In this document: piece after piece, positions 1-64,000 of the stretch
How the letters are laid out: each line of letters begins with the position of its first letter
Position numbering within the stretch: the first letter of the stretch is position 1
From: Desulfovibrionales bacterium
GTDB taxonomy: Bacteria; Desulfobacterota; QYQD01
Direction: 5' to 3'
Length of the DNA stretch: 64,000 nt
Assembly: GCA_028715605.1 (NCBI GenBank)
Contig: JAQURM010000005.1
Location: 62,001 to 126,000, forward strand
Notes under the pieces: model-generated
The model's database searches: none
Told to the model about the DNA's origin: nothing
The model's input: only the letters and a program-made list of their open reading frames with translations
Program-made: the position numbers and the translations under genes

Positions 1-542
1 AGCATGAAGTTGATCAGGGCCCGCTCCAACTGGGCCCCAAGACCTTTGTATAGGGTAAACCGGGCCCCGGAAATCTTGGCCCCTCGTTCAAAATCAAGGA
101 TGCCTAACTCCTCGCCTATGTCCCAGTGCGATCTTGGTTCAAAATCGAACTGCCTGATATCACCCCAACGTTTGGCAACCGGATTATCACTGCTGTCCTT
201 TCCGATAGGCACTCCCTGATGAGGGATGTTCGGAACAGACAATATAATCGCGGAAAGGGCCTTTTCTTTTTCTTCAAGAACTGTCTCCATCTCTTTAATC
301 CTGTCGTTAACGACCCGCATCTCCTCCATAAGGTGTTCCGCTTTTTGCCCTTCTTTCTTAAGACGCCCCACCTCTTTGGAAACGAAATTGCGCCGGTTGC
401 GCAGGTCCTCCACATCCTGGATGATCTTGCGCCGGTCACCATCCACGGTTATAAATTCATCCAAAGAAAGGTCAGAGCCTCTTTGCAGGAGCTTCTCCTT
501 AACCAGATCAATATTATTGCGTACAAACTTTAAGTCCAGCAT
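1..542 (-). CDS. serS: Seryl-tRNA synthetase, N-terminal part (cut by window edge)
   Basis: Charges tRNA-Ser with serine in the cytoplasm. Translating the minus strand from ATG at 542 gives MLDLKFVRNNIDLVKEKLLQ, the usual SerRS opening. A charged coiled-coil tRNA-binding arm follows (about residues 30-100), then a VPNIPHQGVPIG segment and RWGDIRQFDFEPRSHWDIGE, which are standard SerRS landmarks. The frame is open to base 1, so only about 180 of the expected ~425 residues are here; the class II catalytic core lies outside. An AGGAAGG ribosome site precedes the ATG. It is divergent from deoC. The family is clear from the sequence. Confidence 0.95.
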   Translation of the reverse strand, partial: MLDLKFVRNNIDLVKEKLLQRGSDLSLDEFITVDGDRRKIIQDVEDLRNRRNFVSKEVGRLKKEGQKAEHLMEEMRVVNDRIKEMETVLEEKEKALSAIILSVPNIPHQGVPIGKDSSDNPVAKRWGDIRQFDFEPRSHWDIGEELGILDFERGAKISGARFTLYKGLGAQLERALINFM

Positions 543-625
543 ACCATGCATCCTTCCTGTATTGGAAAATACAACTGCCCACCAGAGAGGTAACAAAACC
601 CTGCCGGGATGTCAAAATATTTTTA

Positions 626-888
626 CTGGAGTTTTCCGACTTTTTAGGGAACACCTATGTTTCTGAGCGAAACTTGCTGGAGCAGCGGGGTACCCATCGA
701 GGGCGAGCAGGAAGGGGAAAGCCAGCCCTTTAGTGGCTGGAAGGGGCAACCATTCCCCAACTGCGAGCCCCGAAAGGGTCGCTGCGCAAGCCGTGAAGCG
801 AAGAGACTAGGAAGTTCCCTAAAAAATGCAAAATTATCAATAAGGTCCTATTATGGGAATCCTTCTTTAAAAAGTCGGAAAACTCCAG
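626..888. repeat. 263-bp inverted-repeat element, MITE-like or structured RNA
   Basis: This fills the gap between divergent serS and deoC (543-955). It starts with CTGGAGTTTTCCGACTTTTT (626-645) and ends with the exact reverse complement (869-888). A second nested pair, TTTTTAGGGAAC (641-652) and GTTCCCTAAAAA (814-825), overlaps it. Inside, CTTGC and GCAGCG pair with CGCTGC and GCAAG, and GGGGAA pairs with TTCCCC around a CAGCC/GGCTG hairpin. ATTTTT occurs just outside both ends (619-624, 889-894) and could be a target duplication. The only open frame inside (from 657) looks like no known protein. It could be a non-autonomous transposable element or a structured transcript; I cannot name a family. 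Confidence 0.65.
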
Positions 889-955
889 ATTTTTCTTCTT
901 TACATCCAAGTATCTGACATTGTAAAGACTGTATCAATTTAGAGGGCCTCAAGAA

Positions 956-1627
956 ATGGATACACAGGTTATTCCCCTTGCCTCATATATCGATCACACG
1001 CTGCTTAAACCAACCGCCACCCGGGCAGAGATAACCCGGCTCTGTGAAGAGGCCGTAGAATGCCGGTTTGCCTCGGTCTGTATCCCGCCCTGCTATGTAT
1101 CCCTGGCCGCAGACATACTGAATGGCACGTCCGTTGCCACAGGCACGATCGTTGGCTTTCCTCTTGGCTATAACACAACCGCCATCAAGGTAAAAGAGGC
1201 GGAAACGGCCCGGAAAGACGGCGCAAAGGAGATTGATATGGTCATAAATCGCGGCTGGATAAAGGATGGCCTCTATCCGTTGATGGTGCAGGAAGTCCGG
1301 GAAGTAACGCAGGGCGCGCCTGATATGATCGTTAAGGTCATCATGGAATTATGCGATTTGACCGGATCAGAAAAAAGAGAAGCCGCCGCCGCCCTGCTGG
1401 AAACCGGCGCCCACTTCCTTAAGACCTCCACTGGACTGGGCAAGGCCGGAGCGACCCTTGAGGATGTGCGTTTATTGGCAGAGATTAGCCGCGGCCGCAT
1501 GAAAATCAAGGCAGCGGGAGGTATTCGCCACGCCTCTGAAGCCCTGGCCTTCATAAAGGCCGGGGCTTCTCGTATCGGCACAAGTGCGGGTGTACAAATT
1601 ATGCGGGAGCATTTATCCAGCCACTAA
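956..1627 (+). CDS. deoC: Deoxyribose-phosphate aldolase
   Basis: Cleaves 2-deoxyribose 5-phosphate to glyceraldehyde 3-phosphate and acetaldehyde in deoxynucleoside breakdown. The 223-residue length is normal for the family. Landmarks are YIDHTLLKPTAT near the N-terminus, VGFPLGYNTTAIKVKEAE, EIDMVINRGWIKDG, VKVIMELCDLT, and FLKTSTGLGKAGAT, which carries the Schiff-base lysine. The C-terminal part has KAAGGIRHASEA and the phosphate-binding GASRIGTSAG. It stands alone with no pentomutase or phosphorylase beside it. The ribosome site is weak. The call is firm. Confidence 0.96.
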   Translation: MDTQVIPLASYIDHTLLKPTATRAEITRLCEEAVECRFASVCIPPCYVSLAADILNGTSVATGTIVGFPLGYNTTAIKVKEAETARKDGAKEIDMVINRGWIKDGLYPLMVQEVREVTQGAPDMIVKVIMELCDLTGSEKREAAAALLETGAHFLKTSTGLGKAGATLEDVRLLAEISRGRMKIKAAGGIRHASEALAFIKAGASRIGTSAGVQIMREHLSSH

Positions 1628-1700
1628 GACACCAAGACACCAAAAAATTAGGAAATTATTTAAAACATAAGTGCAGACCTTTGTGTCTTTGTGGCTATCT
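1617..1700. repeat. Interrupted inverted repeat, AGCCACTAAGACACC family
   Basis: AGCCACTAAGACACCAAGAC at the deoC 3' end faces GTGTCTTTGTGGCT about 50 bases on. The outer arm overlaps the end of deoC. Related copies with the same arms lie at 16806-16917 and 19983-20094, all in gaps between genes. Confidence 0.7.
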
Positions 1701-2327
1701 TTTCGGTAATATACGCACTTCTACCTTACCCTTTAGAAGTTTCTGGAACTTTTGGGCGTCACTCTCCGTGCCGACAATAGATCCATAGTGCATGGGAATA
1801 GCTACGGCAGGCTTGATAGCCAGGGCCGCCTCTGCCGCCTCTTCGGCAGTCATGACATAGGTGCCGGAAACCGGCAGAAGGGCGATATCAGCCTTTATGG
1901 TCTTCATATCCGGGGTAAAATCCGTATCGCCCGCGTGGTAAATACGAACACCCTCCACAGTGACAATAAATCCCAGGCCGCCCGCCGCCTTGGGATGGAA
2001 TTTCTTATTCAAGTTGTAAGCGCTAACCACCTCCACCTGGAGACCGTCTGCTGTAATTTTGTCACCTGGGTTTACCACATTGATATTGCCCTTTAATTTG
2101 GCCGCCGAGGTCTTATCGGTGATAATAACCGTCCCTGCCTTTTGAATCCTGGCCACATCTTCCGGCGAACAATGGTCAAAATGCTCATGGGAAATAAATA
2201 TGATGTCCGCAGGCCTGCTATTTGCCGGCAACTGAAAAGGATCAAAATAAATCGCCTTGCCGCCGCTAACGAGTAAAAAGGCGGCGTGCCCCAGCCAAAT
2301 CAAATTTTTTAAAACTTCTGCCACCAT
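1695..2327 (-). CDS. Metallo-beta-lactamase fold hydrolase, UPF0173 type
   Basis: Probable zinc-dependent hydrolase of unknown substrate. The motif HEHFDH (as ISHEHFDHCSPEDV) supplies the metal ligands, AGDTDF gives the bridging aspartate and IPMHYGS the last histidine. The N-terminal GHAAFLLVSGGKAIYFDPF is typical of the UPF0173/YtkL group. I take ATG at 2327 (210 residues) because GGAGG lies 9 bases upstream; an in-frame start at 2363 would add twelve residues that look like the untranslated leader. The gene converges on deoC with about 70 bases between stops. The family is clear, the reaction is not known. Confidence 0.85.
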   Translation of the reverse strand: MVAEVLKNLIWLGHAAFLLVSGGKAIYFDPFQLPANSRPADIIFISHEHFDHCSPEDVARIQKAGTVIITDKTSAAKLKGNINVVNPGDKITADGLQVEVVSAYNLNKKFHPKAAGGLGFIVTVEGVRIYHAGDTDFTPDMKTIKADIALLPVSGTYVMTAEEAAEAALAIKPAVAIPMHYGSIVGTESDAQKFQKLLKGKVEVRILPKR

Positions 2328-2538
2328 TTGTGTCAACCTCCCATGAAATTTCCCCGGGATCAAAAAGATACTATAATCCTAAAGATATCATCCTCGTAAT
2401 GTCAAGGGGAAAGGATGAAAATACCTATCCGGGACAGGCGGAGCGCCTCCGGAAAATTCATGTTTTTGTCATTTTCACCGATAAGAATATTGAAGGCTTG
2501 TTCATACTACACAAAACTGTCCGGGTGAAACCAAGACC

Positions 2539-2688
2539 ATGTCTAACCTCTTCCCGAACCTCAGTCGAAAGATATCCGGTCTCAGAGAAATGATACACCG
2601 GCGCCGGGCCTTACGATACCAGTTGAAAGAATTAAAACGTATCCGGGAAAGGTTGATGTACAAACGAAAGGCCATCACCAGCCTTTAG
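2539..2688 (+). CDS. Possible small basic protein, 49 residues
   Basis: An ATG at 2539 opens a 49-codon frame ending at TAG 2686. It encodes a basic, helix-prone peptide with RRRALRYQLKELKRIRERL. There is no clear ribosome site and I recognise no family. It lies in a 459-base gap (2328-2786) that otherwise holds AT-rich sequence and, at 2706-2752, a cluster of short TTCGAACGTT-like palindromes. It may be real or chance. Confidence 0.25.
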   Translation: MSNLFPNLSRKISGLREMIHRRRALRYQLKELKRIRERLMYKRKAITSL

Positions 2689-2786
2689 CTTTAAGCATTC
2701 TCTTACGTTTGAGTCGTTCGAACGTTTCGAACATCGAACGTTCTGACGTCTTCTAACTTCCGTATTCTGTCTCCTGACTACTGATT

Positions 2787-3506
2787 TTACACCCCGCCTC
2801 TTTGTCTGGCCAAAAAACCACTCAAGATAAAAAGAAAGCTCTTATCCAACAGTTCTTCCTGATAAGCGCCAATAACTTCAGGCAAGAGTTTAAGGTCAAC
2901 AACGGCCGCACCTTTGACAGTAATGGGAGCTTCTATAGACATGCGCGGGAGGCACAGCACAGGAAACATATCAATATCCTTCCGGAACTCCTTCTGTATA
3001 AGCTCCTGAAATAAATGTACCTTGTGCCAGATTTCCTCAATTAAAACATCGGCCTCTTTACCGTCTATTTGCAAACGCTTACCATTACTATACAGCCGTC
3101 CTGAGATACCACGGGTATAAATCAGGATACATCCCTGCGGCGTTAAGACCAGATGATCGATATCTAAATCCTTAAAAACTAAATTATGGAAGGCGAAACA
3201 TTTCGGCGGAAGATTAGCCAGGGCCGCTGCTACCTCGGCCCTGGCCTTTTCATCTGCGGGAATCGGTCTAAACCATACAGACTGGACATGCGCCCATCTC
3301 CTGAGGATCAGGCTAACCAGTAAAAAGAAGGTGGTAATACTCCCTATGATTATACCCATTGCCGGGCGGACAAACAGTCCCAACCCAAAGAGAGACAATA
3401 ATTCCCTTACGGCGAACAAAACCACGATCGCAAAAAAAATTATCCATAGCCCCCCAAGATGAGGATGGTAACTGGAAACCCTGTCCTTCATATAAGGAGA
3501 TAACAC
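2787..3506 (-). CDS. Membrane-anchored NERD-domain protein
   Basis: 239 residues. Two hydrophobic helices lie near residues 19-40 and 47-66, followed by a soluble domain with PPKCFAFHNLVF, DIDHLVLTPQGCILIYTRG and a later IEEIWHKVHLFQELI. IDHLVLTPQG followed by a strand and ISG is the signature of the nuclease-related domain (NERD). The usual E-x-K near the end of that strand reads YTRG here, so nuclease activity is doubtful. The start used is GTG 3506; ATG 3491 is an alternative and neither has a well-spaced ribosome site. It has no obvious partner. The role is unknown. Confidence 0.7.
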   Translation of the reverse strand: MLSPYMKDRVSSYHPHLGGLWIIFFAIVVLFAVRELLSLFGLGLFVRPAMGIIIGSITTFFLLVSLILRRWAHVQSVWFRPIPADEKARAEVAAALANLPPKCFAFHNLVFKDLDIDHLVLTPQGCILIYTRGISGRLYSNGKRLQIDGKEADVLIEEIWHKVHLFQELIQKEFRKDIDMFPVLCLPRMSIEAPITVKGAAVVDLKLLPEVIGAYQEELLDKSFLFILSGFLARQRGGV

Positions 3507-3598
3507 ACCCTTCTAGAAGAATAACCAACCAGCGGGAAAAAAGAATTGCAGGCCACGGCCTACCGTAGGCAGGACACGGGAGTAAAAAAGGGAATTCG

Positions 3599-3640
3599 TA
3601 GATTCACATCCGCCAGAGGCGGACATCTTCGACCGTAGGA
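3599..3640. repeat. Short palindromic repeat related to the hypF insertion
   Basis: AGATTCACATCCGCCAGAGG followed by CGGACATCTTCGACC is nearly the same as the in-frame segment inside hypF at about 45360-45412. CCGCC/GGCGG forms the central hairpin. A second palindromic piece (GGCCACGGCCTACCGTAGGC, 3551-3570) lies just before it. Confidence 0.6.
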
Positions 3641-3651
3641 GAAAGAGTTTG

Positions 3652-4218
3652 TTACAACACAACTTCATAGTCTTGCTTTATGCCTTTAAGGAATTTTTCG
3701 TAAAGAATGTCCTCTTTCATTAAGAAAAACCACTTGACCTTGAGTATGGTTTCCAGTCTCTCATGCCCTATAAAATACCTGGAAAAGGTCTCCCCTAACT
3801 TCGTGAGACTATCCAGGGTCTTTTGGGTATCAATATTGATACAACTGATACCGGAAGCGACCTGCTGATACTCACTGAACCTTTCATCCAATATACGTTT
3901 AAACTCCCTTTCGCAAGTTACAGGCCCCGACTTACCATAGGCAGGTCTTGCCTTGCCTGGTTCGGACATTATTTTTTTTACATACAAATCACGGAGCTTA
4001 GTCGCTGCTTCTCCATTAAAAGTCCACCTGAGACACAGGTAATCAATAAATACCGATAAAACTAAAAATTCGCAAAAATGTTTATCCGATAATTCTGCTT
4101 CGGGAATCGCCGCTGCAAGCTCCTCATACATTTTAGCAAATTGACCGCGCTCCAACGCCTTCTTAGTAAATAACTTTATAAATTCCTCAGGGGTTATTTT
4201 TTCCCTACGCACCGGCAA
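3652..4218 (-). CDS. Hypothetical protein, 188 residues
   Basis: I do not recognise this protein. It is soluble and mostly helical by composition, with no signal peptide, metal motif or nucleotide-binding loop. The start is TTG 4218, preceded by GGGGAGG at a 5-base gap. Residues near 86-98 (PGKARPAYGKSGP) are low-complexity and come from DNA resembling the palindromic repeat at 3551-3570 (TACCATAGGCAGG against TACCGTAGGCAGG), so part of the protein may be repeat-derived. It stands alone, in the same direction as the NERD gene 145 bases downstream. Confidence 0.6.
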   Translation of the reverse strand: MPVRREKITPEEFIKLFTKKALERGQFAKMYEELAAAIPEAELSDKHFCEFLVLSVFIDYLCLRWTFNGEAATKLRDLYVKKIMSEPGKARPAYGKSGPVTCEREFKRILDERFSEYQQVASGISCINIDTQKTLDSLTKLGETFSRYFIGHERLETILKVKWFFLMKEDILYEKFLKGIKQDYEVVL

Positions 4219-4301
4219 GGCATCCTCCCCTAGGTGAATCAGTCATCAGACGAAACCATAGAGTTTGAAACTAAACTTGAGCAATTCGTAAAAAAGCCTT
4301 T

Positions 4302-4393
4302 TCACCGCTGAGCACGCAGAGTCCGCAGAGAAAAACTTTAAACTGTTTAATATGTTATCTCGGCGTTCTCGGCGACCTCTGCGGTAATTTTGA
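4302..4393. repeat. Interrupted palindrome, CACCGCTGAGCACGCAGAG family
   Basis: CACCGCTGAGCACGCAGAGT at the left faces CTCTGCGGTAAT at the right. The whole unit reappears inverted at 12588-12661, and related units are at 43358-43471 and (more diverged) 10350-10640, 47860-47932 and 49005-49200. It fills most of the 312-base gap before the HDOD gene. All copies lie outside genes, as in a MITE-like family. Confidence 0.7.
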
Positions 4394-4530
4394 CTTTTTA
4401 TAAGACCATCAAACTTAAGTCTCTTATTAGGGTTATATTAGATTGAATGATGCTGGTCAAGATATTTTTGGATTCCCACTCGCCTTCCGATAAGAAATTA
4501 AAGTGCACTCACAGGAGAATAACAGCCACC

Positions 4531-5379
4531 ATGTTCGATATGGCCAAAGTCTTAAAATCCATAGACCAGCTTCCGCCCCTTCCTGAGGTCAGCCGAAAGA
4601 TTCTCCAATTGGTCAATGACCCGGATTCCTCAGCCTCTGATATCGTAACAGTAGTCCGTCACGACCAGTCCATAACCGCCAATGTCCTCAGGCTTTGCAA
4701 CTCGGCTTATTTTGGGTTCAAACGCAGCATTGACTCATTAGTCGAAGCTATTGTCCTCATAGGACAAAACCAACTCGCAGAATTAGTTATGATCAGTAGT
4801 TGCATCCACCTTTTCCGTAACGAACATAAAGGATACAACATGAAAAAAGGCGAACTGTGGCGACATGCTATCGCCTGCGCCCTTCTATCACAAATCATTC
4901 TCAAAAAAATGGGGTCTTCTCCTGACCACGGCCTTTACACCGCTGCCCTTCTCCATGATATAGGCAAAGTGATCCTGGACAACCATATGAAAGATAATTA
5001 TCAACAGGTAATCGGCCGGATTCAAGAGGCCAATGTGCCGTTTCACATTGCAGAGCAGGAAATATTAGGGATAGATCATGCCGAACTAGGCGCACAGATT
5101 ATGGAAACCTGGAATCTACCTGATAACATAGTGAGAGGAATTCGTATGCATCACCGGCCTGAAGGCAGGTTCGGGTCTAAGGATTTCGGCGCTATCATAC
5201 ACCTGTGCGACCTGCTCAGCCTGCATAACGGCATAGGCAGAGACTTCCATGAAACAGATGCGGTTACCCTGAAAACCTTCCTGGAAATGGCGCAACTCTC
5301 AGAAAAATTTATGGACTCCTGCGCCCAGGAATTAGGGGAAGAGATGGAAAAAACGGCGGCGGTTATCGGTCTTGTCTAA
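4531..5379 (+). CDS. HDOD-domain signalling protein
   Basis: A 282-residue protein made almost wholly of an HDOD domain, a non-catalytic relative of HD hydrolases found in bacterial signalling proteins. It opens with LPPLPEVSRKILQLVNDPDS, the usual HDOD start. LCNSAYFGF, LHDIGKVIL and MHHRP are further family landmarks; LHDIGK keeps the HD pair. I chose ATG 4531 because AGGAGA lies 12 bases upstream and the domain starts soon after; an upstream in-frame start at 4447 has no ribosome site. It stands alone, and its role may be in motility or cell-cycle signalling. Confidence 0.85.
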   Translation: MFDMAKVLKSIDQLPPLPEVSRKILQLVNDPDSSASDIVTVVRHDQSITANVLRLCNSAYFGFKRSIDSLVEAIVLIGQNQLAELVMISSCIHLFRNEHKGYNMKKGELWRHAIACALLSQIILKKMGSSPDHGLYTAALLHDIGKVILDNHMKDNYQQVIGRIQEANVPFHIAEQEILGIDHAELGAQIMETWNLPDNIVRGIRMHHRPEGRFGSKDFGAIIHLCDLLSLHNGIGRDFHETDAVTLKTFLEMAQLSEKFMDSCAQELGEEMEKTAAVIGLV

Positions 5380-5480
5380 TGCCCAAATGGGGCTTTCAGT
5401 TTTGAGCTTTGACATTTGACATTCATTTGAACTTCACCAACCAGAATCTTCGGGTTATGGGATCGAGATTTTCTGCGAGC

Positions 5481-7130
5481 TTACGTAGCAGTGCTTGCCC
5501 GAACCTTAAGTCTTGTTCCTGGTAAAAGGGTATCCCTCTGCATATTGTTCCATATGCGAATGTTGGCCGGGGTAACGTTATATTTCTGGGCGATATTCCA
5601 CAGGGTATCCCCTCTGCGCACTCTATGGTATCTTGCCTTTGGCTTACCGGCATAAATCTTCTTACCCTTGCCGGACCGGGCCGCCAGGATCTTCTTTGAA
5701 GTTTTAGGTTTTATTATATCGCGCCCCGGCGCATCTGCGACCCGATCTTGTTTATATTCCGAGGCGTCAACAAGAAGTGTACGGCCGGCCCTAAGTTTTG
5801 CATCTTCTGCCAGGTCATTTTGACCACAAAGAGCCTTTACGCTTACACCAAACCGCCTGGCAACACTGTAAAGGGTGTCTCCTTTCGCTACGGTGTAAGT
5901 ATGCTCTTTCTGCCCGGTTGATTTCTCACCCTCGTGTATATCAAAAGAGGCAACTTTGACCTTGGGTTGCTGTTTCTGGGGAGCAAGTGCATATTCCCTG
6001 ACCTGATAAGGGATTCGCAGCACCTTGCCTTTTTTTATAGAACGTTTCCCTTTTATCTTTATTTTATTCGCACTGGCCAGAGTTTTTTTCGAAGTGCCAA
6101 ACTGTTGAGCTATCCTGGCCAAGGTATCTCCCTTTTTAACTACGTACCGGTGATAACAGGTCTTAACAATCGTCTTAACCCGGTCAAAATTATCCTCGAA
6201 GAATTGCGCGGCGCTTTTTGGGATATTGAGCAAATAGGACTCACCAGGCGGGGTACAGTCGCGTCTGAGCGCAGGATTGAATTCCTTAAGAATATGATAA
6301 TCCACTCCACTGGCCAGGGCTGCGGCCCTTAAATCCGTTTGAGGTGGGACAGTCACCTTCGCACAGGGAACAGGCTGCTGGTATTCCACATCCGTAAATC
6401 CATACTTCTCCGGGTTCCTGGCTATAATAGTCGCGGCTATCATCTGGGGGACATAATCCCTGGTTTCCCTTGCGAACAGGTCGTAATCGCACATTTCCCA
6501 AAAGTCAGTAGTCTCATAGGTGCTGATCCCCCGACGAACCTTGTTCTCGCCTGCATTATATCCCGCCGCAGCCAGGTACCAGCAGCCAAATTCCTGATAA
6601 AGATCCCTAAGATAATTTGCCGCGGCCCTGGTTGCCTTCTCAGGATCACGTCGCTCGTCCAGCCAGGAGTTGACCTCAAGACCATAACGCCGGGCTGTCC
6701 CCTCTATGAATTGCCAGGGACCACAGGCCTGTGCAGGTGAATAAGCGCTTACATTGAAACCGCTCTCAATCATGGCCAGATATACTAAATCTTCCGGCAG
6801 CCCATTTTCGCGTAGTATTTCGCGCATGCGTGGCACATAGCGTGTGGAACGCGCCAGCCAATTGCGAAACACCCTTCTTTTTTCAGTTTGAAAATAATTA
6901 AGGAAGTATTCTACCCGGCCATTAATTGTGATAGGAATGTCAATTGAAACTTCGTTAGAAAGATATCCGGGAAACCCGCCTTTGCTACAATTCCCTTCTG
7001 CTTCGGCAGAAGAACCCGCGGGTAATGGAGAAAGGTTAGCCGCTATTATTTCTTCTGCTTCTGCGATACTTAAAGAACATAACGTCATCCATATAAAAAA
7101 CAGTATTACCCATTGGCCTGTTCGCTCCAT
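5481..7130 (-). CDS. LysM lytic murein transglycosylase, MltD type
   Basis: 549 residues. A signal peptide (VILFFIWMTLCSLSIAEA, about residues 8-25) points to the periplasm. The SLT domain (about 100-230) has LVYLAMIESGFNVSAYS with the catalytic glutamate, CGPWQFIEGTARRYGL and YLAAAGYNAGENKV. Three LysM peptidoglycan-binding repeats follow, each with a GDTL core, at about residues 325-375, 410-455 and 500-545. It cleaves glycan strands to anhydromuropeptides. AGGGGAAG precedes the ATG. Linker residues near 461-471 come from CGCCCCGGCGCATCTGCGAC on the plus strand, which also occurs in cysS. The family is firm; MltD is the closest named member. Confidence 0.92.
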   Translation of the reverse strand: MERTGQWVILFFIWMTLCSLSIAEAEEIIAANLSPLPAGSSAEAEGNCSKGGFPGYLSNEVSIDIPITINGRVEYFLNYFQTEKRRVFRNWLARSTRYVPRMREILRENGLPEDLVYLAMIESGFNVSAYSPAQACGPWQFIEGTARRYGLEVNSWLDERRDPEKATRAAANYLRDLYQEFGCWYLAAAGYNAGENKVRRGISTYETTDFWEMCDYDLFARETRDYVPQMIAATIIARNPEKYGFTDVEYQQPVPCAKVTVPPQTDLRAAALASGVDYHILKEFNPALRRDCTPPGESYLLNIPKSAAQFFEDNFDRVKTIVKTCYHRYVVKKGDTLARIAQQFGTSKKTLASANKIKIKGKRSIKKGKVLRIPYQVREYALAPQKQQPKVKVASFDIHEGEKSTGQKEHTYTVAKGDTLYSVARRFGVSVKALCGQNDLAEDAKLRAGRTLLVDASEYKQDRVADAPGRDIIKPKTSKKILAARSGKGKKIYAGKPKARYHRVRRGDTLWNIAQKYNVTPANIRIWNNMQRDTLLPGTRLKVRASTAT

Positions 7131-7135
7131 GAACT

Positions 7136-7262
7136 TCCCCTTTTATGATAAGCGTCATCAGTCAATAGTCATTTGTCACCAGTAAAAGATACCAAAGAGA
7201 CTTTGCGAAACTCAAGAGAACTGCCGACTAATGACTAATGCCCATTGACCAATGACATTATA
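7136..7262. repeat. Direct/inverted GTCATT repeats
   Basis: The gap holds CATCAGTCAATAGTCATTTG and, further on, GACTAATGACTAATGCCCAT and CCAATGACATTATAG. These imperfect alternating repeats resemble a unit at 49035-49120. No gene is seen. Confidence 0.45.
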
Positions 7263-7292
7263 GCATCTTCTACAATAAAAGGATTTTTACTG

Positions 7293-7496
7293 TCAACCAA
7301 TTTTATCGGCGATTTTCCTGAACTTCTTAAATGCGAAATATATTAACCCGCCCAGTACCGGCAAAAAAATGATGATCAAAAGCCAGATCATCTTTTTTTG
7401 CGGGTCATCGAAAGGTCTATGAACAACATCCCTGATCGCCAGGAAGGTAGGCACCATCGGTAATAATAAGATAAAAAGAACGATAATGACGCGCAT
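7293..7496 (-). CDS. Small membrane protein with PLDc_N domain
   Basis: 67 residues with two membrane helices (about 4-20 and 37-55). The second helix region reads MIWLLIIIFLPVLGGLIYFA, the hallmark of the PLDc_N (phospholipase D nuclease N-terminal) domain, with an FKKFRK basic tail. Stand-alone proteins of this type are common and have no assigned role. The ribosome site is weak. It is followed by a 354-base gap leading to pyrB. Confidence 0.75.
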   Translation of the reverse strand: MRVIIVLFILLLPMVPTFLAIRDVVHRPFDDPQKKMIWLLIIIFLPVLGGLIYFAFKKFRKIADKIG

Positions 7497-7517
7497 AATG
7501 GCTATCTTAGATTAATT

Positions 7518-7592
7518 TGGACGCAGATTTTCGCCGCTATCCGCAGAAATTTTTGATTTAATATCCTGGTAACCTGTGTTCATCTGCGTCCA
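7518..7592. repeat. Inverted repeat with GGACGCAGAT arms
   Basis: GGACGCAGATTTTCGCCGCT faces GTTCATCTGCGTCC about 45 bases on. A second repeat fragment of the GCTGAAAGCTGAGAGCTAA family is at 7661-7695. Neither overlaps a gene. Confidence 0.55.
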
Positions 7593-7702
7593 AAATAGAA
7601 ATTCCTGTGTCTTCCTTCGGGAAGATAGCAGTCTGAGCGACTTTAGTAAACAAAAAATCCATAGCTGATCGCTGACTGCTGAAAGCTGAGAGCTAATTTA
7701 GT

Positions 7703-7730
7703 GCTTGACTCATGTAAAAAGGTGATGATA
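7703..7730 (+). promoter_or_regulatory. Probable sigma-70 promoter of the pyr operon
   Basis: TTGACT (7703-7708) and GATAAA (7725-7730) are 16 bases apart. Transcription would start near 7738, which puts the leader ORF and terminator in the first 100 bases of transcript. Seen by eye only. Confidence 0.55.
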
Positions 7731-7760
7731 AATTACCGAACAGGTCTAACAGGGAAAGTA

Positions 7761-7820
7761 ATGAAGATACCACCAAGAGGTCTATTTAACTATGGGGCGC
7801 CCGGCCTCCTTACTCTCTGA
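7761..7820 (+). CDS. Candidate pyr leader peptide
   Basis: An ATG at 7761, after AGGGAAAGTA, opens a 19-codon frame, MKIPPRGLFNYGAPGLLTL, that stops at TGA 7818-7820. The stop lies in the loop of the downstream terminator, so a ribosome reaching it would cover the left arm of the hairpin. This is the geometry of the E. coli pyrBI leader, where UTP level sets how closely ribosomes follow polymerase. The peptide itself is not similar to known leaders. A PyrR protein is also encoded in this window, so control by RNA binding is an alternative. Confidence 0.5.
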   Translation: MKIPPRGLFNYGAPGLLTL

Positions 7821-7838
7821 GGAAGGAGGCTTTTTTTT
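7804..7838 (+). terminator. Intrinsic terminator/attenuator before pyrB
   Basis: GCCTCCTT (7804-7811) pairs with AAGGAGGC (7823-7830), followed by eight T (7831-7838). It lies only 12 bases before the pyrB ATG and downstream of the promoter, so it can only serve to regulate entry into pyrBC. Confidence 0.85.
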
Positions 7839-7850
7839 GAATACGGACTG

Positions 7851-9005
7851 ATGAAAGAAAAACCATTTACGATAAAACATATCCTGGACATCGCCGGCTT
7901 AAGCCCGGACCAGATCACCTATATTCTGGACACCGCAGAATCTTTTAAGGAAATCTCTACTCGCTCTATCAAAAAGGTGCCCACCTTACGCGGCAAGACA
8001 GTAATTAACCTCTTCTTTGAACCCAGTACCCGCACCCGGGCCTCTTTTGAAATAGCTGCAAAAAGACTAAGCGCCGATACCCTGAGCATTTCCGCCTCAA
8101 CCAGCAGCGTGGTAAAGGGGGAGACCTTAATCGACACTGCCCGGAACTTAGAGGCTATGCAACCCGATGTAATCGTCTTGCGCCACTCATTATCAGGCGC
8201 TCCCCACCTTCTAAGCAGACATGTTCGGGCCTCGGTCATCAACGCCGGCGATGGCGCGCATGAGCACCCCACTCAGGCCCTTCTGGATTTACTCACGGTA
8301 CGCGAAAAAAAGGGGGGAATTAACGGCCTTAAACTGGCCATAATCGGGGACATTGCACACAGCCGGGTAGCGCATTCCAATATCCTCGGCTTTACAAAAA
8401 TGGGAGCAAATGTTGTAGTGAGCGGCCCGGCAACTATGATACCGCCTTATATAGAAAAACTGGGAGCCAAAGTTACTCTGAGTATAAAAAAAGCCTTGCA
8501 GGGTGCGGACGTGATCATGGTCTTACGCATTCAACTGGAACGGCAGAACAAGCTCAACTTCCCTTCCATCCGTGAATATGCCACCTATTTCGGGCTTAAT
8601 ACGAAACATCTGGCCTCAGCCGCACCGGATGTTATAGTTATGCATCCCGGCCCCATTAATCGCGGTGTAGAAATAAGCCCAGAACTAGCTGACGGCCCTT
8701 ATTCTGTAATTCTTGATCAGGTGACAAATGGTGTAGCCGTACGCATGGCCCTCCTTTATCTTCTCCTGGGGAGCGAAACACGCATGTCGCATGGCGACAC
8801 AAAGAAAGATGAAAATAATCCCCCCTCACCCCCCTTTAGTAAAGGGGGGGATACGTTAAACCCCCCTTTTGGGAAAGACGGGGTCCCATCAATTCCCCCT
8901 TTTCCGCACTCAGGCGGATTCGCCGGGGCGAAGGAAAAGGGGATCCCCTACATTCCCCCTTTGGAAAAGGGGGATACAGGGGGATTTTCAGGTGAGAGTC
9001 AATGA
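7851..9005 (+). CDS. pyrB: Aspartate carbamoyltransferase with repeat-derived C-terminal tail
   Basis: Condenses carbamoyl phosphate with aspartate in pyrimidine synthesis. The N-terminal carbamoyl-phosphate domain has [19 protein letters not shown]. The HPTQALLDL motif and the later [13 protein letters not shown] are family-typical. A normal catalytic subunit ends near residue 310, just after [17 protein letters not shown]. Here about 70 more residues follow, encoded by the [11 protein letters not shown] repeat, read in frame to TGA. That tail is proline- and glycine-rich and has no counterpart in the family. The gene overlaps pyrC by four bases (ATGA). Regulation is probably by the attenuator at 7761-7838. 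No pyrI is seen. Confidence 0.95.
8784..8995. repeat. [11 protein letters not shown] repeat inside pyrB
   Basis: A composite of three G/C-tract palindromes (CCCCCCTTTAGTAAAGGGGG, then CCCCCTTTTGGGAAAGACGG, then CCCCCTTTGGAAAAGGGGGA) with a GGCGGATTCGCCGGGGCGAA insert. It shares its left flank (CATGTCGCATGGCGACACAA) with the copy at 24205, where CATGCCGCATAGCGACACAA is read. It is translated in pyrB. Confidence 0.85.
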
Positions 9006-10345
9006 ATCTATATCTGAAAGGTGCAAGGATAGTCGATCCCTCTGATCTGACAGGTCGTGCCATAGGCAGATTCACCGGGGCGAACGAGACGCCTGTCTTA
9101 ATTAAAACGAAAGTACTCTATGATATATACATCCGTAACGGCAAAATAGCTTTCATAACACCACAGGGCAAAGAACCCATACCGGCTGCCGCCAGGGTAA
9201 TCGACCTTGCCGGGAAAATCGTCACCCCCGGCCTCATAGATATGCACACCCACCTGCGCGAACCGGGTGAGGAATATAAAGAAACCATAGCCACGGGATG
9301 TCTGGCCGCGGTCTCCGGCGGGTTCACGGCCATAGCCTGTATGCCCAATACCAAACCGGTCAATGACAATAAATCCGTAACCGAATATATCCTGCAAAAG
9401 GCGCAGGAGGCCGGGCTGGCCACCGTCTATCCCATCGGGGCTATCAGCAAAGGGCTTCAGGGAGAAACCCTGGCCGAATTCGGTGATATGAAAACCGCCG
9501 GGATAACGGCAGTTACAGATGATGGCCGGCCCGTCATGAATGGCGAACTCATGCGCCGGGCCCTGGAATATGCCCGAAACTTCGACTTACCGGTGATCTC
9601 ACACTGCGAAGACCTGACGCTTTGTTCAGGCGGGGTAATGAATGAGGGGGCTGTATCCACACAGCTTGGATTACCCGGCATCCCGGCCGTGGCTGAAGAA
9701 GTCATGATCTTCCGGGAAATCAGGTTGGCCGCTCTTACCGGTGGCTCAGTCCACATCGCCCATGTAAGCGCCAGGGGCTCGGTCGATTTGATAAGACAGG
9801 CCAAGGCCTCCGGGGTCAACGTCACCGCGGAAACCGCCCCGCATTATTTCTCTTTGACCGAGGAGGCCGTAGCAGGCTACGACACCAACGCCAAGATGAA
9901 CCCTCCCCTCAGAACGAAAGAGGACGCAGCCGCCGTTATCGAGGGTCTCAAAGATGGGACCATAGACGCCATTGCCTCTGACCACGCCCCGCACAGCACG
10001 CTGGAAAAAGATGTGGAATTTAATATGGCGGCCAACGGCATCGTAGGTCTAGAAACCATTCTCCCGTTGACCCTGAAACTCGTCCATGCCGGTCATCTTT
10101 CCCTTCCCGAGGCTGTCGCCAAGCTCTCCACCAATCCGGCCCGTATTCTGCGAATTGAGGTTCCTTCCATCAAGATCGGCCAAAGGGCCGACCTCACCGT
10201 CATTGATCCTGACCGCAAATTTATCGTCGATGTCCAAAAATTCCAGTCCATCAGCAAAAACTCACCCTTCCATGGCTGGGAATTAAAGGGCACGGCCGTA
10301 ATGACGATAATAAATGGTAGGATCGTCTTTGATGATCTCGATTAA
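9002..10345 (+). CDS. pyrC: Dihydroorotase with N-terminal repeat insertion
   Basis: Closes carbamoyl aspartate to dihydroorotate. The 447-residue type I enzyme has the metal motif [18 protein letters not shown], a later ISHCEDL histidine, VHIAHVS and the catalytic ASDHAPHS. Compared with typical PyrC, an extra stretch of about 20 residues (about 17-37, [20 protein letters not shown]) lies between the IVDPSDL strand and the IRNGKI strand. Its DNA shares CGTGCCATAGGCAGATTC and CCGGGGCGAAC with an insertion in hypF. The ATG overlaps the pyrB stop, so the two genes are probably translationally coupled. Confidence 0.95.
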
Positions 10346-10349
10346 AATT

Positions 10350-10640
10350 CCTTTCACCGCAGAGACACAGAGAAAGATAGGCTTAAAAGATAAAAATTAA
10401 AGTATCAGTTTAGCCGTTTGAAAGAGTATTTTAAAATCCCTCCCAACCTCCCTTTTCCAAAGGGAGGAGAAACACTTCCCCCTTTTCCGCACTCGGGCGG
10501 ATTCGCCGGGGCGAAGAAAAAGGGGGATTAAGGGGGATTTTTGAGGTGCCGTTTTCTGGACAACTAGCTCTTTTCAAACACCTAAAGTGTTACAAATTAA
10601 AAATGTTTTCTTTGCGCCCTCTGTGCCTCTGTGGTGAAAA
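10350..10640. repeat. Nested repeats in the 304-base gap before the response regulator
   Basis: TTCACCGCAGAGACACAGAG at the left faces CTCTGTGCCTCTGTGGTGAA at the right, enclosing an NPP-type copy (10437-10545) with GGCGGATTCGCCGGGGCGAA. The sequence from 10495 to about 10590 recurs inverted at 42668-42785. No gene or clear promoter is seen here. Confidence 0.6.
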
Positions 10641-10649
10641 TATCTTTTT

Positions 10650-12188
10650 ATGAGACCCTGCGCCCGGATATTGGTAGTCGATGATGAACTGAGCATGCGT
10701 GAGTTCTTCAAGCTCATGCTGGATAGCGAAGGCTATCAGGCCGAGTGTGTCCCAAATGGCCGGGAGGCCGTCTCTCTCGCCCAGAAAAGCTTTTACGATC
10801 TGGTTATCACCGACATCCGCATGCCGGGCATGGATGGGATTGAGGTCCTGAAAAGGGTCAAAGAAATAAGCCCGGAGACGATAGTGATTATGATCTCCGC
10901 TTATGCCACCACGGAAACAGCCGTTACGGCTATGAAGCAGGGGGCTTATGACTACATCCCCAAGCCGTTTAACGTTGAGGAAATAAAGTTAATCATCCAA
11001 AAGGCCCTGGAAAAAAGGCAGCTTCGACAAGAAAATGACCGCCTCAAGGAGGAATTAAGAAAACATCACCGCTACGAGAAGCTGGTAGGCAGCTCTCCGG
11101 CCATGCTGAAGGTATATGAGATGATCAGAAAGGTCGCCCGGACCCGGAGTAATGTCCTGATTTATGGAGAGAGTGGAACCGGCAAGGAGTTAGTAGCCCG
11201 GGCTATTCACGCTGAAAGCCCGCGTAATAAAGAGAATTTTGTGGCCATTAATTGCGGCGGCATACCGGAGACTCTCATCGAAAGCGAGCTTTTTGGGCAT
11301 AAAAAAGGGGCCTTTACCGGGGCTATAAGCGATCAAAAAGGGCTTTTTGCCGAAGCCGACGGCGGGACGATATTCTTGGACGAGATAGCCGAACTCTCTC
11401 CGGCCCTCCAGGTAAAACTCCTTCGCGTACTCCAGGAAAGGGTATTCAGGCCGGTGGGAGGGACGGAAGATATTGCGGTCGATATCCGCATAATATCGGC
11501 CACGAACAAGGACCTGGAACAGGAAGTTGCGGCGGGAAATTTCCGCGAAGACCTCTTTTACCGGCTTAATGTCATCCAGATAAGGGTCCCGCCCCTCCGG
11601 GAAAGGAAAGAAGATATACCACTTTTGCTTCAGCACTTCCTCAAAAAATATGCAAATGAAACACTCATATCTCAAAGAGACACGAAGAATAATGAACAAA
11701 ATCCCCCCTCACCCCCCTTTACTAAAGGGGGGGATCTGTTAAGTTCCCCTTTGGGGAAAAACGGGGTCCCATCAATTCCCCCTTTGGAAAAGGGGGATAC
11801 AGGGGGATTTTCAGATAAGACGCGGAAGCAGGTGGATAAAATATCGCCCGCAGCCTTAAAAATACTGATGCAATATGACTTTCCGGGAAATGTACGTGAA
11901 CTCGAAAACATTATCGAAAGAAGCGTGGCTCTCGCCTCCTCCAGCGCTATTCAGGCGGAAGACCTATCGTTTATAAATATAAACAACGGCAAAGGAGCGA
12001 AGATCGGCACACCGCCTGTGACCATCCCGTCAGATGGCTTCGACCTCGAGAAATACATAGCCAGGACAGAAAGAGATATCCTCCTTAAGGCCCTTGAGAT
12101 CAGCCGGGGCGCCAAGCAGAAGGCCGCCGGCCTCCTGGGCATCAGCTTCCGCTCCTTCCGGCATCGCCTGAGCAAATACGGCCTGTGA
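10650..12188 (+). CDS. Sigma-54 dependent response regulator (NtrC family) with in-frame insertion
   Basis: A cytoplasmic transcription activator. The receiver domain (about 5-120) has DDE near the start, the phosphorylatable aspartate in VITDIRMPGMDG, and KPF. The AAA+ domain has Walker A GESGTGKE, the sigma-54 contact loop GAFTGA and Walker B GGTIFLDEIAEL. A Fis-type helix-turn-helix (ILLKALEISRGAKQKAAGLL) ends it. Residues about 338-392 are an NPPSPPFTKGG insertion between LLLQHFLKKYANE and ISPAALKILMQYDFPGNVREL, where relatives continue directly. It lies just upstream of pilA with its sigma-54 promoter, so it is a good candidate activator of pilA (PilR-like). The start has no strong ribosome site. 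Confidence 0.9.
   Translation: MRPCARILVVDDELSMREFFKLMLDSEGYQAECVPNGREAVSLAQKSFYDLVITDIRMPGMDGIEVLKRVKEISPETIVIMISAYATTETAVTAMKQGAYDYIPKPFNVEEIKLIIQKALEKRQLRQENDRLKEELRKHHRYEKLVGSSPAMLKVYEMIRKVARTRSNVLIYGESGTGKELVARAIHAESPRNKENFVAINCGGIPETLIESELFGHKKGAFTGAISDQKGLFAEADGGTIFLDEIAELSPALQVKLLRVLQERVFRPVGGTEDIAVDIRIISATNKDLEQEVAAGNFREDLFYRLNVIQIRVPPLRERKEDIPLLLQHFLKKYANETLISQRDTKNNEQNPPSPPFTKGGDLLSSPLGKNGVPSIPPLEKGDTGGFSDKTRKQVDKISPAALKILMQYDFPGNVRELENIIERSVALASSSAIQAEDLSFININNGKGAKIGTPPVTIPSDGFDLEKYIARTERDILLKALEISRGAKQKAAGLLGISFRSFRHRLSKYGL
11690..11815. repeat. [11 protein letters not shown] repeat inside the response regulator gene
   Basis: The units CCCCCCTTTACTAAAGGGGG and CCCCTTTGGAAAAGGGGGAT recur here in the same order, orientation and reading frame as in pyrB. 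The insert lies in the AAA+ domain's C-terminal helical part and keeps the frame. Confidence 0.85.
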
Positions 12189-12258
12189 TAGCCATCAGTT
12201 TTCAGCCTTCAGCTCTCAGCCCTTTTCCCTCATCCCTCGTCACTGTTCTTTGCCAACA

Positions 12259-12287
12259 TTTGTCAAGCTATTGACAAAATTTGTCAC
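12259..12287 (+). promoter_or_regulatory. Candidate enhancer site for a sigma-54 activator
   Basis: TTTGTCAA, GCTA, TTGACAAA form a perfect palindrome (12259-12278), followed directly by a third half-site, TTTGTCAC (12280-12287). It lies about 105-145 bases upstream of the sigma-54 promoter, the normal range for NtrC-type activators. Known PilR sites in Pseudomonas contain TGTC cores. The protein that binds is inferred, not shown. Confidence 0.55.
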
Positions 12288-12391
12288 TTTCAGCTAATCC
12301 TCGCAATCCTTAGTACGCTATCCGGGACAATAATCCACAATATATTGTGCCATTAATTTATTAAGGTCTATATCTTGGCCATAGCCAAGAT

Positions 12392-12407
12392 TGGCATTAC
12401 TATTGCT
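12392..12407 (+). promoter_or_regulatory. Sigma-54 promoter of pilA
   Basis: TGGCAT-TACTA-TTGCT matches the -24/-12 consensus TGGCAC-N5-TTGCA with exact spacing. It implies a leader of about 300 bases before pilA, containing the palindromic repeat at 12588-12661. The rest of the 528-base gap holds a GCTGATAGCTG-type repeat (12469-12502). Confidence 0.75.
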
Positions 12408-12587
12408 ACTATAAAAAGCAAAAAAATTTAAAGAAATCATATAAAGACCGATAAGGAACAATATAATCCGCTGATAGCTGAGCGCTGACCGCTGAAAGCC
12501 AAGAATTAATTCTAAACAACGAAGGGGAGGTGAATGAAAAGTAGGGTTTTACCGCTCGCAGATACGCCGAAGGCGTGAAAGATCGCT

Positions 12588-12665
12588 GAGAACGCTGAGA
12601 TAATATATTATTAAATAGGTTGCAGTTTTTCTCTGCGGACTCTGCGTGCTCAGCGGTGAAAAGAA
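12588..12665. repeat. Inverted copy of the repeat at 4302-4393
   Basis: CTCTGCGGACTCTGCGTGCT followed by CAGCGGTGAA is the reverse complement of the left arm at 4302. It lies in the pilA leader between the sigma-54 promoter and the ribosome site. Confidence 0.65.
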
Positions 12666-12716
12666 TCTTTTACGAAATCATCAAATCCAAGTTAAGCAAG
12701 AACAAGGAGGCAAAAA

Positions 12717-13112
12717 ATGTTAGCAAAGATGAGAATGAAGAGAAATCAAAAAGGTTTTACGCTTATCGAACTCATGATCGTCGTGGCCATCATCGGCATC
12801 CTGGCGGCGATCGCGATACCGCAGTTTAACGAGTATAGAAAAAGAGGCTATGTCGCGACGTTAAATAGTGATGCAAAGAATGCCTTTACCGCTTCCGCGG
12901 CAATGATTGCCGATGACCCTAATTTAGCGGCTATGACCGTTGCAGGTCTGCAAGCTGCAGGCTATACCCCATCTGCCGGCGTTACCCCCACTGTTGCCTT
13001 CACTACTGTTGATAATTACACCATAACGGTGACCGGGACTGCAGGGTGGGGTCTTACTACTAACACGGCTACAATTACCCAGGATGGCGTATTAACGCCA
13101 GCAGCGCCTTAG
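12717..13112 (+). CDS. pilA: Type IV major pilin
   Basis: 131 residues. The prepilin leader ends at NQKG, followed by [20 protein letters not shown], the conserved N-terminal helix with glutamate at mature position 5. The short globular part (about 100 residues) is alanine- and threonine-rich. A strong AAGGAGG precedes ATG 12717 by 7 bases. The leader would be removed and the new N-terminus methylated by the peptidase at 14249. Expression should depend on sigma-54 and an NtrC-type activator, judging by the promoter at 12392. It has no cysteine pair, so no disulfide-bonded loop. Confidence 0.95.
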
Positions 13113-13121
13113 GCGCGAAGA

Positions 13122-13238
13122 TTGGGGACGTTCTTGAAAACTTTCACTTAAGGCAAGAGGCGTCATTGAAAAAAGCCACGTAGGGTGGGCTTTGCCCACC
13201 AAAACTGGAAAGGGCTGTCTTACCGGGCAGCCCTTTTT
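13122..13238 (+). repeat. Direct repeat A, left copy (pilA 3' region)
   Basis: Starts TTGGGGACGTTCTTGAAAAC, continues through a GTAGGGTGGGC/GCCCACC hairpin and ends at the pilA terminator. The same order of parts recurs at 14030-14163, so the toxin-antitoxin pair lies between two copies. Confidence 0.8.
13208..13238 (+). terminator. Intrinsic terminator after pilA
   Basis: AAAGGGCTG and CAGCCCTTT form the stem around TCTTACCGGG, followed by T5. Confidence 0.88.
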
Positions 13239-13364
13239 GTCATTTTAGCGCCTTGAAATAGTCCGTCCCCCCCCTTGCGCCCCATCCTGCATTTTTAATA
13301 GACATCTTCTTAAACAAAGTGTACATTACAAACGTACATTTTTGACGAATATAAGGAGCTCCAT

Positions 13365-13598
13365 ATGAAGATCAATGCAAAGGAGGCCAGAAACAAATTA
13401 AGTTCACTTCTAAACCAAATAGAGGAAGGAAAGGAAGTAATCATCTTACGCCGCGGCAAGGAAGTAGCCCGGCTTGTTCCACCTAAGGGTGAGGTCAAGG
13501 TTTTACCCAAATTAAAGGATTTTCGCTCTTCTATTCGACTTAGCGGCAAGCCATTAAGTACAGTGGTAATCCGTAAAAGGAGAGAGGAGCGCTATTAA
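13365..13598 (+). CDS. Phd/YefM-type antitoxin
   Basis: 77 residues. The start MKINAKEARNKLSSLLNQIEE followed by VIILRRGKEVARLVP is the usual Phd/YefM/VapB-like fold that binds DNA as a dimer; the basic C-terminus (VVIRKRREERY) would contact the toxin. AAGGAG sits 6 bases before the ATG. Its stop codon overlaps the toxin's ATG by one base, so the two are co-translated. It probably represses its own promoter. Confidence 0.88.
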   Translation: MKINAKEARNKLSSLLNQIEEGKEVIILRRGKEVARLVPPKGEVKVLPKLKDFRSSIRLSGKPLSTVVIRKRREERY

Positions 13599-14020
13599 TG
13601 TTTTATATAGACACGAGCGTGTTAGTGGCGTATTATTGTCCGGAGCCTTTAAGCGAAAAGGCGGAAGAGTTTCTAATCGCTCACCCTCAGCCGGCTATCA
13701 GTTTCCTCACGGAAGTAGAACTTTTCTCGGCCATATCCAGAAAGGTTCGCGAAGGAGGCCTGCATCGAACCGACGCCGGCCGGATTACTGCAAAATTTCT
13801 AGCTCACCTGGATGGGATTTTTTACACCAGACTTTACGTTGAGCCCCTTCACTACCGATTGGCCAGAGACTGGATGGGCCAATTTAATACTTCGCTGCGT
13901 ACTCTTGATGCCCTTCATCTGGCGGTTGCCTCTTCCGAGGGGCTGACCATGGTTACTGCTGACGAAGGACTGGCAAAAGCAGCTAGGGCATTGGCCGTCG
14001 ATGCCCTCCTGCTTTCATGA
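13598..14020 (+). CDS. vapC: PIN-domain toxin, VapC family
   Basis: Probable ribonuclease held inactive by the preceding antitoxin. The 140 residues have the PIN acidic residues in place: YIDTSVLVAYY (first Asp), TEVELFSA (Glu), TLDALHLAVA (Asp) and VTADEGLA (Asp). Length and motif spacing are normal, so it should be active. The pair is flanked by direct repeats that duplicate the pilA terminator region. Confidence 0.9.
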   Translation: MFYIDTSVLVAYYCPEPLSEKAEEFLIAHPQPAISFLTEVELFSAISRKVREGGLHRTDAGRITAKFLAHLDGIFYTRLYVEPLHYRLARDWMGQFNTSLRTLDALHLAVASSEGLTMVTADEGLAKAARALAVDALLLS

Positions 14021-14029
14021 CCTATGACC

Positions 14030-14163
14030 TTGGGGATGTTGTTGAAAACTATCACTTAAGCCAATAAGCGTCATTGAACAAGGGCTGTCTTAACGGGCAG
14101 CCATGTAGGGTGGGCTTTGCCCACCAAAACTGGAAAGGGCTGTCTTAACGGGCAGCCCTTTTT
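14030..14163 (+). repeat. Direct repeat A, right copy
   Basis: Repeats the left copy (TTGGGGATGTTGTTGAAAAC at its start) with an additional partial GGGCTGTCTTAACGGGCAGC unit before the GTAGGGTGGGC hairpin. Confidence 0.8.
14134..14163 (+). terminator. Intrinsic terminator after vapC
   Basis: AAAGGGCTG and CAGCCCTTT around TCTTAACGGG, then T5. It is nearly identical to the pilA terminator. Confidence 0.88.
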
Positions 14164-14248
14164 ATTTAGGCAATTCTGGTTTGCTCTGGTATGTTCTCAA
14201 TTAGCTTACGGCTAGAAGCACGTTAGCCGATAAGACTAATCAAATCCT

Positions 14249-15022
14249 ATGAACCATTATCTCGAACTAATCTTTGCCTTGTCTGCCGGTCTTTGCATCG
14301 GTAGTTTTCTGAACGTCCTCATCTACCGCCTGCCGTTGGGTAGGTCAATTGTAAGACCCGGCTCTGCTTGTCCAAAATGTGGCGACCCTCTCCGGTGGTA
14401 TGACAATATCCCCGTGTTAAGCTACCTCTTACTATGCGGGAAATGCCGCTATTGCCGGTCGCACATCTCTCTCCGCTATCCGCTTGTAGAACTTGTAACC
14501 GGATTGCTCTCCCTGGCCATTTTCTTTCGATATGGCGTATCCTGGGCCTGCCTATTCTATTTCATCTTTATCTCCGCCCTCATCGCCATCATCTTCATCG
14601 ATTTCGACCACCAGATCATTCCCGATGTTATTACTTACCCCGGCATCGTAGCCGGCTTTATCTCTTCCCTCATTCTGCCGAATATTACTTATAGGGATTC
14701 ACTCATCGGCATAGTTCTGGGAGGTGGCATTCTTTACCTGATTGCCCTTGGCTATCTCATGCTGGCCAAAAGAGAAGGCATGGGCGGCGGGGATATCAAG
14801 CTTCTGGCCATGATCGGCGCCTTTCTGGGGTGGCAGGCCCTGCCGTTCACCATCCTGGTAAGCGCGCTCCTCGGCTCAGTGGTAGGTATTATAGCCATGC
14901 TCAAAACAGGTAAGGACGCCAAGATGGCCATCCCGTTCGGACCTTTTCTATCCATTGGAGCCATACTTTATCTCTTCTGGGGAAAAGCGGTAACCCAATG
15001 GTATCTGGGCCTCCTCTGTTAG
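14249..15022 (+). CDS. pilD: Prepilin peptidase / N-methyltransferase
   Basis: Inner-membrane aspartyl protease that removes prepilin leaders and methylates the new N-terminus. 257 residues with about eight hydrophobic helices. The N-terminal GSFLNVLIYRLP and a zinc-binding CPKC...CRYC pair are present. The two catalytic aspartates lie in FIDFDHQIIPD and GMGGGDIKLLAMIGAFLGW. It would process PilA and the minor pilins at 18483-22642. The start is ATG 14249 without a strong ribosome site. Confidence 0.95.
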   Translation: MNHYLELIFALSAGLCIGSFLNVLIYRLPLGRSIVRPGSACPKCGDPLRWYDNIPVLSYLLLCGKCRYCRSHISLRYPLVELVTGLLSLAIFFRYGVSWACLFYFIFISALIAIIFIDFDHQIIPDVITYPGIVAGFISSLILPNITYRDSLIGIVLGGGILYLIALGYLMLAKREGMGGGDIKLLAMIGAFLGWQALPFTILVSALLGSVVGIIAMLKTGKDAKMAIPFGPFLSIGAILYLFWGKAVTQWYLGLLC

Positions 15023-15197
15023 CCACGAATTGACACCGATGAACTCGAATAAGATTCTATACAAAGATTTATCATACAAAATTGTTGGCTTAGCAATGGA
15101 AGTACACCGTAAACTTTGTTATGGGTTTTTGGAAAAGGTTTATGAGAATGCCACGGTGGTTTTGTTTTTGTGCAGCTTCGTGTTCATTCGTGGCTAA
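15020..15197. repeat. Inverted repeat enclosing the nuclease remnant
   Basis: TTAGCCACGAATTGACACCG at the left faces CGTGTTCATTCGTGGCTAA at the right. The right arm supplies the last codons and the stop of the truncated GxxExxY frame. Confidence 0.65.
15039..15197 (+). pseudogene. Truncated GxxExxY protein
   Basis: The 52-codon frame begins with YKDLSYKIVGLAMEVHRKL, then YGFLEKVYENA, which holds the GFLEKVY signature of GxxExxY proteins (PD-(D/E)XK nuclease-like, usually about 125 residues). After residue 38 the match ends and the frame runs into the repeat arm. The catalytic part is missing, so this is a remnant. Such genes are often linked to repeats of this kind. Confidence 0.75.
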
Positions 15198-15213
15198 GTA
15201 ATTACGGCAAAAG

Positions 15214-16803
15214 ATGAAAAAATACGGCCTAAGTATCCGCACCAAAATCGCCCTTACCTTTGTGTTTCTCTTGCTGACCGGGATGTTCCTGGTGGCCGTT
15301 GTTTCCGTAAAGATGGCCGAACGGAGCATCGCCCGGCAAAAGATAGACAGCGCAGCCATTCTGGTCCAGAACCTTGCCAACGTAATCAACCAGCTATCGA
15401 GAGATTCAGACATAAGGGAAAACGGACCGGGTGATGTTCAATCCCTGCTCAGTTCTTATCTCAGCCCGTCCAGTTTTGACTACATAGCCCTGGTAAGAAG
15501 CGACGGGGTAATCGTCGCAGAAGCGGCATTTGAAGCCATAAAATTGGCCCCTCTATCCGCCGAGGCAAGACTTCAGGCCCCGGCTGAGAGGCCGGTTTGT
15601 AACCTCACAGGGGCAGACAATTTCTCCTTTTTCAGGAGAGACCTGCGCCTGGCTGCCGTGTTCCCCATCTTCAAAGACGGCCGCCGTTGGGGTATTATAT
15701 ATGCCAAAAGTCTACTCGGTGACCTGCGTCAGGAGATGGCGCAGCTCTACAAGTTGACCTTCTTTTACATTGTTCTTGATGCTGTGCTTATTTTCCTTTT
15801 CGGCTATCTTCTTATCTCCAGAGATGTCGTCCGGCCTATTAGACGCCTAACCTCACTTGTGGATACCATAGGCAGTGGAGACCCCGGCCCCTTTATACAT
15901 TCTGAACAACAAAATGAGATCGGAAAACTTTACCACGCCTTTGCCCGTATGGATAAACGTCTAGGTGAACAAAAAAAAGAGATAAAGGAATACATTGCCT
16001 CCCTGGAAAATGCCAATCGTGAGCTTAATAAGGTACAGGAAGAGGTAATCCGTTCTGAAAAACTGGCCTCGGTAGGCCGGTTAGCCGCCGGAGTGGCCCA
16101 TGAAATCGGTAATCCATTGGCCGCCATCATAGGTTACGTCGAACTTCTGTTACAACGTGCAGTCAGCGAGGAAGAAGAACGGGATTTTCTAGGTCGTATC
16201 GCCTCGGAATTGCAGCGCATAAATGGTATCATACGCGACCTGCTCGATTTCTCCCGTCCCTCCCCCCAAAAGATCGAAAGGGTGTCTATTAACGAAGTTA
16301 TCGAAGGCAGTCTTTCCCTCCTTTCACATCAGAAAACCATGCGTTATATCGGTATCCAGGCTGACCTACAGCCAGACCTGCCGTTCGCCCGGGCTAACGC
16401 CCAGCAGTTAAAACAGGTCGTTATCAATATCCTGGCCAACGCCGCCGCCGCCATGCCTATCGGTGGAGACCTGCGCATCAAATCAGGGCTAAAGGAAATA
16501 CTTAAAAATGACGAAAAGAAAAATAATCCCCCCACACCCCCCTTTAGTAAAGGGGGGCAGGGGGGATTATTAGATGAATATATAGTTATCGATGTGGAAG
16601 ACAGCGGGACCGGGATTAAACCGGAAGACCTCCCAAGGGTCTTTGATCCCTTCTTCACCACAAAACCACAGGGAGAAGGCACGGGTCTGGGTCTGGCGAT
16701 CTCTTTGCGTATCATGGAATCGTTTGGCGGGAAGATAACCGTAGAAAGCGCCATAGGCAAGGGCACGAAATTCAGCCTTATTTTAAAAGTATGGAATGGA
16801 TAA
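15214..16803 (+). CDS. Membrane sensor histidine kinase with in-frame repeat insertion
   Basis: 529 residues. Two membrane helices (about 13-33 and 183-205) enclose a periplasmic sensor domain. A HAMP segment follows (VVRPIRRLTSLVD). The H-box VAHEIGNPLAAIIGY carries the phosphorylated histidine, with N-box NAAAAMP, G1 DSGTGI, F-box FDPFFTT and G2 GTGLGLAI. About residues 431-453 are an NNPPTPPFSKGG insertion placed between two strands of the ATPase domain, after LRIKSGLKE and before YIVIDVEDSG. It is followed by its likely partner regulator at 16935 and flanked by pilus genes, so a PilS-like role is plausible. Confidence 0.9.
   Translation: MKKYGLSIRTKIALTFVFLLLTGMFLVAVVSVKMAERSIARQKIDSAAILVQNLANVINQLSRDSDIRENGPGDVQSLLSSYLSPSSFDYIALVRSDGVIVAEAAFEAIKLAPLSAEARLQAPAERPVCNLTGADNFSFFRRDLRLAAVFPIFKDGRRWGIIYAKSLLGDLRQEMAQLYKLTFFYIVLDAVLIFLFGYLLISRDVVRPIRRLTSLVDTIGSGDPGPFIHSEQQNEIGKLYHAFARMDKRLGEQKKEIKEYIASLENANRELNKVQEEVIRSEKLASVGRLAAGVAHEIGNPLAAIIGYVELLLQRAVSEEEERDFLGRIASELQRINGIIRDLLDFSRPSPQKIERVSINEVIEGSLSLLSHQKTMRYIGIQADLQPDLPFARANAQQLKQVVINILANAAAAMPIGGDLRIKSGLKEILKNDEKKNNPPTPPFSKGGQGGLLDEYIVIDVEDSGTGIKPEDLPRVFDPFFTTKPQGEGTGLGLAISLRIMESFGGKITVESAIGKGTKFSLILKVWNG
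16524..16573. repeat. Short NPP-type repeat inside the kinase gene
   Basis: AATCCCCCCACACCCCCCTT followed by TAGTAAAGGGGGGCAGGGGG forms one G/C-tract palindrome. It is the minimal form of the family and keeps the frame used in pyrB and the regulator. Confidence 0.8.
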
Positions 16804-16805
16804 CC

Positions 16806-16917
16806 TACTTAGCCACAAAGTCACCAAGACACGAAGGCTGAATATGAATTTGTTGCTGAAAAGGGTGTCGGTATTAAGAAAATTAGGATATTGGCGTCTT
16901 TGTGTCTTAGTGGCTGT
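16806..16917. repeat. Inverted repeat, AGCCACAAAGTCACCAAGAC family
   Basis: AGCCACAAAGTCACCAAGAC faces GTCTTTGTGTCTTAGTGGCT. It lies between the kinase and regulator genes; another copy is at 19983-20094. Confidence 0.7.
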
Positions 16918-16934
16918 GTTGAAGGGTTTAATTA

Positions 16935-18305
16935 ATGTCTAAAAATCGTATTCTGGTCATAGATGATGAAGAGAATATGCGGCACGTGTTGACGGCCATC
17001 CTTAAAAAAGAAGGCTATGCGGTGGATACGTGTCCGGACGCGGTTTCCGGCCTTAAGAAACTGGAAGAACAGTGCTATGACCAGGTCTTATGTGATATCT
17101 GCATGTCAGGCATGGACGGCCTATCCTTTTTAAAGGAAGTCGTAGCCCGAAATTTTGACACTACAGTTATAGTCATGTCGGCTTACGGGAGTGTAGATAC
17201 GGCTATTGAAGCCATTAAAATCGGGGCTTATGACTATATAGACAAGCCCTTCAAACCCAATGAAATCATCCTGACCCTGAAAAAGGCGGAGGAGCGTGCC
17301 CGACTCAGGCGGGAAAATACCCGTCTTAAGGAAGAAGTAGAGAAAAGTTATTCTTTCAGTAACATCGTAGCCAAGTCTGCGGCTATGCTTCAGATATTTG
17401 ATATGGTCAAAAAGATTGCCGATTACAAGACAACCGTCCTCATACTCGGTGAAAGCGGCACTGGAAAAGAGTTAATTGCCAAGGCCATACACTATAACAG
17501 TGTGCGGCGTGGAAAACCGCTTGTTACCATAAACTGTGGCGGCATACCGGAAACGCTCCTGGAAAGCGAGCTATTTGGGCATGTAAAAGGCGCTTTTACG
17601 GATGCTTACCGGGCCAAAAAAGGCCTGTTTGAAGAAGCCCATGGCGGAACGCTTTTCCTGGACGAGGTGGGCGAGCTGCCCATGTCCCTCCAGGTCAAGC
17701 TGCTCCGTGCCCTGCAAGAGGAAGAAATACGCCCTCTCGGCGACACACAGGCCACAAAGGTCGATGTCCGGATTATTGCCGCCACCGCCAGGGATCTGGC
17801 CAGGGAGGTAGAAAAAAATACCTTCCGGGATGACCTTTTCTATCGTCTTAACGTCCTTTCCATCCACGTGCCGCCGCTACGGGAAAGGCGGGAAGATATT
17901 CCCTTGCTGGTGGATCATTTTATCCAGAAGTATAATAGACGCTTGGGCACCAATGTCGACGGAATTTCCCCGGAAGCCATGCATCGCCTCATGGAATACG
18001 AATGGCGGGGCAATGTGCGGGAATTGGAAAATGTCGTGGAGCGGGCCATGGTGCTCACAGAGAGCAAAATAATCGGGTTGGAATACTTCCCGTCCTCTAT
18101 ACAAAAAGGCCATGATACCTTTCCCGACGAAATCCTGGAAGGCGCAACATCCATCAAAAAGGCCACCAAGTCCGTGGAGCGGGCATTGATCAAGCGCGCC
18201 CTGGAACAAACGAAAGGAAACCGCACTCAGGCCGCCCAGATCCTGGAGGTAAGCCTACCGGCCCTGCTTTATAAAATGAAAGAATATAAGATTGCTGCTG
18301 CTTAA
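16935..18305 (+). CDS. Sigma-54 dependent response regulator (PilR/AtoC-like)
   Basis: 456 residues, the ordinary NtrC-family length. The receiver has IDDEENMRHVL, phospho-acceptor aspartate in LCDICMSGMDG and DKPFKPNE. The AAA+ part has GESGTGKELIAKAIHYNS, the GAFTDA loop (GAFTGA in most members; the Gly to Asp change is in the sigma-54 contact loop) and GGTLFLDEVGELP. The C-terminal helix-turn-helix (ALEQTKGNRTQAAQIL) binds DNA. It follows the kinase and precedes the second sigma-54 promoter. It is the most direct candidate activator of the minor pilin operon. Confidence 0.92.
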   Translation: MSKNRILVIDDEENMRHVLTAILKKEGYAVDTCPDAVSGLKKLEEQCYDQVLCDICMSGMDGLSFLKEVVARNFDTTVIVMSAYGSVDTAIEAIKIGAYDYIDKPFKPNEIILTLKKAEERARLRRENTRLKEEVEKSYSFSNIVAKSAAMLQIFDMVKKIADYKTTVLILGESGTGKELIAKAIHYNSVRRGKPLVTINCGGIPETLLESELFGHVKGAFTDAYRAKKGLFEEAHGGTLFLDEVGELPMSLQVKLLRALQEEEIRPLGDTQATKVDVRIIAATARDLAREVEKNTFRDDLFYRLNVLSIHVPPLRERREDIPLLVDHFIQKYNRRLGTNVDGISPEAMHRLMEYEWRGNVRELENVVERAMVLTESKIIGLEYFPSSIQKGHDTFPDEILEGATSIKKATKSVERALIKRALEQTKGNRTQAAQILEVSLPALLYKMKEYKIAAA

Positions 18306-18441
18306 TGTCCTCATCTGCGCCAATTTTTTTTAATATACGTAAATCTTTTTAAGGTTATGTCCCGTCCGCATCTTCCACATTATCTGCTGTTTTTTCAACA
18401 ATTTCTTTAAGTTATACCATGCCGCGCCGATAAGAAATAAT

Positions 18442-18457
18442 AGGCACGCTTCTTGCC
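18442..18457 (+). promoter_or_regulatory. Sigma-54 promoter of the minor pilin operon
   Basis: AGGCAC-GCTTC-TTGCC fits the sigma-54 pattern with exact N5 spacing; the first T of the consensus is A. Transcription would start near 18468, only about 15 bases before the GTG start, leaving room for little more than the AGGAGG at 18471-18476. Confidence 0.7.
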
Positions 18458-18482
18458 AACAGGTATATTCAGGAGGATTAAA

Positions 18483-18959
18483 GTGCCCAAGAGGAAGCAC
18501 AGAATGAACCTGGCAGGGAATCACCGTGGTTTTACCCTGACGGAATTGATGATAGTGGTGGCTTTGATGGCCATCCTGGCAGCCATAGCCGTCCCCAGCA
18601 TTATTGCACAGATGCCGAAATATCGGTTGAACGGAGCGGCCAGACAGGTTTTGGGAGATTTGGTAGCCGCAAGGATGCAGGCTGTCAGTCAAAATAATGA
18701 ACTCAAGGTATTCTTTTTAGACAACCATAGCTACATGATATTGGACGATGATGATAACGATGGCACGGCTGATACCGGTGAGGCGACACAGACAAAAGAC
18801 ATTCAGACAGATTATTACGATGTCACCTTTAACTCAAACAATGACCCAATATTCCAACCGAACGGCACGGCCAGCAACCTAGCTACTATAACTCTGAGCA
18901 ATACCAGCGGGTCGCATAGTATTACCATTAGCAGCGCCGGCCGGGTGAGGATAAATTGA
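18483..18959 (+). CDS. Minor pilin, FimT/GspH type
   Basis: 158 residues from GTG 18483, chosen because AGGAGG lies six bases upstream. The prepilin cleavage site is NHRG before FTLTELMIVVALMAILAAIA. PKYRLNGAARQVLGDLVAARMQAVSQ is the conserved helix continuation of the GspH/FimT family. The C-terminal domain includes an acidic stretch (LDDDDNDGTADTGEAT), which could bind calcium. It is the first gene of a five-gene minor pilin operon. Confidence 0.9.
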   Translation: MPKRKHRMNLAGNHRGFTLTELMIVVALMAILAAIAVPSIIAQMPKYRLNGAARQVLGDLVAARMQAVSQNNELKVFFLDNHSYMILDDDDNDGTADTGEATQTKDIQTDYYDVTFNSNNDPIFQPNGTASNLATITLSNTSGSHSITISSAGRVRIN

Positions 18960-18968
18960 GGAAAGAAT

Positions 18969-19355
18969 ATGGATATTTCTATGGTATGCAACTTACAGAA
19001 TAAAAAAGGTTTTACATTGATCGAGGTCCTCATTGCCATGCTGGTACTGGCCATAGGATTGTTGGGCTTAGCAACTTTGGCCCCAACAGTGATGAACGGT
19101 AATGCCTTCAGTAACGAAATGACCACGGCCACGACCCTGGCCCAGGAAAAACTGGAAGATATTCAAGGGCAGGGTTATGCCAGTGTATCTTCAACCAATG
19201 AAAACTACGGCAGTATCACTGGTTACAGTGCTTACAAAAGAGTTGCAAGCGTAGCTACGGCCTCCCCGGCTACCGGCATGAAAACAGTGACCGTTACGGT
19301 TTCCTGGGACGCAGATGCCCATTCGGTCGCTCTGAAAACTATCCTGGCAGAATAA
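18969..19355 (+). CDS. Minor pilin, PilV type
   Basis: 128 residues. The leader ends at NKKG before FTLIEVLIAMLVLAIGLLGL, which with the following A(T)LAP is the PilV/GspI pattern. TLAQEKLEDIQ is typical of this family's helix. It lies 9 bases after the FimT-like gene. As a minor pilin it would prime pilus assembly with the PilW- and PilX-like products next to it. Confidence 0.9.
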   Translation: MDISMVCNLQNKKGFTLIEVLIAMLVLAIGLLGLATLAPTVMNGNAFSNEMTTATTLAQEKLEDIQGQGYASVSSTNENYGSITGYSAYKRVASVATASPATGMKTVTVTVSWDADAHSVALKTILAE

Positions 19356-19364
19356 GAGGCCCTG

Positions 19365-19970
19365 ATGATGTTCGATATAAATCAAAAAGATCAGAAGAGA
19401 GTACCCGGTTTCTCGCTCATCGAATTATTGATCGCCATAGCCATAAGTGGAATCGTCCTGAGTGCCGTATCCAGTCTATTTATCATGCAAAATAAGTCCT
19501 ACAGCGTCCAGGAACAGGTTGCTGAAATGCAGCAAAACGCACGGGCGGCTATGGACATAATGACCCGTGAGATAAGAACGGCAGGATGTGATCCAAGTGG
19601 TTCGGCAAATGCGAGCATTGTTACGGCTACATCCGGCTCTATTAACTTTACCCAAGATCTCGATGGAGATGGAAATACAACCGGTACAGACGAAAATATC
19701 ACCTACTCACTTTATACTTCCAGCGGTATACAAAAAATCGGACGTGATACCGGCGGCGGCAATCAACCCGTTGCGGAGAATATCCAAGCGCTTACCTTTG
19801 CCTATTATGATAGCGCCGGCAATACTACTGCCGTACTGGCCGATATTCGCCAGATAGAGCTCACTATAACTGCCAGGACTGCCAATCCAGACCCTGATTA
19901 TACTACCAATGGCGGGTACAGGACCTGTACTTTGACTTCTCTGATAACTCCAAGAAACCTGTCCTATTGA
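19365..19970 (+). CDS. Minor pilin, PilW type
   Basis: 201 residues. The cleavage site is RVPG before FSLIELLIAIAISGIVLSAV. QEQVAEMQQNARAAMDIMTREIRTAGCDP is the conserved PilW N-terminal segment. The rest is a beta-rich, glycine/threonine-rich domain with DLDGDGNTTGTDE, a possible calcium-binding loop. It lies 9 bases after the PilV-like gene. The family call is firm; which protein it partners with is inferred from order. Confidence 0.88.
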   Translation: MMFDINQKDQKRVPGFSLIELLIAIAISGIVLSAVSSLFIMQNKSYSVQEQVAEMQQNARAAMDIMTREIRTAGCDPSGSANASIVTATSGSINFTQDLDGDGNTTGTDENITYSLYTSSGIQKIGRDTGGGNQPVAENIQALTFAYYDSAGNTTAVLADIRQIELTITARTANPDPDYTTNGGYRTCTLTSLITPRNLSY

Positions 19971-19978
19971 TGAGGAAA

Positions 19979-20096
19979 GAATGGAGCCACAAAGTCACCA
20001 AGACACAAAGGGGAATATAAATTAGACTGCAAAATTTACGGGTTAGCGGAATTATTTTATAAAATCTTCGTGCCTTGGTGTCTTAGTGGCTGAATA
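19979..20096. repeat. Inverted repeat inside the minor pilin operon
   Basis: GAGCCACAAAGTCACCAAGA faces CTTGGTGTCTTAGTGGCT. It is nearly the same as the unit at 16806-16917 and separates the PilW-like gene from the PilX-like pair. Confidence 0.7.
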
Positions 20097-20120
20097 GCTT
20101 TTGATAAGGAGGTAAGAAAT

Positions 20121-21350
20121 ATGACTCCAGAACGAAAAATCAAGATAATAAAAAATGAAACGGGTATTGCCCTTATCACAGCGCTTCTTTTTTTGATGGT
20201 TCTTACTATCTTGGGAACCACCGCTATCGTGATAAGCAGCACGGATATCAAGATCGGCGGCAATTATAAGTTAAGTAAACAGGCGCTTTATGATGCCGAG
20301 GGTGGCATCCAATATGCGATCAAGAACATCGAAAATGGCTTGGCCGCAGAGACACTTTCTCTTACCGGAAGCTCAGTAGCCGTGAATTATACGGCGCCGT
20401 CCGGCTTCTCTTTTGATCCGATCACCACCCTTACGCGAGTAGGAACTAATAATAACTATAGCTTCCGGGCTACCGGTCACTCTGCAAATAGCACTAAGGC
20501 TACTATTGAAGTGGTCATAAAACAGGAGCCGGTCTTTAATTATGGTGTTTTTGGGGACGACTTGGTCGATCTGAAGGCCTCCGGCTGCGTTTATAGTTAT
20601 AACTCAAATACAATTACAAACCCACAGCCATCTGACTCCACCGGTGAGGGGGATGTCGGTTCTAATGTCGCAGTCAATACATACATGAGTACTTACGTTG
20701 ATGGTGATGTGGCACTGGGGGATGATGGATTTGGCACCGAAGGGGTTTATATTCCGAATGGCGTTCCCATAATCACCGGCACTGCCGGCGTGGATGTTGA
20801 TCGGGTGGACCCGGATCCGTTAGGTGCTGTCGGTGGTGACTTGGCATCAACATTTTCAACCGTCGGCAGCGGCAGCAATGATAATGCCTGGGGTGGAATA
20901 ACCGGTAATACCATCTATCTGAACACCGGCGACACTATGACATTGCATGGAAAGGCAGGGGGCGCAGACTACTACGTAACTGATATCACCCTTAACAACG
21001 GAGCAACGCTGAACATCGATGCGACAGCCGGACCGGTCAATATTTATCTAGCCGGAGGAGTAGATGCCAAAAACGGATCGGCTATCAATATCACCGGAGT
21101 ACCACCTGACTTCACTATTTACTCCAATTCGACGGATAGTATTGTATTTAGGCATGGAGGTACCTTTAAAGGCACAGTTTATGCGCCATATGCCTCCGTC
21201 GAGATGAAAAACAGTTCGGATGTATACGGCCTTATCTGGGCCAATACTTCAGACATAAAAAACTCAGGGGAATTCTACTTTGACACAGCATTAAAAGATA
21301 AATACCTTTCCGATAATGTCTCCATATTATCCTGGAAAGAGGTTAGGTGA
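20121..21350 (+). CDS. PilX-like minor pilin with large C-terminal domain (copy 1)
   Basis: 409 residues. The N-terminus ETGIALITALLFLMVLTILG and IVISSTDIKIGGNYKLSKQALYDAEGGIQYA is the PilX N-terminal pattern (helix without the +5 glutamate). The remaining about 300 residues are glycine-, aspartate- and asparagine-rich, with repeated strand-turn units such as NGATLNIDATAGPVNIYL and FKGTVYAPYASVEMKNSSDV, suggesting a beta-helix or adhesin-like domain, perhaps of the DUF7305 kind. AAGGAGG lies upstream. It is a clear tandem paralogue of the next gene. Confidence 0.85.
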   Translation: MTPERKIKIIKNETGIALITALLFLMVLTILGTTAIVISSTDIKIGGNYKLSKQALYDAEGGIQYAIKNIENGLAAETLSLTGSSVAVNYTAPSGFSFDPITTLTRVGTNNNYSFRATGHSANSTKATIEVVIKQEPVFNYGVFGDDLVDLKASGCVYSYNSNTITNPQPSDSTGEGDVGSNVAVNTYMSTYVDGDVALGDDGFGTEGVYIPNGVPIITGTAGVDVDRVDPDPLGAVGGDLASTFSTVGSGSNDNAWGGITGNTIYLNTGDTMTLHGKAGGADYYVTDITLNNGATLNIDATAGPVNIYLAGGVDAKNGSAINITGVPPDFTIYSNSTDSIVFRHGGTFKGTVYAPYASVEMKNSSDVYGLIWANTSDIKNSGEFYFDTALKDKYLSDNVSILSWKEVR

Positions 21351-21376
21351 AAAACCTTTCCGGCGAGGGGATAAAA

Positions 21377-22642
21377 ATGCAAATAGCTATGATACGAAAA
21401 CCTCACACAGTAAAGCTAATCGGAGCCTTTTGTAGAGATGAAAGAGGAATCGTACTAATTACAGCGCTCCTTTTTTTGATGGTTCTTACTATCCTGGGAA
21501 CCACCGCTATCGTGATAAGTAGCACGGATATCAAGATCGGCGGAAATTATAAGTTAAGTAAACAGGCGTTTTATGATGCCGAGGCCGGCATTCAATACGC
21601 AATCAAGAACATCGAAAACGGCCTCGCCGCAGAAACTCTTTCTCTTACCGGAAGTTCGGTAGCCGTGAGCTATACGGCGCCATCCGGCTTCTCGTTCGAT
21701 CCGATCACCACCCTCACACAGGTGGGGACCACCAGCAACTACAGCTTTCGGGCTACGGGCCACGCCGCAAATAATACGAGCAGCACCATCGAAGTCGTTG
21801 TAGAGCGTGAGACTTTACTCGACTATGGCATATTCGGAGATGACGAAATAGATATGAAAAACTCCGGAGCTGCTTACAGCTACGACTCCCGTGTGACCCC
21901 GAATCCGACGCCAGCCGACTCTACCGGTGAAGCGGACATCGGTTCCAACAAACTGGTCACGGGCCATAATGGCACGATTATTGACGGTGATGTGGCGCTT
22001 GGAGACGACGGACTGGGCACCGAAGGGATTTATACGCCGATGGGTAGTCCCGGTCCTACCGTCACCGGCGTGGAAGGAGTAGATGTGGACCGGGTCGATC
22101 CTGACCCGCTCGGGGCGATAGGCGGCGATCTTGCCGCTACATTTACGGCCGTCAGCAGCGGCAGCAATGATAATGTCTGGGGTGGAATCACCGGCAATAC
22201 CATCAATCTGGGTAACGGCGATACTATGACATTGTATGGGAAATCAGGGGGCGCAGACTACTACGTAACTGATATCAACCTTAACAATGGAGCAACACTG
22301 AACATCGATGCGACAGCCGGAGCGGTCAATATCTATTTAACCGGGGGCCTGGATGCCAAAAATGGATCGGCTGTCAATATCACCGGAGTGCCGCCGGACT
22401 TCACCATCTACTCCAATTCAACAGACAAGATAGACTTTAAACACGGCAGTGCTTTCAAGGGCACAGTCTATGCCCCTTATGCCGATATCGACATGAAAAA
22501 CAGTTCGGAGGTATATGGCATACTCTGGGGTAAAACCGTGGACATAAAAAATTCAGGCCAGTTTTACTTTGATACGGCACTGAAAGATAAGTTCGCCTCC
22601 GATGACATCTCCATAGTCTCGTGGAGAGAAGTTCGGGAATAA
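21377..22642 (+). CDS. PilX-like minor pilin with large C-terminal domain (copy 2)
   Basis: 421 residues from ATG 21377 (GAGGGG upstream); a GTG at 21347 overlapping the previous stop is also possible. Aligned by eye it matches copy 1 over its whole length. The helix region, the DVDRVDPDPLGA segment and the NITGVPPDFTIYSNSTD segment are almost identical, while the middle differs. Several stretches of DNA are also nearly identical, which implies a fairly recent duplication. A strong terminator follows at 22651. Confidence 0.85.
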   Translation: MQIAMIRKPHTVKLIGAFCRDERGIVLITALLFLMVLTILGTTAIVISSTDIKIGGNYKLSKQAFYDAEAGIQYAIKNIENGLAAETLSLTGSSVAVSYTAPSGFSFDPITTLTQVGTTSNYSFRATGHAANNTSSTIEVVVERETLLDYGIFGDDEIDMKNSGAAYSYDSRVTPNPTPADSTGEADIGSNKLVTGHNGTIIDGDVALGDDGLGTEGIYTPMGSPGPTVTGVEGVDVDRVDPDPLGAIGGDLAATFTAVSSGSNDNVWGGITGNTINLGNGDTMTLYGKSGGADYYVTDINLNNGATLNIDATAGAVNIYLTGGLDAKNGSAVNITGVPPDFTIYSNSTDKIDFKHGSAFKGTVYAPYADIDMKNSSEVYGILWGKTVDIKNSGQFYFDTALKDKFASDDISIVSWREVRE

Positions 22643-22650
22643 AAACCTGG

Positions 22651-22682
22651 AAGCCCTGCCAAGTACTTGGCAGGGCTTTTTT
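22651..22682 (+). terminator. Terminator of the minor pilin operon
   Basis: A perfect 14-bp arm (AAGCCCTGCCAAGT and its complement, 22651-22678) followed by T-rich sequence. Confidence 0.9.
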
Positions 22683-22756
22683 CTCCTCCGGCGAATATAC
22701 GACATCAATTTTCTTCTCCTTGCCAATTGACTTAATTCCTAGTATCATTCCAGACC

Positions 22757-24142
22757 ATGTTCCGGGAAAAAATCCTTACTATTCTCTGGCCTGTAATCTT
22801 TCTTGCGTTTTGCCTACCATTGACTGTGTATGCCGCGGGAGACTCTCCCTTTAAAGAAGGAGATGTCTTAGCCTTAACGCAATGTATTGAAATCGCCTTT
22901 AAAAACCAGCCCACTCTAAAAGCGGCGCGTAGTTCGGTTGAGGCCGGCCAGGCCCGGGTAACTCAATCCAAGGCCGATTATTTGCCGCAGATAAGCTTGA
23001 ACTCCGCCTATGACCGTGTACATACGGAATTTTCCGGTCGCTTTATGTCGGCAGGCGGAACTACCAGTAATTATTCGTCGGGAGTTAACCTTACGCAACT
23101 ATTTTATGATTTTGGCCGAACGGGTGGAAAGATAGAGGCCAGCCGTCAAAATCTCACTATGAGCGAATATGAGGCGCTGGATGTTATACAAGCGGTCATT
23201 CTTAACGTTGAACAGGCCTACTATAACCTGCTTAAGTCACGAAAGTTGCTGTCCGTAGCCGAAGAAACAATACGCCAGCGGGAAGAACATCTCAAACAGG
23301 CCCAGGCCTTCTACCGGGTAGGCACCAGGGCAAAAATCGATGTCACGAAGGCCGAGGTTGACCTGGCCAATAGCCATCTGGATAAAATCAAGGCTGAAAA
23401 CGCCCTTAAGGTCGCCAAGGCCTCTCTGAATAATGCTATGGGGATCAGAACTTCTGTAGATTACACAGTGGAAGATAACCTGCAATTTGTCCCTTTCCAT
23501 GAAGAGCTTGCCGCCGTCACCGGGGAGGCCCTTAAAAGCCGCCCGGATACCCTGGCCCTGGATGCTCAATATAATTCCCAGAAGGCAACCTTAGAATCTG
23601 CCTTGGGAGAATATTATCCGAGCCTTAGCGGTAACGCCGCTTACAACCTCGAAGGAGATGAATACCCTAAGGACAAAAACTGGAATCTGGGGGCTACTAT
23701 AACCTTTCCTATTTTTTCCGGTTTTGCTACAAAAGGCAAGGTAGCCGAAGCGCGTGCCCAACTCCAAAAGATACAGGCAGAAAAAGAAGTCCTTGAACAA
23801 AATGTATGCCTGGAAGTTGAACAGGCCTTTTGGGCCACAAAAGAGGCTGAAGAATTAATACAGACTACGGAGAACAATGTGATTCAGGCCCGGGAAAATC
23901 TGGATCTGGCTGAAGGCCGCTATAAAGCAGGGCTTGGATCAGCCATTGAGTTTATGGACGCCCAGATACTATATACAAAAGCAAATGTCGATCATATCCA
24001 GGCGCTTTATGACCACAAGGTATCCGTGGCAACGCTCTTAAAGGCGGTGGGGAGATTGACTTTTAGCGGTCAGTTCGCCACAATACCGGCGAATCTTCGA
24101 CAGCCAGCGATCAGCGTTCAGCCACTTAAGACCACGAATTAA
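22757..24142 (+). CDS. TolC-family outer membrane efflux protein
   Basis: 461 residues with a signal peptide (ILWPVIFLAFCLPLTVYAAG). Two outer membrane efflux (OEP) repeats follow: LTQCIEIAFKNQPTLKAARSSVEAGQARV (first) and the later GEALKSRPDTLALDAQYNSQKATLESALGEYYPSLSG (second), with AEGRYKAGLGSAIEFMDAQ near the end. The protein should form the trimeric outer-membrane channel for the MacA/MacB-like pump encoded downstream. A TTGCCA/TATCAT pair (22720-22748, 17-base spacing) would start transcription almost at the ATG, so that promoter is uncertain. Confidence 0.92.
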   Translation: MFREKILTILWPVIFLAFCLPLTVYAAGDSPFKEGDVLALTQCIEIAFKNQPTLKAARSSVEAGQARVTQSKADYLPQISLNSAYDRVHTEFSGRFMSAGGTTSNYSSGVNLTQLFYDFGRTGGKIEASRQNLTMSEYEALDVIQAVILNVEQAYYNLLKSRKLLSVAEETIRQREEHLKQAQAFYRVGTRAKIDVTKAEVDLANSHLDKIKAENALKVAKASLNNAMGIRTSVDYTVEDNLQFVPFHEELAAVTGEALKSRPDTLALDAQYNSQKATLESALGEYYPSLSGNAAYNLEGDEYPKDKNWNLGATITFPIFSGFATKGKVAEARAQLQKIQAEKEVLEQNVCLEVEQAFWATKEAEELIQTTENNVIQARENLDLAEGRYKAGLGSAIEFMDAQILYTKANVDHIQALYDHKVSVATLLKAVGRLTFSGQFATIPANLRQPAISVQPLKTTN

Positions 24143-24204
24143 AAAACCGGCAGACGATGGCCGGACGCTTAACTTTTTGAAAGTGGAAAAGTTATGAAAC
24201 AGAC

Positions 24205-24350
24205 ATGCCGCATAGCGACACAAAGGACAACGGGAATAATCCCCCCGTACCCCCCTTTATTAAAGGGGGGATATGTTAAGTTCCCCTTTGGAAAAAGATG
24301 GCGGCTTATCAATTCCCCCTTTGGAAAAGGGGGACACAGGGGGATTTTCA
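24205..24350. repeat. NPP-type repeat upstream of macA
   Basis: CATGCCGCATAGCGACACAA, then CCCCCTTTATTAAAGGGGGG and CCCCCTTTGGAAAAGGGGGA. It ends two bases before the macA ATG. Here it is intergenic, but an in-frame ATG at 24298 would add 18 repeat-derived residues to MacA. Confidence 0.8.
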
Positions 24351-24351
24351 G

Positions 24352-25533
24352 ATGAAAAAAAAGCGATTTTATATAGCCCTGCTAATCCTCCTTATAGCCA
24401 TCGGGGGCATTTTTTATGCCTTGAAGGGCGAAAAAGATAAGGTTGAATACAAGACAGTAAAAGTAAAACGGGGGACTATCGCCTCCACCGTCCTGGCCAG
24501 CGGAACAGTGAATCCGGTTGTTCTGGTGTCGGTTGGAAGCCAGGTCTCCGGCACTATCGAAAAAATCTACGTTGACTTCAACTCTCGAGTAGAAAAAGGC
24601 CAGATTATTGCCCAGATCGATCCCGCCGTTTTTCAAGCCGAGGTGGAGAAGGCCCGGGCAAACCATAAGAGCGCCCTCGCCAATCTGGAGCAGAAACAGG
24701 CACAGGTTACCGATGCCAAGAGAACATTCGAGCGTTATCGCGAATTAATAAAAAATGACCTGATTGCCCAGAGCGATGTGGACACGGCTGAAACCACTTA
24801 CCAATCAGCCGCGGCCTCCTTTCACGCCGCTGAAGCTGCCGTTTCGCAGGCCAGGGCCGCCCTTAACCTGGCGGAATCAAATTTGCGGTACACGACGATA
24901 CGCTCACCCGTAAACGGCATCGTGGTGTCTCGAAATGTGGATGCGGGACAAACGGTCGCTGCCAGTTTTCAAGCGCCGGTACTCTTTACCATTGCTAAGG
25001 ATTTGACCAAGATGCAGGTGGATACAAGCGTCGATGAAGCCGATATCGGCGTCACGAAGCCTGGGCAAAGAGCGGCGTTCACCGTTGACGCTTATCCGGG
25101 CGAGACCTTCGCGGGAAAGGTGCTACAGGTACGCAATGCGGCTCAAGTGGTGCAGAACGTAGTGACCTATGATGTCATAGTCAGCGTGGACAACCCTTCT
25201 CTTAAGCTGAGACCGGGAATGACCGCCAATGTTTCCATCCTGATTGACGAGCGATCAAACGTCATCAAAATCCCCACTGCGGCGCTGCGGTTCACGCCGG
25301 CAGAAGGAGAACGCAAGAAAAGCGTGCAGGAAACTCCCAAAGGCCCTCTCGTATGGAAGGTACATCCTGATAACCGTCTTGAGCCCGTAGCCGTCAAACT
25401 TGGGATCGCAAACAGTCAACACGCAGAACTCCTCAAGGGCAACATTGCGGAAGGAGACCTCCTGGCAACAGAAACGCTTTCTACGGGAAAAAAGTCTGAA
25501 GCGAACAAGTCTCCGCAGTTCAGGCCCTTCTAA
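24352..25533 (+). CDS. macA: Periplasmic adaptor of a MacAB-type pump
   Basis: 393 residues. One N-terminal helix (IALLILLIAIGGIFYAL) anchors it. SGTVNPVVLVSVGSQVSGTIEKIYVDFNSRVEKGQIIAQIDP is the first lipoyl half, a coiled-coil hairpin follows (about 80-160), then the second half TTIRSPVNGIVVSRNVDAGQTVAA. A beta-barrel domain and a membrane-proximal domain follow. I use ATG 24352 because the family starts there; the in-frame start 54 bases upstream lies in the repeat. It should bridge the TolC-like channel and the MacB permease. Confidence 0.9.
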   Translation: MKKKRFYIALLILLIAIGGIFYALKGEKDKVEYKTVKVKRGTIASTVLASGTVNPVVLVSVGSQVSGTIEKIYVDFNSRVEKGQIIAQIDPAVFQAEVEKARANHKSALANLEQKQAQVTDAKRTFERYRELIKNDLIAQSDVDTAETTYQSAAASFHAAEAAVSQARAALNLAESNLRYTTIRSPVNGIVVSRNVDAGQTVAASFQAPVLFTIAKDLTKMQVDTSVDEADIGVTKPGQRAAFTVDAYPGETFAGKVLQVRNAAQVVQNVVTYDVIVSVDNPSLKLRPGMTANVSILIDERSNVIKIPTAALRFTPAEGERKKSVQETPKGPLVWKVHPDNRLEPVAVKLGIANSQHAELLKGNIAEGDLLATETLSTGKKSEANKSPQFRPF

Positions 25534-25541
25534 GAAGACGT

Positions 25542-26246
25542 ATGACGGCGCTGATCGATACCCGAAACCTGACCAAGATATATCGCTTAGGCGATATAGC
25601 CGTTAAGGCGTTGGACAATGTCAGCCTTTCCATCGACGCTGCAGAGTTCACGGCCATCATGGGGCACTCTGGATCCGGTAAATCAACCTTCATGAATATC
25701 CTAGGGTGCCTGGATCGGCCCACAAGCGGTCAATACCTGCTGGAAGGGGAAGACGTCAGCAACCTTTCCACGAAACAGCTGGCTACCATTCGCAATCGCC
25801 GGATAGGTTTTGTCTTCCAGGGGTTTAACCTTCTGCGTCGCACCTCTGCACTGGAAAACGTAGAACTCCCTCTTATCTACAGCAACATTCCGGCAAAGGA
25901 ACGCCGCATGAAATCTCTTGAGGCCCTGGAAATCGTAGGTCTTTCCGGGCACGAACACCACCATTCCAACCAGTTGTCCGGCGGCCAGCAGCAGCGGGTA
26001 GCAATCGCCCGGGCCCTCGTCAATAACCCTTCCATTATCATGGCCGATGAGCCTACGGGAAATCTTGATACCCGGACCAGTGTTGAAATAATGGGGGTCT
26101 TCCGGCAGCTGAACAGTGAACAGGGGATCACAGTTATTATAGTAACTCATGAACCGGACATCGCTGCCTTTACGCGGAGGCATATAGTATTCAGAGATGG
26201 ACGGATTATAGAAGACAGACCAAATGAACCCAGAATAGGGAGTTAA
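25542..26246 (+). CDS. ABC transporter ATP-binding protein, MacB/LolD type
   Basis: 234 residues. Walker A is GHSGSGKS, the Q-loop FVFQGFNLL, the signature LSGGQQQR, Walker B IIMADEP followed by TGNLDTRTS, and the switch histidine VTHEPD. It powers the permease encoded 15 bases downstream. The family exports macrolides, lipoproteins or peptides; the substrate here is not known. In E. coli MacB the two parts are one protein, here they are separate genes. Confidence 0.93.
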   Translation: MTALIDTRNLTKIYRLGDIAVKALDNVSLSIDAAEFTAIMGHSGSGKSTFMNILGCLDRPTSGQYLLEGEDVSNLSTKQLATIRNRRIGFVFQGFNLLRRTSALENVELPLIYSNIPAKERRMKSLEALEIVGLSGHEHHHSNQLSGGQQQRVAIARALVNNPSIIMADEPTGNLDTRTSVEIMGVFRQLNSEQGITVIIVTHEPDIAAFTRRHIVFRDGRIIEDRPNEPRIGS

Positions 26247-26261
26247 CTCGTAACCCAAAAT

Positions 26262-27488
26262 ATGTTTATCTCAACCAGTCTGAGAATTGCCTTGAATGCC
26301 CTCAAGGCCAACAAAATGCGGTCGCTGCTCACCATGCTTGGCATCATCATCGGCGTGGCCGCAGTCGTGGTAATGGTGGCCATCGGTTCCGGCGCCAGCG
26401 CCAAAATTACTGCTCAGATTGAAAGCGTAGGGTCTAATTTGCTCATCGTCATTCCGGGGACTACAACGGCCGGCGGCGTGCGTATGGGGGCCGGCACGGT
26501 TTCCACCTTGACCCTGGCCGACTCAGAGGCAATCGTCCATAACTGTCCGAGCGTAGCCCGGGTAGCGCCTGTTTGGGGTGGAGTAGCCCAGACCGTTTAC
26601 GGCAACCAGAACTGGAGTACAGGAGTCACCGGGACGACACTTTCAATGTTCGCAATCAGGGATTGGACGTTGACAGCAGGCCGCTTTTTTACGGAGCAAG
26701 AGACAAAAGCAGCGGCAAAGGTGGCTCTTCTTGGACAGACCGTGGTGAACAATCTTTTCGGTGGCGCCGATCCCATAGGCGAGATAGTACGGATCAAAAA
26801 GATGCCGATGCAGGTCATTGGGGTCCTCGCAGTCAAGGGGCAGTCCCCTCGCGGCGATGACCAGGACGATGCTATCTATGTTCCCATCACCACCGCGCAG
26901 AAAAGACTGTTCGGGACTCATATCCCGGGCACAGTCCGCGTCATAATGGTCCAGGCTAAGGATATGAACGTGATGGCCAAAACCGAAAAAGAAATCACGG
27001 ACCTGCTGGACCAACGACACCGGATCGTAAAGGACGCGGACCGGGATTTCACGGTGCGCAATCTCTCTGAAATCCTGGCCGCAGCCCAGGCCGCATACAA
27101 AACTATGTCGCTCCTTTTGGGGTCTATCGCCCTGGTTTCGCTCGTAGTCGGTGGTATCGGTATCATGAATATCATGCTGGTGTCAGTGACTGAACGCACC
27201 AGGGAAATCGGTATTCGTATGGCGGTGGGGGCACAGGAAAGCGATATCCTGACCCAGTTCTTGATTGAATCCCTGGTTCTGAGTCTTCTCGGGGGGTTAA
27301 TCGGTGTCATCCTCGGATTGACCGGAGCTGAGATCATGGCTGCCATGTCGGACTGGCCGGTGCTCATTTCATGGCAGGCTTTGCTCCTGGCTTTCGCGTT
27401 TTCTGCGATGGTCGGGATCTTTTTTGGGTTCTATCCGGCCCGCAAAGCCGCCCACCTCAACCCGATCGATGCCTTGCGGTATGAATGA
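26262..27488 (+). CDS. ABC transporter permease, MacB/FtsX type
   Basis: 408 residues. The first helix is in MRSLLTMLGIIIGVAAVVVMVAIGSGA. A large periplasmic MacB core domain follows (about 45-245) and three C-terminal helices (LLLGSIALVSLVVGGIGIMNIMLVSVTERTREIG is the family marker). PARKAAHLNPIDALRYE ends it. With the ATPase upstream it forms the MacB-like mechanotransmission pump. The operon order is tolC-like, macA, ATPase, permease. Confidence 0.93.
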   Translation: MFISTSLRIALNALKANKMRSLLTMLGIIIGVAAVVVMVAIGSGASAKITAQIESVGSNLLIVIPGTTTAGGVRMGAGTVSTLTLADSEAIVHNCPSVARVAPVWGGVAQTVYGNQNWSTGVTGTTLSMFAIRDWTLTAGRFFTEQETKAAAKVALLGQTVVNNLFGGADPIGEIVRIKKMPMQVIGVLAVKGQSPRGDDQDDAIYVPITTAQKRLFGTHIPGTVRVIMVQAKDMNVMAKTEKEITDLLDQRHRIVKDADRDFTVRNLSEILAAAQAAYKTMSLLLGSIALVSLVVGGIGIMNIMLVSVTERTREIGIRMAVGAQESDILTQFLIESLVLSLLGGLIGVILGLTGAEIMAAMSDWPVLISWQALLLAFAFSAMVGIFFGFYPARKAAHLNPIDALRYE

Positions 27489-27491
27489 TAT

Positions 27492-27657
27492 AGCCATCAG
27501 CGGTCAGCTTTCAGCTATCAGCCGTCAGGATACCGAATCCAGGGATCAGGGGAAAGATCTCGGGTTGTGCGTTACAAGGTGGGAGGTTTTTAACCCATAA
27601 CATGGGACCCGCAATTGGAAAGCTCGTGGCTGAGCGCTGATTGCTGAAAGCTGAGAG
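27492..27657. repeat. CAGCTTTCAGCTATCAGC repeat cluster
   Basis: CATCAGCGGTCAGCTTTCAG near the start and GCTGATTGCTGAAAGCTGAG near the end are imperfect inverted copies of a short motif also found at 7661, 12189, 32297, 42630 and 42930. It lies between convergent macB and hydA. It could act as a shared 3' hairpin. Confidence 0.6.
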
Positions 27658-28971
27658 CTATTTTTTAAACTTCACCTTAAGATAGTGTGCCGAACACGAA
27701 ATACACGGGTCATAGGCCCGGACCAGCATCTCCAACCCCAATTCTATCTCTTTCTCCGGCTTACCCAGCAATGAAGGTAAAAGGGCCTGCAGGTCGTGAT
27801 AGATGTTATTGTGATTCTGGTTGGTTGGGATGATCAGATTGGCCCCGATACATGTCCCGGCGTCATCGTATTGGTAATCATGGAAGAGTATCCCGCGTGG
27901 GACTTCCACGGCAGACACCCCGCGGCCGGCGCACACCTTGATAGGTGGAATATCCTCCAGCGCCAGACCCCGGCCGAGGACTCTATCTATAATGTTTATG
28001 GAATCCTCTACAGAATGTACACACTCCACGATCTGGGCCACGTTATTCATGAAGCTGTTATAACAAACCGGCTTAAGTTTAAAGAGCCCGGCCACGGCCC
28101 TGGCTTCCGGGGTAAGCCTGTCGGAGTTCAGATTGAACCGGGCCAAGGCCCCCACCATGTAAGAATCGCGGTTATGTTTTGTATATTTGGCCGTGGAGTG
28201 CGGAACGCAAAACTCGTTAGTTACCTCTTTATACTGGCCCGGCGCCCATGTCCCCCCATCGCTTGAACCTACCTGGCCATGGTACATGGCATATTCCTGG
28301 TCTGACTTGAGGGCGATAAACTCTGTTTCCCGGCTAAATGCCGGAAAGCGTTCCGCCAATAAACAGACTAACCGGGCCACTTCTTTCAGATCAGAAAGCG
28401 CCTCTGTAAGCCCCTGACGCAGTTTCTTTAACTCATCCACCTTTGGATACTTAACAAATCCACCCGGAACCAGTCGTTGCGGATGCGTGGTGCGTCCGCA
28501 AATCGTGTCGCTGAATACGTTGGACAGCCGGTGGATACGAATAACGGTCTTCAACTCAGCCGGATGCGATCCGGCCAGGGGTACAACGCTACCCACCCCC
28601 ATAAGGTCCGGCAAAACAAGATAGCCCACATGGAGAATATGGCTCTGCAGGTTTTCCGCATGGAGGGCCAGTTTGCGAAGGAGCATTGTCTGCTCCGAGA
28701 CCTCAATACCCAAGGCCGCTTCCGTGGCCTGGAGCGAGGCCAAGGTATGCCCGATGGAACATATTCCGCAGATGCGGCAGGTAATGTGGTGCATCTCATA
28801 CCATTTCCGGCCTCTGACCATGGCCTCGAAAAACCGGGGGGCCTCCACTACCTCCCAGCGGCAATCCTCGATCTTGCCGTTGGAGACATTGACTACTATA
28901 TTGCCATGCCCTTCCACCCGCGTTAAATGATCCACCCGGATATGAAGTTCCCGTTTAGCAGACTTGCTCAT
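27658..28971 (-). CDS. hydA: [NiFe] hydrogenase large (alpha) subunit, group 3b-like
   Basis: Carries the Ni-Fe active site. Of its 437 residues, the L1 motif is HHITCRICGICSIGH (CxxC) and the L2 motif DPCISCSAH near the C-terminus supplies the other two cysteines. Only eight residues follow the L2 histidine, a short tail for a maturation protease to cut. RVEGHGNIVV and the length match cytoplasmic bidirectional (sulf)hydrogenases. It is the last gene of hydB-hydG-hydD-hydA; the start overlaps hydD by four bases. Together they would move electrons between H2 and NAD(P)H. The hyp genes at 43-49 kb would insert its cofactor. Confidence 0.93.
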   Translation of the reverse strand: MSKSAKRELHIRVDHLTRVEGHGNIVVNVSNGKIEDCRWEVVEAPRFFEAMVRGRKWYEMHHITCRICGICSIGHTLASLQATEAALGIEVSEQTMLLRKLALHAENLQSHILHVGYLVLPDLMGVGSVVPLAGSHPAELKTVIRIHRLSNVFSDTICGRTTHPQRLVPGGFVKYPKVDELKKLRQGLTEALSDLKEVARLVCLLAERFPAFSRETEFIALKSDQEYAMYHGQVGSSDGGTWAPGQYKEVTNEFCVPHSTAKYTKHNRDSYMVGALARFNLNSDRLTPEARAVAGLFKLKPVCYNSFMNNVAQIVECVHSVEDSINIIDRVLGRGLALEDIPPIKVCAGRGVSAVEVPRGILFHDYQYDDAGTCIGANLIIPTNQNHNNIYHDLQALLPSLLGKPEKEIELGLEMLVRAYDPCISCSAHYLKVKFKK

Positions 28972-29708
28972 CTGGCCTCCTCCCGATACCCATCGTAAAG
29001 CCTTATTTGCCCGAGTGCTTCACCGGCGGAGATGCCAAAACGCCCCAACAGCGCGCGGGCGGCATCCATATTCGGGTCATCTACCAGGCCGCGGCAACCC
29101 GAGCAATAGGCCCCCTCGGTAATACAACAGGCCCCGCAGCCGGCCCTGGTCACCGGCCCCATACAAAACTGGCCCTTGAGAAGCACACAGACATTTCCCG
29201 CCTTCTTACAATCCACACACATCGGATAATTGGGGATAAAAGGCTTCTTGCCCTGCAACAGGGCCTTGAGTACCTGGACAAACTCCTCACGGTTTATCGG
29301 GCAACCGTGGACATTGGCATCTACCGAAACTACTGCTGAAACCGGCCGGGCCGCATAAGTATTATACCAATGGGCCTTATCGCCATAGACATAGCGCCGC
29401 ACGAATTTTTCATCTTGAAAATTCTTCATGCAATTAATCCCGCCGATAGTAGCACAAGCCCCTATGGCCACCAGTATTCCGGCCTTTCCCCGGATGGCTT
29501 TTATCCGTTCTTCGTCACTCTTTCGGGTGATAGAACCTTCTACCAGGGCAATGTCATAATGGTCGCTCTGCTCCTTCATGGCCTCACGCCAGGTGACTAT
29601 CTCCACCTGTCCCAGGACATCCAGCACAGCCTCTTCCAGGTTGACGATCTGCAACTGATCGCCCTCGCAGCCGGCAAAATCAAAGATGGCCACCCTTGGC
29701 TTGCTCAT
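28968..29708 (-). CDS. hydD: [NiFe] hydrogenase small (delta) subunit, group 3b-like
   Basis: 246 residues. It should hold the iron-sulfur relay to the Ni-Fe site. Further cysteines for clusters lie in GACATIGG, VHGCPINREEF, CVDCKKAGNVC, FCMGPVTRAGCGACC and CSGCRG. The usual N-terminal C-x-x-C reads GCEGDQ, so the second proximal-cluster ligand is aspartate. No twin-arginine signal is present, which fits a cytoplasmic enzyme. It overlaps hydG and hydA by four bases each. Confidence 0.92.
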   Translation of the reverse strand: MSKPRVAIFDFAGCEGDQLQIVNLEEAVLDVLGQVEIVTWREAMKEQSDHYDIALVEGSITRKSDEERIKAIRGKAGILVAIGACATIGGINCMKNFQDEKFVRRYVYGDKAHWYNTYAARPVSAVVSVDANVHGCPINREEFVQVLKALLQGKKPFIPNYPMCVDCKKAGNVCVLLKGQFCMGPVTRAGCGACCITEGAYCSGCRGLVDDPNMDAARALLGRFGISAGEALGQIRLYDGYREEAR

Positions 29709-30532
29709 GACAAGGCCTCCTCCAGATTCTTTATCGCCGCAAAATTAAACACCGGCCCCTCCTGACAGACATAAACCGGACCCATCTGACAGTGGCCGCA
29801 CTTGCCTAACCCACATTTCATCTTCCTCTCAAGGGAAACGATGATATGATCATCGGCCAGGCCCTTGGCCCTGGCCGCGGCTATGGCAAAACGATACATC
29901 ACCGGCGGCCCGACCATAATGGCATACGTCTTTTTAGGATCAATGGTAAATTTCGGGAAAAGGGTGGTAATGACCCCCACATTGCCCTTCCAGGAGGCAT
30001 CGCCTACATCCACGGTCTCCAGGTATTCAAGGTCCGGACGCCTTGCCAGGGAAGCAATCTCTGCCTTGAAAAGACGGTCGGCCGGTGTTCGCGCCCCGAA
30101 GAGTATAATTATTCTGCCGTAATCCCTTCGCCTTTCCAGGGCATAGTTGATAAAAGACCGCAAAGGCACGATTCCCAGCCCCCCGGCCACAAACAGAAGG
30201 TCTTTACCTTTGAGATCCTCAAACGGGAAGTGCGTACCATAAGGGCCGCGTATGCCGATAACATCTCCCGCTTTCAGGTTATGCAAGGCGTTGGTAACAT
30301 TGCCGGCCCGGCGCACACATATCTCAAAATCTGTTTTTTTGTTGGGCGCCGAAGAGACCGAAATAGGACATTCACCCACACCAAATACAGAAACCTCGAC
30401 AAACTGTCCCGGCTTATGCCCCAGAGGCTTTCCATCATTAGGACGAACCATAAACAGCTTTTCCATAGCCGTCTGCTCTTCGATCTTCATAATAGTGGCG
30501 AGACCGGGCAGGTAGGGAGATGGTGAGCCCAT
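29705..30532 (-). CDS. hydG: Hydrogenase gamma subunit, FAD/NAD(P)-binding
   Basis: 275 residues. Ferredoxin-NADP reductase-like: an FAD-binding barrel ends in GIRGPYGTHFPFE, then the nucleotide-binding LLFVAGGLGIVPLRSFI. A C-terminal 2Fe-2S segment has CGLGKCGHCQMGPVYVC. This is the diaphorase part of the enzyme, exchanging electrons with NAD(P)H. It lies between hydB and hydD and overlaps the latter. The start is ATG 30532. Confidence 0.92.
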   Translation of the reverse strand: MGSPSPYLPGLATIMKIEEQTAMEKLFMVRPNDGKPLGHKPGQFVEVSVFGVGECPISVSSAPNKKTDFEICVRRAGNVTNALHNLKAGDVIGIRGPYGTHFPFEDLKGKDLLFVAGGLGIVPLRSFINYALERRRDYGRIIILFGARTPADRLFKAEIASLARRPDLEYLETVDVGDASWKGNVGVITTLFPKFTIDPKKTYAIMVGPPVMYRFAIAAARAKGLADDHIIVSLERKMKCGLGKCGHCQMGPVYVCQEGPVFNFAAIKNLEEALS

Positions 30533-30534
30533 GA

Positions 30535-31593
30535 TTAGATACCCTCCTTCAAACGATTAAAGACCGTTACGGGATCGGCTATATCAGACGGGCACTGTGC
30601 GGAACAACGTCCACACCCCACGCAGGCAATATCGCCAAAACGCCTGTATATGAACTGCCCCTTACGATAAAAACGGTGGCGGTAGCGGTCAGCCCGATGG
30701 CCGCGAAAATTACCGCCGCCCGCTACCCGGGCAAAGTCGCTCAAAAGACACCCATCCCAGGTACGATAGCGGCTGCCTTTTTTAAGGTCTATGGAGACAT
30801 CGTCCCGGACATCAAAACAGTAGCAGGTTGGACATACTAAGTTACAGGTCCCGCAACTAAAACAAAGATGGGACTTTTCCTCCCAGATAACGTGTTCCTC
30901 ATTGCCATCTAAAAGGGATGGGAGTTCAAGATAAGAAAAACTCAACCGGTTGGCATCACAGCGTTTTCTCGCCTCCGCCCGTACCTTGTCCCTTTCTTTC
31001 ACCTCAGCCGGCGCAGCTTCCCTGGTGCGGGGGGCCGTCTTGAGAAGCGAAGCCCCTTTCTTGCTGCCCACATCCACTACATAACACTGCCCGATATCCG
31101 TCAACATCAAATCGAAACCACCCGCCACAGTGTCAGCCCCCATGCTGCTCCAGAAGGCCCTGGGCGCTACCTTGACCGGATCGATGCCGATAATCGTAGT
31201 CCGCTTACGACGTTCAAGGTAGTGGTTATCCTGAGGAATAGCGGAAAACACCTTATCCATCTGGTTTATGGCTATAATGTCATACGGGTGTACGCCAAAA
31301 ATAATCAACTCTTCTTTCGGTGCATCCGCCTTGATTGATCCCGGCGACAGGTTAAAGGTCAAAAGCTGCTCATAGGCCGGTAAGAGGTATTTCTTGGGAG
31401 GGATAAGCGTAACATCAAAAGAAAGGGTCATCTCCCCCGGTGAATTAATCGGAGCATAAGTGTAAAAGCCGCTATCCCCGGGTATGGAAGAAACTGCCGA
31501 CTGGTCCTTTACGCCGACCACGGTATTCTTCTGGCGCAAAAGCTCCGCCACAAACAAATGCAGTCCTTCTTTCTCAATAATTGCCAGGCTCAT
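30535..31593 (-). CDS. hydB: Hydrogenase beta subunit, 4Fe-4S protein
   Basis: 352 residues. Two 4Fe-4S motifs: CFSCGTCNLVCPTCYC and CVGCGRCSAQCPSD. The rest is the HydB/sulfhydrogenase beta domain seen next to ferredoxin motifs (for example FGVHPYDIIAINQMD). It should pass electrons between the flavin subunit and the delta subunit. It is the first gene of the operon and lies behind the promoter at 31659-31687. Confidence 0.92.
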   Translation of the reverse strand: MSLAIIEKEGLHLFVAELLRQKNTVVGVKDQSAVSSIPGDSGFYTYAPINSPGEMTLSFDVTLIPPKKYLLPAYEQLLTFNLSPGSIKADAPKEELIIFGVHPYDIIAINQMDKVFSAIPQDNHYLERRKRTTIIGIDPVKVAPRAFWSSMGADTVAGGFDLMLTDIGQCYVVDVGSKKGASLLKTAPRTREAAPAEVKERDKVRAEARKRCDANRLSFSYLELPSLLDGNEEHVIWEEKSHLCFSCGTCNLVCPTCYCFDVRDDVSIDLKKGSRYRTWDGCLLSDFARVAGGGNFRGHRADRYRHRFYRKGQFIYRRFGDIACVGCGRCSAQCPSDIADPVTVFNRLKEGI

Positions 31594-31658
31594 ATCGCCA
31601 CCTATTAGACCTTTCCCCTGCTATAAGATCCTGAACTCTAATATGGAAACACTGCTCT

Positions 31659-31687
31659 TATATATGCAACCAGCTTGTCTGTGTCAA
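31659..31687 (-). promoter_or_regulatory. Promoter of the hydrogenase operon with overlapping palindrome
   Basis: On the minus strand TTGACA (31687-31682) and TATATA (31664-31659) are 17 bases apart, close to the sigma-70 consensus. A perfect 14-bp palindrome TCAAGAATTCTTGA (31684-31697) overlaps the -35 box, a position suited to a repressor. The leader is about 55-60 bases. Confidence 0.7.
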
Positions 31688-31715
31688 GAATTCTTGAATT
31701 AATTCCAGATGTTGT

Positions 31716-32279
31716 TCACCTTTTCTCAAACCCTGTCCCTGTCTCCAGGATAACCTTATCTTCCCCGCCCGACTCTTTTAAAAAGACGTTTACCCGCTCG
31801 GAACAGGCGGTATTGATTTTTTTGCCCACATATTGAGGCTCGATGGGTAACTCCCGATGGCCGCGATCCACAAGTACCGCCAATTCCACTCCCTTGGGAC
31901 GCCCAAAATCCATAAGGGCATCCAGCGCCGCCCTAACCGTGCGCCCGGTAAAAAGAACATCATCCACTAAGATAATCTTCTGATCCTCGACAGGGAAACC
32001 TATCTCTGTTTTATGAACTAATGGCTGGCGACCAATCATGCTCCAGTCATCACGATAAAGGGTTATGTCCAGTATGCCCATAGGCACATCCGCCTGTTCC
32101 GTATGCATAATTTTTCCCTTCAGACGCTGGGCCAGAAAAACACCACCGGTTCGAATGCCTACGAGGGCCAGCCCCTCTACCCCCTTGTTCCTCTCCAGGA
32201 TCTGGTGAGCCATTCTGGCCAAAACACGGTTAATCTCTTCCTCATCCATCAATGTTATTTCTTTGGACATTATCCACAT
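31716..32279 (-). CDS. pyrR: PyrR: pyrimidine regulator / uracil phosphoribosyltransferase
   Basis: 187 residues. The PRPP-binding motif IILVDDVLFTGRTVRAALDAL is clear. GVEGLALVGIRTGGVFLAQRLK and VDRGHRELPIEPQYVGKKI are standard PyrR features. In Gram-positive bacteria PyrR binds pyr mRNA and causes termination in the presence of UMP. Here it is 24 kb from pyrB, whose leader has a terminator, so RNA-based control is possible but no canonical PyrR-binding loop was recognised. Two start codons (32279 and 32270) are equally likely. Confidence 0.93.
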   Translation of the reverse strand: MWIMSKEITLMDEEEINRVLARMAHQILERNKGVEGLALVGIRTGGVFLAQRLKGKIMHTEQADVPMGILDITLYRDDWSMIGRQPLVHKTEIGFPVEDQKIILVDDVLFTGRTVRAALDALMDFGRPKGVELAVLVDRGHRELPIEPQYVGKKINTACSERVNVFLKESGGEDKVILETGTGFEKR

Positions 32280-32296
32280 AACCTCGTTTATTTATA

Positions 32297-32355
32297 AGCA
32301 TTCAGCTATCAGCACTCAGCTTTCAGCTAATTACTGATGGCTGATAGCTGAATGC
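32297..32355. repeat. Hairpin repeat, GCATTCAGCTATCAGC arms
   Basis: GCATTCAGCTATCAGC (32298-32313) faces GCTGATAGCTGAATGC (32340-32355), with a partial third unit between. The hairpin lies between the BioD-like gene and pyrR. Confidence 0.75.
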
Positions 32356-32360
32356 TTAGT

Positions 32361-33431
32361 TTATTTTTTCTTTAGACCAAGTTTGGCATACAGGCGGTCA
32401 AAATCGACATATTCCTTAATAAGATGGACGCCTCTTTCCACCTTTTCCGTCTCACGCAGCCTTATACGAAAAGAGAGCTTCTCCATACTCTTGGCAATAG
32501 TATAGGTGTCGCCGGACAGGACAACGATGGGAATTCCCTTTTCCTCAGCCCGCCCGATAATTATGTCATTAGGATATAAGTTGCCGGTCAACAAAATACA
32601 TCTGGCCCCGCCTTCTATGGAAGCCAGTTGAATATCCGACCGATCCCCTCCCACAATGACCCCCACATTCTTAGACTTTCTGAAATATTCCAAAAACATG
32701 TTAACCTGCATGCCTCCGATCAGAAACTGTTCTACCAGATTATCCAGGCGATGATGACAGCAGATGACTTTCCCGCCAAGCTGCTCCGCTATATATTCCA
32801 CCTTGACCGAGGCCATCAGAGGATCATAAGGCACTACCCCCAGGACACTTATCCCTTTTTTCTCCAGATAAGGTACTATTAATTCCTGTACATCGCTCAT
32901 ATATTCAGACGTTATATTATTCAAAATGACACCGGCGAGGTGTTCCTTGAAATTATCCTGGGCATCCAGTATGCTGTCGACATAGAAATCCCCCCGATAC
33001 CGGTCGATGAGGACAATTTTCGCCTCAAGCCTCCTTACTAATTTAGTTGCCGGTATGCCCATGTAACTACCGGTATGAAAGCTGCCCGAGCCGCCCACTA
33101 TCATAACCTCCTTGTTTATGGCCAGGGACTTAAAGGCCTTGACGATCTTGCGATCCAGGCCTTTCATATCCTCACGCAGGGCGTCTATCAAGACATCCTG
33201 AGTGATGACCACCGGACAGACGAGCTCCAGGGGATCGGAAAGTTTTAAAAAACGATATATAAACCACGCATCTTTGTCCGTGAGGATGTTTTCAACCTCT
33301 GCCGGCAGTATCCCCACAGGCTTCTGGTAGCCGACACTAAAACCGTCCTTCTGCAATTGGGCGCCAATACCCATGGTAACCATACTCTTGCCGGAATAAC
33401 CGGCCGTAGAACTTACATATAATGTAACCAT
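32361..33431 (-). CDS. BioD-like P-loop plus DRTGG domain protein
   Basis: 356 residues. The N-terminal half is a BioD/CobQ-like P-loop domain (YVSSTAGYSGKSMVTMGIGAQL; the loop reads AGYSGKS) and the C-terminal half is a DRTGG domain (about 215-320, with NVGVIVGGDRSDIQLASIEGG). The same pair of domains forms the N-terminal part of the long bacterial phosphotransacetylases, but the catalytic PTA domain is absent. It follows the acetate-CoA ligase by two bases, so it may regulate or assist acetate metabolism. No direct function can be assigned. Confidence 0.8.
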   Translation of the reverse strand: MVTLYVSSTAGYSGKSMVTMGIGAQLQKDGFSVGYQKPVGILPAEVENILTDKDAWFIYRFLKLSDPLELVCPVVITQDVLIDALREDMKGLDRKIVKAFKSLAINKEVMIVGGSGSFHTGSYMGIPATKLVRRLEAKIVLIDRYRGDFYVDSILDAQDNFKEHLAGVILNNITSEYMSDVQELIVPYLEKKGISVLGVVPYDPLMASVKVEYIAEQLGGKVICCHHRLDNLVEQFLIGGMQVNMFLEYFRKSKNVGVIVGGDRSDIQLASIEGGARCILLTGNLYPNDIIIGRAEEKGIPIVVLSGDTYTIAKSMEKLSFRIRLRETEKVERGVHLIKEYVDFDRLYAKLGLKKK

Positions 33432-33433
33432 AC

Positions 33434-35530
33434 TTAGGCCCCCCTTATGGTAAACCTGGCATCAACCGCTATAACCCCTTCGCCCCTGGATTTGGCCAGC
33501 AGGGGATTTACGTCGGCTTCCACAATTTCCGGAAAATCCTGGGCCAGTTGAGACATTATAAGCAGGGCTTCCTCAACGGCCTCAATATCTGCAGATTGTT
33601 CTCCCCGCACCCCGCGTAAAAGGGGAAAAGACCTTATCTCCCTCACCATCTCATGGGCATCTTCCCTGGCTAAAGGCGCCACACGGAAAGACACATCCTT
33701 AAGTACTTCTACATAAACACCACCTAAGCCGAACATAATCAACGTCCCGAACTGCGGATCCTTACTCAGACCCAGGATGACCTCTCTACCCCCTATAATC
33801 ATCTCCTGTACCATCACCCCGAGGATAGGGGCCTGAGGAGCCCTGGCCCGTGCCCGTGAGGTAATCTCAAAAAACGCCCTCTCTACCTCTTTTGCCGTAT
33901 TAATGCCAAGAATAACGCCGCCTATGTCACTCTTGTGAATAATCTGGTGTGCGGCAATCTTCATAACTACGGGATACCCGATACTATCGGCAGCAGCCAC
34001 CGCCTCCCTTGAGGTACGGGCCAGGATATTGGCCGGAACCTTAAAACCATAGGCCTGAAGAACTTCCCGCGCCTCAGCTTCTATAAGTTGATTACGGTTT
34101 TCATCGCGCACCCGGTCAAATATCTGCCATACCTTGTCCCGATCCGCCCGGTAACAAAGATGCGTGCGTGGGGGCTCATCCACCCATAAACGCTGGCGGT
34201 ACATACTATCCATAGCGGCTATGGCATCTTCAGGATAATTATAATGCGGGATGCCCTCCCGTAATAATATTTTTATCCCTTCTTCTACACGTTTCTTCCC
34301 CAGAAAGGAAGCAAAGACCGGTTTCGGCGATTGTTTCGCAAGTCCGGCAACAGCCTTGGCCGTCTCAGCCACATCAACCATAGCCGTGGGTGTCAGCAAG
34401 ATCAGGATGGCGTGCACCTGATCGTCTGCCTGTATGATGGCCAGGGTATCACGGTAACGCTCCGCTCCCGCATCGCCGATAATATCCACCGGGTTATAAA
34501 AGGAGGCGATAGGCGGCAGTATTTTTCGGAGCTTATCTATGGTCTCCTTGTTTAAGGAGGCCAGTATGAGATTGGAACGGTCACAGGCATCCGCGGCTAT
34601 TATACCCGGCCCGCCGGAGTTGGTGATAATGGCTATATTGGGGCCTTTAGGCAAAGGCTGGTAGGCAAAGGCCATGGCATAATTGAAAAGATCGTTGATG
34701 GAATGGGCGCGAATGACGCCGCTCTGGCGAAAGGCGGCCTGAAACGCCGCATCCGAGCCGGCCAGCGCGCCGGTATGCGAGGACGCTGCCTTGGCGCCGG
34801 AGGCCGTGGTGCCTGATTTGATGAGAATAACCGGCTTCCTTTTGGAGATCGCCCTGGCCACGTCCATAAAGGCCAGGCCGTCAGTTATGCCCTCCAGATA
34901 CCCCAGGACAACCTTGGTCTCCGGGTCTTCCGACAGGGCCATCAGCATCTCGATCTCGGAGATATCCGTCTTATTTCCCAGGCTGACGAACTTGGAAAAG
35001 CCGATGTCTTCGGCCAGAGACCAGTCCAGGATAGCCACACACAAGGCCCCGGATTGGGAAAAAAAGCCGATGTTGCCTTTAAGCGGCATGCCTGCCGCAA
35101 AAGAGGCGTTAACCCCGGAGGCTGTATCGATCAGGCCGACACAATTGGGGCCGACCATACGTATGCCGTATCTATTGATGGCATCCTTTAATTCGCGCTC
35201 CAGCCGGGCCCCTTCCGGCCCGACCTCCTTGAATCCCGCCGTTATAACCACTATCGAGTCGATTTTTTGGGCCGCGCATTCCTCGACTATCTGAATTACA
35301 TGCGGCGCAGGCACGCAAATTACGGCCAGGTCAACCGGGCCGGGTACGGAGGCCAAGTTCGGGTAGGCTTTAGTGCCCAGTATCTCCGTGGCAGCGGGAT
35401 TAACGGGATAAATCTGCCCCTGATACCCATAGCTCATCATGTTTTTTAAGACGTCATACCCGACCTTGCCCGGCTGACGTGAAGCGCCGACTACAGCTAC
35501 GGAACGGGGGCTGAAAAAGTGTTCTAACAT
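33434..35530 (-). CDS. Acetate-CoA ligase (ADP-forming), fused alpha-beta
   Basis: 698 residues. Converts acyl-CoA, ADP and phosphate to the acid, CoA and ATP, reversibly. The N-terminal CoA-binding domain has VAVVGASRQPGKVGYDVLKN. The ligase part follows, with the phosphohistidine candidate SSHTGALAGSDAAFQAAFRQ. The C-terminal ATP-grasp domain starts near residue 470 (EAREVLQAYGFKVPA, GYPVVMKIAAHQIIHKSDIGGV). The Pyrococcus enzyme has these as two proteins; here they are one. It would give substrate-level ATP from acetyl-CoA or other acyl-CoA. The BioD-like gene is in the same operon. Confidence 0.9.
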   Translation of the reverse strand: MLEHFFSPRSVAVVGASRQPGKVGYDVLKNMMSYGYQGQIYPVNPAATEILGTKAYPNLASVPGPVDLAVICVPAPHVIQIVEECAAQKIDSIVVITAGFKEVGPEGARLERELKDAINRYGIRMVGPNCVGLIDTASGVNASFAAGMPLKGNIGFFSQSGALCVAILDWSLAEDIGFSKFVSLGNKTDISEIEMLMALSEDPETKVVLGYLEGITDGLAFMDVARAISKRKPVILIKSGTTASGAKAASSHTGALAGSDAAFQAAFRQSGVIRAHSINDLFNYAMAFAYQPLPKGPNIAIITNSGGPGIIAADACDRSNLILASLNKETIDKLRKILPPIASFYNPVDIIGDAGAERYRDTLAIIQADDQVHAILILLTPTAMVDVAETAKAVAGLAKQSPKPVFASFLGKKRVEEGIKILLREGIPHYNYPEDAIAAMDSMYRQRLWVDEPPRTHLCYRADRDKVWQIFDRVRDENRNQLIEAEAREVLQAYGFKVPANILARTSREAVAAADSIGYPVVMKIAAHQIIHKSDIGGVILGINTAKEVERAFFEITSRARARAPQAPILGVMVQEMIIGGREVILGLSKDPQFGTLIMFGLGGVYVEVLKDVSFRVAPLAREDAHEMVREIRSFPLLRGVRGEQSADIEAVEEALLIMSQLAQDFPEIVEADVNPLLAKSRGEGVIAVDARFTIRGA

Positions 35531-35570
35531 AACGTCCTGCTCAGTTGATTTCTAATTCCAAAATTGAAGC

Positions 35571-35592
35571 TCCCCGCAGCTTGCTGCGGGGA
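35571..35592. repeat. Perfect hairpin CCCCGCAGC/GCTGCGGGG upstream of the ligase gene
   Basis: CTCCCCGCAGCTTGCTGCGG is a strong hairpin in the gap 35531-35805 with no T-run. A partial second copy (GTTGCAAGCAGCGGGGAATG) follows near 35639. Nothing else is recognised in this gap. Confidence 0.65.
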
Positions 35593-35805
35593 ATCTCCGT
35601 ATCCAAGGTAAAATGCATCGTATTCGCTCGCTAACCCCGTTGCAAGCAGCGGGGAATGCGCTCGCTATGCATGTCAAAGTTCAAATCAAAACCAAAGGAC
35701 TAAATATCAAAATTGGGCTTTCAGCTTTGAGCCTTAACCTTTGCAGCTTATGTTCAGGACTCTATTATGGTTCTCACAAGCATGTCAAGAATTTTAAAGA
35801 AGGGA

Positions 35806-36735
35806 TCAGATCAGAGTTCTAATGATTGTGAAACAAGTTAAAAAGGCTAGAGCAGGCGCCAGAATCCAGCTTAAAGCTATCTTTTTTAGTAGATTAACAC
35901 TTACAGTGCCGGTTCCTTTTAGCATCCCGATGCCGGTAATTCCACCAATAATGCAATAGGTTGTTGAAATCGGCATGCCCAGGGAAGTAAAAAGAAAAAC
36001 GCAACACCCGGCGCCAAACTGCGCGGCAAATCCTGAATAAGGGTCTAGTGCCGTTATCCCACTTCCGATAGTCTCTATTATCCGGTTGCTTAAAAGTACG
36101 GCGCCAAGGAACACTAAAAAAGCGCCTCCTAAAAATGCCCATGTCTCATCGATCAAACCGGTATGAATGATCGGTCCCAGGATGGTAGCAAGTTCATTAG
36201 CTCCGGTAGTGTAGGCTATGATAATCCCGCTTGCGAGCAAGAGCACCCTGATAATCCTTTCAATTTGCAGGAAGGGTAGTTTGGAGAGGGTCTTTTCCAT
36301 TGCCCGGTATATTATCAATGACGCAAAAAAGGCCGCCAGGGGAGATATGGCCCACGAAAGAAGAATCTCAAAAAGTGATCCGTAGTTCACGTCTGCCCCC
36401 AGGGCGGTTCCAGAGCCGGTTAAGCTTCCGATTATTACCTGATGGGTGGAAACCGGCAGCCTCTTCCAGTTGGAAATAATGATCAAAATGGCGGATACAA
36501 GCAAAGATATCCCCAAAATACGCAAATCCATTTCTACGATATCTTTCCCAACAGTCTTCATCACCTTTCGGCCTTGCAACAGTATTCCAACCAGAACGAA
36601 TACCCCGAACAGGATTACAGCCCTTCTAAAGGATATTATCCTGCATCCTATACATATTCCCAGGGCATTGGAGGTGTCGTTGGAACCGACACTAAGAGCT
36701 ATGAGAAGGCTGGCTATAAGCGGAATCGGTTGCAT
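35806..36735 (-). CDS. Inorganic phosphate transporter, PiT family
   Basis: 309 residues, nearly all membrane helices. The two inverted family signatures are present: SVGSNDTSNALG near the N-terminus and TTGANELATILGPI at about residue 170. A PVSTHQVIIGSLTGSG segment and its echo MPISTTYCIIGGITGIG complete the internal duplication. Length is a bit short for PiT (often about 330 or more). It is the last gene of an operon with a DUF47 protein and a CBS-domain protein; DUF47 partners usually modulate PiT transport. Confidence 0.9.
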   Translation of the reverse strand: MQPIPLIASLLIALSVGSNDTSNALGICIGCRIISFRRAVILFGVFVLVGILLQGRKVMKTVGKDIVEMDLRILGISLLVSAILIIISNWKRLPVSTHQVIIGSLTGSGTALGADVNYGSLFEILLSWAISPLAAFFASLIIYRAMEKTLSKLPFLQIERIIRVLLLASGIIIAYTTGANELATILGPIIHTGLIDETWAFLGGAFLVFLGAVLLSNRIIETIGSGITALDPYSGFAAQFGAGCCVFLFTSLGMPISTTYCIIGGITGIGMLKGTGTVSVNLLKKIALSWILAPALAFLTCFTIIRTLI

Positions 36736-36748
36736 TCAATAGGTGAGA

Positions 36749-37375
36749 TCATCGTAGGCTTATATTTATTATCTGCAGATAATCGCTGGCGTCTTCGATT
36801 AAATCGCTTGTACTGGTAAGGTCATGTATAAAATCAGAGAGTGCTTTGCCCTCCCAGAAGTTTTTAATCTCTTTTGTCCGGAGCCTTTTGAGCAGGTCAA
36901 ATTCTATCTCATCAACCTTCTTTTCATAAATTCTAATAGCCAGGCTTTTTTCCCTCAAGTCAGCACGTCCGGATAATGTCTCAATGGCCGCTAAAAGCAT
37001 CTCGCACATCTTCGCACTGATGTCCGCAATTCTGGCACAGTCATCCTTTGTTTCTTCATCTAACTCTAAATCCGTGTATTCAATAGCCGCATCTTTCGTT
37101 ACGTCCAAGGCATTATCTACTATCTCCACGAATCTGCATATATTAGGCCGTAGAAACGGTAAAAAGGCCCCTTCATAGATATTTGAAAATATCTCCCTCC
37201 GGACTATATCTCCCTCTCTTTCCAAATCGGAGACACTCGATATTAACTCCTTATCCCGGTTCTCTATCGCGGTCTTAAGGGTCGTACAGGCTGAACAAAG
37301 AAACCCCATGTGTTTCTTCATCTTATCTACGACTTCCAGTTCCTTCTTGCCGCCCAGAAACAGTTCTTTAAGCAC
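36749..37375 (-). CDS. DUF47 / PhoU-like phosphate transport accessory protein
   Basis: 208 residues, nearly all helical, with the DUF47 features GGKKELEVVDKMKKH, LEREGDIVRREIFSNIYEGAFLPFLRP and VEIVDNALDVTKDAAIEY. The pattern EIVDNALDVTKDA is the PhoU-like repeat with acidic metal-binding residues. Thirteen bases separate it from the PiT gene and it overlaps the CBS gene by eight. It likely adjusts transport to phosphate levels. Confidence 0.9.
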   Translation of the reverse strand: MLKELFLGGKKELEVVDKMKKHMGFLCSACTTLKTAIENRDKELISSVSDLEREGDIVRREIFSNIYEGAFLPFLRPNICRFVEIVDNALDVTKDAAIEYTDLELDEETKDDCARIADISAKMCEMLLAAIETLSGRADLREKSLAIRIYEKKVDEIEFDLLKRLRTKEIKNFWEGKALSDFIHDLTSTSDLIEDASDYLQIINISLR

Positions 37376-37772
37376 TATGCCCCTCTATTGCTTTCTCTAT
37401 CAGCGAACCAGCCATGACATCAAATAAAGATACAACCCCGCGGACTTTGCCTTCTTCACACACAATGACCCTGGCAATATTGAACTTTTCCATCAAGGCC
37501 ATGACATGTTCGATGGGCATGTCTTTGGTAACACATACCAATGGCTTGGAAGTAATTTCTCCGACCTTTATTTTCCTTGGGTTAAGATTCTTATTTATGA
37601 TCTTAAACACAATATCTCTTACCGTAATTAATCCATAAACATCCTGCTCATCCTTGGGATTTACCAGTAAAGACCGGATCCTTTTATCAACCATCTTTTC
37701 TATGGCATCGTACACCGTGGACTCGGGTTCTATGTACTCTATCTTTTTGTTCATTACCTCTTCTACCTTCAT
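37368..37772 (-). CDS. CBS-pair domain protein
   Basis: 134 residues containing a tandem CBS domain pair, starting VEEVMNKKIEYIEPESTVYDAIEKMVDKRIRSLLV and VGEITSKPLVCVTKDMPIEHVMALM. Such pairs bind adenine nucleotides. It is the first gene of the CBS-DUF47-PiT operon, so it probably couples phosphate import to energy state; that is inference. GGAGG precedes the ATG at 37772. Confidence 0.88.
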   Translation of the reverse strand: MKVEEVMNKKIEYIEPESTVYDAIEKMVDKRIRSLLVNPKDEQDVYGLITVRDIVFKIINKNLNPRKIKVGEITSKPLVCVTKDMPIEHVMALMEKFNIARVIVCEEGKVRGVVSLFDVMAGSLIEKAIEGHSA

Positions 37773-37885
37773 ACGCTTTCCTCCAGTCTAACTGTACACA
37801 TCCGGTATGCCCACTCCCTATGGGTCTTAACACATATTTCTAAACTATTTTATCCTTAGAAGCCATCTTTTTTATTATCTACTAT

Positions 37886-37981
37886 GTCGCCTGCCGTTTT
37901 GAGTGCCTGAGAAGGGCGAAGCCTTTGGATGTTAACCTCAAGCACTCTTTTATCTGCCGTTTTTGCACTGTGTTAGGCGAC
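37886..37981 (-). other. attC-like recombination site, downstream of the DUF2283 gene
   Basis: On the minus strand GCCTAAC (37979-37973) matches the R'' consensus RYYYAAC and contains the stop codon of the DUF2283 gene. GTCGCCT and AGGCGAC (37886-37892, 37975-37981) frame an imperfect hairpin with GAGTGC/GCACTC inside. The other end reads GCAGGCG rather than GTTRRRY, so this copy is degenerate. Confidence 0.5.
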
Positions 37982-38188
37982 GTGTTTCTTCAGTTCGATT
38001 GAGAGAGGTGTTTGCTCTTTCAGCGTACTGACTTTCAATATGGAAAATCCAATGACATTCCCTTCATTATCTACTTTTTCCATCACTGCGTCATTTTCTG
38101 TTTCTTTGAAATAGCCCGTCTTTCGTTCAAAGAGAACTTCAAGATAATCCCCTTCTTTGTCATACCAAACTTTTATTGCTTCTCCCAT
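37973..38188 (-). CDS. DUF2283 family protein
   Basis: 71 residues. IKVWYDKEGDYLEVLFE followed by NVIGFSILKVSTL is the DUF2283 signature. Its function is not known; small proteins of this type are often paired with a toxin-like partner. It overlaps the upstream gene by 16 bases, with GGAG before its ATG. The stop TAA falls within GCCTAAC of the attC-like site, as in integron cassettes. Confidence 0.82.
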   Translation of the reverse strand: MGEAIKVWYDKEGDYLEVLFERKTGYFKETENDAVMEKVDNEGNVIGFSILKVSTLKEQTPLSIELKKHVA

Positions 38189-38487
38189 AACACATCTCCT
38201 TTTTTGATAGTGTCCGTAAAATACGCCGTCAATATAAAAACATCATCAACTCTTACCTTCACGATAACACACAGATATTTCTCATCAGCAGGAGTCATCA
38301 GGTAATGGCGATAAAAGAGTTCCGCTTCTGAATCTGTCTTCGATCTGACAACAATCTCCGGATGTGATAACGTTTCTGCAACCTTGTCAATTTGACCAGC
38401 CATTTCCGGATGGTCATTCTCAAAGTGTTCAAGACGCTCATCAGTAAGGCGCACGTTCCTATCATATAAGTCCTTAAACCATCTCAT
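38173..38487 (-). CDS. Putative toxin-like partner of the DUF2283 protein
   Basis: 104 residues: WFKDLYDRNVRLTDERLEHF, then HPEMAGQIDKVAETLSHPEIV, then a beta-rich end with KYLCVIVKVRVDDVFILTAYF. The layout (helix, PEIV strand, C-terminal sheet with a tyrosine) is like small RNase-type proteins of the PBECR/BECR kind, but no catalytic set is certain. It is the first gene of the cassette and overlaps its partner. Toxin activity is inference. Confidence 0.65.
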   Translation of the reverse strand: MRWFKDLYDRNVRLTDERLEHFENDHPEMAGQIDKVAETLSHPEIVVRSKTDSEAELFYRHYLMTPADEKYLCVIVKVRVDDVFILTAYFTDTIKKGDVLWEKQ

Positions 38488-38528
38488 TTTATAATACCAC
38501 TCTTTTAAATATGTTCTAAAGAAACATG

Positions 38529-38695
38529 TCGCCTAACGGGCTGGCGGGTTGGCGATATGCCCCGAAGGGGCATTTCAGCGAAGCCGCTAAACCGTGAGAT
38601 AGGCGATGTCGCGAGCAACACGTACTTCCCTTTTTGAAGCCTGTAACGGTTGATTGGAGCGGCTGAACTGCCACCAACCCGCCAGCCCGATAGGC
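38529..38695 (-). other. attC-like recombination site upstream of the cassette genes
   Basis: GCCTAAC (38531-38537) plus GGGCTGGCGGGTTGG at one end, and CCAACCCGCCAGCCC plus GATAGGC (38689-38695) at the other, are inverted repeats of 22 bases with one mismatch. On the minus strand the inner end reads GTTAGGC, the R' consensus. The cassette's first gene begins 44 bases later. The loop of about 120 bases is long for attC and includes a CCCC/GGGG hairpin. Confidence 0.6.
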
Positions 38696-38944
38696 AAAAC
38701 CGGCAGGGATTTTCACTAACCCTCCTACTGCCTGATTTTTCGATTATTACTCCCTTCCCTCCCGGGAAGCATCCCGAAGCCGGCCGAGCGATGTCTTGCC
38801 TATCGGGATGGCTTTGCGAAACAAACAGGCCACGGTCAAGGAATCCAATATGAAGACTGTTTGTTTGCCGTCAGGCCCTTTGCGCGAACCTGTTGTTATC
38901 TGTCCGGCGCGGGCAGTCTTTAAAAACAAAAGTGCCTTTGCAAT
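38696..38944. repeat. Further palindromic remnants, no gene seen
   Basis: GATAGGCAAAACCGGC (38689-38704) faces GCCGGC (38778-38783) and GCCTATCGGG (38809-38818), so another pair of inverted ends spans about 115 bases. A GTTATCTGTCCGGCGCGGGC unit (38892-38911) resembles GTTATCTGCCGTTGCGGGC at 39181-39199. This looks like debris of the same cassette-type element. Confidence 0.4.
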
Positions 38945-39139
38945 TCAGGCAGACAAAACATACTTCTCGATACGATCAATTTTCTTAATAATTTCTTCAC
39001 TGGGTTTACAGGACTGAATATCTTTCTTCAATTCTTCTAATTGATATTCGATGTCCAGTTTAACTTTCTCTTCCATATAGGACTGTTTAAATTCAGGAAC
39101 AGAAAGCTGTTTTTGAAAGTACTTTTTTGCGGTATTCAT
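38945..39139 (-). CDS. Small helical protein, antitoxin-like
   Basis: 64 residues, charged and helical. FQKQLSVPEFKQSYMEEK resembles the N-terminal part of Xre-type antitoxins, but no helix-turn-helix follows. GAGGT precedes the ATG. No toxin partner is beside it. Its stop lies in GCCTGAAT, similar to the attC-like GCCTAAC. Function unknown. Confidence 0.55.
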   Translation of the reverse strand: MNTAKKYFQKQLSVPEFKQSYMEEKVKLDIEYQLEELKKDIQSCKPSEEIIKKIDRIEKYVLSA

Positions 39140-39334
39140 TTATTACCTCAATTTTCCGAAGGGTGTAAACGCCAACCCGCTGTTATCTGCCGTTGCGGGC
39201 AAGTCCTTTTAAATAGTCGCCGTCCTACTGCTTTGTGGGCGATGACAAAATAACTTATAAATTTTATGTCTCCTTCTAAGTAATGAGGACATTCTCCTTT
39301 CTTTATGACTTTCCCTAATTATTCATCTCACCCT

Positions 39335-40561
39335 CTATATTTCTACGAACATAGAGGTAAGACAATCGGGCCAGTATAAAATTATTTTTTCTTCATTTTT
39401 CCGAAGAATTAACCTGATAGGTCCATCTTGGGATATGACAAAGACAATACTATCCGGACACGCACCGGCAAAATTTATTGCTGAATTGTGTTTAGTCCCA
39501 AGCTTAGAAACATCGATAGCTTCTCCTCCTGTTTCGAATCCATTTGATCCAAGCCCATCAGGTCCTTTTATAATGCTACCGCCCCACTTTGGAGCGTCAA
39601 GTGTAGAACCAAATGATAGGATATCTAAATCTGCGGTTATTATTAGTGCGCCATCAATACATGACGACTGAGCTAAAAAGTCTAGTCTTTCAGCAAATAT
39701 TTTATTTAATCCAGATCTTGCGGCAATATCCCCACTATGTAGGCTTAACACTTTTACTATCAGTTCATTTAATTTGAAGCTTTCTTTTAAAACGTATTTT
39801 GATACGATAACATTTTCATATTGTTCAATTTTATTGCTCGGCAATAAGACTATCGTTCCTCCATGACCACGTTTAGCCGCTTGAAATAATAAATAAAGGA
39901 GCGCTTCACGATAAAATAGCCAGTATTTATTTTGAAATTTTCTGAATCCCTCGTGGCTTTTAATCGCATCTAAAAGATATGGTACCAAAGCATACCCAAT
40001 AGGACTTGGTGTTGAACGTTCAAAGCTCCCATTTATGAACCGACCGATTATTGAATCTTCACGAGAAATCAAAAGTGATCCCGGGGAAGTAGCTGTCACT
40101 GTTATAACATCTGGACGAAAATAATCAAAATCTGTAAAGGCAAACGAGTTTTCGGTAAATCTGCTACGGTGGGGTCTATAGAACATTACACCCCAGATTT
40201 CATATTCAATTCGCGTTTCGTCTTTTGGAGCAACAATTAAAGAAGAATTTACAAGATCAAATGCAGGCGCAATTTTTGCGATAGAGTCCTCTTTAAATGG
40301 AAGACTTTCCTCAAATGGCATAATAAGTTGTTTCCGGCCAAAAGATTGTTCTTCCATAATAGAGTTCTTATATAAAAGCGTAATGCTAAAAGTTATTGGC
40401 CTATCTTCTTCACGTTTTAAGCTCGCCAAAAAACTTTTCTCTACGATAATGCGTATATCTTGAAGATGAGGAAGTGGTTTTTGCTTTCTACCCCTATGAG
40501 GATGAGTCTGATCATCCGACCAAGCGTCGATTATTTTGTGAATTATTGATTCCTCAAACAT
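39335..40561 (-). CDS. Diadenylate-cyclase-like protein with N-terminal sensor-type domain
   Basis: 408 residues. The C-terminal third resembles the DisA_N diadenylate cyclase domain: CIDGALIITADLDILSFG (the DGA motif) and LGTKHNSAINFAGACPDSIVFVISQDGPIRL, which lines up with the LGTRHRAA...SEE region of CdaA/DisA. The usual RHR reads KHN, so catalysis is uncertain. The N-terminal two-thirds is probably a sensor domain, comparable to the DACNV-type domains predicted next to such cyclases. Codon use is AT-rich compared with neighbours and there is no clear ribosome site. It sits among toxin-antitoxin-like genes, which suggests a stress or defence role. Confidence 0.65.
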   Translation of the reverse strand: MFEESIIHKIIDAWSDDQTHPHRGRKQKPLPHLQDIRIIVEKSFLASLKREEDRPITFSITLLYKNSIMEEQSFGRKQLIMPFEESLPFKEDSIAKIAPAFDLVNSSLIVAPKDETRIEYEIWGVMFYRPHRSRFTENSFAFTDFDYFRPDVITVTATSPGSLLISREDSIIGRFINGSFERSTPSPIGYALVPYLLDAIKSHEGFRKFQNKYWLFYREALLYLLFQAAKRGHGGTIVLLPSNKIEQYENVIVSKYVLKESFKLNELIVKVLSLHSGDIAARSGLNKIFAERLDFLAQSSCIDGALIITADLDILSFGSTLDAPKWGGSIIKGPDGLGSNGFETGGEAIDVSKLGTKHNSAINFAGACPDSIVFVISQDGPIRLILRKNEEKIILYWPDCLTSMFVEI

Positions 40562-40680
40562 AACTGATTTAATTTTAATAACTTTTTGAATGATAGCTCT
40601 TTTCTTTGTTCTTTCTACATACCTGCAATGAGCGGTTTGGCTCCACGGACATAATCCTATTTAGTGGAGAATATCAACAC

Positions 40681-40795
40681 CTGTTTCGGATATTCTACTT
40701 CCGTCCTCGGCCCGCCAAGGCGGGCTGCCTGAATGCCGGAATCTCCCCCCTGACAAATATGTTGCCGATCTCTGTTACGGCCCTCATATTCTCCT
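40681..40795. repeat. Direct repeat B, left copy
   Basis: CTGTTTCGGATATTCTACTT followed by a GC-rich variable part and GACAAATATGTTGCCGATCT. The end part (40736-40792) is almost the same as 41552-41606. It lies in the 383-base gap 40562-40944, where no gene is seen. Confidence 0.75.
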
Positions 40796-40944
40796 ATGAC
40801 CCTGTTATCCCATTACTTGGTACACAGCACTAGCCTTTTCTCTCCGCCCGCTGATATTCTCCATTGCTCACCCCGTCATTTCAGAGCACCTTGCAGTAGT
40901 TCCATAACCTTTGAAAAGTAGCTGTTCTTTCGTGTGCCATAATA

Positions 40945-41175
40945 CTACCCGCGCTGTTTTTTGATGAGACCTAAAAGGTCTTCCTTTCGAAGGCCACATT
41001 GTTTCAAAATGCCAAGGATTGTTCCTTTGGCAAGTTCATCATGGAGAGGCACAACAGTCTTATAAGCCTCTTTCTGCAGACTTATATGGCTACCCTTCCG
41101 GCGCACCACATGAAATCCATACTTTTCAAGAGCACGAACCATTTCCTTGCCAGAAATAATGGGAAGTTTAGGCAT
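40945..41175 (-). CDS. hicA: HicA mRNA interferase toxin
   Basis: 76 residues from ATG 41175, which lies inside the last codons of hicB, with GAGG nine bases upstream. ISGKEMVRALEKYGFHVVRRKGSHISLQKE has the family's double-stranded RNA-binding-like fold and the catalytic histidine in GSHISL. It cleaves mRNA unless bound by HicB. A TTG at 41184 would add three residues. The partner is directly upstream in the order hicB-hicA. Confidence 0.9.
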   Translation of the reverse strand: MPKLPIISGKEMVRALEKYGFHVVRRKGSHISLQKEAYKTVVPLHDELAKGTILGILKQCGLRKEDLLGLIKKQRG

Positions 41176-41389
41176 TGGCAGCAACCTCGAAAGGATAGAG
41201 AACTACTTCACCCGTACTTTCCGGCAGGTCTTCGCTTCCAAAACTCTCAAGATAGAGTTCTACTGCTTCCTTAAGGTTTGACTGGGCCTCCTCAATCGTC
41301 TTACCCTGACTTACAACACCCAATTCCACACAATGAGCAACATACCACTTCTCTTCCTTGGTAATTATTGCGGTAAACTTTTTAGACAT
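41168..41389 (-). CDS. hicB: HicB antitoxin
   Basis: 73 residues. The partial RNase H-like fold is clear from FTAIITKEEKWYVAHCVELGVVSQGKTIEEAQSNLKEAVELYLE. The short C-terminus has no added DNA-binding domain, so self-regulation would need another factor. GGAG precedes the ATG. It overlaps hicA by eight bases. Confidence 0.9.
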   Translation of the reverse strand: MSKKFTAIITKEEKWYVAHCVELGVVSQGKTIEEAQSNLKEAVELYLESFGSEDLPESTGEVVLYPFEVAANA

Positions 41390-41491
41390 GGTGCGTCTCC
41401 TTTAAAAAGGATTGTTTGGATTTTCTATGTTTGTGTTTTGTTTGTTTTATTTTACCCTCATTTGACCCTCCAGATCTTGGGATTATCCAAG

Positions 41492-41610
41492 ATGTTTCGA
41501 ATATTCCACTTCTTCCCACCCCGTGCGTGGCACAGCTACAAATGGCTGAAGTGCCGGAATCTCCCCCTGACAAATATGTTGCCGATCTCTGTTACGGCTC
41601 TCATATCTTT
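41492..41610. repeat. Direct repeat B, right copy
   Basis: GATGTTTCGAATATTCCACT...GTGCCGGAATCTCCCCCTGA and CAAATATGTTGCCGATCTCT match the left copy, which is about 810 bases away. The hicBA genes lie between them. Confidence 0.75.
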
Positions 41611-41639
41611 GCTGTATGCATCGGAATTGTCAAATGTTT

Positions 41640-41835
41640 TCTATAAGCAGAAATCCGCTGTCTCTTCTTCCTATTACCGGTTTCCTTCCGTGAGGAGGTC
41701 GTTTCAGAAATCACTATCTCCGGTAATAGCTCTCCAGCCGCGAAGAATCGCAGCAAGATGCTGCTCCTACGGGCCTGCACGTCGCATGCAGCTAGGTGGA
41801 AACGCCCTCAAAATGTAGGAGCACTTTCCAAGCGC
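41640..41835. repeat. REP-like palindromes upstream of radC
   Basis: CGCAGCAAGATGCTGCTCCTAC (GCAGCA/TGCTGC) and a TCCGGTAATAGCTCTCCAGC unit, then AATGTAGGAGCACTTTCC, resemble REP sequences of other proteobacteria. The 550-base gap 41390-41939 has no credible gene. Confidence 0.5.
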
Positions 41836-41939
41836 AACGGGGCCTTTTCTCATTTTTGGCAGCGAATCCGATGCCAAAATAATATTCTGGATTCGCCGCG
41901 CCATTTAACTTTTTCTCACCTCCGCCGATATTTCCCATT

Positions 41940-42623
41940 GTGGATAATACCAAAGAAGACGTTATTGGTCATCGCCGGCGACTGAAGGAACGCTATCTTA
42001 AGAATGGCGTAGCCGGGCTTCAGGTCTATGAGGTGCTGGAACTCCTCCTGACCTATGCCCTTGCCCGCCGCGATGTCAAACCTCTGGCCAAGAAACTGCT
42101 AAAAGAATTTAAATCCTTTCGGGGCGTACTCAGCGCCACACCGGAGGAGCTTCAGGCCATCCAAGGGCTCGGTAAACACACCGCCGCACTAATCAAACTG
42201 GTCCGGGACTGCTCGGATCTTTACCTAAAAGAAGAAGTCCTGAGGAAGGAGACCATCTCTTCGCCCCGGGCGCTTATCGATTATTGCCGGTCGGCCATGG
42301 CCGGTCTCAAAAACGAGTATTTTCGCTGCCTGTTTCTCAACACCAAAAACAAGGTGCTGGCCGATGAAATAATCCAGGAAGGCACCATCAGTCAGGCCGT
42401 GGTCTATCCCCGCAAGGTAATAGAAAGGGCCATTTACCATAAGGCCACTGCCTTGATTTTCGTACACAACCACCCCAGCGGTGACGTGAAACCCTCCAGT
42501 GAAGACCTGTCCCTGACAGAGACCTTAAAAAAGGCGGCCGCGGCCGTAGGCATTGCCGTCCACGACCACCTAATTGTAGGCGAAGAAGGGTCTTTCAGCT
42601 TCCGCGAAGAGGGGTTGCTATAA
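41940..42623 (+). CDS. radC: RadC family JAB1/MPN-domain protein
   Basis: 227 residues. The N-terminal helix-hairpin-helix region has GKHTAALIKL; the C-terminal JAB domain has the metal motif VHNHPSGDVKPSSEDLSLT with AVHDHLIVG. RadC's old link to repair is disputed and its biochemical role is not settled. The start is GTG 41940. Alone, with a repeat-filled gap on each side. Confidence 0.9.
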   Translation: MDNTKEDVIGHRRRLKERYLKNGVAGLQVYEVLELLLTYALARRDVKPLAKKLLKEFKSFRGVLSATPEELQAIQGLGKHTAALIKLVRDCSDLYLKEEVLRKETISSPRALIDYCRSAMAGLKNEYFRCLFLNTKNKVLADEIIQEGTISQAVVYPRKVIERAIYHKATALIFVHNHPSGDVKPSSEDLSLTETLKKAAAAVGIAVHDHLIVGEEGSFSFREEGLL

Positions 42624-42664
42624 GATGAGCTTTCAGCTATCAGCAATCCGCTGTCAGCAAAAAG

Positions 42665-42865
42665 AAAAATCGTAACACTTTAGCTGTTTGAAAAGAGCTA
42701 ATCGTCCAGAAAACAGCGCCTCAAAAATCCCCCTTAATCCCCCTTTTTCTTCGCCCCGGCGAATCCGCCCGAGTGCGGAAAAGGGGGAAGTGATGGGCCG
42801 CCGTTTTTCCCAAAGGAGGTCTTAACGTCTCCCCCCTTTCGGAAAGGGGGGCGAGGGGGGATTTG
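42665..42865. repeat. Composite repeat in the radC-hypA gap
   Basis: CGTAACACTTTAGCTGTTTG, then an NPP-type unit (CCCCCTTAATCCCCCTTTTT, GGCGAATCCGCC) and another (CCCCCCTTTCGGAAAGGGGG). From 42668 to 42785 it is the reverse complement of 10495-10590. The remaining part of the 388-base gap has no gene. hypA starts at 43012. Confidence 0.75.
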
Positions 42866-43011
42866 GTCCTGGGTTTTGCAGCATTTTCAAGATACTAAAG
42901 TGATACGAAAAATCTAGTCTCCTATCGAAGGCTGACGGCTGAAAGCTTCTTGCAATAATAAAGGTTCTCATTGACCCCGGAATGGCTATTATGTTAGAGA
43001 TTCGATAACCC

Positions 43012-43356
43012 ATGCATGAACTATCCATAGCCCAGGGAATTCTTGACATCATCCAGAACGAGGCAGAGAAAAACGCTATTGAACGCGTATCCGTCGTAAG
43101 GCTTAAACTGGGCAAGTTGACCGCCGTTGAACCCTCTTCCCTCTCTTTTTGTTTTGAGCTAATAACCAAAGGAACCCTGGCCGAAGGGGCAAGATTAGAA
43201 ATAGAGACCGTCCCTATCACCGGCCGCTGCGCCCAATGCGGAAAGGAATTTATATTAGAAGACCCTTTCTGTAACTGTCCGGGTTGTCAGGGTCTTAAAA
43301 TCGACATCCTCACCGGTCGCGAATTTTACATTTGCGAGATTGAAAGCGATGATTAA
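43012..43356 (+). CDS. hypA: Hydrogenase nickel insertion protein HypA
   Basis: 114 residues. It starts MHELSIAQGILDIIQ, where the N-terminal MHE binds nickel. Zinc ligands are CAQCGKEF and CPGC (two CxxC pairs). It delivers nickel to the hydrogenase large subunit with HypB. It opens the hyp cluster. Only one CAT separates the ATG from a preceding ATG-like triplet, so the start is clear. Confidence 0.95.
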   Translation: MHELSIAQGILDIIQNEAEKNAIERVSVVRLKLGKLTAVEPSSLSFCFELITKGTLAEGARLEIETVPITGRCAQCGKEFILEDPFCNCPGCQGLKIDILTGREFYICEIESDD

Positions 43357-43357
43357 A

Positions 43358-43471
43358 TTACCGCAGAGTTCGCAGAGGCCGCGGAGGATAAGAAAGAAGG
43401 ACTCAATAACTGTAAGGTGGGTTTGGTTGTTAATAATTTTCTCTGCGTACTCCGCGTGCTCTGCGGTGAAC
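43358..43471. repeat. Repeat of the 4302 family between hypA and hypB
   Basis: TTACCGCAGAGTTCGCAGAG at the left faces TCTCTGCGTACTCCGCGTGC and TCTGCGGTGAAC at the right. Confidence 0.65.
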
Positions 43472-43513
43472 AATTGTTTATCGCTTATATAACTAACGAA
43501 AGGAGGTTAATCT

Positions 43514-44164
43514 TTGAAAGTATCCGTCGTCCGCAATATCCTGGAGGCTAACGAGGCCATTGCCCAAAAGAATAGAAAATTATTCAAGGAAAAAGGCCTA
43601 TTCACCATAAATCTCATGAGTTCCCCAGGCGCGGGGAAGACCACCCTTTTGGAAAATACGGTCGAAGCGCTGAAGGACAGATTGCGTATGGCGGTAATAG
43701 AAGGGGATATACAATCCTCGGTCGATGCCAGGCGCATAGCCAAAAAAGGGGTTCAGGCCATACAGATTAACACTGATGGAGGTTGCCACCTGGACGCCAA
43801 CATGATTCAGAATGTCCTCGCCCACCTGGACCTGGATAACCTTGACCTCCTTATCGTAGAAAACGTGGGGAACCTGGTATGCCCGGCGGAGTTTGACATA
43901 GGTGAAAACGTGAAGGCCATGATCCTGAGCGTGACCGAGGGCGACGACAAGCCGCTCAAGTATCCGGTCATGTTCCGCGAATCAACGGTCCTTTTAATAA
44001 ACAAGATCGACCTCCTGCCATACACAAACTGCAAGATAAACAATATAAAGAAGGCCGTCCTTAAACTGAACCCAAAGATAAAGATATTCGAGGTCTCCTG
44101 TCGCACCGGGGAGGGCCTGGAAAACTGGTATAAATGGATCAGACAGCAGACAAAGAAAAAGTAA
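43514..44164 (+). CDS. hypB: Hydrogenase nickel GTPase HypB
   Basis: 216 residues. The P-loop is SSPGAGKTTLLE; further GTPase motifs are EGDIQSSVDARR and INKIDLLPYTN. The histidine-rich N-terminal stretch found in some HypB proteins is absent, so nickel storage is not expected. The start is TTG 43514 with AGGAGG seven bases upstream. It overlaps hypF by 31 bases. Confidence 0.95.
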   Translation: MKVSVVRNILEANEAIAQKNRKLFKEKGLFTINLMSSPGAGKTTLLENTVEALKDRLRMAVIEGDIQSSVDARRIAKKGVQAIQINTDGGCHLDANMIQNVLAHLDLDNLDLLIVENVGNLVCPAEFDIGENVKAMILSVTEGDDKPLKYPVMFRESTVLLINKIDLLPYTNCKINNIKKAVLKLNPKIKIFEVSCRTGEGLENWYKWIRQQTKKK

Positions 44165-46512
44165 CCCGCCGGGTCAAGGCCACCGTCCATGGGATAGTGC
44201 AGGGCGTGGGGTTTCGTCCTTTTATTTATCAACTGGCTCACCGGTACAACCTAAAGGGCTATGTAACCAACACCTCCCACGGCGTAGATATTGACGTCGA
44301 AGGAGAGTCCCCGTCCATAGACTCTTTTTTAAAGGCCATCCGGTCTGAATCCCCTCCCCTGGCGAATATCACCGCCCTGGAGAAATCCGAACATCCCCGG
44401 GCCGGATACAGCGATTTTAGCATCCATAAAAGTCAGGCCTCAGAAGGCCGCTCCACCCTTATCTCCCCGGACATCTGTGTCTGCGATGATTGTCTGGCCG
44501 AACTCCTGGATATTAAGAACCGCCGCTATGGCTATCCCTTCATCAACTGCACCAATTGCGGGCCCCGTTATACCATTATCGAAGATATACCTTACGACCG
44601 CCCCAAGACCTCTATGAAGTCATTTCCCATGTGCCCGGAATGTGAGGCCGAATACCGCGACCCCCTTAACCGCCGTTTTCATGCCCAGCCCAATGCCTGC
44701 TGGACCTGCGGCCCCCGGGTAACTCTTTACGACGCGAATAAAAACCGTGTAGTCTGCAAAGACCCTGTCATTCAAGCGGCCAACCTCCTGCGCCAGGGTA
44801 AAATCCTGGCTATAAAAGGCCTGGGGGGATTTCACCTGGTAGTTGACGCCACAATAGACGAAGCCGTGCATACCCTTCGCCAACGCAAGCACCGTGAGGA
44901 AAAGCCTCTGGCCCTTATGTCTCCGGATGTTGAAACCATAGAAACCTACGCCCGGGTAAATTCTTACGAATCAAAGGTTCTCGCATCGCCGCAGCGCCCC
45001 ATTGTCCTTTTAAAAAAAAGGCCGCGCCCTGCCATCTCTGCCGGAGTGGCCCCGCATAATAAATATTTGGGGGTCATGCTCCCCTACACACCCCTGCATT
45101 ACTTACTGCTGAAACAAGGGTTCACGGCGCTGGTCATGACCAGCGGCAACCTGAGTGAAGAACCCATTGCCATCGGCAACGATGAGGCCTTCCGTCGCCT
45201 GGGCCATATTGCAGACTACTTCCTTATGCACGACCGGGATATCTATATGCGCTGCGATGACTCGGTGGTGCGGGTTAATAGAGGAAAGGCCCACCCTGTC
45301 CGCCGGGCCCGCGGCTATGTCCCTGTGCCGATAATACTTAAAGAAAATATGTCGTGCCATAGGCAGATTCGCATCCGCCAGAGTGAGGCGGACATCTTCG
45401 ACCGGGGCGAACCGGAAATCCTGGCCTGCGGGGCCGAATTAAAAAATACTATTTGCCTGACTAAAGGGCAAAACACCTTTCTCAGCCAGCATATCGGTGA
45501 CCTGGAAAACCTGGAGACACTGGAATCTTTTACCGAGGTCATTGAACATCTCAAGCGCATCCTGGCAATCACCCCCCGGATCACTGCCTATGACCTCCAC
45601 CCGGAGTATTTAAGCACCAAATACGCCCTGGCCCAAAATGACCTGACCAAATACGGCGTCCAGCATCACCATGCCCATATTGTCAGTTGTATGGCCGAAC
45701 ACGGCTTAAATGAAGAGGTGATCGGTCTGGCTATGGACGGTACCGGCTATGGCACAGACGGCGCTATCTGGGGAGGCGAAATACTGATAGCCCGCCGGGA
45801 CTCATTCGAGAGGGCCGGGCACCTGGATTACGTCCCCTTACCCGGCGGAGTCGCCGCCATCAAACAACCATGGCGCATGGCGGTAAGTTATCTCTACCAG
45901 ACCTATGGGGAGGACTTCCTGACCCTGGATATCCCATTTGTGAAAAGTCACGATAAAAAAATCCTGTCCTTTTTAACCGCAGCCATTACGAAAAAGGTCA
46001 ACACCCCCCTGACTTCAAGTTGTGGCCGTCTCTTTGATGGTGTTGCTGCCCTGTTGGGTCTGCGGTACAAGGTGGCTTATGAGGGACAGGCCGCAATAGA
46101 ATTGGAAATGTCTATCACAAGTAACAAAAGCGTAATAGCTTATGACTATAATATCCCCCAAAAGGACAATAGATGGGTTGTGAATACCAAACCCATTATT
46201 GAGCAGATCGTGACGGACATACAGGCAGGAACAAAAAAAGGACTTATCGCGAATAAATTTCACCACACCCTGGCCCATATATTCACAGACTTATGTTTGA
46301 AAGTCAGGGCTGAAGCGGGTATTAACCGTGTGGCCTTAAGCGGCGGTGTTTTCCAAAATATGACTCTCTTGACCGGCTTGACGAAACTCTTACTTAAGAA
46401 TAAATTTAAAGTTTATAGTCATCGCCTTGTACCGGCAAATGATGGAGGAATATCCCTGGGTCAGGCCGTAGCCGCATACGCTATGGAGAAGAAAAGAAGC
46501 GGTGAAACATAA
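44134..46512 (+). CDS. hypF: Carbamoyltransferase HypF with in-frame repeat insertion
   Basis: 792 residues. It makes the cyanide ligand precursor of the Ni-Fe site from carbamoyl phosphate. Domains in order: acylphosphatase (VHGIVQGVGFRPF), zinc fingers (CVCDDCLAE, CTNCGPRYT, CPECEAEY, CWTCGPRV), YrdC-like domain (about 205-395) and Kae1-like domain with HHHAHIVSCMAEH. Between RGYVPVPIILKEN and GEPEILACGAELKNT are about 20 extra residues (about 407-426, SCHRQIRIRQSEADIFDR) that relatives lack; they come from a palindromic repeat. The frame is preserved, so activity may be too. Confidence 0.94.
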   Translation: MDQTADKEKVTRRVKATVHGIVQGVGFRPFIYQLAHRYNLKGYVTNTSHGVDIDVEGESPSIDSFLKAIRSESPPLANITALEKSEHPRAGYSDFSIHKSQASEGRSTLISPDICVCDDCLAELLDIKNRRYGYPFINCTNCGPRYTIIEDIPYDRPKTSMKSFPMCPECEAEYRDPLNRRFHAQPNACWTCGPRVTLYDANKNRVVCKDPVIQAANLLRQGKILAIKGLGGFHLVVDATIDEAVHTLRQRKHREEKPLALMSPDVETIETYARVNSYESKVLASPQRPIVLLKKRPRPAISAGVAPHNKYLGVMLPYTPLHYLLLKQGFTALVMTSGNLSEEPIAIGNDEAFRRLGHIADYFLMHDRDIYMRCDDSVVRVNRGKAHPVRRARGYVPVPIILKENMSCHRQIRIRQSEADIFDRGEPEILACGAELKNTICLTKGQNTFLSQHIGDLENLETLESFTEVIEHLKRILAITPRITAYDLHPEYLSTKYALAQNDLTKYGVQHHHAHIVSCMAEHGLNEEVIGLAMDGTGYGTDGAIWGGEILIARRDSFERAGHLDYVPLPGGVAAIKQPWRMAVSYLYQTYGEDFLTLDIPFVKSHDKKILSFLTAAITKKVNTPLTSSCGRLFDGVAALLGLRYKVAYEGQAAIELEMSITSNKSVIAYDYNIPQKDNRWVVNTKPIIEQIVTDIQAGTKKGLIANKFHHTLAHIFTDLCLKVRAEAGINRVALSGGVFQNMTLLTGLTKLLLKNKFKVYSHRLVPANDGGISLGQAVAAYAMEKKRSGET
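45355..45415. repeat. Palindromic repeat inside hypF
   Basis: CGTGCCATAGGCAGATTCGC (45353-45372), then CCGCC/GGCGG, then CATCTTCGACCGGGGCGAAC. Related pieces are in pyrC (9057-9089) and at 3599-3640. Confidence 0.8.
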
Positions 46513-46530
46513 CACAAGGAGTATCTCATT

Positions 46531-46761
46531 ATGTGTCTGGCCGTACCTATGCAAGTCCTGGAGCTTAAGGAAAATACAGCCGTGGTGGATATGGGCGGCA
46601 CGCGCAAGGCAGTACGCCTGGACGTTATTGACAGGACGCCTACGGTAGGCGACTATGTGATTGTACACGCCGGATTCGCCATCCACTGCATTGACGAAGA
46701 AGAGGCCAAAATCACCCTGCAATACTTTGAGGAAATATTTGCCGATGAAACATCTCGATGA
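46531..46761 (+). CDS. hypC: Hydrogenase maturation chaperone HypC
   Basis: 76 residues starting MCLAVPMQV; Cys2 is the conserved ligand contacting HypD and the large subunit. GGTRKAVRLDVID and VGDYVIVHAGFAI complete the family's OB-like fold. AAGGAG is 11 bases upstream. It overlaps hypD by 17 bases. Confidence 0.95.
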   Translation: MCLAVPMQVLELKENTAVVDMGGTRKAVRLDVIDRTPTVGDYVIVHAGFAIHCIDEEEAKITLQYFEEIFADETSR

Positions 46762-47827
46762 ATACCGCGATCCGCATCTAGCCGGGAAGTTAATAGATAA
46801 AATAAAGGCGTTGTCACACCGGCCGGTCAGGCTTATGGAGGTTTGCGGAACCCACACCGTTTCTATATTCAGAAGCGGGATACGAAGCCTGCTGCCGCCC
46901 TCTATTACCCTGCTGTCCGGCCCCGGCTGCCCTGTCTGTGTCACGGCCACGGAGGAAATAGACAAGTTTATCAAGCTCGGCCAACAAAAGGATACGATTG
47001 TTGCTACCTTTGGCGACCTGGTGCGCGTGCCGGGGTCCTCGTCATCCCTGCAGAAGGAGCGGGCGGATGGGGCAGATATCCGCGTGGTCTATTCCACATT
47101 TGACGCCCTGGACATCGCCCGCCGGAATCCATCCCGCACGGTTGTTTTCCTGGCGGTGGGCTTTGAGACCACTGCGCCGACTATTGCCGCGGCAGTAAAA
47201 GAGGCCAAAAAAGAAGGAATCAACAACTTTTATATCCTCCCGGCCCATAAGATTATCCCCCCGGCTATGGAGGCCCTCTTGGCCGGCGGAGAGCTGGCCA
47301 TCGACGGTTTCATCTGCCCGGGTCATGTCTCCGTCATCATTGGCGCGGATGCCTACCGGCCGGTCGCCGATAAATATCACATCCCCTGCGTAGTGGCCGG
47401 CTTCGAACCCGTAGATATATTGCAGACCATTTACATGTTATTGTCCCAGATTGAAGAGGGAAAGGCTATAGTGGAGATACAGTACCGGAGGGCGGTCAAC
47501 TTCACCGGCAATGAGAAGGCGCTGGCCCTGCTCTCGGAGGTCTTTGAGACCTGCGATGCGCCATGGCGCGGGCTTGGCACTATACCTGATAGCGGCTTAA
47601 GATTAAGGAATAATTACCGCGCCCTGGATATTGAGACAAGGTTCGATCTAACCGTGCCTAAGGCCCAGGATCATCCCGGTTGCAGTTGTGGGGACATACT
47701 GCGGGGCGTCAAAACCCCGCTTGACTGCGTCCTTTACCGGCAGGTCTGTACGCCTTCCAATCCCTATGGCCCCTGTATGGTCTCGACCGAAGGGACATGT
47801 GCAGCCTATTACAAATATCATGATTAA
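46745..47827 (+). CDS. hypD: Hydrogenase maturation iron-sulfur protein HypD
   Basis: 360 residues from ATG 46745, inside the hypC end. MEVCGTHTVSIFRSGI, LLSGPGCPVCVT and the C-terminal HPGCSCGDILRG are the conserved motifs; the 4Fe-4S cluster is held by the C-terminal cysteines. It assembles the Fe(CN)2CO unit with HypC and HypE. An upstream in-frame start exists but runs antiparallel to the hypC frame and has no family support. Confidence 0.95.
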   Translation: MKHLDEYRDPHLAGKLIDKIKALSHRPVRLMEVCGTHTVSIFRSGIRSLLPPSITLLSGPGCPVCVTATEEIDKFIKLGQQKDTIVATFGDLVRVPGSSSSLQKERADGADIRVVYSTFDALDIARRNPSRTVVFLAVGFETTAPTIAAAVKEAKKEGINNFYILPAHKIIPPAMEALLAGGELAIDGFICPGHVSVIIGADAYRPVADKYHIPCVVAGFEPVDILQTIYMLLSQIEEGKAIVEIQYRRAVNFTGNEKALALLSEVFETCDAPWRGLGTIPDSGLRLRNNYRALDIETRFDLTVPKAQDHPGCSCGDILRGVKTPLDCVLYRQVCTPSNPYGPCMVSTEGTCAAYYKYHD

Positions 47828-47859
47828 ATGTTCGGCCGTTGACAACTTCGTAAAAATTC

Positions 47860-47932
47860 CCTCTCCCTTGATGCGGAATATGAAGCTATCTTTATTAATA
47901 TCCTTATGTTCTCTGTGTACTCTGTGGTAAAA
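47860..47932. repeat. Diverged palindromic repeat between hypD and hypE
   Basis: CTTATGTTCTCTGTGTACTC followed by TGTGGTAAAAATC is the right arm of the ACCACAGAG family; the left arm is degenerate. No gene is seen. Confidence 0.35.
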
Positions 47933-47970
47933 ATCTTTTGGCAATACATTATTAAGCCTATGGAGATCCT

Positions 47971-48981
47971 ATGAAACACGACCGGATACTTCTCGACCAC
48001 GGAAGCGGAGGCCGGGCCTCGCATGAGTTGATCGCCTCTCTTTTCCTCCCCCAATTTGATAATGAATTCCTCAGAGAAATGAACGATAGCGCGGTTATGA
48101 CCATCGGAGGGACCAAACTGGCCTTTTCTACCGATTCTTATGTAGTCGATCCCATCTTCTTTCCCGGCGGGGATATAGGCAGTCTGGCCATACATGGCAC
48201 GGTAAACGACCTGGCCATGCGCGGGGCCCGGCCGCTCTATCTGAGTGTCGGGTTCATCATAGAAGAAGGGTTCTCCATGGCCGACCTTAAAGCCATAGCC
48301 GGCAGCATGAAAAATGCAGCGGCTGAGGCCGGGGTAGTCATTGCTACGGGAGACACCAAGGTTGTGCCCAAAGGCGCTACAGACAAGGTCTTCATAAATA
48401 CCGCCGGCATCGGGATAATTGATCCGGACGTCAACATCTCCGGACAAAACGCCAGGCCCGGAGACAAGATAATCTTGAGCGGCACCATCGCCGACCACGG
48501 CATAACCATCCTTACCTGCCGGGAAGGCCTGCAATTCGATGCCCCCTTAAAGAGCGATTCCTCTCCCTTAAATACCCTGGTGGCCGAGATGCTGGCGGCG
48601 AGCCGGAAAATCAACGTCCTACGCGACCCCACCCGTGGCGGTCTGGGCACATCCCTCAATGAAATCGCCGGACAATCCCGGGTAGGTATCCGTGTCCACG
48701 AAGAGACCATACCCGTTCGTCCCGAGGTACAGGCCGCATGCGAACTCTTAGGAATAGACCCGCTCTATTTAGCCAATGAGGGCAAACTGATAGCCTGCGC
48801 AGCGGCCCAGGATGCCGGAAAACTAATTGATATTATGCATAAAAATCCCTATGGCCAAGGTGCCTGCATTATTGGCGAGGTCATATCCGATCATCCGGGT
48901 AAGGTATTTATGAAAACCATTATCGGCGGTAACCGAATCGTGGACATGCTTACCGGCGAACCGCTCCCGCGCATCTGCTGA
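47971..48981 (+). CDS. hypE: Hydrogenase maturation ATPase HypE
   Basis: 336 residues. It dehydrates the carbamoyl group on its C-terminal cysteine. The start LDHGSGGRASHELI and DDVAVIT-like sequence (NDSAVMTIGG) bind ATP; RDPTRGGLGTSLNEIA is typical; the end is GEPLPRIC, with the modifiable cysteine as the final residue. It closes the hypABFCDE cluster. Confidence 0.95.
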   Translation: MKHDRILLDHGSGGRASHELIASLFLPQFDNEFLREMNDSAVMTIGGTKLAFSTDSYVVDPIFFPGGDIGSLAIHGTVNDLAMRGARPLYLSVGFIIEEGFSMADLKAIAGSMKNAAAEAGVVIATGDTKVVPKGATDKVFINTAGIGIIDPDVNISGQNARPGDKIILSGTIADHGITILTCREGLQFDAPLKSDSSPLNTLVAEMLAASRKINVLRDPTRGGLGTSLNEIAGQSRVGIRVHEETIPVRPEVQAACELLGIDPLYLANEGKLIACAAAQDAGKLIDIMHKNPYGQGACIIGEVISDHPGKVFMKTIIGGNRIVDMLTGEPLPRIC

Positions 48982-49004
48982 CAAGTTAGCAAAAGAAACC
49001 ACAG

Positions 49005-49200
49005 AGGACACAGCGCGGCAAAGTCCAGATGACTAAAGTTAGGAGTCATTAGTCAATGGTCATTTGTCATTGGCAAAAGGGGGCTATCTTTCTCCCGAGT
49101 TAACCAATGACCAGTGACGTTTTGAGCTTTGGGATTTATCATTGATTCAAGTTTTGAACTTTGAATCTTGAACCTCCTCTGTGCTCTCTGTGGTTTCTTT
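49005..49200. repeat. Diverged inverted repeats before rpsU
   Basis: ACCACAGAGGACACAGC faces CTGTGCTCTCTGTGGTTTCT, enclosing GTCATTAGTCAATGGTCATT-type repeats (49047-49066). These take up most of the 362-base gap 48982-49343. Confidence 0.5.
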
Positions 49201-49220
49201 GTTTTTCATGGCCAAAATAC

Positions 49221-49248
49221 TTGACTTTTGTGTATCGAGTGTTAAATT
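49221..49248 (+). promoter_or_regulatory. Promoter of rpsU-dnaG-rpoD
   Basis: TTGACT (49221-49226) and TAAATT (49243-49248) are 16 bases apart. The leader is about 85 bases and ends in the strong GGGGGAGGGG ribosome site. Confidence 0.6.
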
Positions 49249-49343
49249 ACCCTGCTAGATTAATATTATTCACTATACAATTATAGACAGGGAGTGGTGG
49301 TTATGTTTTTTGGGTACTTGGTGTTGGGGGGAGGGGAAGCTGG

Positions 49344-49544
49344 ATGCCGGGCATCAGAGTTAAAACAGATGAGTCCTTTGAATTTGCCCTAAAGCGTTTT
49401 AAAAAGCAATGCGAGAAGGCTGGCATATTATCCGAAATTCGTAAAAGGGAACACTACGAAAAGCCTAGTATTAAACGAAAAAAGAAAATATTGGCCGCGA
49501 AAAAAAGGGCGTTAAAGAAGACGCGCAGGTACGTAGAGAGATAA
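49344..49544 (+). CDS. rpsU: 30S ribosomal protein S21
   Basis: 66 residues, basic. [18 protein letters not shown] and [15 protein letters not shown] are typical S21 segments, ending in a lysine/arginine-rich tail. GGGGAGGGGAAGC precedes the ATG. As in many proteobacteria it is followed by dnaG and rpoD, but here a 502-base gap separates it from dnaG. Confidence 0.95.
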
Positions 49545-49641
49545 TACTCTTTGCTGGAACCATTAAGCCGACAGGAAGTTTGTCTTAAAGCGCGAATATC
49601 CGCCCAATCTATTTTATACTTGTAATGCATTAAGAGTTCTC

Positions 49642-49666
49642 ACCCCGCAAATAAAGGGGGTGAGAC
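49642..49666 (+). terminator. Hairpin in the rpsU-dnaG gap
   Basis: CTCACCCC and GGGGTGAG pair around a loop of nine bases, with no T-run, so termination is uncertain; it may be a processing or attenuation hairpin. The remaining 300 bases before dnaG contain a tandem of ACAGGC/GCCTGT motifs but no gene. Confidence 0.4.
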
Positions 49667-50046
49667 ATATCATAAGTTGACCGACAAAAAGTCATTAACA
49701 TTATTACAGGCACAACCGAGACCACGAAGATGGCCTGTCAAGGGATTTAACAGGCATTAAAGTCTAAGGGTTTGTTTTGCTGTCTTTCTGTATTATCTTG
49801 TTCGCCGTATAAAGTTGGTTTTCTCTCTGATTATTAAAAGGCCTCCTATACCGGCCCATACATAATGAGAAAGTCAACACAAATAAAAGGCGTCTCAAAT
49901 TTGTTTTTATTCCAGTGTGTTTCCCGCCCACACAAGCCGGGGAAGCATGGGGCATTTTTGATTGTCAACCCTATCTGCTTTTCTGCGTCATCTTGCTTCG
50001 ATTATTACGCCCGCCGGGTAGCTATTAACTATAGGATGGTTGCTTG

Positions 50047-51831
50047 ATGGCGCTATTACCGGACAGTAAAATCGACGAAATCGGGAATACGGCCAACATA
50101 GTTGAAGTCATCAGTAACTATGTATCTCTAAAAAAAGTCGGCCGCAATTATCAGGGACTTTGTCCGTTCCATTCTGAGAAGACCCCCTCTTTCAGCGTAA
50201 GCGAAGAAAAACAAATCTTTCATTGTTTCGGCTGCGGCATCGGAGGCAATGTCTTTAGCTTTCTAATGCGATACCACAGCATATCCTTTGTGCAGGCAGT
50301 GCGAGACCTGGCCAAACAATATCAAATCCCCCTCCCTGATATCCGGACCTCCCCACATAAACGAAATGAAACAGACAAAACAGAACTAATTTATAACCTA
50401 AACGAAAAAGCCGCGGCCTACTATACTTACATTCTCAATAATCACCCGGAGGCCAAACCGGCCACGGCCTATCTGGAAAAGAGGGGGTTCTCCCCTGATC
50501 TAACCGCCTTATTCGGCCTTGGCTACGCACTGCCGAACTGGGACGGTCTTTGCCGCCAGTTAACCCGGCATAATCACCCTCTCCCTCTGGCAGAAGAGGC
50601 CGGATTGGTTATACAGAAAAAAAACGGGGGATATTATGATCGTTTCCGTAATCGCATAATCTTCCCTATCTTCGATGTCGCAGGAAGAGTTATTGCCTTT
50701 GGAGGCCGCGTCCTGGACGATACCCTGCCCAAATATCTCAATTCACCGGAAACACCTGTCTATCATAAAGGAAATTCCCTCTACGGCCTTTATCTGGCCA
50801 GGAATGAATTCAGACATAAAGGCCGTGGATTCATCGTGGAGGGCTATTTTGACTTTTTATCTCTCTACGCCTATGGCATAAAAAATGTCGTGGCTACGCT
50901 GGGAACAGCCCTGACCCCAACTCATATCCGGATCTTAAAAGGCTATGCCGAAGAGTTCATAATCCTCTTTGACTCTGATCAGGCCGGCGTCAATGCCGCC
51001 CTGCGGAGCATCCCTCTCTTCCTAAAAGAAGGGGCCTCCGCTAAGGTCTTGATATTGCCCAGCGGTCATGACCCGGACACCTTTATTCGCGCCCATGGTG
51101 TTGAACAACTTGAACATCTGGCGGATAAAGCCATCCCCTTGACTAAATTTTTGTTGGACAAACTTACTCAAAAATGGGGACAGTCTCTGGAGGGCAAGGC
51201 ACAAATTCTCCGGGAGATAAGACCGGCTATCCAGGACATAACCGACCCCATCAAACGATCCCTCTACATAGCCGAGATAGCCGATAGCCTGAAAATAACC
51301 GAAGGGCTTATTGAAAAAGCGCTGCGCTGGAATGCGGATATGGAAACTCAACAGGCGCTCATAAATATAAAGCCGGTGACCGGAAATGCTGATTTATACC
51401 TGGAGAAAACGATTATAGAAATCCTGCTGTCTTATCCGCAATATCTACCAATTTTTTTAAAAGAAAGGAGGGGGGAAGATCTCTTTAAAGATGAAGGGCT
51501 TAAGTACATCTTTACTCACCTGAAAAGTATATTTGAAGAAGACGATGCGGTCGATGCCAGACAATTGCTGGCGAGGGTTAAAGATCCTGCTATGGAAAGC
51601 AAGATCACAGCCATTATGCTCGATGCCCCAACATACACCGGAACCGAGGTGGAATCAGTCGTACAGGATCTTCTAACTAAGGTCCACGGGCGGGAACTGC
51701 AGCGTCAGACAAAAATGCTACTTGGACAAATCAAAGATGCAGAAAGAAAAAAACAATATGGTATCGCCAACAATGCGGCCAAGGAACTCATGGAAGAGCA
51801 TAAAAAGCTTTTGGTCCGGCATAAGGGATGA
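50047..51831 (+). CDS. dnaG: DNA primase
   Basis: 594 residues. The zinc finger is [14 protein letters not shown] and CFGCG near residue 40-65. The TOPRIM catalytic core contains [27 protein letters not shown] and FDSDQAG. The C-terminal helicase-binding domain (about 430-594) follows. I take ATG 50047; a TTG one codon earlier is also in frame. It makes RNA primers for DNA replication. Its stop overlaps the next frame. Confidence 0.95.
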
Positions 51832-51860
51832 TTAATCAAGTAGTTAAGGAGAAAAACCAT

Positions 51861-53600
51861 ATGGGCAAAGAGGTAGAGATGGAAGACCTGCGAGAGTTGC
51901 TTTCTATAAACGAAGAGGGACGTTACTGCTATAGCGAAAAACTACCGGAAGGCGTCATAGGTTCAGGGCAATTAGAAGACACTGTTATCCCCTTTGAGGA
52001 GATAGAGATCGGTGTCGTGGAAAATGCCAAGGCGGGCGTAGATGCTAAAAAGACGTTTGTATCCGACCAGGAGTCAGACCGTGATGACGTAACCGTCGAT
52101 TCAGAAATCATTACCGAGATATCAGACCCGGTCAAGATATACCTGCGAGAAATGGGTCTGGTCTCATTACTAAGTCGCGATGGGGAAGTGGAACTGGCCA
52201 AAAAGATCGAACAGGGTGAGCGGGAAATCATGGCCGCCATCCTGGAAACACCGTTTGGACTGCAAGAAATTCTTAGCCTGGGAGAAAAACTAAAAAAGGG
52301 ACGGGTTAAACTCCGGGATATAGTAAAGGATCTGGATGAAGAAAACTCAGATGAAATGGAAAATATCCAGCGCGAACAAAAAGTGATCAGTCTGATCGAG
52401 ACTGTTGGACGAATTAATAAAGAAAATAAAAAAATAAAAGATGAGTTGCTGGTTACTACCGAGGGTTCTGATTATAAAAAACGCCTCAAAAGAAAACTTA
52501 TAAAGAATAAACTCGATATCATAAGGCTCCTTAAGGAAATCAAATTAGAACAAAATCAGCTCGACAGAATCATTGGCAAGCTCTCCGGCATGGCTAATCA
52601 ACTGGCCAAAACAGAAGAAACGGTCAAGAAATGTAGAAAAATTCTAAGTATTCCCATTAGCGATATAAAAAGACTATTAGGAAAGCCCTTAACCCCTGAG
52701 AAAAACAGTAATCTAGCCAAGGCCCTCAAAATAAAACCCTCCAATCTTCGAGAAACGATTGTCACCCTCGCCATCTCCCTGAAGAAAATTCGGTACATCG
52801 AATCCGAGGCTAAGATAAGTTCAACCACTCTGAAAAGACTAGTCTTCCAAATAGAAAAAGGGGGCCAAAAAACTCAATATGCCAAGAATGAATTGATAAG
52901 GGCCAACCTGAGACTGGTAGTAAGCATAGCTAAAAAGTACACTAACCGCGGTCTGCAATTTCTCGACTTGATTCAAGAAGGTAATATTGGCCTGATGAAG
53001 GCTGTAGAAAAGTTTGAATATCAGCGGGGCTATAAATTCAGCACATACGCCACATGGTGGATACGGCAGGCCATCAACCGGGCTATTGCTGACCAGGCGC
53101 GGACCATACGCATCCCGGTGCATATGATAGAAACTATTAACAAGCTGATTCGCACTTCCCGATATCTCGTGCAAGAGCTGGGCCGCGAACCAACTCCAGA
53201 GGAGATTGCGGAAAGGATGGACTTCCCCGTGGATAAGGTGCGTAAGATACTAAAAATCGCCAAGGAGCCCATATCGCTGGAAACTCCCATCGGGGATGAA
53301 GAAGACAGTCATCTCGGGGACTTCATAGAGGACAAGAAAACAGCTATACCCCTGGAGGCAGTAGTCAACATGGGTCTGATAGAACAAACCCGAAAGGTTC
53401 TGTCCACACTCACTCCACGAGAAGAAAAGGTCTTACGTATGCGTTTTGGGATTGGAGAGCAGACCGACCACACCTTAGAGGAAGTGGGGCAGGATTTTAC
53501 TGTAACCCGGGAACGTATCCGTCAGATTGAAGCCAAGGCATTGCGCAAATTACGTCACCCTAGCCGGAGCAAACAATTGAAGGGATTTATTGAAAATTAG
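51861..53600 (+). CDS. rpoD: RNA polymerase sigma-70 factor
   Basis: 579 residues from ATG 51861, chosen because TAAGGAG lies nine bases upstream; an in-frame ATG at 51828 overlaps the dnaG stop. Region 1.2 starts at [11 protein letters not shown]. Region 2 has [37 protein letters not shown] and [15 protein letters not shown]. Region 3 and region 4 ([18 protein letters not shown], the -35 recognition helix) follow. It is the main housekeeping sigma factor. Confidence 0.95.
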
Positions 53601-53654
53601 ACCATTTTTTCTTGACAAGGGGTGATTAACCTTTTAATTAGAAGACACTTTGGG

Positions 53655-53727
53655 GGGCCCATAGCTCAGCTGGAAGAGCCACCGGCTCATAACCGGTAGG
53701 TCCCTGGTTCGAACCCAGGTGGGCCCA
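53655..53727 (+). tRNA. tRNA with anticodon CAU (Met or Ile2)
   Basis: 73 bases. Acceptor GGGCCCA/TGGGCCC, D arm GCTC/GAGC, anticodon stem ACCGG/CCGGT with loop CTCATAA, T arm CCTGG/CCAGG with TTCGAAC. The CAT anticodon serves Met, or Ile if lysidine-modified; the sequence does not settle which. The 3' CCA is not encoded. It lies 54 bases after rpoD. Confidence 0.93.
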
Positions 53728-53814
53728 TTATTTTGTTTCATGCTAAAAAATCCCTATGTAACACCTGAAAAGATATCTTTATGTCCGTATGAACCTTAAA
53801 AAAGTTCATAGAAA

Positions 53815-53846
53815 GGGTGCATCATCGGCAGGATGCACCTTTTTTA
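53815..53846 (+). terminator. Intrinsic terminator after the tRNA
   Basis: GGTGCATC and GGATGCACC pair around ATCGGCA, followed by T6. The preceding 70 bases have no gene and may be tRNA trailer. Confidence 0.85.
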
Positions 53847-53951
53847 TTGATGAACTCGTAAAATAGACGGCACAGTAAAAAGCTTCCGTTGCAAGGCGCG
53901 CAACACAGCAAATGGACTTTTTACGAAGCCGTCTTTATTGAAACGTTGCCT

Positions 53952-54776
53952 ATGGCCTTAATACAAGACATAATAAATATCATTGAGGAAATTGCTCCCT
54001 CCGCCTGGGCTGAGGAGTGGGACAATGCCGGCCTGCAGATAGGGTCATTGAGACAGACGGTCAGCGCGATCTTTACGGCGGTTGATCCGACCGCCTCGGT
54101 CCTGGAACGGGCCATCAAGGCCAATGCCCAGCTCATAATAACCCACCATCCTCTTTTCTTTCACCCGCTCCGTCAGCTATCTCTTGAAACTTCAACCGGT
54201 AAGATCATAACCCGGGCTATACGTAAAAATATCTCTATATATTCCGCTCACACCAACCTGGACATGGCCCCGGATGGGGTCAGCACCGCCTTGATAGAAA
54301 GGTTGGCCTTAAAAGATATACATATCCTTAAGGAAGAGGAAACGCCGCCCCCGGCCCATAACAAACTCGTCCCTCTAGGTTACGGCTGCATCGGCACATT
54401 TAAGACATCCATAACCTTCAAGCAATTTATTACCAAAATAAAGACCGACTTACAGTTACCATATCTACAGATGGCCGGTAAGGCCCCGGCCATGGTACGC
54501 AAGGTAGCCGTATGCGGCGGAAGTGGTTCTCAATTTATAGAAAAGGCCTACAAATCAGGCGCAGACCTGTATATAACCGCCGAACTAAAGCATAGCCATG
54601 CCCGTATGGCGGAAGAACTCGACTTCTGTGCCCTGGACATTGGCCATTTCCATTCTGAAAAATTTGGTATGATGGCCCTGGCCCGATTAATACGCAAGAG
54701 GCTGGAAAAACAGGGCCTAAAAGTTGACATAATAGAAGACCGAGCAGAAAAAAGTCCTTTACAGTTAATAAAATGA
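53952..54776 (+). CDS. Nif3-like dinuclear metal-centre protein (DUF34)
   Basis: 274 residues. The metal-binding motifs are ITHHPLFFHPLR (HHP), SAHTNLDMAPDGVS (HTNLD), a GSGSQFI segment and ITAELKHSHA near the end. It starts at ATG 53952 (MALIQDIINIIEEIAP), where relatives start, though the ribosome site is weak; an upstream frame reaches 53889. The family forms hexamers with two metals per site and its exact role is debated. It is followed 15 bases later by a zinc-ribbon protein, an order common in Desulfobacterota and other phyla. Confidence 0.88.
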   Translation: MALIQDIINIIEEIAPSAWAEEWDNAGLQIGSLRQTVSAIFTAVDPTASVLERAIKANAQLIITHHPLFFHPLRQLSLETSTGKIITRAIRKNISIYSAHTNLDMAPDGVSTALIERLALKDIHILKEEETPPPAHNKLVPLGYGCIGTFKTSITFKQFITKIKTDLQLPYLQMAGKAPAMVRKVAVCGGSGSQFIEKAYKSGADLYITAELKHSHARMAEELDFCALDIGHFHSEKFGMMALARLIRKRLEKQGLKVDIIEDRAEKSPLQLIK

Positions 54777-54791
54777 TTGGAGGAAACCACA

Positions 54792-55523
54792 TTGCAACAA
54801 GAGGTAAAATTGCTCATCAAGCTCCAGGCCGTTGATCTGGAAGTAAAACACATTCAGGACAAAAAGGAGGAAGGCCCAAAAGGGTTGCGCCATATCGAAA
54901 AAAAGGCAAAAGAACAAGAAGAAGACTTAAAAGCTGTCCTGGGAACACAAGAGGAATTAAAACAAAAGAAAAAAGGAAAGGAAACAGAGTTAGAAGACGA
55001 AATAGCTCATCTCAAAAAATGCCAGGGCAAGTTAATGGCGATAAAGACAAACAGGGAATACCAGGCCCTCTTAAAAGAAATAGAGGAAATTAAAAAGGCG
55101 AATCGCAAACGGGAAGATGAAATCGTAGCCGTCATGGAAGATATAGAACGGCTGGAAAAGGAAATCAAAGAAAAACAAGAAGAGCTAAGCAAAATCAGGG
55201 AAGAGCTAACCATCGAAAAAGGGAAATTGGATTCGCTTTTTCATAAATATGACAAAGAATTGGCTAAATTTGAAGTAAACAGGAAAACAATGGTCAAAGA
55301 CATACCGGAGGAGCTCCTCAAACGCTATGATTTTTTGAGAAGCAAGAGAAACGGCCTGGCCGTAGTGGGTGTCCTAAATGCCGTGTGTCTGGGATGTCAC
55401 ATGAATATCCCGCCACAATTGTATAATGAGCTGCTTAAGGAAAAAAAGATGATATACTGCCCAAGCTGCCAACGCATAATTTACTACCAGGATGTCCCTA
55501 AGGCAGCAAACGAAAAAGGATAG
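54792..55523 (+). CDS. Coiled-coil zinc-ribbon protein (DUF164-like)
   Basis: 243 residues. The first 180 form a long charged coiled coil; the end is a C4 zinc ribbon, VCLGCHMNIPPQ and YCPSCQRI (two CxxC pairs). The start TTG 54792 is seven bases after GGAGG; the 5-codon longer frame is less well placed. The pair with Nif3 is conserved in many genomes. Function unknown; the family may bind nucleic acid or act in stress. Confidence 0.82.
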   Translation: MQQEVKLLIKLQAVDLEVKHIQDKKEEGPKGLRHIEKKAKEQEEDLKAVLGTQEELKQKKKGKETELEDEIAHLKKCQGKLMAIKTNREYQALLKEIEEIKKANRKREDEIVAVMEDIERLEKEIKEKQEELSKIREELTIEKGKLDSLFHKYDKELAKFEVNRKTMVKDIPEELLKRYDFLRSKRNGLAVVGVLNAVCLGCHMNIPPQLYNELLKEKKMIYCPSCQRIIYYQDVPKAANEKG

Positions 55524-55530
55524 TTTCTTC

Positions 55531-55761
55531 GTATCCGTTCACCGTTATCAGTTCACCGTTGTCAGTAAGAACCTGAAAAGCTTTTTTTCGGTGAATAGTC
55601 AATGGGAACCGTATGTTCCGACAACCGTCGCCCCTCAAAAAACGTGAAAAACTCCGCATGGTAACGGTGAAGTATTTTCCGTTATTCGGCCACCGTTGTC
55701 TGTGAAAAGCACGAAAACGTCTTTTTCGGTGAACGATGAACGGACAACGGTGAACGGTTAC
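55531..55761. repeat. Long palindrome, CCGTTCACCGTT arms
   Basis: CCGTTCACCGTT (55535-55546) faces AACGGTGAACGG (55746-55757); with the flanking CGTA/TACG the arms reach about 17 bases with one mismatch. Internal GTTCACCGTTGTC units recur. It lies between the zinc-ribbon gene and rnpB. Confidence 0.7.
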
Positions 55762-55845
55762 GTCTCTTCTCTCCAACTCTAACGCACATCCGGCAATGGA
55801 TCTTATTGAATAAATTGGTTAACTGTGCTATTTTTATAGTGACAT

Positions 55846-56221
55846 AGTTAGAGTAGGCAGGGTGGTCGCTCGTCCTCTCCTGCAAAGCGAGGGGATAAGA
55901 GGAAAGTCCGAGCTCCAGAGGGCAAGGTGGTCCGTAACGCGGACTGGGGGTGACCTCAAGGAAAGTGCCACAGAAAATATACCGTCCGCCTCTGGCGTGA
56001 TAAGGGTGAAAAGGCGAGGTAAGAGCTCACCGTCCCGGTGGTGACACCGGGAGCTAGGCAAACCCCACCTGGAGCAAAACCAAATAGGGGGACGTTTGAG
56101 GGCGGCCCGTCCGAGGTTCCCGGGTTGGTTGCTAGAGGCGTCAAGCAATTGACGTCGTAGAGGAATGACCATCGTCCACCTCAGGTGGATAACAGAACTC
56201 GGCTTACAGCCTACTCTAACT
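55846..56221 (+). ncRNA. rnpB: RNase P RNA, bacterial class A
   Basis: About 376 bases, normal for the class. Ends pair as AGTTAGAGTAGGC and GCCTACTCTAACT. GAGGAAAGTCCGAGCTCC, ACAGAAAATATACCG, AAGGGTGAAAAGGCGAGGTA with AGAGCTCACC, and GATAACAGAACTCGGCTTAC are the conserved core elements. It trims the 5' leaders of tRNA precursors with RnpA. This is a confident match by structure and core sequence. Confidence 0.96.
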
Positions 56222-56269
56222 TGTTTTTCCATAACACCTTAGCTTTTGAAAAATATGCCTAGACAAGGC

Positions 56270-56335
56270 ACTATAAGATCCAAAATCCTCCTCAATCCCC
56301 TTTCCCAAAGGAGGAAGTGTTTCTCCTCCCTTTGT
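56270..56335. repeat. Partial NPP-type repeat before ispD
   Basis: AATCCTCCTCAATCCCCTTT followed by CCCAAAGGAGGAAG and CTCCTCCCTTTGTG. It ends right at the ispD ATG, so the gene has no purine-rich ribosome site of its own. Confidence 0.65.
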
Positions 56336-56340
56336 GAAAA

Positions 56341-57042
56341 ATGAGCGCCATAGCTATAATAACTGCAGCAGGCAAAGGAGTGCGGATAGGCGCAACCGTC
56401 GCCAAACAATTTTTGCCTGTCCTTGGGAAATCTCTTCTCTGGCATACAATCAAGGTCTTTGAAAACTGTCCGGGTATTGATAATATCATCTTAGTGCTCC
56501 CCCCGGATATGGTTAAAATCGGCCGGGAACTATTCCAGACTAAGGGTGAATTTAAAAAACTATGGAAAGTGGTGGCCGGTGGAAAAACCAGACAACAGTC
56601 TGTAAGTAACGGGCTGCGGGCTATACCTGAAAAATACAAAATAGTCGTTGTGCATGACGGGGTGCGGCCGCTGGTCAATGAGGATACTATTAAAGAAGTC
56701 ATAGAATTGGCCAAAGAAAAAGGGGCAGCCATTGCCGCTATGCCGGCGAATGATACGTTGAAGCAGGTTTCGGCCGACGGGCGCATTCTAAGAACGGTAG
56801 AAAGAAGTCTTATATGGCAGGCGCAGACGCCGCAGGCCTTCCGTGTTGAACTCTTAAGAAGGGCGTTTACAGAGGCCCAAAAAGATAATTTCTATGGTAC
56901 GGATGAGGCCTCGCTCGTAGAAAGGCTGGAAGCGCCGGTCTATATAATCAAGGGGGCTTCCACCAATATAAAGGTAACCACGCCTGCCGATCTAAAATTA
57001 GTGGAGATATTGCTGAGATACAGATATGGAGACAGCACATAG
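56341..57042 (+). CDS. ispD: 2-C-methyl-D-erythritol 4-phosphate cytidylyltransferase
   Basis: 233 residues. It transfers CMP to methylerythritol phosphate in the non-mevalonate isoprenoid pathway. AIITAAGKGVRIGATVAKQFLPVLGKSLLWHT is the nucleotide-binding start, VVAGGKTRQQSVSNGL, VVHDGVRPLVNEDTI and QTPQAFRVELL the other signatures. It overlaps ispF by 17 bases, so the two are coupled. Confidence 0.95.
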   Translation: MSAIAIITAAGKGVRIGATVAKQFLPVLGKSLLWHTIKVFENCPGIDNIILVLPPDMVKIGRELFQTKGEFKKLWKVVAGGKTRQQSVSNGLRAIPEKYKIVVVHDGVRPLVNEDTIKEVIELAKEKGAAIAAMPANDTLKQVSADGRILRTVERSLIWQAQTPQAFRVELLRRAFTEAQKDNFYGTDEASLVERLEAPVYIIKGASTNIKVTTPADLKLVEILLRYRYGDST

Positions 57043-57523
57043 GGTAGGTTTTGGCTACGACGTACACCGCTTGGTAGAGGGCCGAAGACTGGTGATCGGT
57101 GGTGTGGAAATACCCTTTGAAAAGGGGTTGTTGGGCCACTCTGACGCTGATGTCCTTATCCATGCCCTGTGTGATGCCTTACTGGGCGCCGCCTGCGAGG
57201 GTGATATCGGACGTCACTTTCCGGATGACGACCTGCGTTATAAAGATAGTTCCAGTATGTACTTATTAGAAGAAGTCATGCGTATTATCGAACGCAAGTG
57301 CCTTTGTGTGCTCAATGCAGACTTGACCCTCGTGGCAGAAAGGCCAAGGATTCAAAAAGTTATCCCGCAAATGGTACAGAATATCAGCTCAGTCTTGAAA
57401 ATATCCCCTCTTTGCGTAAACATAAAGGCCACCACCACTGAAGGACTGGGGTTTACAGGGCAGGGAGAGGGTATGGCTGCTTTTGCCGTGGTTCTCCTTG
57501 GACAAAACCCCGCGAGCGCCTGA
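57026..57523 (+). CDS. ispF: 2-C-methyl-D-erythritol 2,4-cyclodiphosphate synthase
   Basis: 165 residues. The metal site is GYDVHRL and HSDADVLIHALCDALLGAA; GDIGRHFPDDDLRYKDSSS follows, and ATTTEGLGFTGQGEGMAAFA ends it. It closes the diphosphocytidyl intermediate to the cyclic diphosphate. Second gene of ispD-ispF-cysS. Confidence 0.96.
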   Translation: METAHRVGFGYDVHRLVEGRRLVIGGVEIPFEKGLLGHSDADVLIHALCDALLGAACEGDIGRHFPDDDLRYKDSSSMYLLEEVMRIIERKCLCVLNADLTLVAERPRIQKVIPQMVQNISSVLKISPLCVNIKATTTEGLGFTGQGEGMAAFAVVLLGQNPASA

Positions 57524-57537
57524 AAAAGAGAGATAAT

Positions 57538-59031
57538 ATGACGCTTAGATTATACAACTCATTTAGCAGTCAAAAGGAAGTCTTTAAGCCTCTGCGGGAT
57601 AACCAGGTCGGTATCTACGTCTGCGGTATTACTGCTTATGATGATTGCCATTTGGGCCATGCCCGCGCGGCCGTAGTTTTTGATGTCATCATTCGCTACC
57701 TGCGCCACCGTGGATTTAAGGTGACTCACGTACAAAACATTACCGATATAGATGATAAGATCATCAACCGGGCCAGAGAAAAGGGAGTCTCCTGTAAGGA
57801 GCTTTCCGAACACTATACCGGGGAATTCCACCGGGATATGGAGAGCCTGGGCGTGGCCCGGCCGGACGTGGAACCAAAGGCCACCGAGCATATCCAGGAT
57901 ATCATCCGTTTGATTGAGACCCTGGTAAGCAAAGGGTATGCGTATGCGGCTGAAGGTAATGTCTTCTTCTCTGTGGAAAAGTTCCCTGGTTACGGACGGC
58001 TTTCCCATCGCAGCCCGGAAGAGATGCAGGCCGGCGCCAGAGTAGAAATTGACCCCCGAAAACACCATCCCATGGACTTTGCCCTCTGGAAAGCCGGCAA
58101 GCCGGGCGAACCCGCCTGGGAAAGCCCCTGGGGGCCGGGCCGGCCCGGATGGCACATAGAATGCTCGGCCATGAGTATCCGCTACCTGGGGGAGACCTTC
58201 GATATTCATGGAGGGGGACAGGACCTCATCTTTCCGCATCATGAAAATGAGGTAGCTCAGTCCGTGGCCGCCACTGGAAAACCATTTGTACACTATTTTG
58301 TGCACAACGGATTTGTGACCATAAATGGTGAAAAGATGTCCAAATCCCTTGGCAACTTCTTGACTATAAAAGAGATACTGTCCGGTTACCATCCTGAGGC
58401 CCTGCGCCTGTTTTTACTCTCCAAACATTACCGCAGCCCCCTGGATTACTCCGAAGACTTTATCCGGGAGAAACAGGTCAGCCTGGATCGAATATACGCT
58501 ACATTAGGTGAGGCCCTGGAAATCACCGCCGCCCCTCCGGCTATACGCCCCGGCGCATCTGCGACAGGAGTTTCGCTGCCGCCTGAGGCAGAAGCCGCCT
58601 GTGCCCGGATCAAAGACCTTAAAAAACTATTTTACCAGGCCATGGACGATGACTTTAATACGGCCCAGGGCCTGGGCCATATCTTTGATGCGGCAAAAGG
58701 GATAAACACCCTCTTGCAGATCAGCAAAAAGGAGCCAGCCCGGGCCTGTCTGGACGCTATCGGGTCCGCCGCCTCGGCCATCAGGGAAGTGGGGCAGGTA
58801 CTGGATCTCTTCGCTACCGAGCCCAGGGTCTATCTGGAGAAACGACGGACAGAAAAACTGAGAAAAATCCCCCTCCCGGAAAAAGAGATCAGCGATCTCA
58901 TACGCCAAAGGGAAGAGGCCCGCACAAAGAAAGACTGGGCTGCCGCCGATACTATCCGCAAAAAGTTGGCCGGGGCCAATATAATTCTCAAAGACAACCC
59001 ACAGGGAACAACCTGGGAGATAAAGGAGTAA
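57538..59031 (+). CDS. cysS: Cysteinyl-tRNA synthetase
   Basis: 497 residues. The class I motifs are CHLGHARAAVVFD (HIGH) and GEKMSKSLGNFL (KMSKS). Zinc ligands include the cysteine in VCGITAYDD and HIECSAMS plus HHENE. It joins cysteine to tRNA-Cys. About residues 334-346 (PAIRPGASATGVS) are a short proline-rich insert from CGCCCCGGCGCATCTGCGAC, a sequence also in the lytic transglycosylase gene. The ATG follows ispF by 14 bases. The gene ends against uvrB. Confidence 0.95.
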   Translation: MTLRLYNSFSSQKEVFKPLRDNQVGIYVCGITAYDDCHLGHARAAVVFDVIIRYLRHRGFKVTHVQNITDIDDKIINRAREKGVSCKELSEHYTGEFHRDMESLGVARPDVEPKATEHIQDIIRLIETLVSKGYAYAAEGNVFFSVEKFPGYGRLSHRSPEEMQAGARVEIDPRKHHPMDFALWKAGKPGEPAWESPWGPGRPGWHIECSAMSIRYLGETFDIHGGGQDLIFPHHENEVAQSVAATGKPFVHYFVHNGFVTINGEKMSKSLGNFLTIKEILSGYHPEALRLFLLSKHYRSPLDYSEDFIREKQVSLDRIYATLGEALEITAAPPAIRPGASATGVSLPPEAEAACARIKDLKKLFYQAMDDDFNTAQGLGHIFDAAKGINTLLQISKKEPARACLDAIGSAASAIREVGQVLDLFATEPRVYLEKRRTEKLRKIPLPEKEISDLIRQREEARTKKDWAAADTIRKKLAGANIILKDNPQGTTWEIKE

Positions 59032-61026
59032 GTGTCCTTATTTAATCTGGTTTCAGACTTCAAGCCGCTAGGCGACCAGCCTAAGGCCATTGAGGCCCTC
59101 ACCCGTTCCCTGCAGAAAGGCCACAAGCACCAGGTACTCCTCGGTGTTACCGGTTCCGGCAAGACCTTTACCATGGCCCACGTCATTGCCCGGACAGAGC
59201 GGCCCGCCCTTGTTATAGCCCCAAATAAGACCCTGGCCGCCCAACTCTTCAATGAATTCAAACAGCTTTTTCCCGAAAACGCTGTGGAGTACTTCGTCAG
59301 CTATTATGACTATTATCAGCCGGAGGCCTATATACCGCAGACCGATACCTATATCGCCAAAGACGCCTCTATAAACGACGCCATAGACCGCCTGCGCCAT
59401 TCCGCAACCAGTTCCCTCCTGCAGAGGCGGGACATAATCATCGTGGCCAGTGTATCCTGTATATATGGCCTCGGCTCTCCCGATGAATATCGCAGCATGC
59501 ACCTGGCCCTCGTTGAAGGACAGGAACTTGGCCGGGAAGAACTCCTGCGGGCTCTGGTCGCCATGCTTTATGAGCGAAATGACATAGATTTTCACCGGGG
59601 GACCTTTCGTGTACGCGGCGACATCGTGGAGATATTCCCTTCCTGTGAAGAGGACCGTGCCATCCGCGTCGAATACTTTGGCGATACCATCGAGGCCATT
59701 AAGGAAATAGACCCGTTACGTGGGGTAGTCAGAAGGACTATGAAAGAGGCGCTCATATACCCTGGCAGCCACTATGTGACCACACGCCCCCGCTTGCTGC
59801 AGGCCATCGAGAGCATAAAGGCAGAATTAACGGAAAGGATCAATTTTCTCAGGGATCAAGGAAGTCTGGTAGAGGCCCAGCGCATTGAGGAGCGCGCCAA
59901 TTTTGACCTGGAGATGCTGCAGGAGCTTGGTTACTGCCACGGCATAGAAAATTATTCACGCCACCTGACCGGCCGAAGACCCGGAGAATCTCCACCCACC
60001 CTCCTGTCTTATTTCCCGGAAGATTTTCTCCTATTTATCGACGAAAGTCACATCACCATCCCTCAGCTTCAGGCCATGTACCGGGGAGACCGCTCCCGCA
60101 AAGAAACCCTGGTGGGATACGGCTTTCGTCTGCCCTCGGCCCTGGATAATCGGCCACTGAACTTCGCCGAGTTTGAACAACACATAAGGCAGGTAATTTA
60201 CGTCTCCGCCACACCCGGCCCCCACGAACTTAAAAAGGCGGACGGCCATATAGCCGAACAGGTCATCCGGCCTACCGGTCTGGTTGATCCCAAAGTTACA
60301 GTGAAACCGGCAGTAAGCCAGGTCGATGATCTCCTGGAGGAAATAAGAAAACGCCTTAAACGAAAGGAACGGGTCCTCGTAACTACACTTACCAAACGTA
60401 TGGCCGAAGACCTGGCCGAATATTATGCAGAGCTGGGGCTCAGGGTAAAGTATCTCCATTCCGATATTGCCACCTTGGAAAGAACAAAAATTATACGGGA
60501 CCTGCGCCTCGGAGTCTTTGATATCCTCATTGGCATTAACCTCCTCAGGGAGGGTCTGGATATACCGGAGGTCTCGCTGGTAGCCATCCTGGACGCGGAC
60601 AAAGAAGGCTTTTTACGTTCGGAGCGTTCCCTGATTCAGACCTGTGGCCGGGCCGCCCGGAACATACACGGCGAGGTTATTTTCTACGCCGATCATATGA
60701 CCACGGCTATTATGCGGGCGTTAGAAGAGACCGAACGCAGGCGGAAGCTGCAGGCCGGATATAACCGCCGGCACCATATCACCCCGACCACTATCAAGAA
60801 ATCCATAAGGGATGTCCTTACCTCGGTTTATGAGGCTGACTACTACACGGTGCCCGTGGCCGCAGAAGAAACAGAGGCGTTTTTAACCGTTGAAGACATC
60901 GTCCGGCGCATAGAATCCCTGGAGAAAGAGATGAAGCACGCCGCCAGGGACCTGGAATTCGAGCGGGCTACAGAACTGCGTGACCGCGTACGCGCCCTCA
61001 GACAACAGGAATTGACATGGCGTTAA
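59032..61026 (+). CDS. uvrB: UvrABC system protein B
   Basis: 664 residues. Walker A is [10 protein letters not shown], the beta-hairpin [18 protein letters not shown], helicase motifs [11 protein letters not shown] and [29 protein letters not shown], and a C-terminal UVR segment ([19 protein letters not shown]). It opens DNA at lesions in nucleotide excision repair. The start is GTG 59032 right after the cysS stop, with GGAG upstream. It overlaps uvrC by ten bases. Confidence 0.96.
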
Positions 61027-62849
61027 GTGAGGATATTCTTTCTACTATTTCCCACGGAACAGGCGTGTATCTGTTCAAGGATACGAAAGACCACGTCCTT
61101 TATGTGGGAAAGGCCAAAGACTTAAGAAAAAGGCTCGCTTCATATTTTCAAAAAAGACGGGAACAGGAGACCAGGACGGAGGCCCTGTTCACCCGGACCG
61201 CCTCTATCGAGATTATCCTGACGGAGAACGAGAAAGAGGCCCTCATCCTGGAATGCAACCTGATTAAAAAACACCGGCCTCGATACAATGTAGTTTTACG
61301 CGATGACAAAAACTATCTTTCGCTGCGTCTCGACCCTTGTCAGAAGTTCCCCCGCATTACCGTTGTCCGGCGCCTGGCCGATGATGGCGCTATGTACTTT
61401 GGCCCGTTTTCCTCCGCCGCGTCCGTGCGTGAGACACTGCGCTCCCTGCAGCATATCTTCCCGCTGCGCCGTTGTGGTGACATCGTATTTAAATCACGTA
61501 CCCGCCCCTGTCTCAATTACCAGATCAAACGCTGCGCGGCCCCTTGCGTTGGTCTGATTTCGGGAGAAGAATATCGAAAACTGGTTGACCAGGTCGTTTT
61601 GTTCTTTCGCGGGCAACTCCAGGACCTCGTAAAAATCTTCGAAAAAGAGATGCAGGCCCTCGCCGACCGCCTGGAATATGAAAAGGCCGCCCTTTATCGG
61701 GATCGCTTATCAGCCATAAAACGGACTTTAGAAAAGCAATCCGTGACCTCCACACGCCTTGTTGACCAGGATGTCATCGGGCTATATCGGCAGGACAGGT
61801 CTGTCCAGATATCCATCCTTTTCGTCCGTAACGGGGCCGTGATTGGCCATAAAACCTTTCCTTTCCGGGAAGCGCCAGCGACAAACGAAGAGATATTATC
61901 CCATTTTCTAAGGCAGTTTTATGGTGAGGGAAAATACATACCCGGGGAAATTCTTATACCGCTGGACATGGAAGACCAAGCGGTGATCGCCTCCTGGCTC
62001 GGGGAAAAGACGGGAAAAAAGGTATCGATCCTGATACCCCAAAGAGGAGACAGGCATCGACTCTTGCTGCTGGCCATGAAAAACGCCGAGGGTTCCCTCC
62101 GCCAAAAACTAAAGGAGGAAGGGGATATCCATAATCTCCTGACACTGTTGCAGGAAAAACTGGGCCTCAGGTATTACCCCGAACGCATCGAGGGCCTCGA
62201 TATATCCAATATCGGCGGAAAAATGGCCGTGGGTTCACTGGTAGCATTTGTCAATGGCTCCCCTGATCGGAACTTCTACCGCCGGTATAAAATAAAACTA
62301 TCGGAACAGCCGGATGATTACGCCATGATGCGCGAGGTGGTTTCACGACGTCTGATCCGGGCCAAAGAGGAAGATTCATGGCCGAATATGCTGCTCATAG
62401 ATGGCGGGAAAGGCCAGCTTAACGTGGCCAGGCAGGCATCGAAAGACTTGGGCTGTAGTGGCCGCGTGGACCTGGTCGCTCTGGCCAAGGGGAAAAAGGA
62501 CGAAACAGACAAAGTATATCTCCCGGAACGTAAGAATCCCGTTCTATGGGGAAAAAGCTCCCCGCTCCTCCTTTACCTGCAACGCATTCGGGATGAGGCC
62601 CACCGGTTCGCCATAGAATACCACCACAAGTTGCGCAAAAGGGGTTTAACCCGGTCGCTTTTGGATGAGATCCCGGGGGTCGGCAGTGTGCTCAGAAAAA
62701 GATTACTTATACATTTCGGCAGCGTAGAAAAACTGAAAGGGGCTTCAGTTGAAGAAATCGCCTCGGTCAAGGGGATAAATCCCTCTTTAGCGGCTAATAT
62801 AAAGGCTTTTCTGGAAAATTATAAAAGGGCTCATTCCATAACAGAATGA
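61017..62849 (+). CDS. uvrC: UvrABC system protein C
   Basis: 610 residues. The N-terminal GIY-YIG nuclease has [27 protein letters not shown]; the UVR motif is [18 protein letters not shown]; the RNase H-like C-terminal nuclease has GLDISNIGG and [11 protein letters not shown]; helix-hairpin-helix motifs ([26 protein letters not shown]) end it. It cuts on both sides of the lesion bound by UvrB. It is convergent with dsrP. Confidence 0.96.
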
Positions 62850-62855
62850 GCCCTC
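62823..62855 (-). terminator. Hairpin shared by uvrC end and the dsrP operon
   Basis: AGGGCTCATTC and GAATGAGCCCT pair around CATAACA. Reading the minus strand, TTTTAT follows the stem, so it can terminate the dsrP transcript; it overlaps the uvrC stop. Confidence 0.7.
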
Positions 62856-62897
62856 ACTAACCCACCTTAAACTATATGAACTTTACCTAAAAAGTTT

Positions 62898-64000
62898 CTA
62901 AGCTATCTCTTTCTTGACCGAGACAGCCACCTTCCAGAGAACAGTTAATATCAGCGCGCCGGTCGCATACACCATCATAGAAACCGCCAGTTCCGGGATC
63001 GTCGGTGCATACTCTGTCACCCTTTCAAACATATTCGGAACAAACCCGGCCACCAGCAAGGCCAGTCCTTTGTCAATCCAGCTCGCGCCAACCAGCATAA
63101 GAAGAGCCGGGATCAATATATTCTCGTTGTTCCGGAAGGCAGGCGGAATCAGTAAGACCAAGGAACCAAAGGCCATCACTACAGCAGCCCACATAAAGGG
63201 GACCAAGAGATTGTGCCCTTCCAGGCCGTGGAAAAGGTATTCAAATGAATGCATATGCCCCGGGATATTGCTGTAGAAGGCAGTGAATAGTTCAAGTCCA
63301 AAAAAGAAGACGTTAACACACATGGCATAGGTGATAATCTTTGCCAATGATTGGATCGCCTCTTTCCCGGGATCGTACTTTGTCAACCTTCTCAGCAGCA
63401 GGGACAGCAGAAGAAGTATCGCAGGCCCGGAACAAAACGCCGAGGCCAGGAACCGTGCAGCCATAATAGCGGTAAGCCAGTAGTGTCTGCCTGGGATACC
63501 GGCGTAGAGGAAGGCCGTCACGGTGTGGATGCTGAAGGCCCAGATTACAGAAAGATACACAAGGGGCTTTATCCACGAGGCCGGCGCTACGCCTTTGCGT
63601 TCCGCCTGGAGTGTAGTCCAACCTATGATGATATTCAGAAAGAGATACCCATTCAAAACAACCATATCCCAGAACAGGATTGAATTGGGTGTGGGGTGCA
63701 GGATGACATTCAAAAGACGCTGCGGCTGGCCAAGGTCCACGACGATGAAAAGCATACACATGCTCACCGCGGAAATGGCCATAAACTCGCCTAAAATAAT
63801 CATCTTGCTAAACGCCTTGTAGTGATGGAAGTAGTAAGGCAAAACCAACATCACTGCCGAGGCGGCCACGCCAACCAGATAGGTAAACTGGGCGATATAA
63901 AAACCCCACGAGACATCCCGGCTCATACCGGTTATCTTCAGCCCCTGCGTGAGCTGTGTGTAGTAGGCAATAGAGCCCAACCCAATGAGACCAAGCAGCA
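62898..64000 (-). CDS. dsrP: DsrP-like integral membrane subunit (partial)
   Basis: NrfD/PsrC-type membrane protein of the DsrMKJOP complex, which passes electrons between quinone and the cytoplasmic sulfite-reduction system. Ten hydrophobic helices are visible. GITGMSRDVSWGFYIAQFTYL-like sequence and AGIPGRHYWLTAIMAARFLASAFCSGPAILLL are the DsrP signatures. The frame continues to the window edge (LLGLIGLGSIAYY); the TTG at 63980 is internal, so the N-terminus lies outside. It implies dsr genes just beyond the right edge. Confidence 0.85.
   Translation of the reverse strand, partial: LLGLIGLGSIAYYTQLTQGLKITGMSRDVSWGFYIAQFTYLVGVAASAVMLVLPYYFHHYKAFSKMIILGEFMAISAVSMCMLFIVVDLGQPQRLLNVILHPTPNSILFWDMVVLNGYLFLNIIIGWTTLQAERKGVAPASWIKPLVYLSVIWAFSIHTVTAFLYAGIPGRHYWLTAIMAARFLASAFCSGPAILLLLSLLLRRLTKYDPGKEAIQSLAKIITYAMCVNVFFFGLELFTAFYSNIPGHMHSFEYLFHGLEGHNLLVPFMWAAVVMAFGSLVLLIPPAFRNNENILIPALLMLVGASWIDKGLALLVAGFVPNMFERVTEYAPTIPELAVSMMVYATGALILTVLWKVAVSVKKEIA

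Follow-up and report, generated by a model that had tools for sequence, protein, structure and literature searches.

The question raised by this locus was whether pyrBC is controlled by a ribosome that translates a short leader ORF, similar to pyrBI of E. coli, or by the protein PyrR. The first-pass annotation of the window (the whole 64-kb stretch of DNA that was analysed) had described a promoter, a 19-codon ORF and a terminator in front of pyrB, and it treated the two modes of control as competing models. In E. coli pyrBI, coupling of translation across the pyrL leader prevents the terminator (Roland, Liu and Turnbough 1988, as cited in PMC5021804). Among the papers searched, none joined PyrR, a leader peptide and pyrB in Desulfobacterota. 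From the comparison with related genomes, we consider it fairly probable that the leader at 7705-7850 attenuates transcription of pyrBC in a way that depends on the ribosome and not on PyrR.

Organization and conservation of the pyrB leader

The pyrB gene (7851-9005, + strand) encoded aspartate carbamoyltransferase (NCBIfam NF002032, 411.5 bits), and its end was overlapped by pyrC (9002-10345, + strand), the gene for dihydroorotase (TIGR00857, 450.6 bits). In front of pyrB, a sigma-70-like promoter (7705-7734), a leader ORF designated ORF1 (7761-7820) and an intrinsic terminator (7803-7838) were arranged in this order on the same strand. The promoter comprised a -35 box TTGACT (7705-7710), an 18-nt spacer and an extended -10 box TGA-TAAATT (7729-7734), with the transcription start predicted at ~7741. 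It matched the consensus at 9 of 12 positions and TG preceded the -10 box. Since the region contained 3 promoter-grade sites versus 2.1 expected, such a match was weak alone. The promoter was kept in all four leaders of the genus (3 of 34 columns variable), and this conservation together with the 9/12 match bore out the earlier placement of a promoter upstream of the ORF.

The terminator, the putative attenuator, consisted of a stem (7803-7831) and a run of eight U (7831-7838). With an energy of -17.7 kcal/mol, it ranked in the top three of all T-tailed hairpins that the 64-kb window had on its + strand. We compared it with four other genomes of the genus, three of which had pyrB (L007, L008 and L009), giving an alignment of four leaders. 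The hairpin with its U-run was variable at one column out of 37, so the claim of a strong terminator before pyrB stood on both its energy and its conservation. The corresponding values were 6/42 columns for the part of ORF1 ahead of the hairpin, 10/24 (42%) for the 5' UTR, 36% for the 100 nt further upstream and 6% for the start of pyrB. Thus, the most conserved non-coding stretches were the terminator and the promoter, and an RNA element bound by a protein would be expected in the variable 5' UTR. The fold of the whole leader was no stronger than that of shuffled sequences (z = -0.34), so the case rested on the local hairpin. A scan of the 64-kb window with Rfam at the gathering thresholds found RNase P and one tRNA only, and the leader contained no riboswitch.

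Copies of a palindromic repeat (CCCCCCTTTAGTAAAGGGGGG and CCCCCTTTGGAAAAGGGGG) were dispersed over the window, at 8829-8973, 11712-11796, 16537-16557 and 24250-24333. It was inserted in frame in the C-terminal tail of pyrB, in a sigma-54-type regulator and in a histidine kinase-like gene. The pyrB open frames were shorter in two sister genomes.

Two overlapping leader ORFs

ORF1 (MKIPPRGLFNYGAPGLLTL, 19 codons, + strand) started with ATG at 7761 and was open, without indels, in all four genus genomes, as expected from the earlier description of a 19-codon ORF before pyrB. Its TGA stop (7818-7820) was indeed located within the terminator loop, but 30 nt before pyrB rather than the 12 bases originally given; that distance applies to the last U of the terminator (7838). 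The ribosome site attributed to this ORF was borne out only in part, by a purine-rich Shine-Dalgarno-like (SD) sequence (AGGGAAAG, 7751-7758, + strand) that was weak: the anti-SD duplex had -4.9 kcal/mol here and -5.9, -2.9 and -5.9 kcal/mol in L007, L008 and L009, respectively.

Beyond the earlier account, there was a second overlapping ORF that reached the start of pyrB. ORF2 (7792-7851, + strand, 19 codons) crossed the terminator, its TGA stop overlapped the ATG of pyrB (TGATG), and it was open in all four genus genomes. Its SD had -7.0 kcal/mol in the window versus -1.1 in L008, where it was lost. The two substitutions responsible in L008 broke the strand AAGAGG (7775-7780), while ORF1 stayed open. 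The same strand was the only candidate that we found for an RNA antiterminator in the leader; it was broken in L008 without compensation and the candidate was rejected.

A third of the shuffled leaders (probability ~0.33) had an ORF of 15 codons or more that began with ATG and entered the hairpin, so the leader claim could not rest on this window alone. A codon-position test on the ORF1 and ORF2 peptides gave no signal of purifying selection, which would be expected where only the act of translation matters and equally expected for a non-coding stretch.

The SD of pyrB itself was very weak (-2.7 kcal/mol in the window and -1.2 to -2.7 in the genus versus -5 to -12 in relatives). Such a start could agree with control through ORF2 and translational coupling, where the terminator arm AAGGAGG (7823-7829) would act as an SD late in the ORF2 frame (for example, for TTG at 7837) and the hairpin would both terminate transcription and hide the pyrB ribosome site. 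The stretch GGAGGCTTTTTTTTGAATAC.GACTGATG was kept in all four genus leaders, as this reading would have it. Moreover, in L152, L185, L199 and L204 the 3' arm of the terminator (AAGGAGG or similar) was at SD distance from the start of pyrB itself, and there one hairpin could end transcription and hide the ribosome site. However, ORF2 of L008 had no SD at its ATG, TTG starts are weak and an extra reinitiation step would be required, which made control of this kind unlikely in the window.

Leaders of other pyrB genes

The attenuator reading, in which a ribosome on the leader ORF governs the terminator, was next set against 193 pyrB loci, mostly from Desulfobacterota with some from other phyla. 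The pyrR gene was located directly upstream of pyrB in 117 of them, often with a terminator upstream of pyrR, and was not found there in 76, although a few of these loci ended close to pyrB. Among the loci without adjacent pyrR, 33 had a strong terminator just before pyrB, nearly all of them from Desulfobacterota. An SD-led ORF entered the hairpin in 17 of these 33 leaders versus 6.7 expected from shuffles that kept the hairpin, and in 15 of the 33 (2.6 expected) the leader ORF ended within -15 to +12 of pyrB. Its stop was exactly on the pyrB start in 12/33 versus 1.15 expected, a count inflated by relatedness since the 33 leaders included close relatives (three from the genus, five from family f10 and three from f16). 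The counts are therefore best taken to show that the layout recurs in a number of families (f1, f10, f16, f7 and others), and less as a tally of independent origins. In family f10, the five leaders had ATGs at -86, -89 or -92 in one frame and every stop at +4. Comparison of orthologous pyrB leaders had been suggested as a check, and its outcome supported the proposal: the ORF and hairpin were kept in 4/4 genus leaders and the layout recurred in other Desulfobacterota.

These data also bear on the possibility that the terminator is an unregulated promoter-proximal element with fortuitous ORFs, setting only a constant read-through. The chance frequency of such ORFs, the lack of a coding signal and the lack of a visible sensor would be consistent with it. 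Nevertheless, the combination of a terminator and an ORF recurred at pyrB in several families without the PyrR site, and many pyr operons of the phylum had a terminator either before pyrB or just upstream of pyrR. We regard an unregulated terminator as improbable on these grounds.

At some other desulfobacterial loci (L037, L046 and L053, also L022, L034 and L038), the gene ending just before pyrB resembled signal peptidase I, with the motif GDNRDNS..D.RFWG, and no terminator leader was seen.

The PyrR-binding hairpin

By pattern, the PyrR hairpin (CCUUUUAA..UCCNGNGAG..AAGG) was found at 50 loci, all with adjacent pyrR. A covariance model built from 45 of them, in which 6 of 10 pairs showed compensatory changes, added 14 more. 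In total, 64 of the 117 pyrR-adjacent loci had the hairpin, compared with none of 67 loci without adjacent pyrR (Fisher p = 3e-17, uncorrected for relatedness). Whole-genome searches with the model gave 35-48 bits in four positive genomes, whereas in the 14 genomes whose pyrB had no adjacent pyrR nothing exceeded ~22 bits. In the leader and the genome studied here, the model had no match at E values up to 1. The best Rfam match of the leader in a lax scan was RF00515 at 18.3 bits versus a gathering threshold of 54 (E = 2.9), and we judged it a chance match carried by the terminator. Additionally, the predicted 5' UTR before ORF1 was ~20 nt, too short for the hairpin of 33 nt.

The loci with the PyrR hairpin entered the SD-ORF test as presumed negative controls. 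They scored 35/51 versus 8.6 expected, and thus these leaders also carried leader ORFs, many of which crossed the terminator. A start codon was located 2-13 nt after the AAGG of the hairpin in 35 of 44 hairpin-linked leaders, versus 9-11 of 44 in later intervals of equal size. It was probable, from this arrangement, that PyrR gates leader translation at hairpin-linked loci across several phyla. At L027, L036, L041, L042, L143, L176, L205, L206 and others, the SD position was taken by the hairpin's own 3' strand, AAGG(G).

An orphan PyrR protein

The window did contain a pyrR gene, as the first-pass annotation had stated. It was located at 31716-32279 (- strand), ~21 kb from the end of pyrC, scored 238.8 bits in NCBIfam (cut-off 138) and was present in 5/5 genus genomes. 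It was part of a gene run (29705-35530, - strand) with an ADP-forming acyl-CoA synthetase-like gene (acs), a DRTGG/AAA gene, pyrR and hydrogenase-like subunits. The trio of acs-like, DRTGG and pyrR genes was kept in other families (L216 and L217), and hydrogenase-like subunits followed it in this genus.

The hairpin-linked PyrRs had D149, N154 and a basic residue (R, K or H) at position 147 in 57/57 cases and P156 in 55/57. In the genus, E147, Q149, K154 and N156 were found in all five PyrRs. Neither N154 nor R/K147 occurred in any of 12 orphan PyrRs, and PyrRs adjoining pyrB without a detected hairpin were intermediate (N154 in 9/47). Residue 147 of the window PyrR is what we take to be the equivalent of R146 in B. 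subtilis, a position that mutagenesis is reported to implicate in RNA binding. In related bacteria PyrR is the usual regulator of these genes, but in this organism the leader site to which it would dock and the residues that mark RNA recognition both seem to be gone. Since no upp gene scored over the cut-off in the genus genomes, PyrR may have been kept as a uracil phosphoribosyltransferase.

PyrR as the alternative control route was thus not sustained, since neither the leader nor the genome yielded a PyrR hairpin and the genus PyrR lacked the residues invariant in hairpin-linked PyrRs. Attenuation by a PyrR that, together with UMP, would bind the leader RNA and promote termination (Bacillus-like or as proposed for Thermus) is very unlikely: a genuine pyrR gene in the window, the sub-threshold RF00515 match and the PyrR sites of relatives with adjacent pyrR speak for it, but the split of 64/117 versus 0/67 loci, the short 5' UTR and the changes R147E, D149Q, N154K and P156N stand against it.

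Proposed mechanism and its relation to known systems

Under ribosome-dependent attenuation, transcription would start near 7741 and a ribosome would load on a leader ORF, most likely ORF1. A ribosome close behind RNA polymerase would occupy the terminator from its 5' arm into the loop, where ORF1 stops (7818-7820), the hairpin would be blocked and pyrBC would be transcribed. If the ribosome lagged, the hairpin (7803-7838) would form and transcription would end before pyrB. ORF2, with its stop overlapping the pyrB start, would probably feed ribosomes onto pyrB, itself almost without an SD. That translation prevents termination is suggested by the layout, and the pyrimidine level might set the coupling via UTP pausing by analogy with E. 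coli. A ribosome that terminates on ORF1 would rest on this part of the hairpin, with the same effect as pyrL coupling.

Similar to E. coli pyrBI, the leader ORF overlapped an intrinsic terminator directly before pyrB and no RNA-binding regulator would be needed (PMC5021804). The differences were pyrC in place of pyrI as the second gene, a short ORF1 that stopped in the loop with a second ORF covering the rest, a weak SD and the lack of a marked U-rich pause tract. The T content in the 30 nt before the hairpin was an ordinary 23-30% in the genus leaders, with UCUAUUUAACUAU only, and a very low 3-13% in the f16 leaders, which had the same ORF layout. The proposed likeness to pyrBI is partly supported: the layout fits ribosome-dependent attenuation and recurred in relatives without adjacent pyrR, and UTP-sensitive pausing at a U-rich tract, the part specific to E. 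coli, would be conjectural in this leader.

In comparison to the Bacillus PyrR attenuators (RF00515), the window had a terminator before the pyr gene and a PyrR gene in the genome but neither a PyrR hairpin nor a conserved antiterminator. For the pyr operon of Thermus ZO5, Van de Casteele et al. in 1997 reportedly proposed a PyrR site combined with a translating ribosome that replaces the antiterminator: PyrR is said to block leader translation, and otherwise the ribosome blocks the terminator. The window shared the leader ORF and terminator with this system, whose architecture was also that of the PyrR-hairpin loci found in this comparison. However, its pyrR was outside the pyr operon, and no PyrR hairpin immediately preceded the start of its leader ORF, unlike in those relatives where pyrR lies ahead of pyrB.

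Evolutionary implications

The window leader looks like the hairpin-linked layout with the PyrR half removed, although the removal step itself is inferred, and it was probably derived from an ancestor with both PyrR and a leader ORF. It is conceivable, if rather doubtful, that pyr control lost PyrR more than once, independently in several lineages of Desulfobacterota, while the leader ORF and terminator were kept and came to work as an attenuator by themselves; its sensor would then be something other than PyrR or a U-tract of the E. coli kind. Our data suggest how one textbook mode of pyr control could turn into another, from the PyrR-gated leader ORF proposed for Thermus to an E. coli-like PyrR-free attenuator, with PyrR left behind as a salvage enzyme. 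Since the RNA site and the protein residues both showed the loss, R/K147, D149, N154 and P156 provide a sequence signature by which RNA-binding and purely enzymatic PyrRs can be told apart.

Follow-up and report, generated by a model that had tools for sequence, protein, structure and literature searches.

The open reading frame at 39335-40561 (reverse strand) of the window, i.e. the complete stretch of 64,000 nucleotides that was analysed, encodes a DACNV-DAC protein, in which an N-terminal DACNV domain is combined with what sequence and a structural model identify as a divergent diadenylate-cyclase (DAC) domain. The ATP-site residues suggest that the enzyme is probably active, and we consider it fairly likely that the gene represents a horizontally acquired, solitary, soluble and sensor-regulated second c-di-AMP synthase of its host. 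The feature, which was pointed out in a preliminary description, is real; its family was already catalogued and its context had been over-read as a system.

The gene and its product

The open reading frame is intact (ATG at 40561, stop at 39335) and lies exactly where, and on the strand on which, it had been placed before; its start is supported by the colinear N-termini among relatives (MFEESIIHKIIDAW vs MFEDHIIKKIIETW). The GC content of the gene is 0.371, and the codons are indeed AT-rich, as had been remarked, with a GC3 of 0.271 against 0.47-0.64 in the flanking core genes. The features are:

39335..40561, reverse strand: DACNV-DAC protein, 408 aa (open reading frame, Pfam, structure model and Foldseek)
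40187..40489, reverse strand: DACNV domain, putative sensor, residues 25-125 (PF21751, E 6.7e-16)
39362..39931, reverse strand: DAC-fold region, about residues 211-400 with limits taken from the model (PF02457, E 2e-6; secondary structure of the model; Foldseek matches to CdaA/DisA)
39647..39655, reverse strand: DGA motif, residues 303-305 (D and G invariant, 24/24 family members)
39479..39502, reverse strand: LGTKHNSA, residues 354-361, counterpart of GTRHRxA (G355 and H358 invariant)
39422..39433, reverse strand: SQDG, residues 377-380, counterpart of (V/I)SEE (S 24/24, Q 23/24, D 22/24)

Domains and fold

The DACNV domain, a 'probable sensor domain' in the words of Pfam, was recognized with 58.7 bits (curated cut-off 27), and the C-terminal DAC domain scored just above its curated cut-off (27.8 bits vs 27). 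Neither NCBIfam nor PADLOC (0 families) yielded a match to the protein, and no homologue was found when the PDB was searched directly by sequence. When the AlphaFold model of the full protein (pLDDT 77.8, pTM 0.70, 11-sequence alignment) was compared with the PDB using Foldseek, the best 50 matches were all diadenylate cyclases (CdaA, DacA, CdaM, DisA and others), the best one having an E-value of 5.2e-5 and a probability of 1.00, with 65 matches at E<=1e-3; the global rmsd was large and the TM-scores were moderate, and what the comparison supports is the class of fold, not a fine superposition. Profile comparison connected the C-terminal half to 27 canonical DACs over the GTRH-SEE stretch (E 6.1e-8), and hhalign matched the stretch from GTKH to SQDG to the CdaA-type cyclase of the host itself (E 4.9e-6). 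The divergent DAC domain that had been proposed is borne out by these data, and the structural match to the DAC fold, on which that proposal had been made to depend, was found with the predicted model.

A separate model of the N-terminal half (pLDDT 76.8) had no Foldseek match in the PDB or among the BFVD viral models, neither to any DAC nor to anything else, and the designation of DACNV as a putative sensor therefore rests on the Pfam label and on its position. The sensor domain suggested earlier is recovered in the form of DACNV, though it takes up about the N-terminal half and not two-thirds of the protein, as the DAC fold starts at residue ~211. That DACNV is a degenerate second DAC domain, derived from an internal duplication, is not supported: the order of helices and strands is similar and hhalign aligned 32 columns of DACNV and DAC (E 0.017; score 21.7 vs <=14.0 in 30 shuffles and 14.7 reversed), but DACNV shows no similarity to the canonical DACs (E 0.32) and the model of the N-terminal half, as noted, matched no DAC. 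Neither a CdaA_N transmembrane domain nor the C-terminal, DNA-binding helix-hairpin-helix part of DisA was called in the protein, in which the DAC domain itself is C-terminal; the protein is soluble.

The active site

In the structure of CdaA with ATP, side-chain contacts are made by Leu31 (GALI), Asp71 (DGA), Thr102-Arg103-His104 (GxRHRxA), Ser122 and Glu124, the last of which holds the metal; the second R of RHR makes no such contact (PMC7288161). The equivalent residues, by alignment to CdaA, are GGTI (for GALI), D303, T356-K357-H358, S377 and D379, and judged by sequence the site is kept or conservatively changed throughout; SQDG would, by analogy with S122 and E124 of CdaA (PMC7288161), provide the phosphate and metal ligands. 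Conservation was evaluated over 24 diverse family members, including the window protein, from four phyla (that of the window, Bacillota, Planctomycetota and Bacteroidota). No variation is seen at D303, G304, G355, H358 or S377, and D occupies position 379 in 22 members and E in one. Position 357 is always positively charged, with R in 23 members and K solely in the window protein. At position 359, the third of RHR, R is found in 12 of the 24 and N, Q, C, H or K in the remainder.

The DGA motif of active diadenylate cyclases (D303-G304-A305) and the LGTxH block are present as previously described, with KHN in the place of RHR. Of this deviation only the K is unusual; the third R varies family-wide, which makes the N unremarkable, so that KHN is not to be read as a loss of activity. 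In terms of the aligned sequences, N359 is a trait of the close relatives and K357 is peculiar to the window copy. The departure from RHR lowers the claim of activity and not that of family membership, and the invariant residues together with the charge at position 357 lead one to expect a working site. Replacement of RHR by AAA abolishes the activity of Rv3586 (PMC3328451), a result that is no test of an R-to-K change. The signal producer that had been suggested is probable, given a DAC domain with conserved ATP-site residues.

Relatives and origin

DACNV matches were found in 21 of 395 genomes of the phylum (19 above the cut-off). The close relatives, from Syntrophaceae and other deltaproteobacterial MAGs, are 38-42% identical over the full length; the wide-family alignment was too diverse for a contig scan, so the relatives named here were drawn from the close clade, supplemented by a few distant matches. 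In the tree the window protein is placed next to the Syntrophaceae clade (support 100/99) on a long branch (0.93). Members of that clade (UBA6087, UBA1062, Phox-21 and relatives) have the same start and end and carry the motif GTRHN. In the family to which this clade belongs, DACNV was detected in a single genus, in 7 of its 8 genomes, and the remaining genera lacked it. In every Syntrophaceae locus examined the DACNV-DAC gene faces a divergent PAS histidine kinase, and in most the gene precedes a penicillin-binding transpeptidase, as at L028 (7702-12580), where it lies between the two; neither gene adjoins the window copy. These surroundings are the only conserved neighbourhood that was seen and provide a lead for an envelope role.

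In the other clades the gene is surrounded by a mixture of genes for metabolism, transport and regulation. PADLOC analysis of 51 such neighbours gave scattered matches (mostly one member per family, several of generic ATPase or regulator types) and no clearly recurrent defence family. The search for conserved neighbours that had been recommended was carried out, and none of the genes neighbouring the window copy recurs beside any relative, which led us to reject an operon with a conserved partner. The housekeeping context in relatives that had been named as counting against the original idea was largely encountered (metabolic, transport and cell-wall genes, with the gene near-fixed in the closest genus).

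A phage origin was rejected, as no relative turned up in phage records, nor in viral contigs scanned with patterns from the close clade only. A single plasmid match was obtained among the relatives. On a Hymenobacter plasmid (L080, 3584-7110) a DACNV-DAC gene directly follows a gene for a patatin-like phospholipase, reminiscent of the DS-2 phospholipase, and no CBASS cyclase is annotated in that stretch. The sister placement to Syntrophaceae, the absence from four same-genus genomes, the GC3 of 0.27 and the variable site described below fit a horizontal acquisition of the gene.

The variable cargo site

The gene is located in a variable cargo site (37773-41939 of the window) between CBS/DUF47/Pit and RadC genes. 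The four same-genus genomes that lack DACNV have flanks in common with the window, consisting of Pit/DUF47/CBS at one end and RadC with hypothetical genes at the other, and carry between them a DUF4143 ATPase (one genome), a PemK-type toxin (another) or unclassified open reading frames (a third), although for some the site is split over contigs and synteny is partly assumed. The accessory location that had been proposed is confirmed by this variability and by the lack of DACNV in these four genomes. The toxin-antitoxin-like neighbours are likewise present, with HicA and the HicB-like antitoxin upstream of the gene and the PBECR2-like/DUF2283 pair and the orphan antitoxin downstream:

41168..41389, reverse strand: HicB-like antitoxin, context (DUF7387 5.6e-7; weak UPF0150/HicB-like matches)
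40945..41184, reverse strand: HicA toxin, context (PF07927 2.8e-17)
38945..39139, reverse strand: orphan antitoxin-like gene, 64 aa (Gp49-type toxin partner absent here)
37973..38487, reverse strand: overlapping DUF2283 and PBECR2-like pair, putative toxin-antitoxin, context (DUF2283 1.9e-7; PBECR2 7.5e-5, below cut-off)

The same 64-aa antitoxin-like gene adjoins a Gp49-type toxin in another genome of the genus (L086; 96% DNA identity). The DUF2283 and PBECR2/DUF4258-like genes (37973-38487), a candidate toxin-antitoxin pair, have counterparts in two other genomes of the genus (94-98% DNA identity). Short dispersed repeats, perhaps MITE-like, were noted at 42657-42913, 38523-38821 and 40646-40801, with many copies elsewhere in this genome and in same-genus genomes. 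Taken together, the locus looks like a variable cargo site and not like a dedicated defence system.

Comparison with known diadenylate cyclases

Both domains, their order, a similar length and the invariant residues are shared with the DACNV-DAC family (PF21751 + PF02457), to which the N-terminal DACNV and C-terminal DAC assign the protein. The family carries the RefSeq product name 'putative sensor domain DACNV-containing protein' and includes WP_243520307.1 of Hymenobacter monticola; most members are ~20% identical to the window protein, which is unique in having K at the first RHR position (1/24). Since Pfam and the product names of RefSeq already include this architecture, the term 'undescribed' does not hold; in the literature searched the name DACNV does not occur and no activity is on record.

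With CdaA, DisA and CdaS the protein has the DAC catalytic fold and the core ATP-site residues in common. The host's own CdaA contains the N-terminal CdaA_N transmembrane domain that is absent from the window protein, and DisA has its DAC domain N-terminally, ahead of a helix-hairpin-helix part, whereas here it follows DACNV. A distant relation exists to the DAC of the DS-2 anti-phage system (NCBIfam NF053872), likewise C-terminal behind DACN-type putative sensor domains; DS-2 is an operon in which this DAC, a validated component that cannot do without its catalytic residues, is accompanied by a phospholipase and a cyclase of CBASS (PMC13092281). A DS2_3-like protein of the same phylum has the architecture DACND-DACNH-DAC, and its DACNH match is weakly overlapped by DACNV, which makes it kin through the DAC domain and weakly similar putative sensors. 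Such a protein, related to the DS-2 DAC model, is encoded at L025 (997-2394), with a DGA motif and ARFN replacing TRHR, and a further seven genomes of the phylum have similar genes.

Alternative explanations

The substitutions at the active site could also mean that the DAC domain is degenerate, a regulatory pseudo-enzyme that has lost c-di-AMP synthesis, still binds ATP or c-di-AMP and serves as a receptor or as a partner of the host CdaA. Pointing that way are K357 and N359 where RHR has its two R residues, SQD instead of SEE, and a long insertion ahead of GTKH, modelled with low confidence at 337-344; but N359 is common to the close relatives, SQD is found in almost the whole family including members with GTRHR, the remaining ATP-site residues are all kept and K is a conservative change, and we regard this explanation as doubtful. 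It is very improbable that the drifted phosphate-contacting motif yields a different product, such as a linear or mixed dinucleotide: the unique K357 and the GGTI that stands for the adenine-contacting GALI would agree with it, but the base contacts in CdaA consist of one leucine side chain and one main-chain atom (PMC7288161).

The preliminary description had also envisaged a defence or stress system, a reasonable idea since a related but different DAC architecture, that of DS-2, is proven in defence (PMC13092281). A role in defence is possible though unsupported here. A protein acting like the DS-2 DAC, in which phage infection would lead to a cyclic nucleotide and a growth stop, would suit the adjoining HicAB, putative PBECR2/DUF2283 pair and orphan antitoxin, the DUF4143 ATPase or PemK toxin at the same site in other species of the genus, and the need of DS-2 protection for DAC catalytic residues (PMC13092281). 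The window gene, however, is flanked by toxin-antitoxin-type, Pit/DUF47/CBS and RadC genes, with no CBASS gene adjacent; the DS2_3 model (NCBIfam) is not matched by the protein and no CBASS (SMODS) cyclase is found in the host genome, on which grounds membership of CBASS/DS-2 was rejected. The neighbours are not conserved, no PADLOC family matches, the surroundings in relatives are housekeeping, the gene is near-fixed in one genus, and the searches of phage records and of viral contigs, the latter with close-clade patterns, gave no relative, with a single match on a plasmid. We therefore consider a DS-2-like function quite unlikely. A single-gene module, in which DACNV would detect infection or damage and the K-H-N cyclase would arrest growth by raising c-di-AMP or another dinucleotide, with no CBASS partners, is improbable as well.

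A probable second source of c-di-AMP

The host genome contains a standard CdaA gene (CdaA_N + DAC) and a gene for a PgpH-like 7TM-HD protein, and on the basis of these c-di-AMP is probably already made and degraded in the host. A search of the whole genome with the c-di-AMP riboswitch model gave nothing above the cut-off, and such a riboswitch was rejected. In the second-synthase reading, the DAC domain would bind ATP via D303, T356-K357-H358 and S377, with the metal on D379, as in the CdaA-ATP structure, and two DAC domains would come face to face, like those of DisA and CdaA, to convert 2 ATP into c-di-AMP. DACNV would sense a ligand or partner and switch or assemble the DAC dimer, and the product would add to the pool presumably run by the host's CdaA-type cyclase and PgpH-like phosphodiesterase. 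This c-di-AMP might conceivably act on envelope or osmotic physiology, a hint of which is given in the sister clade by the adjoining histidine kinase and PBP genes; HicAB and the other toxin-antitoxin-type neighbours would share the variable site with the gene as unconnected cargo. The unique K357 at a phosphate-contacting position, the inactive AAA variant of Rv3586 (with the reservation given above), the absence of the name DACNV from the literature searched, a DACNV without structural match and the negative riboswitch search count against this reading.

DACNV proteins are catalogued in databases with a sensor half that lacks a structural match, and the conservation of the active site over four phyla argues for working cyclases that respond to some input. 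Whether the second, and even the first, R of RHR is needed could be tested simply with the window copy and the relatives that have GTRHN, and the link of DACs to phage defence through DS-2 makes solitary accessory DACs worth screening. If the second-synthase reading is true, the DACNV-DAC protein would be a second, soluble and differently regulated source of c-di-AMP in its host.
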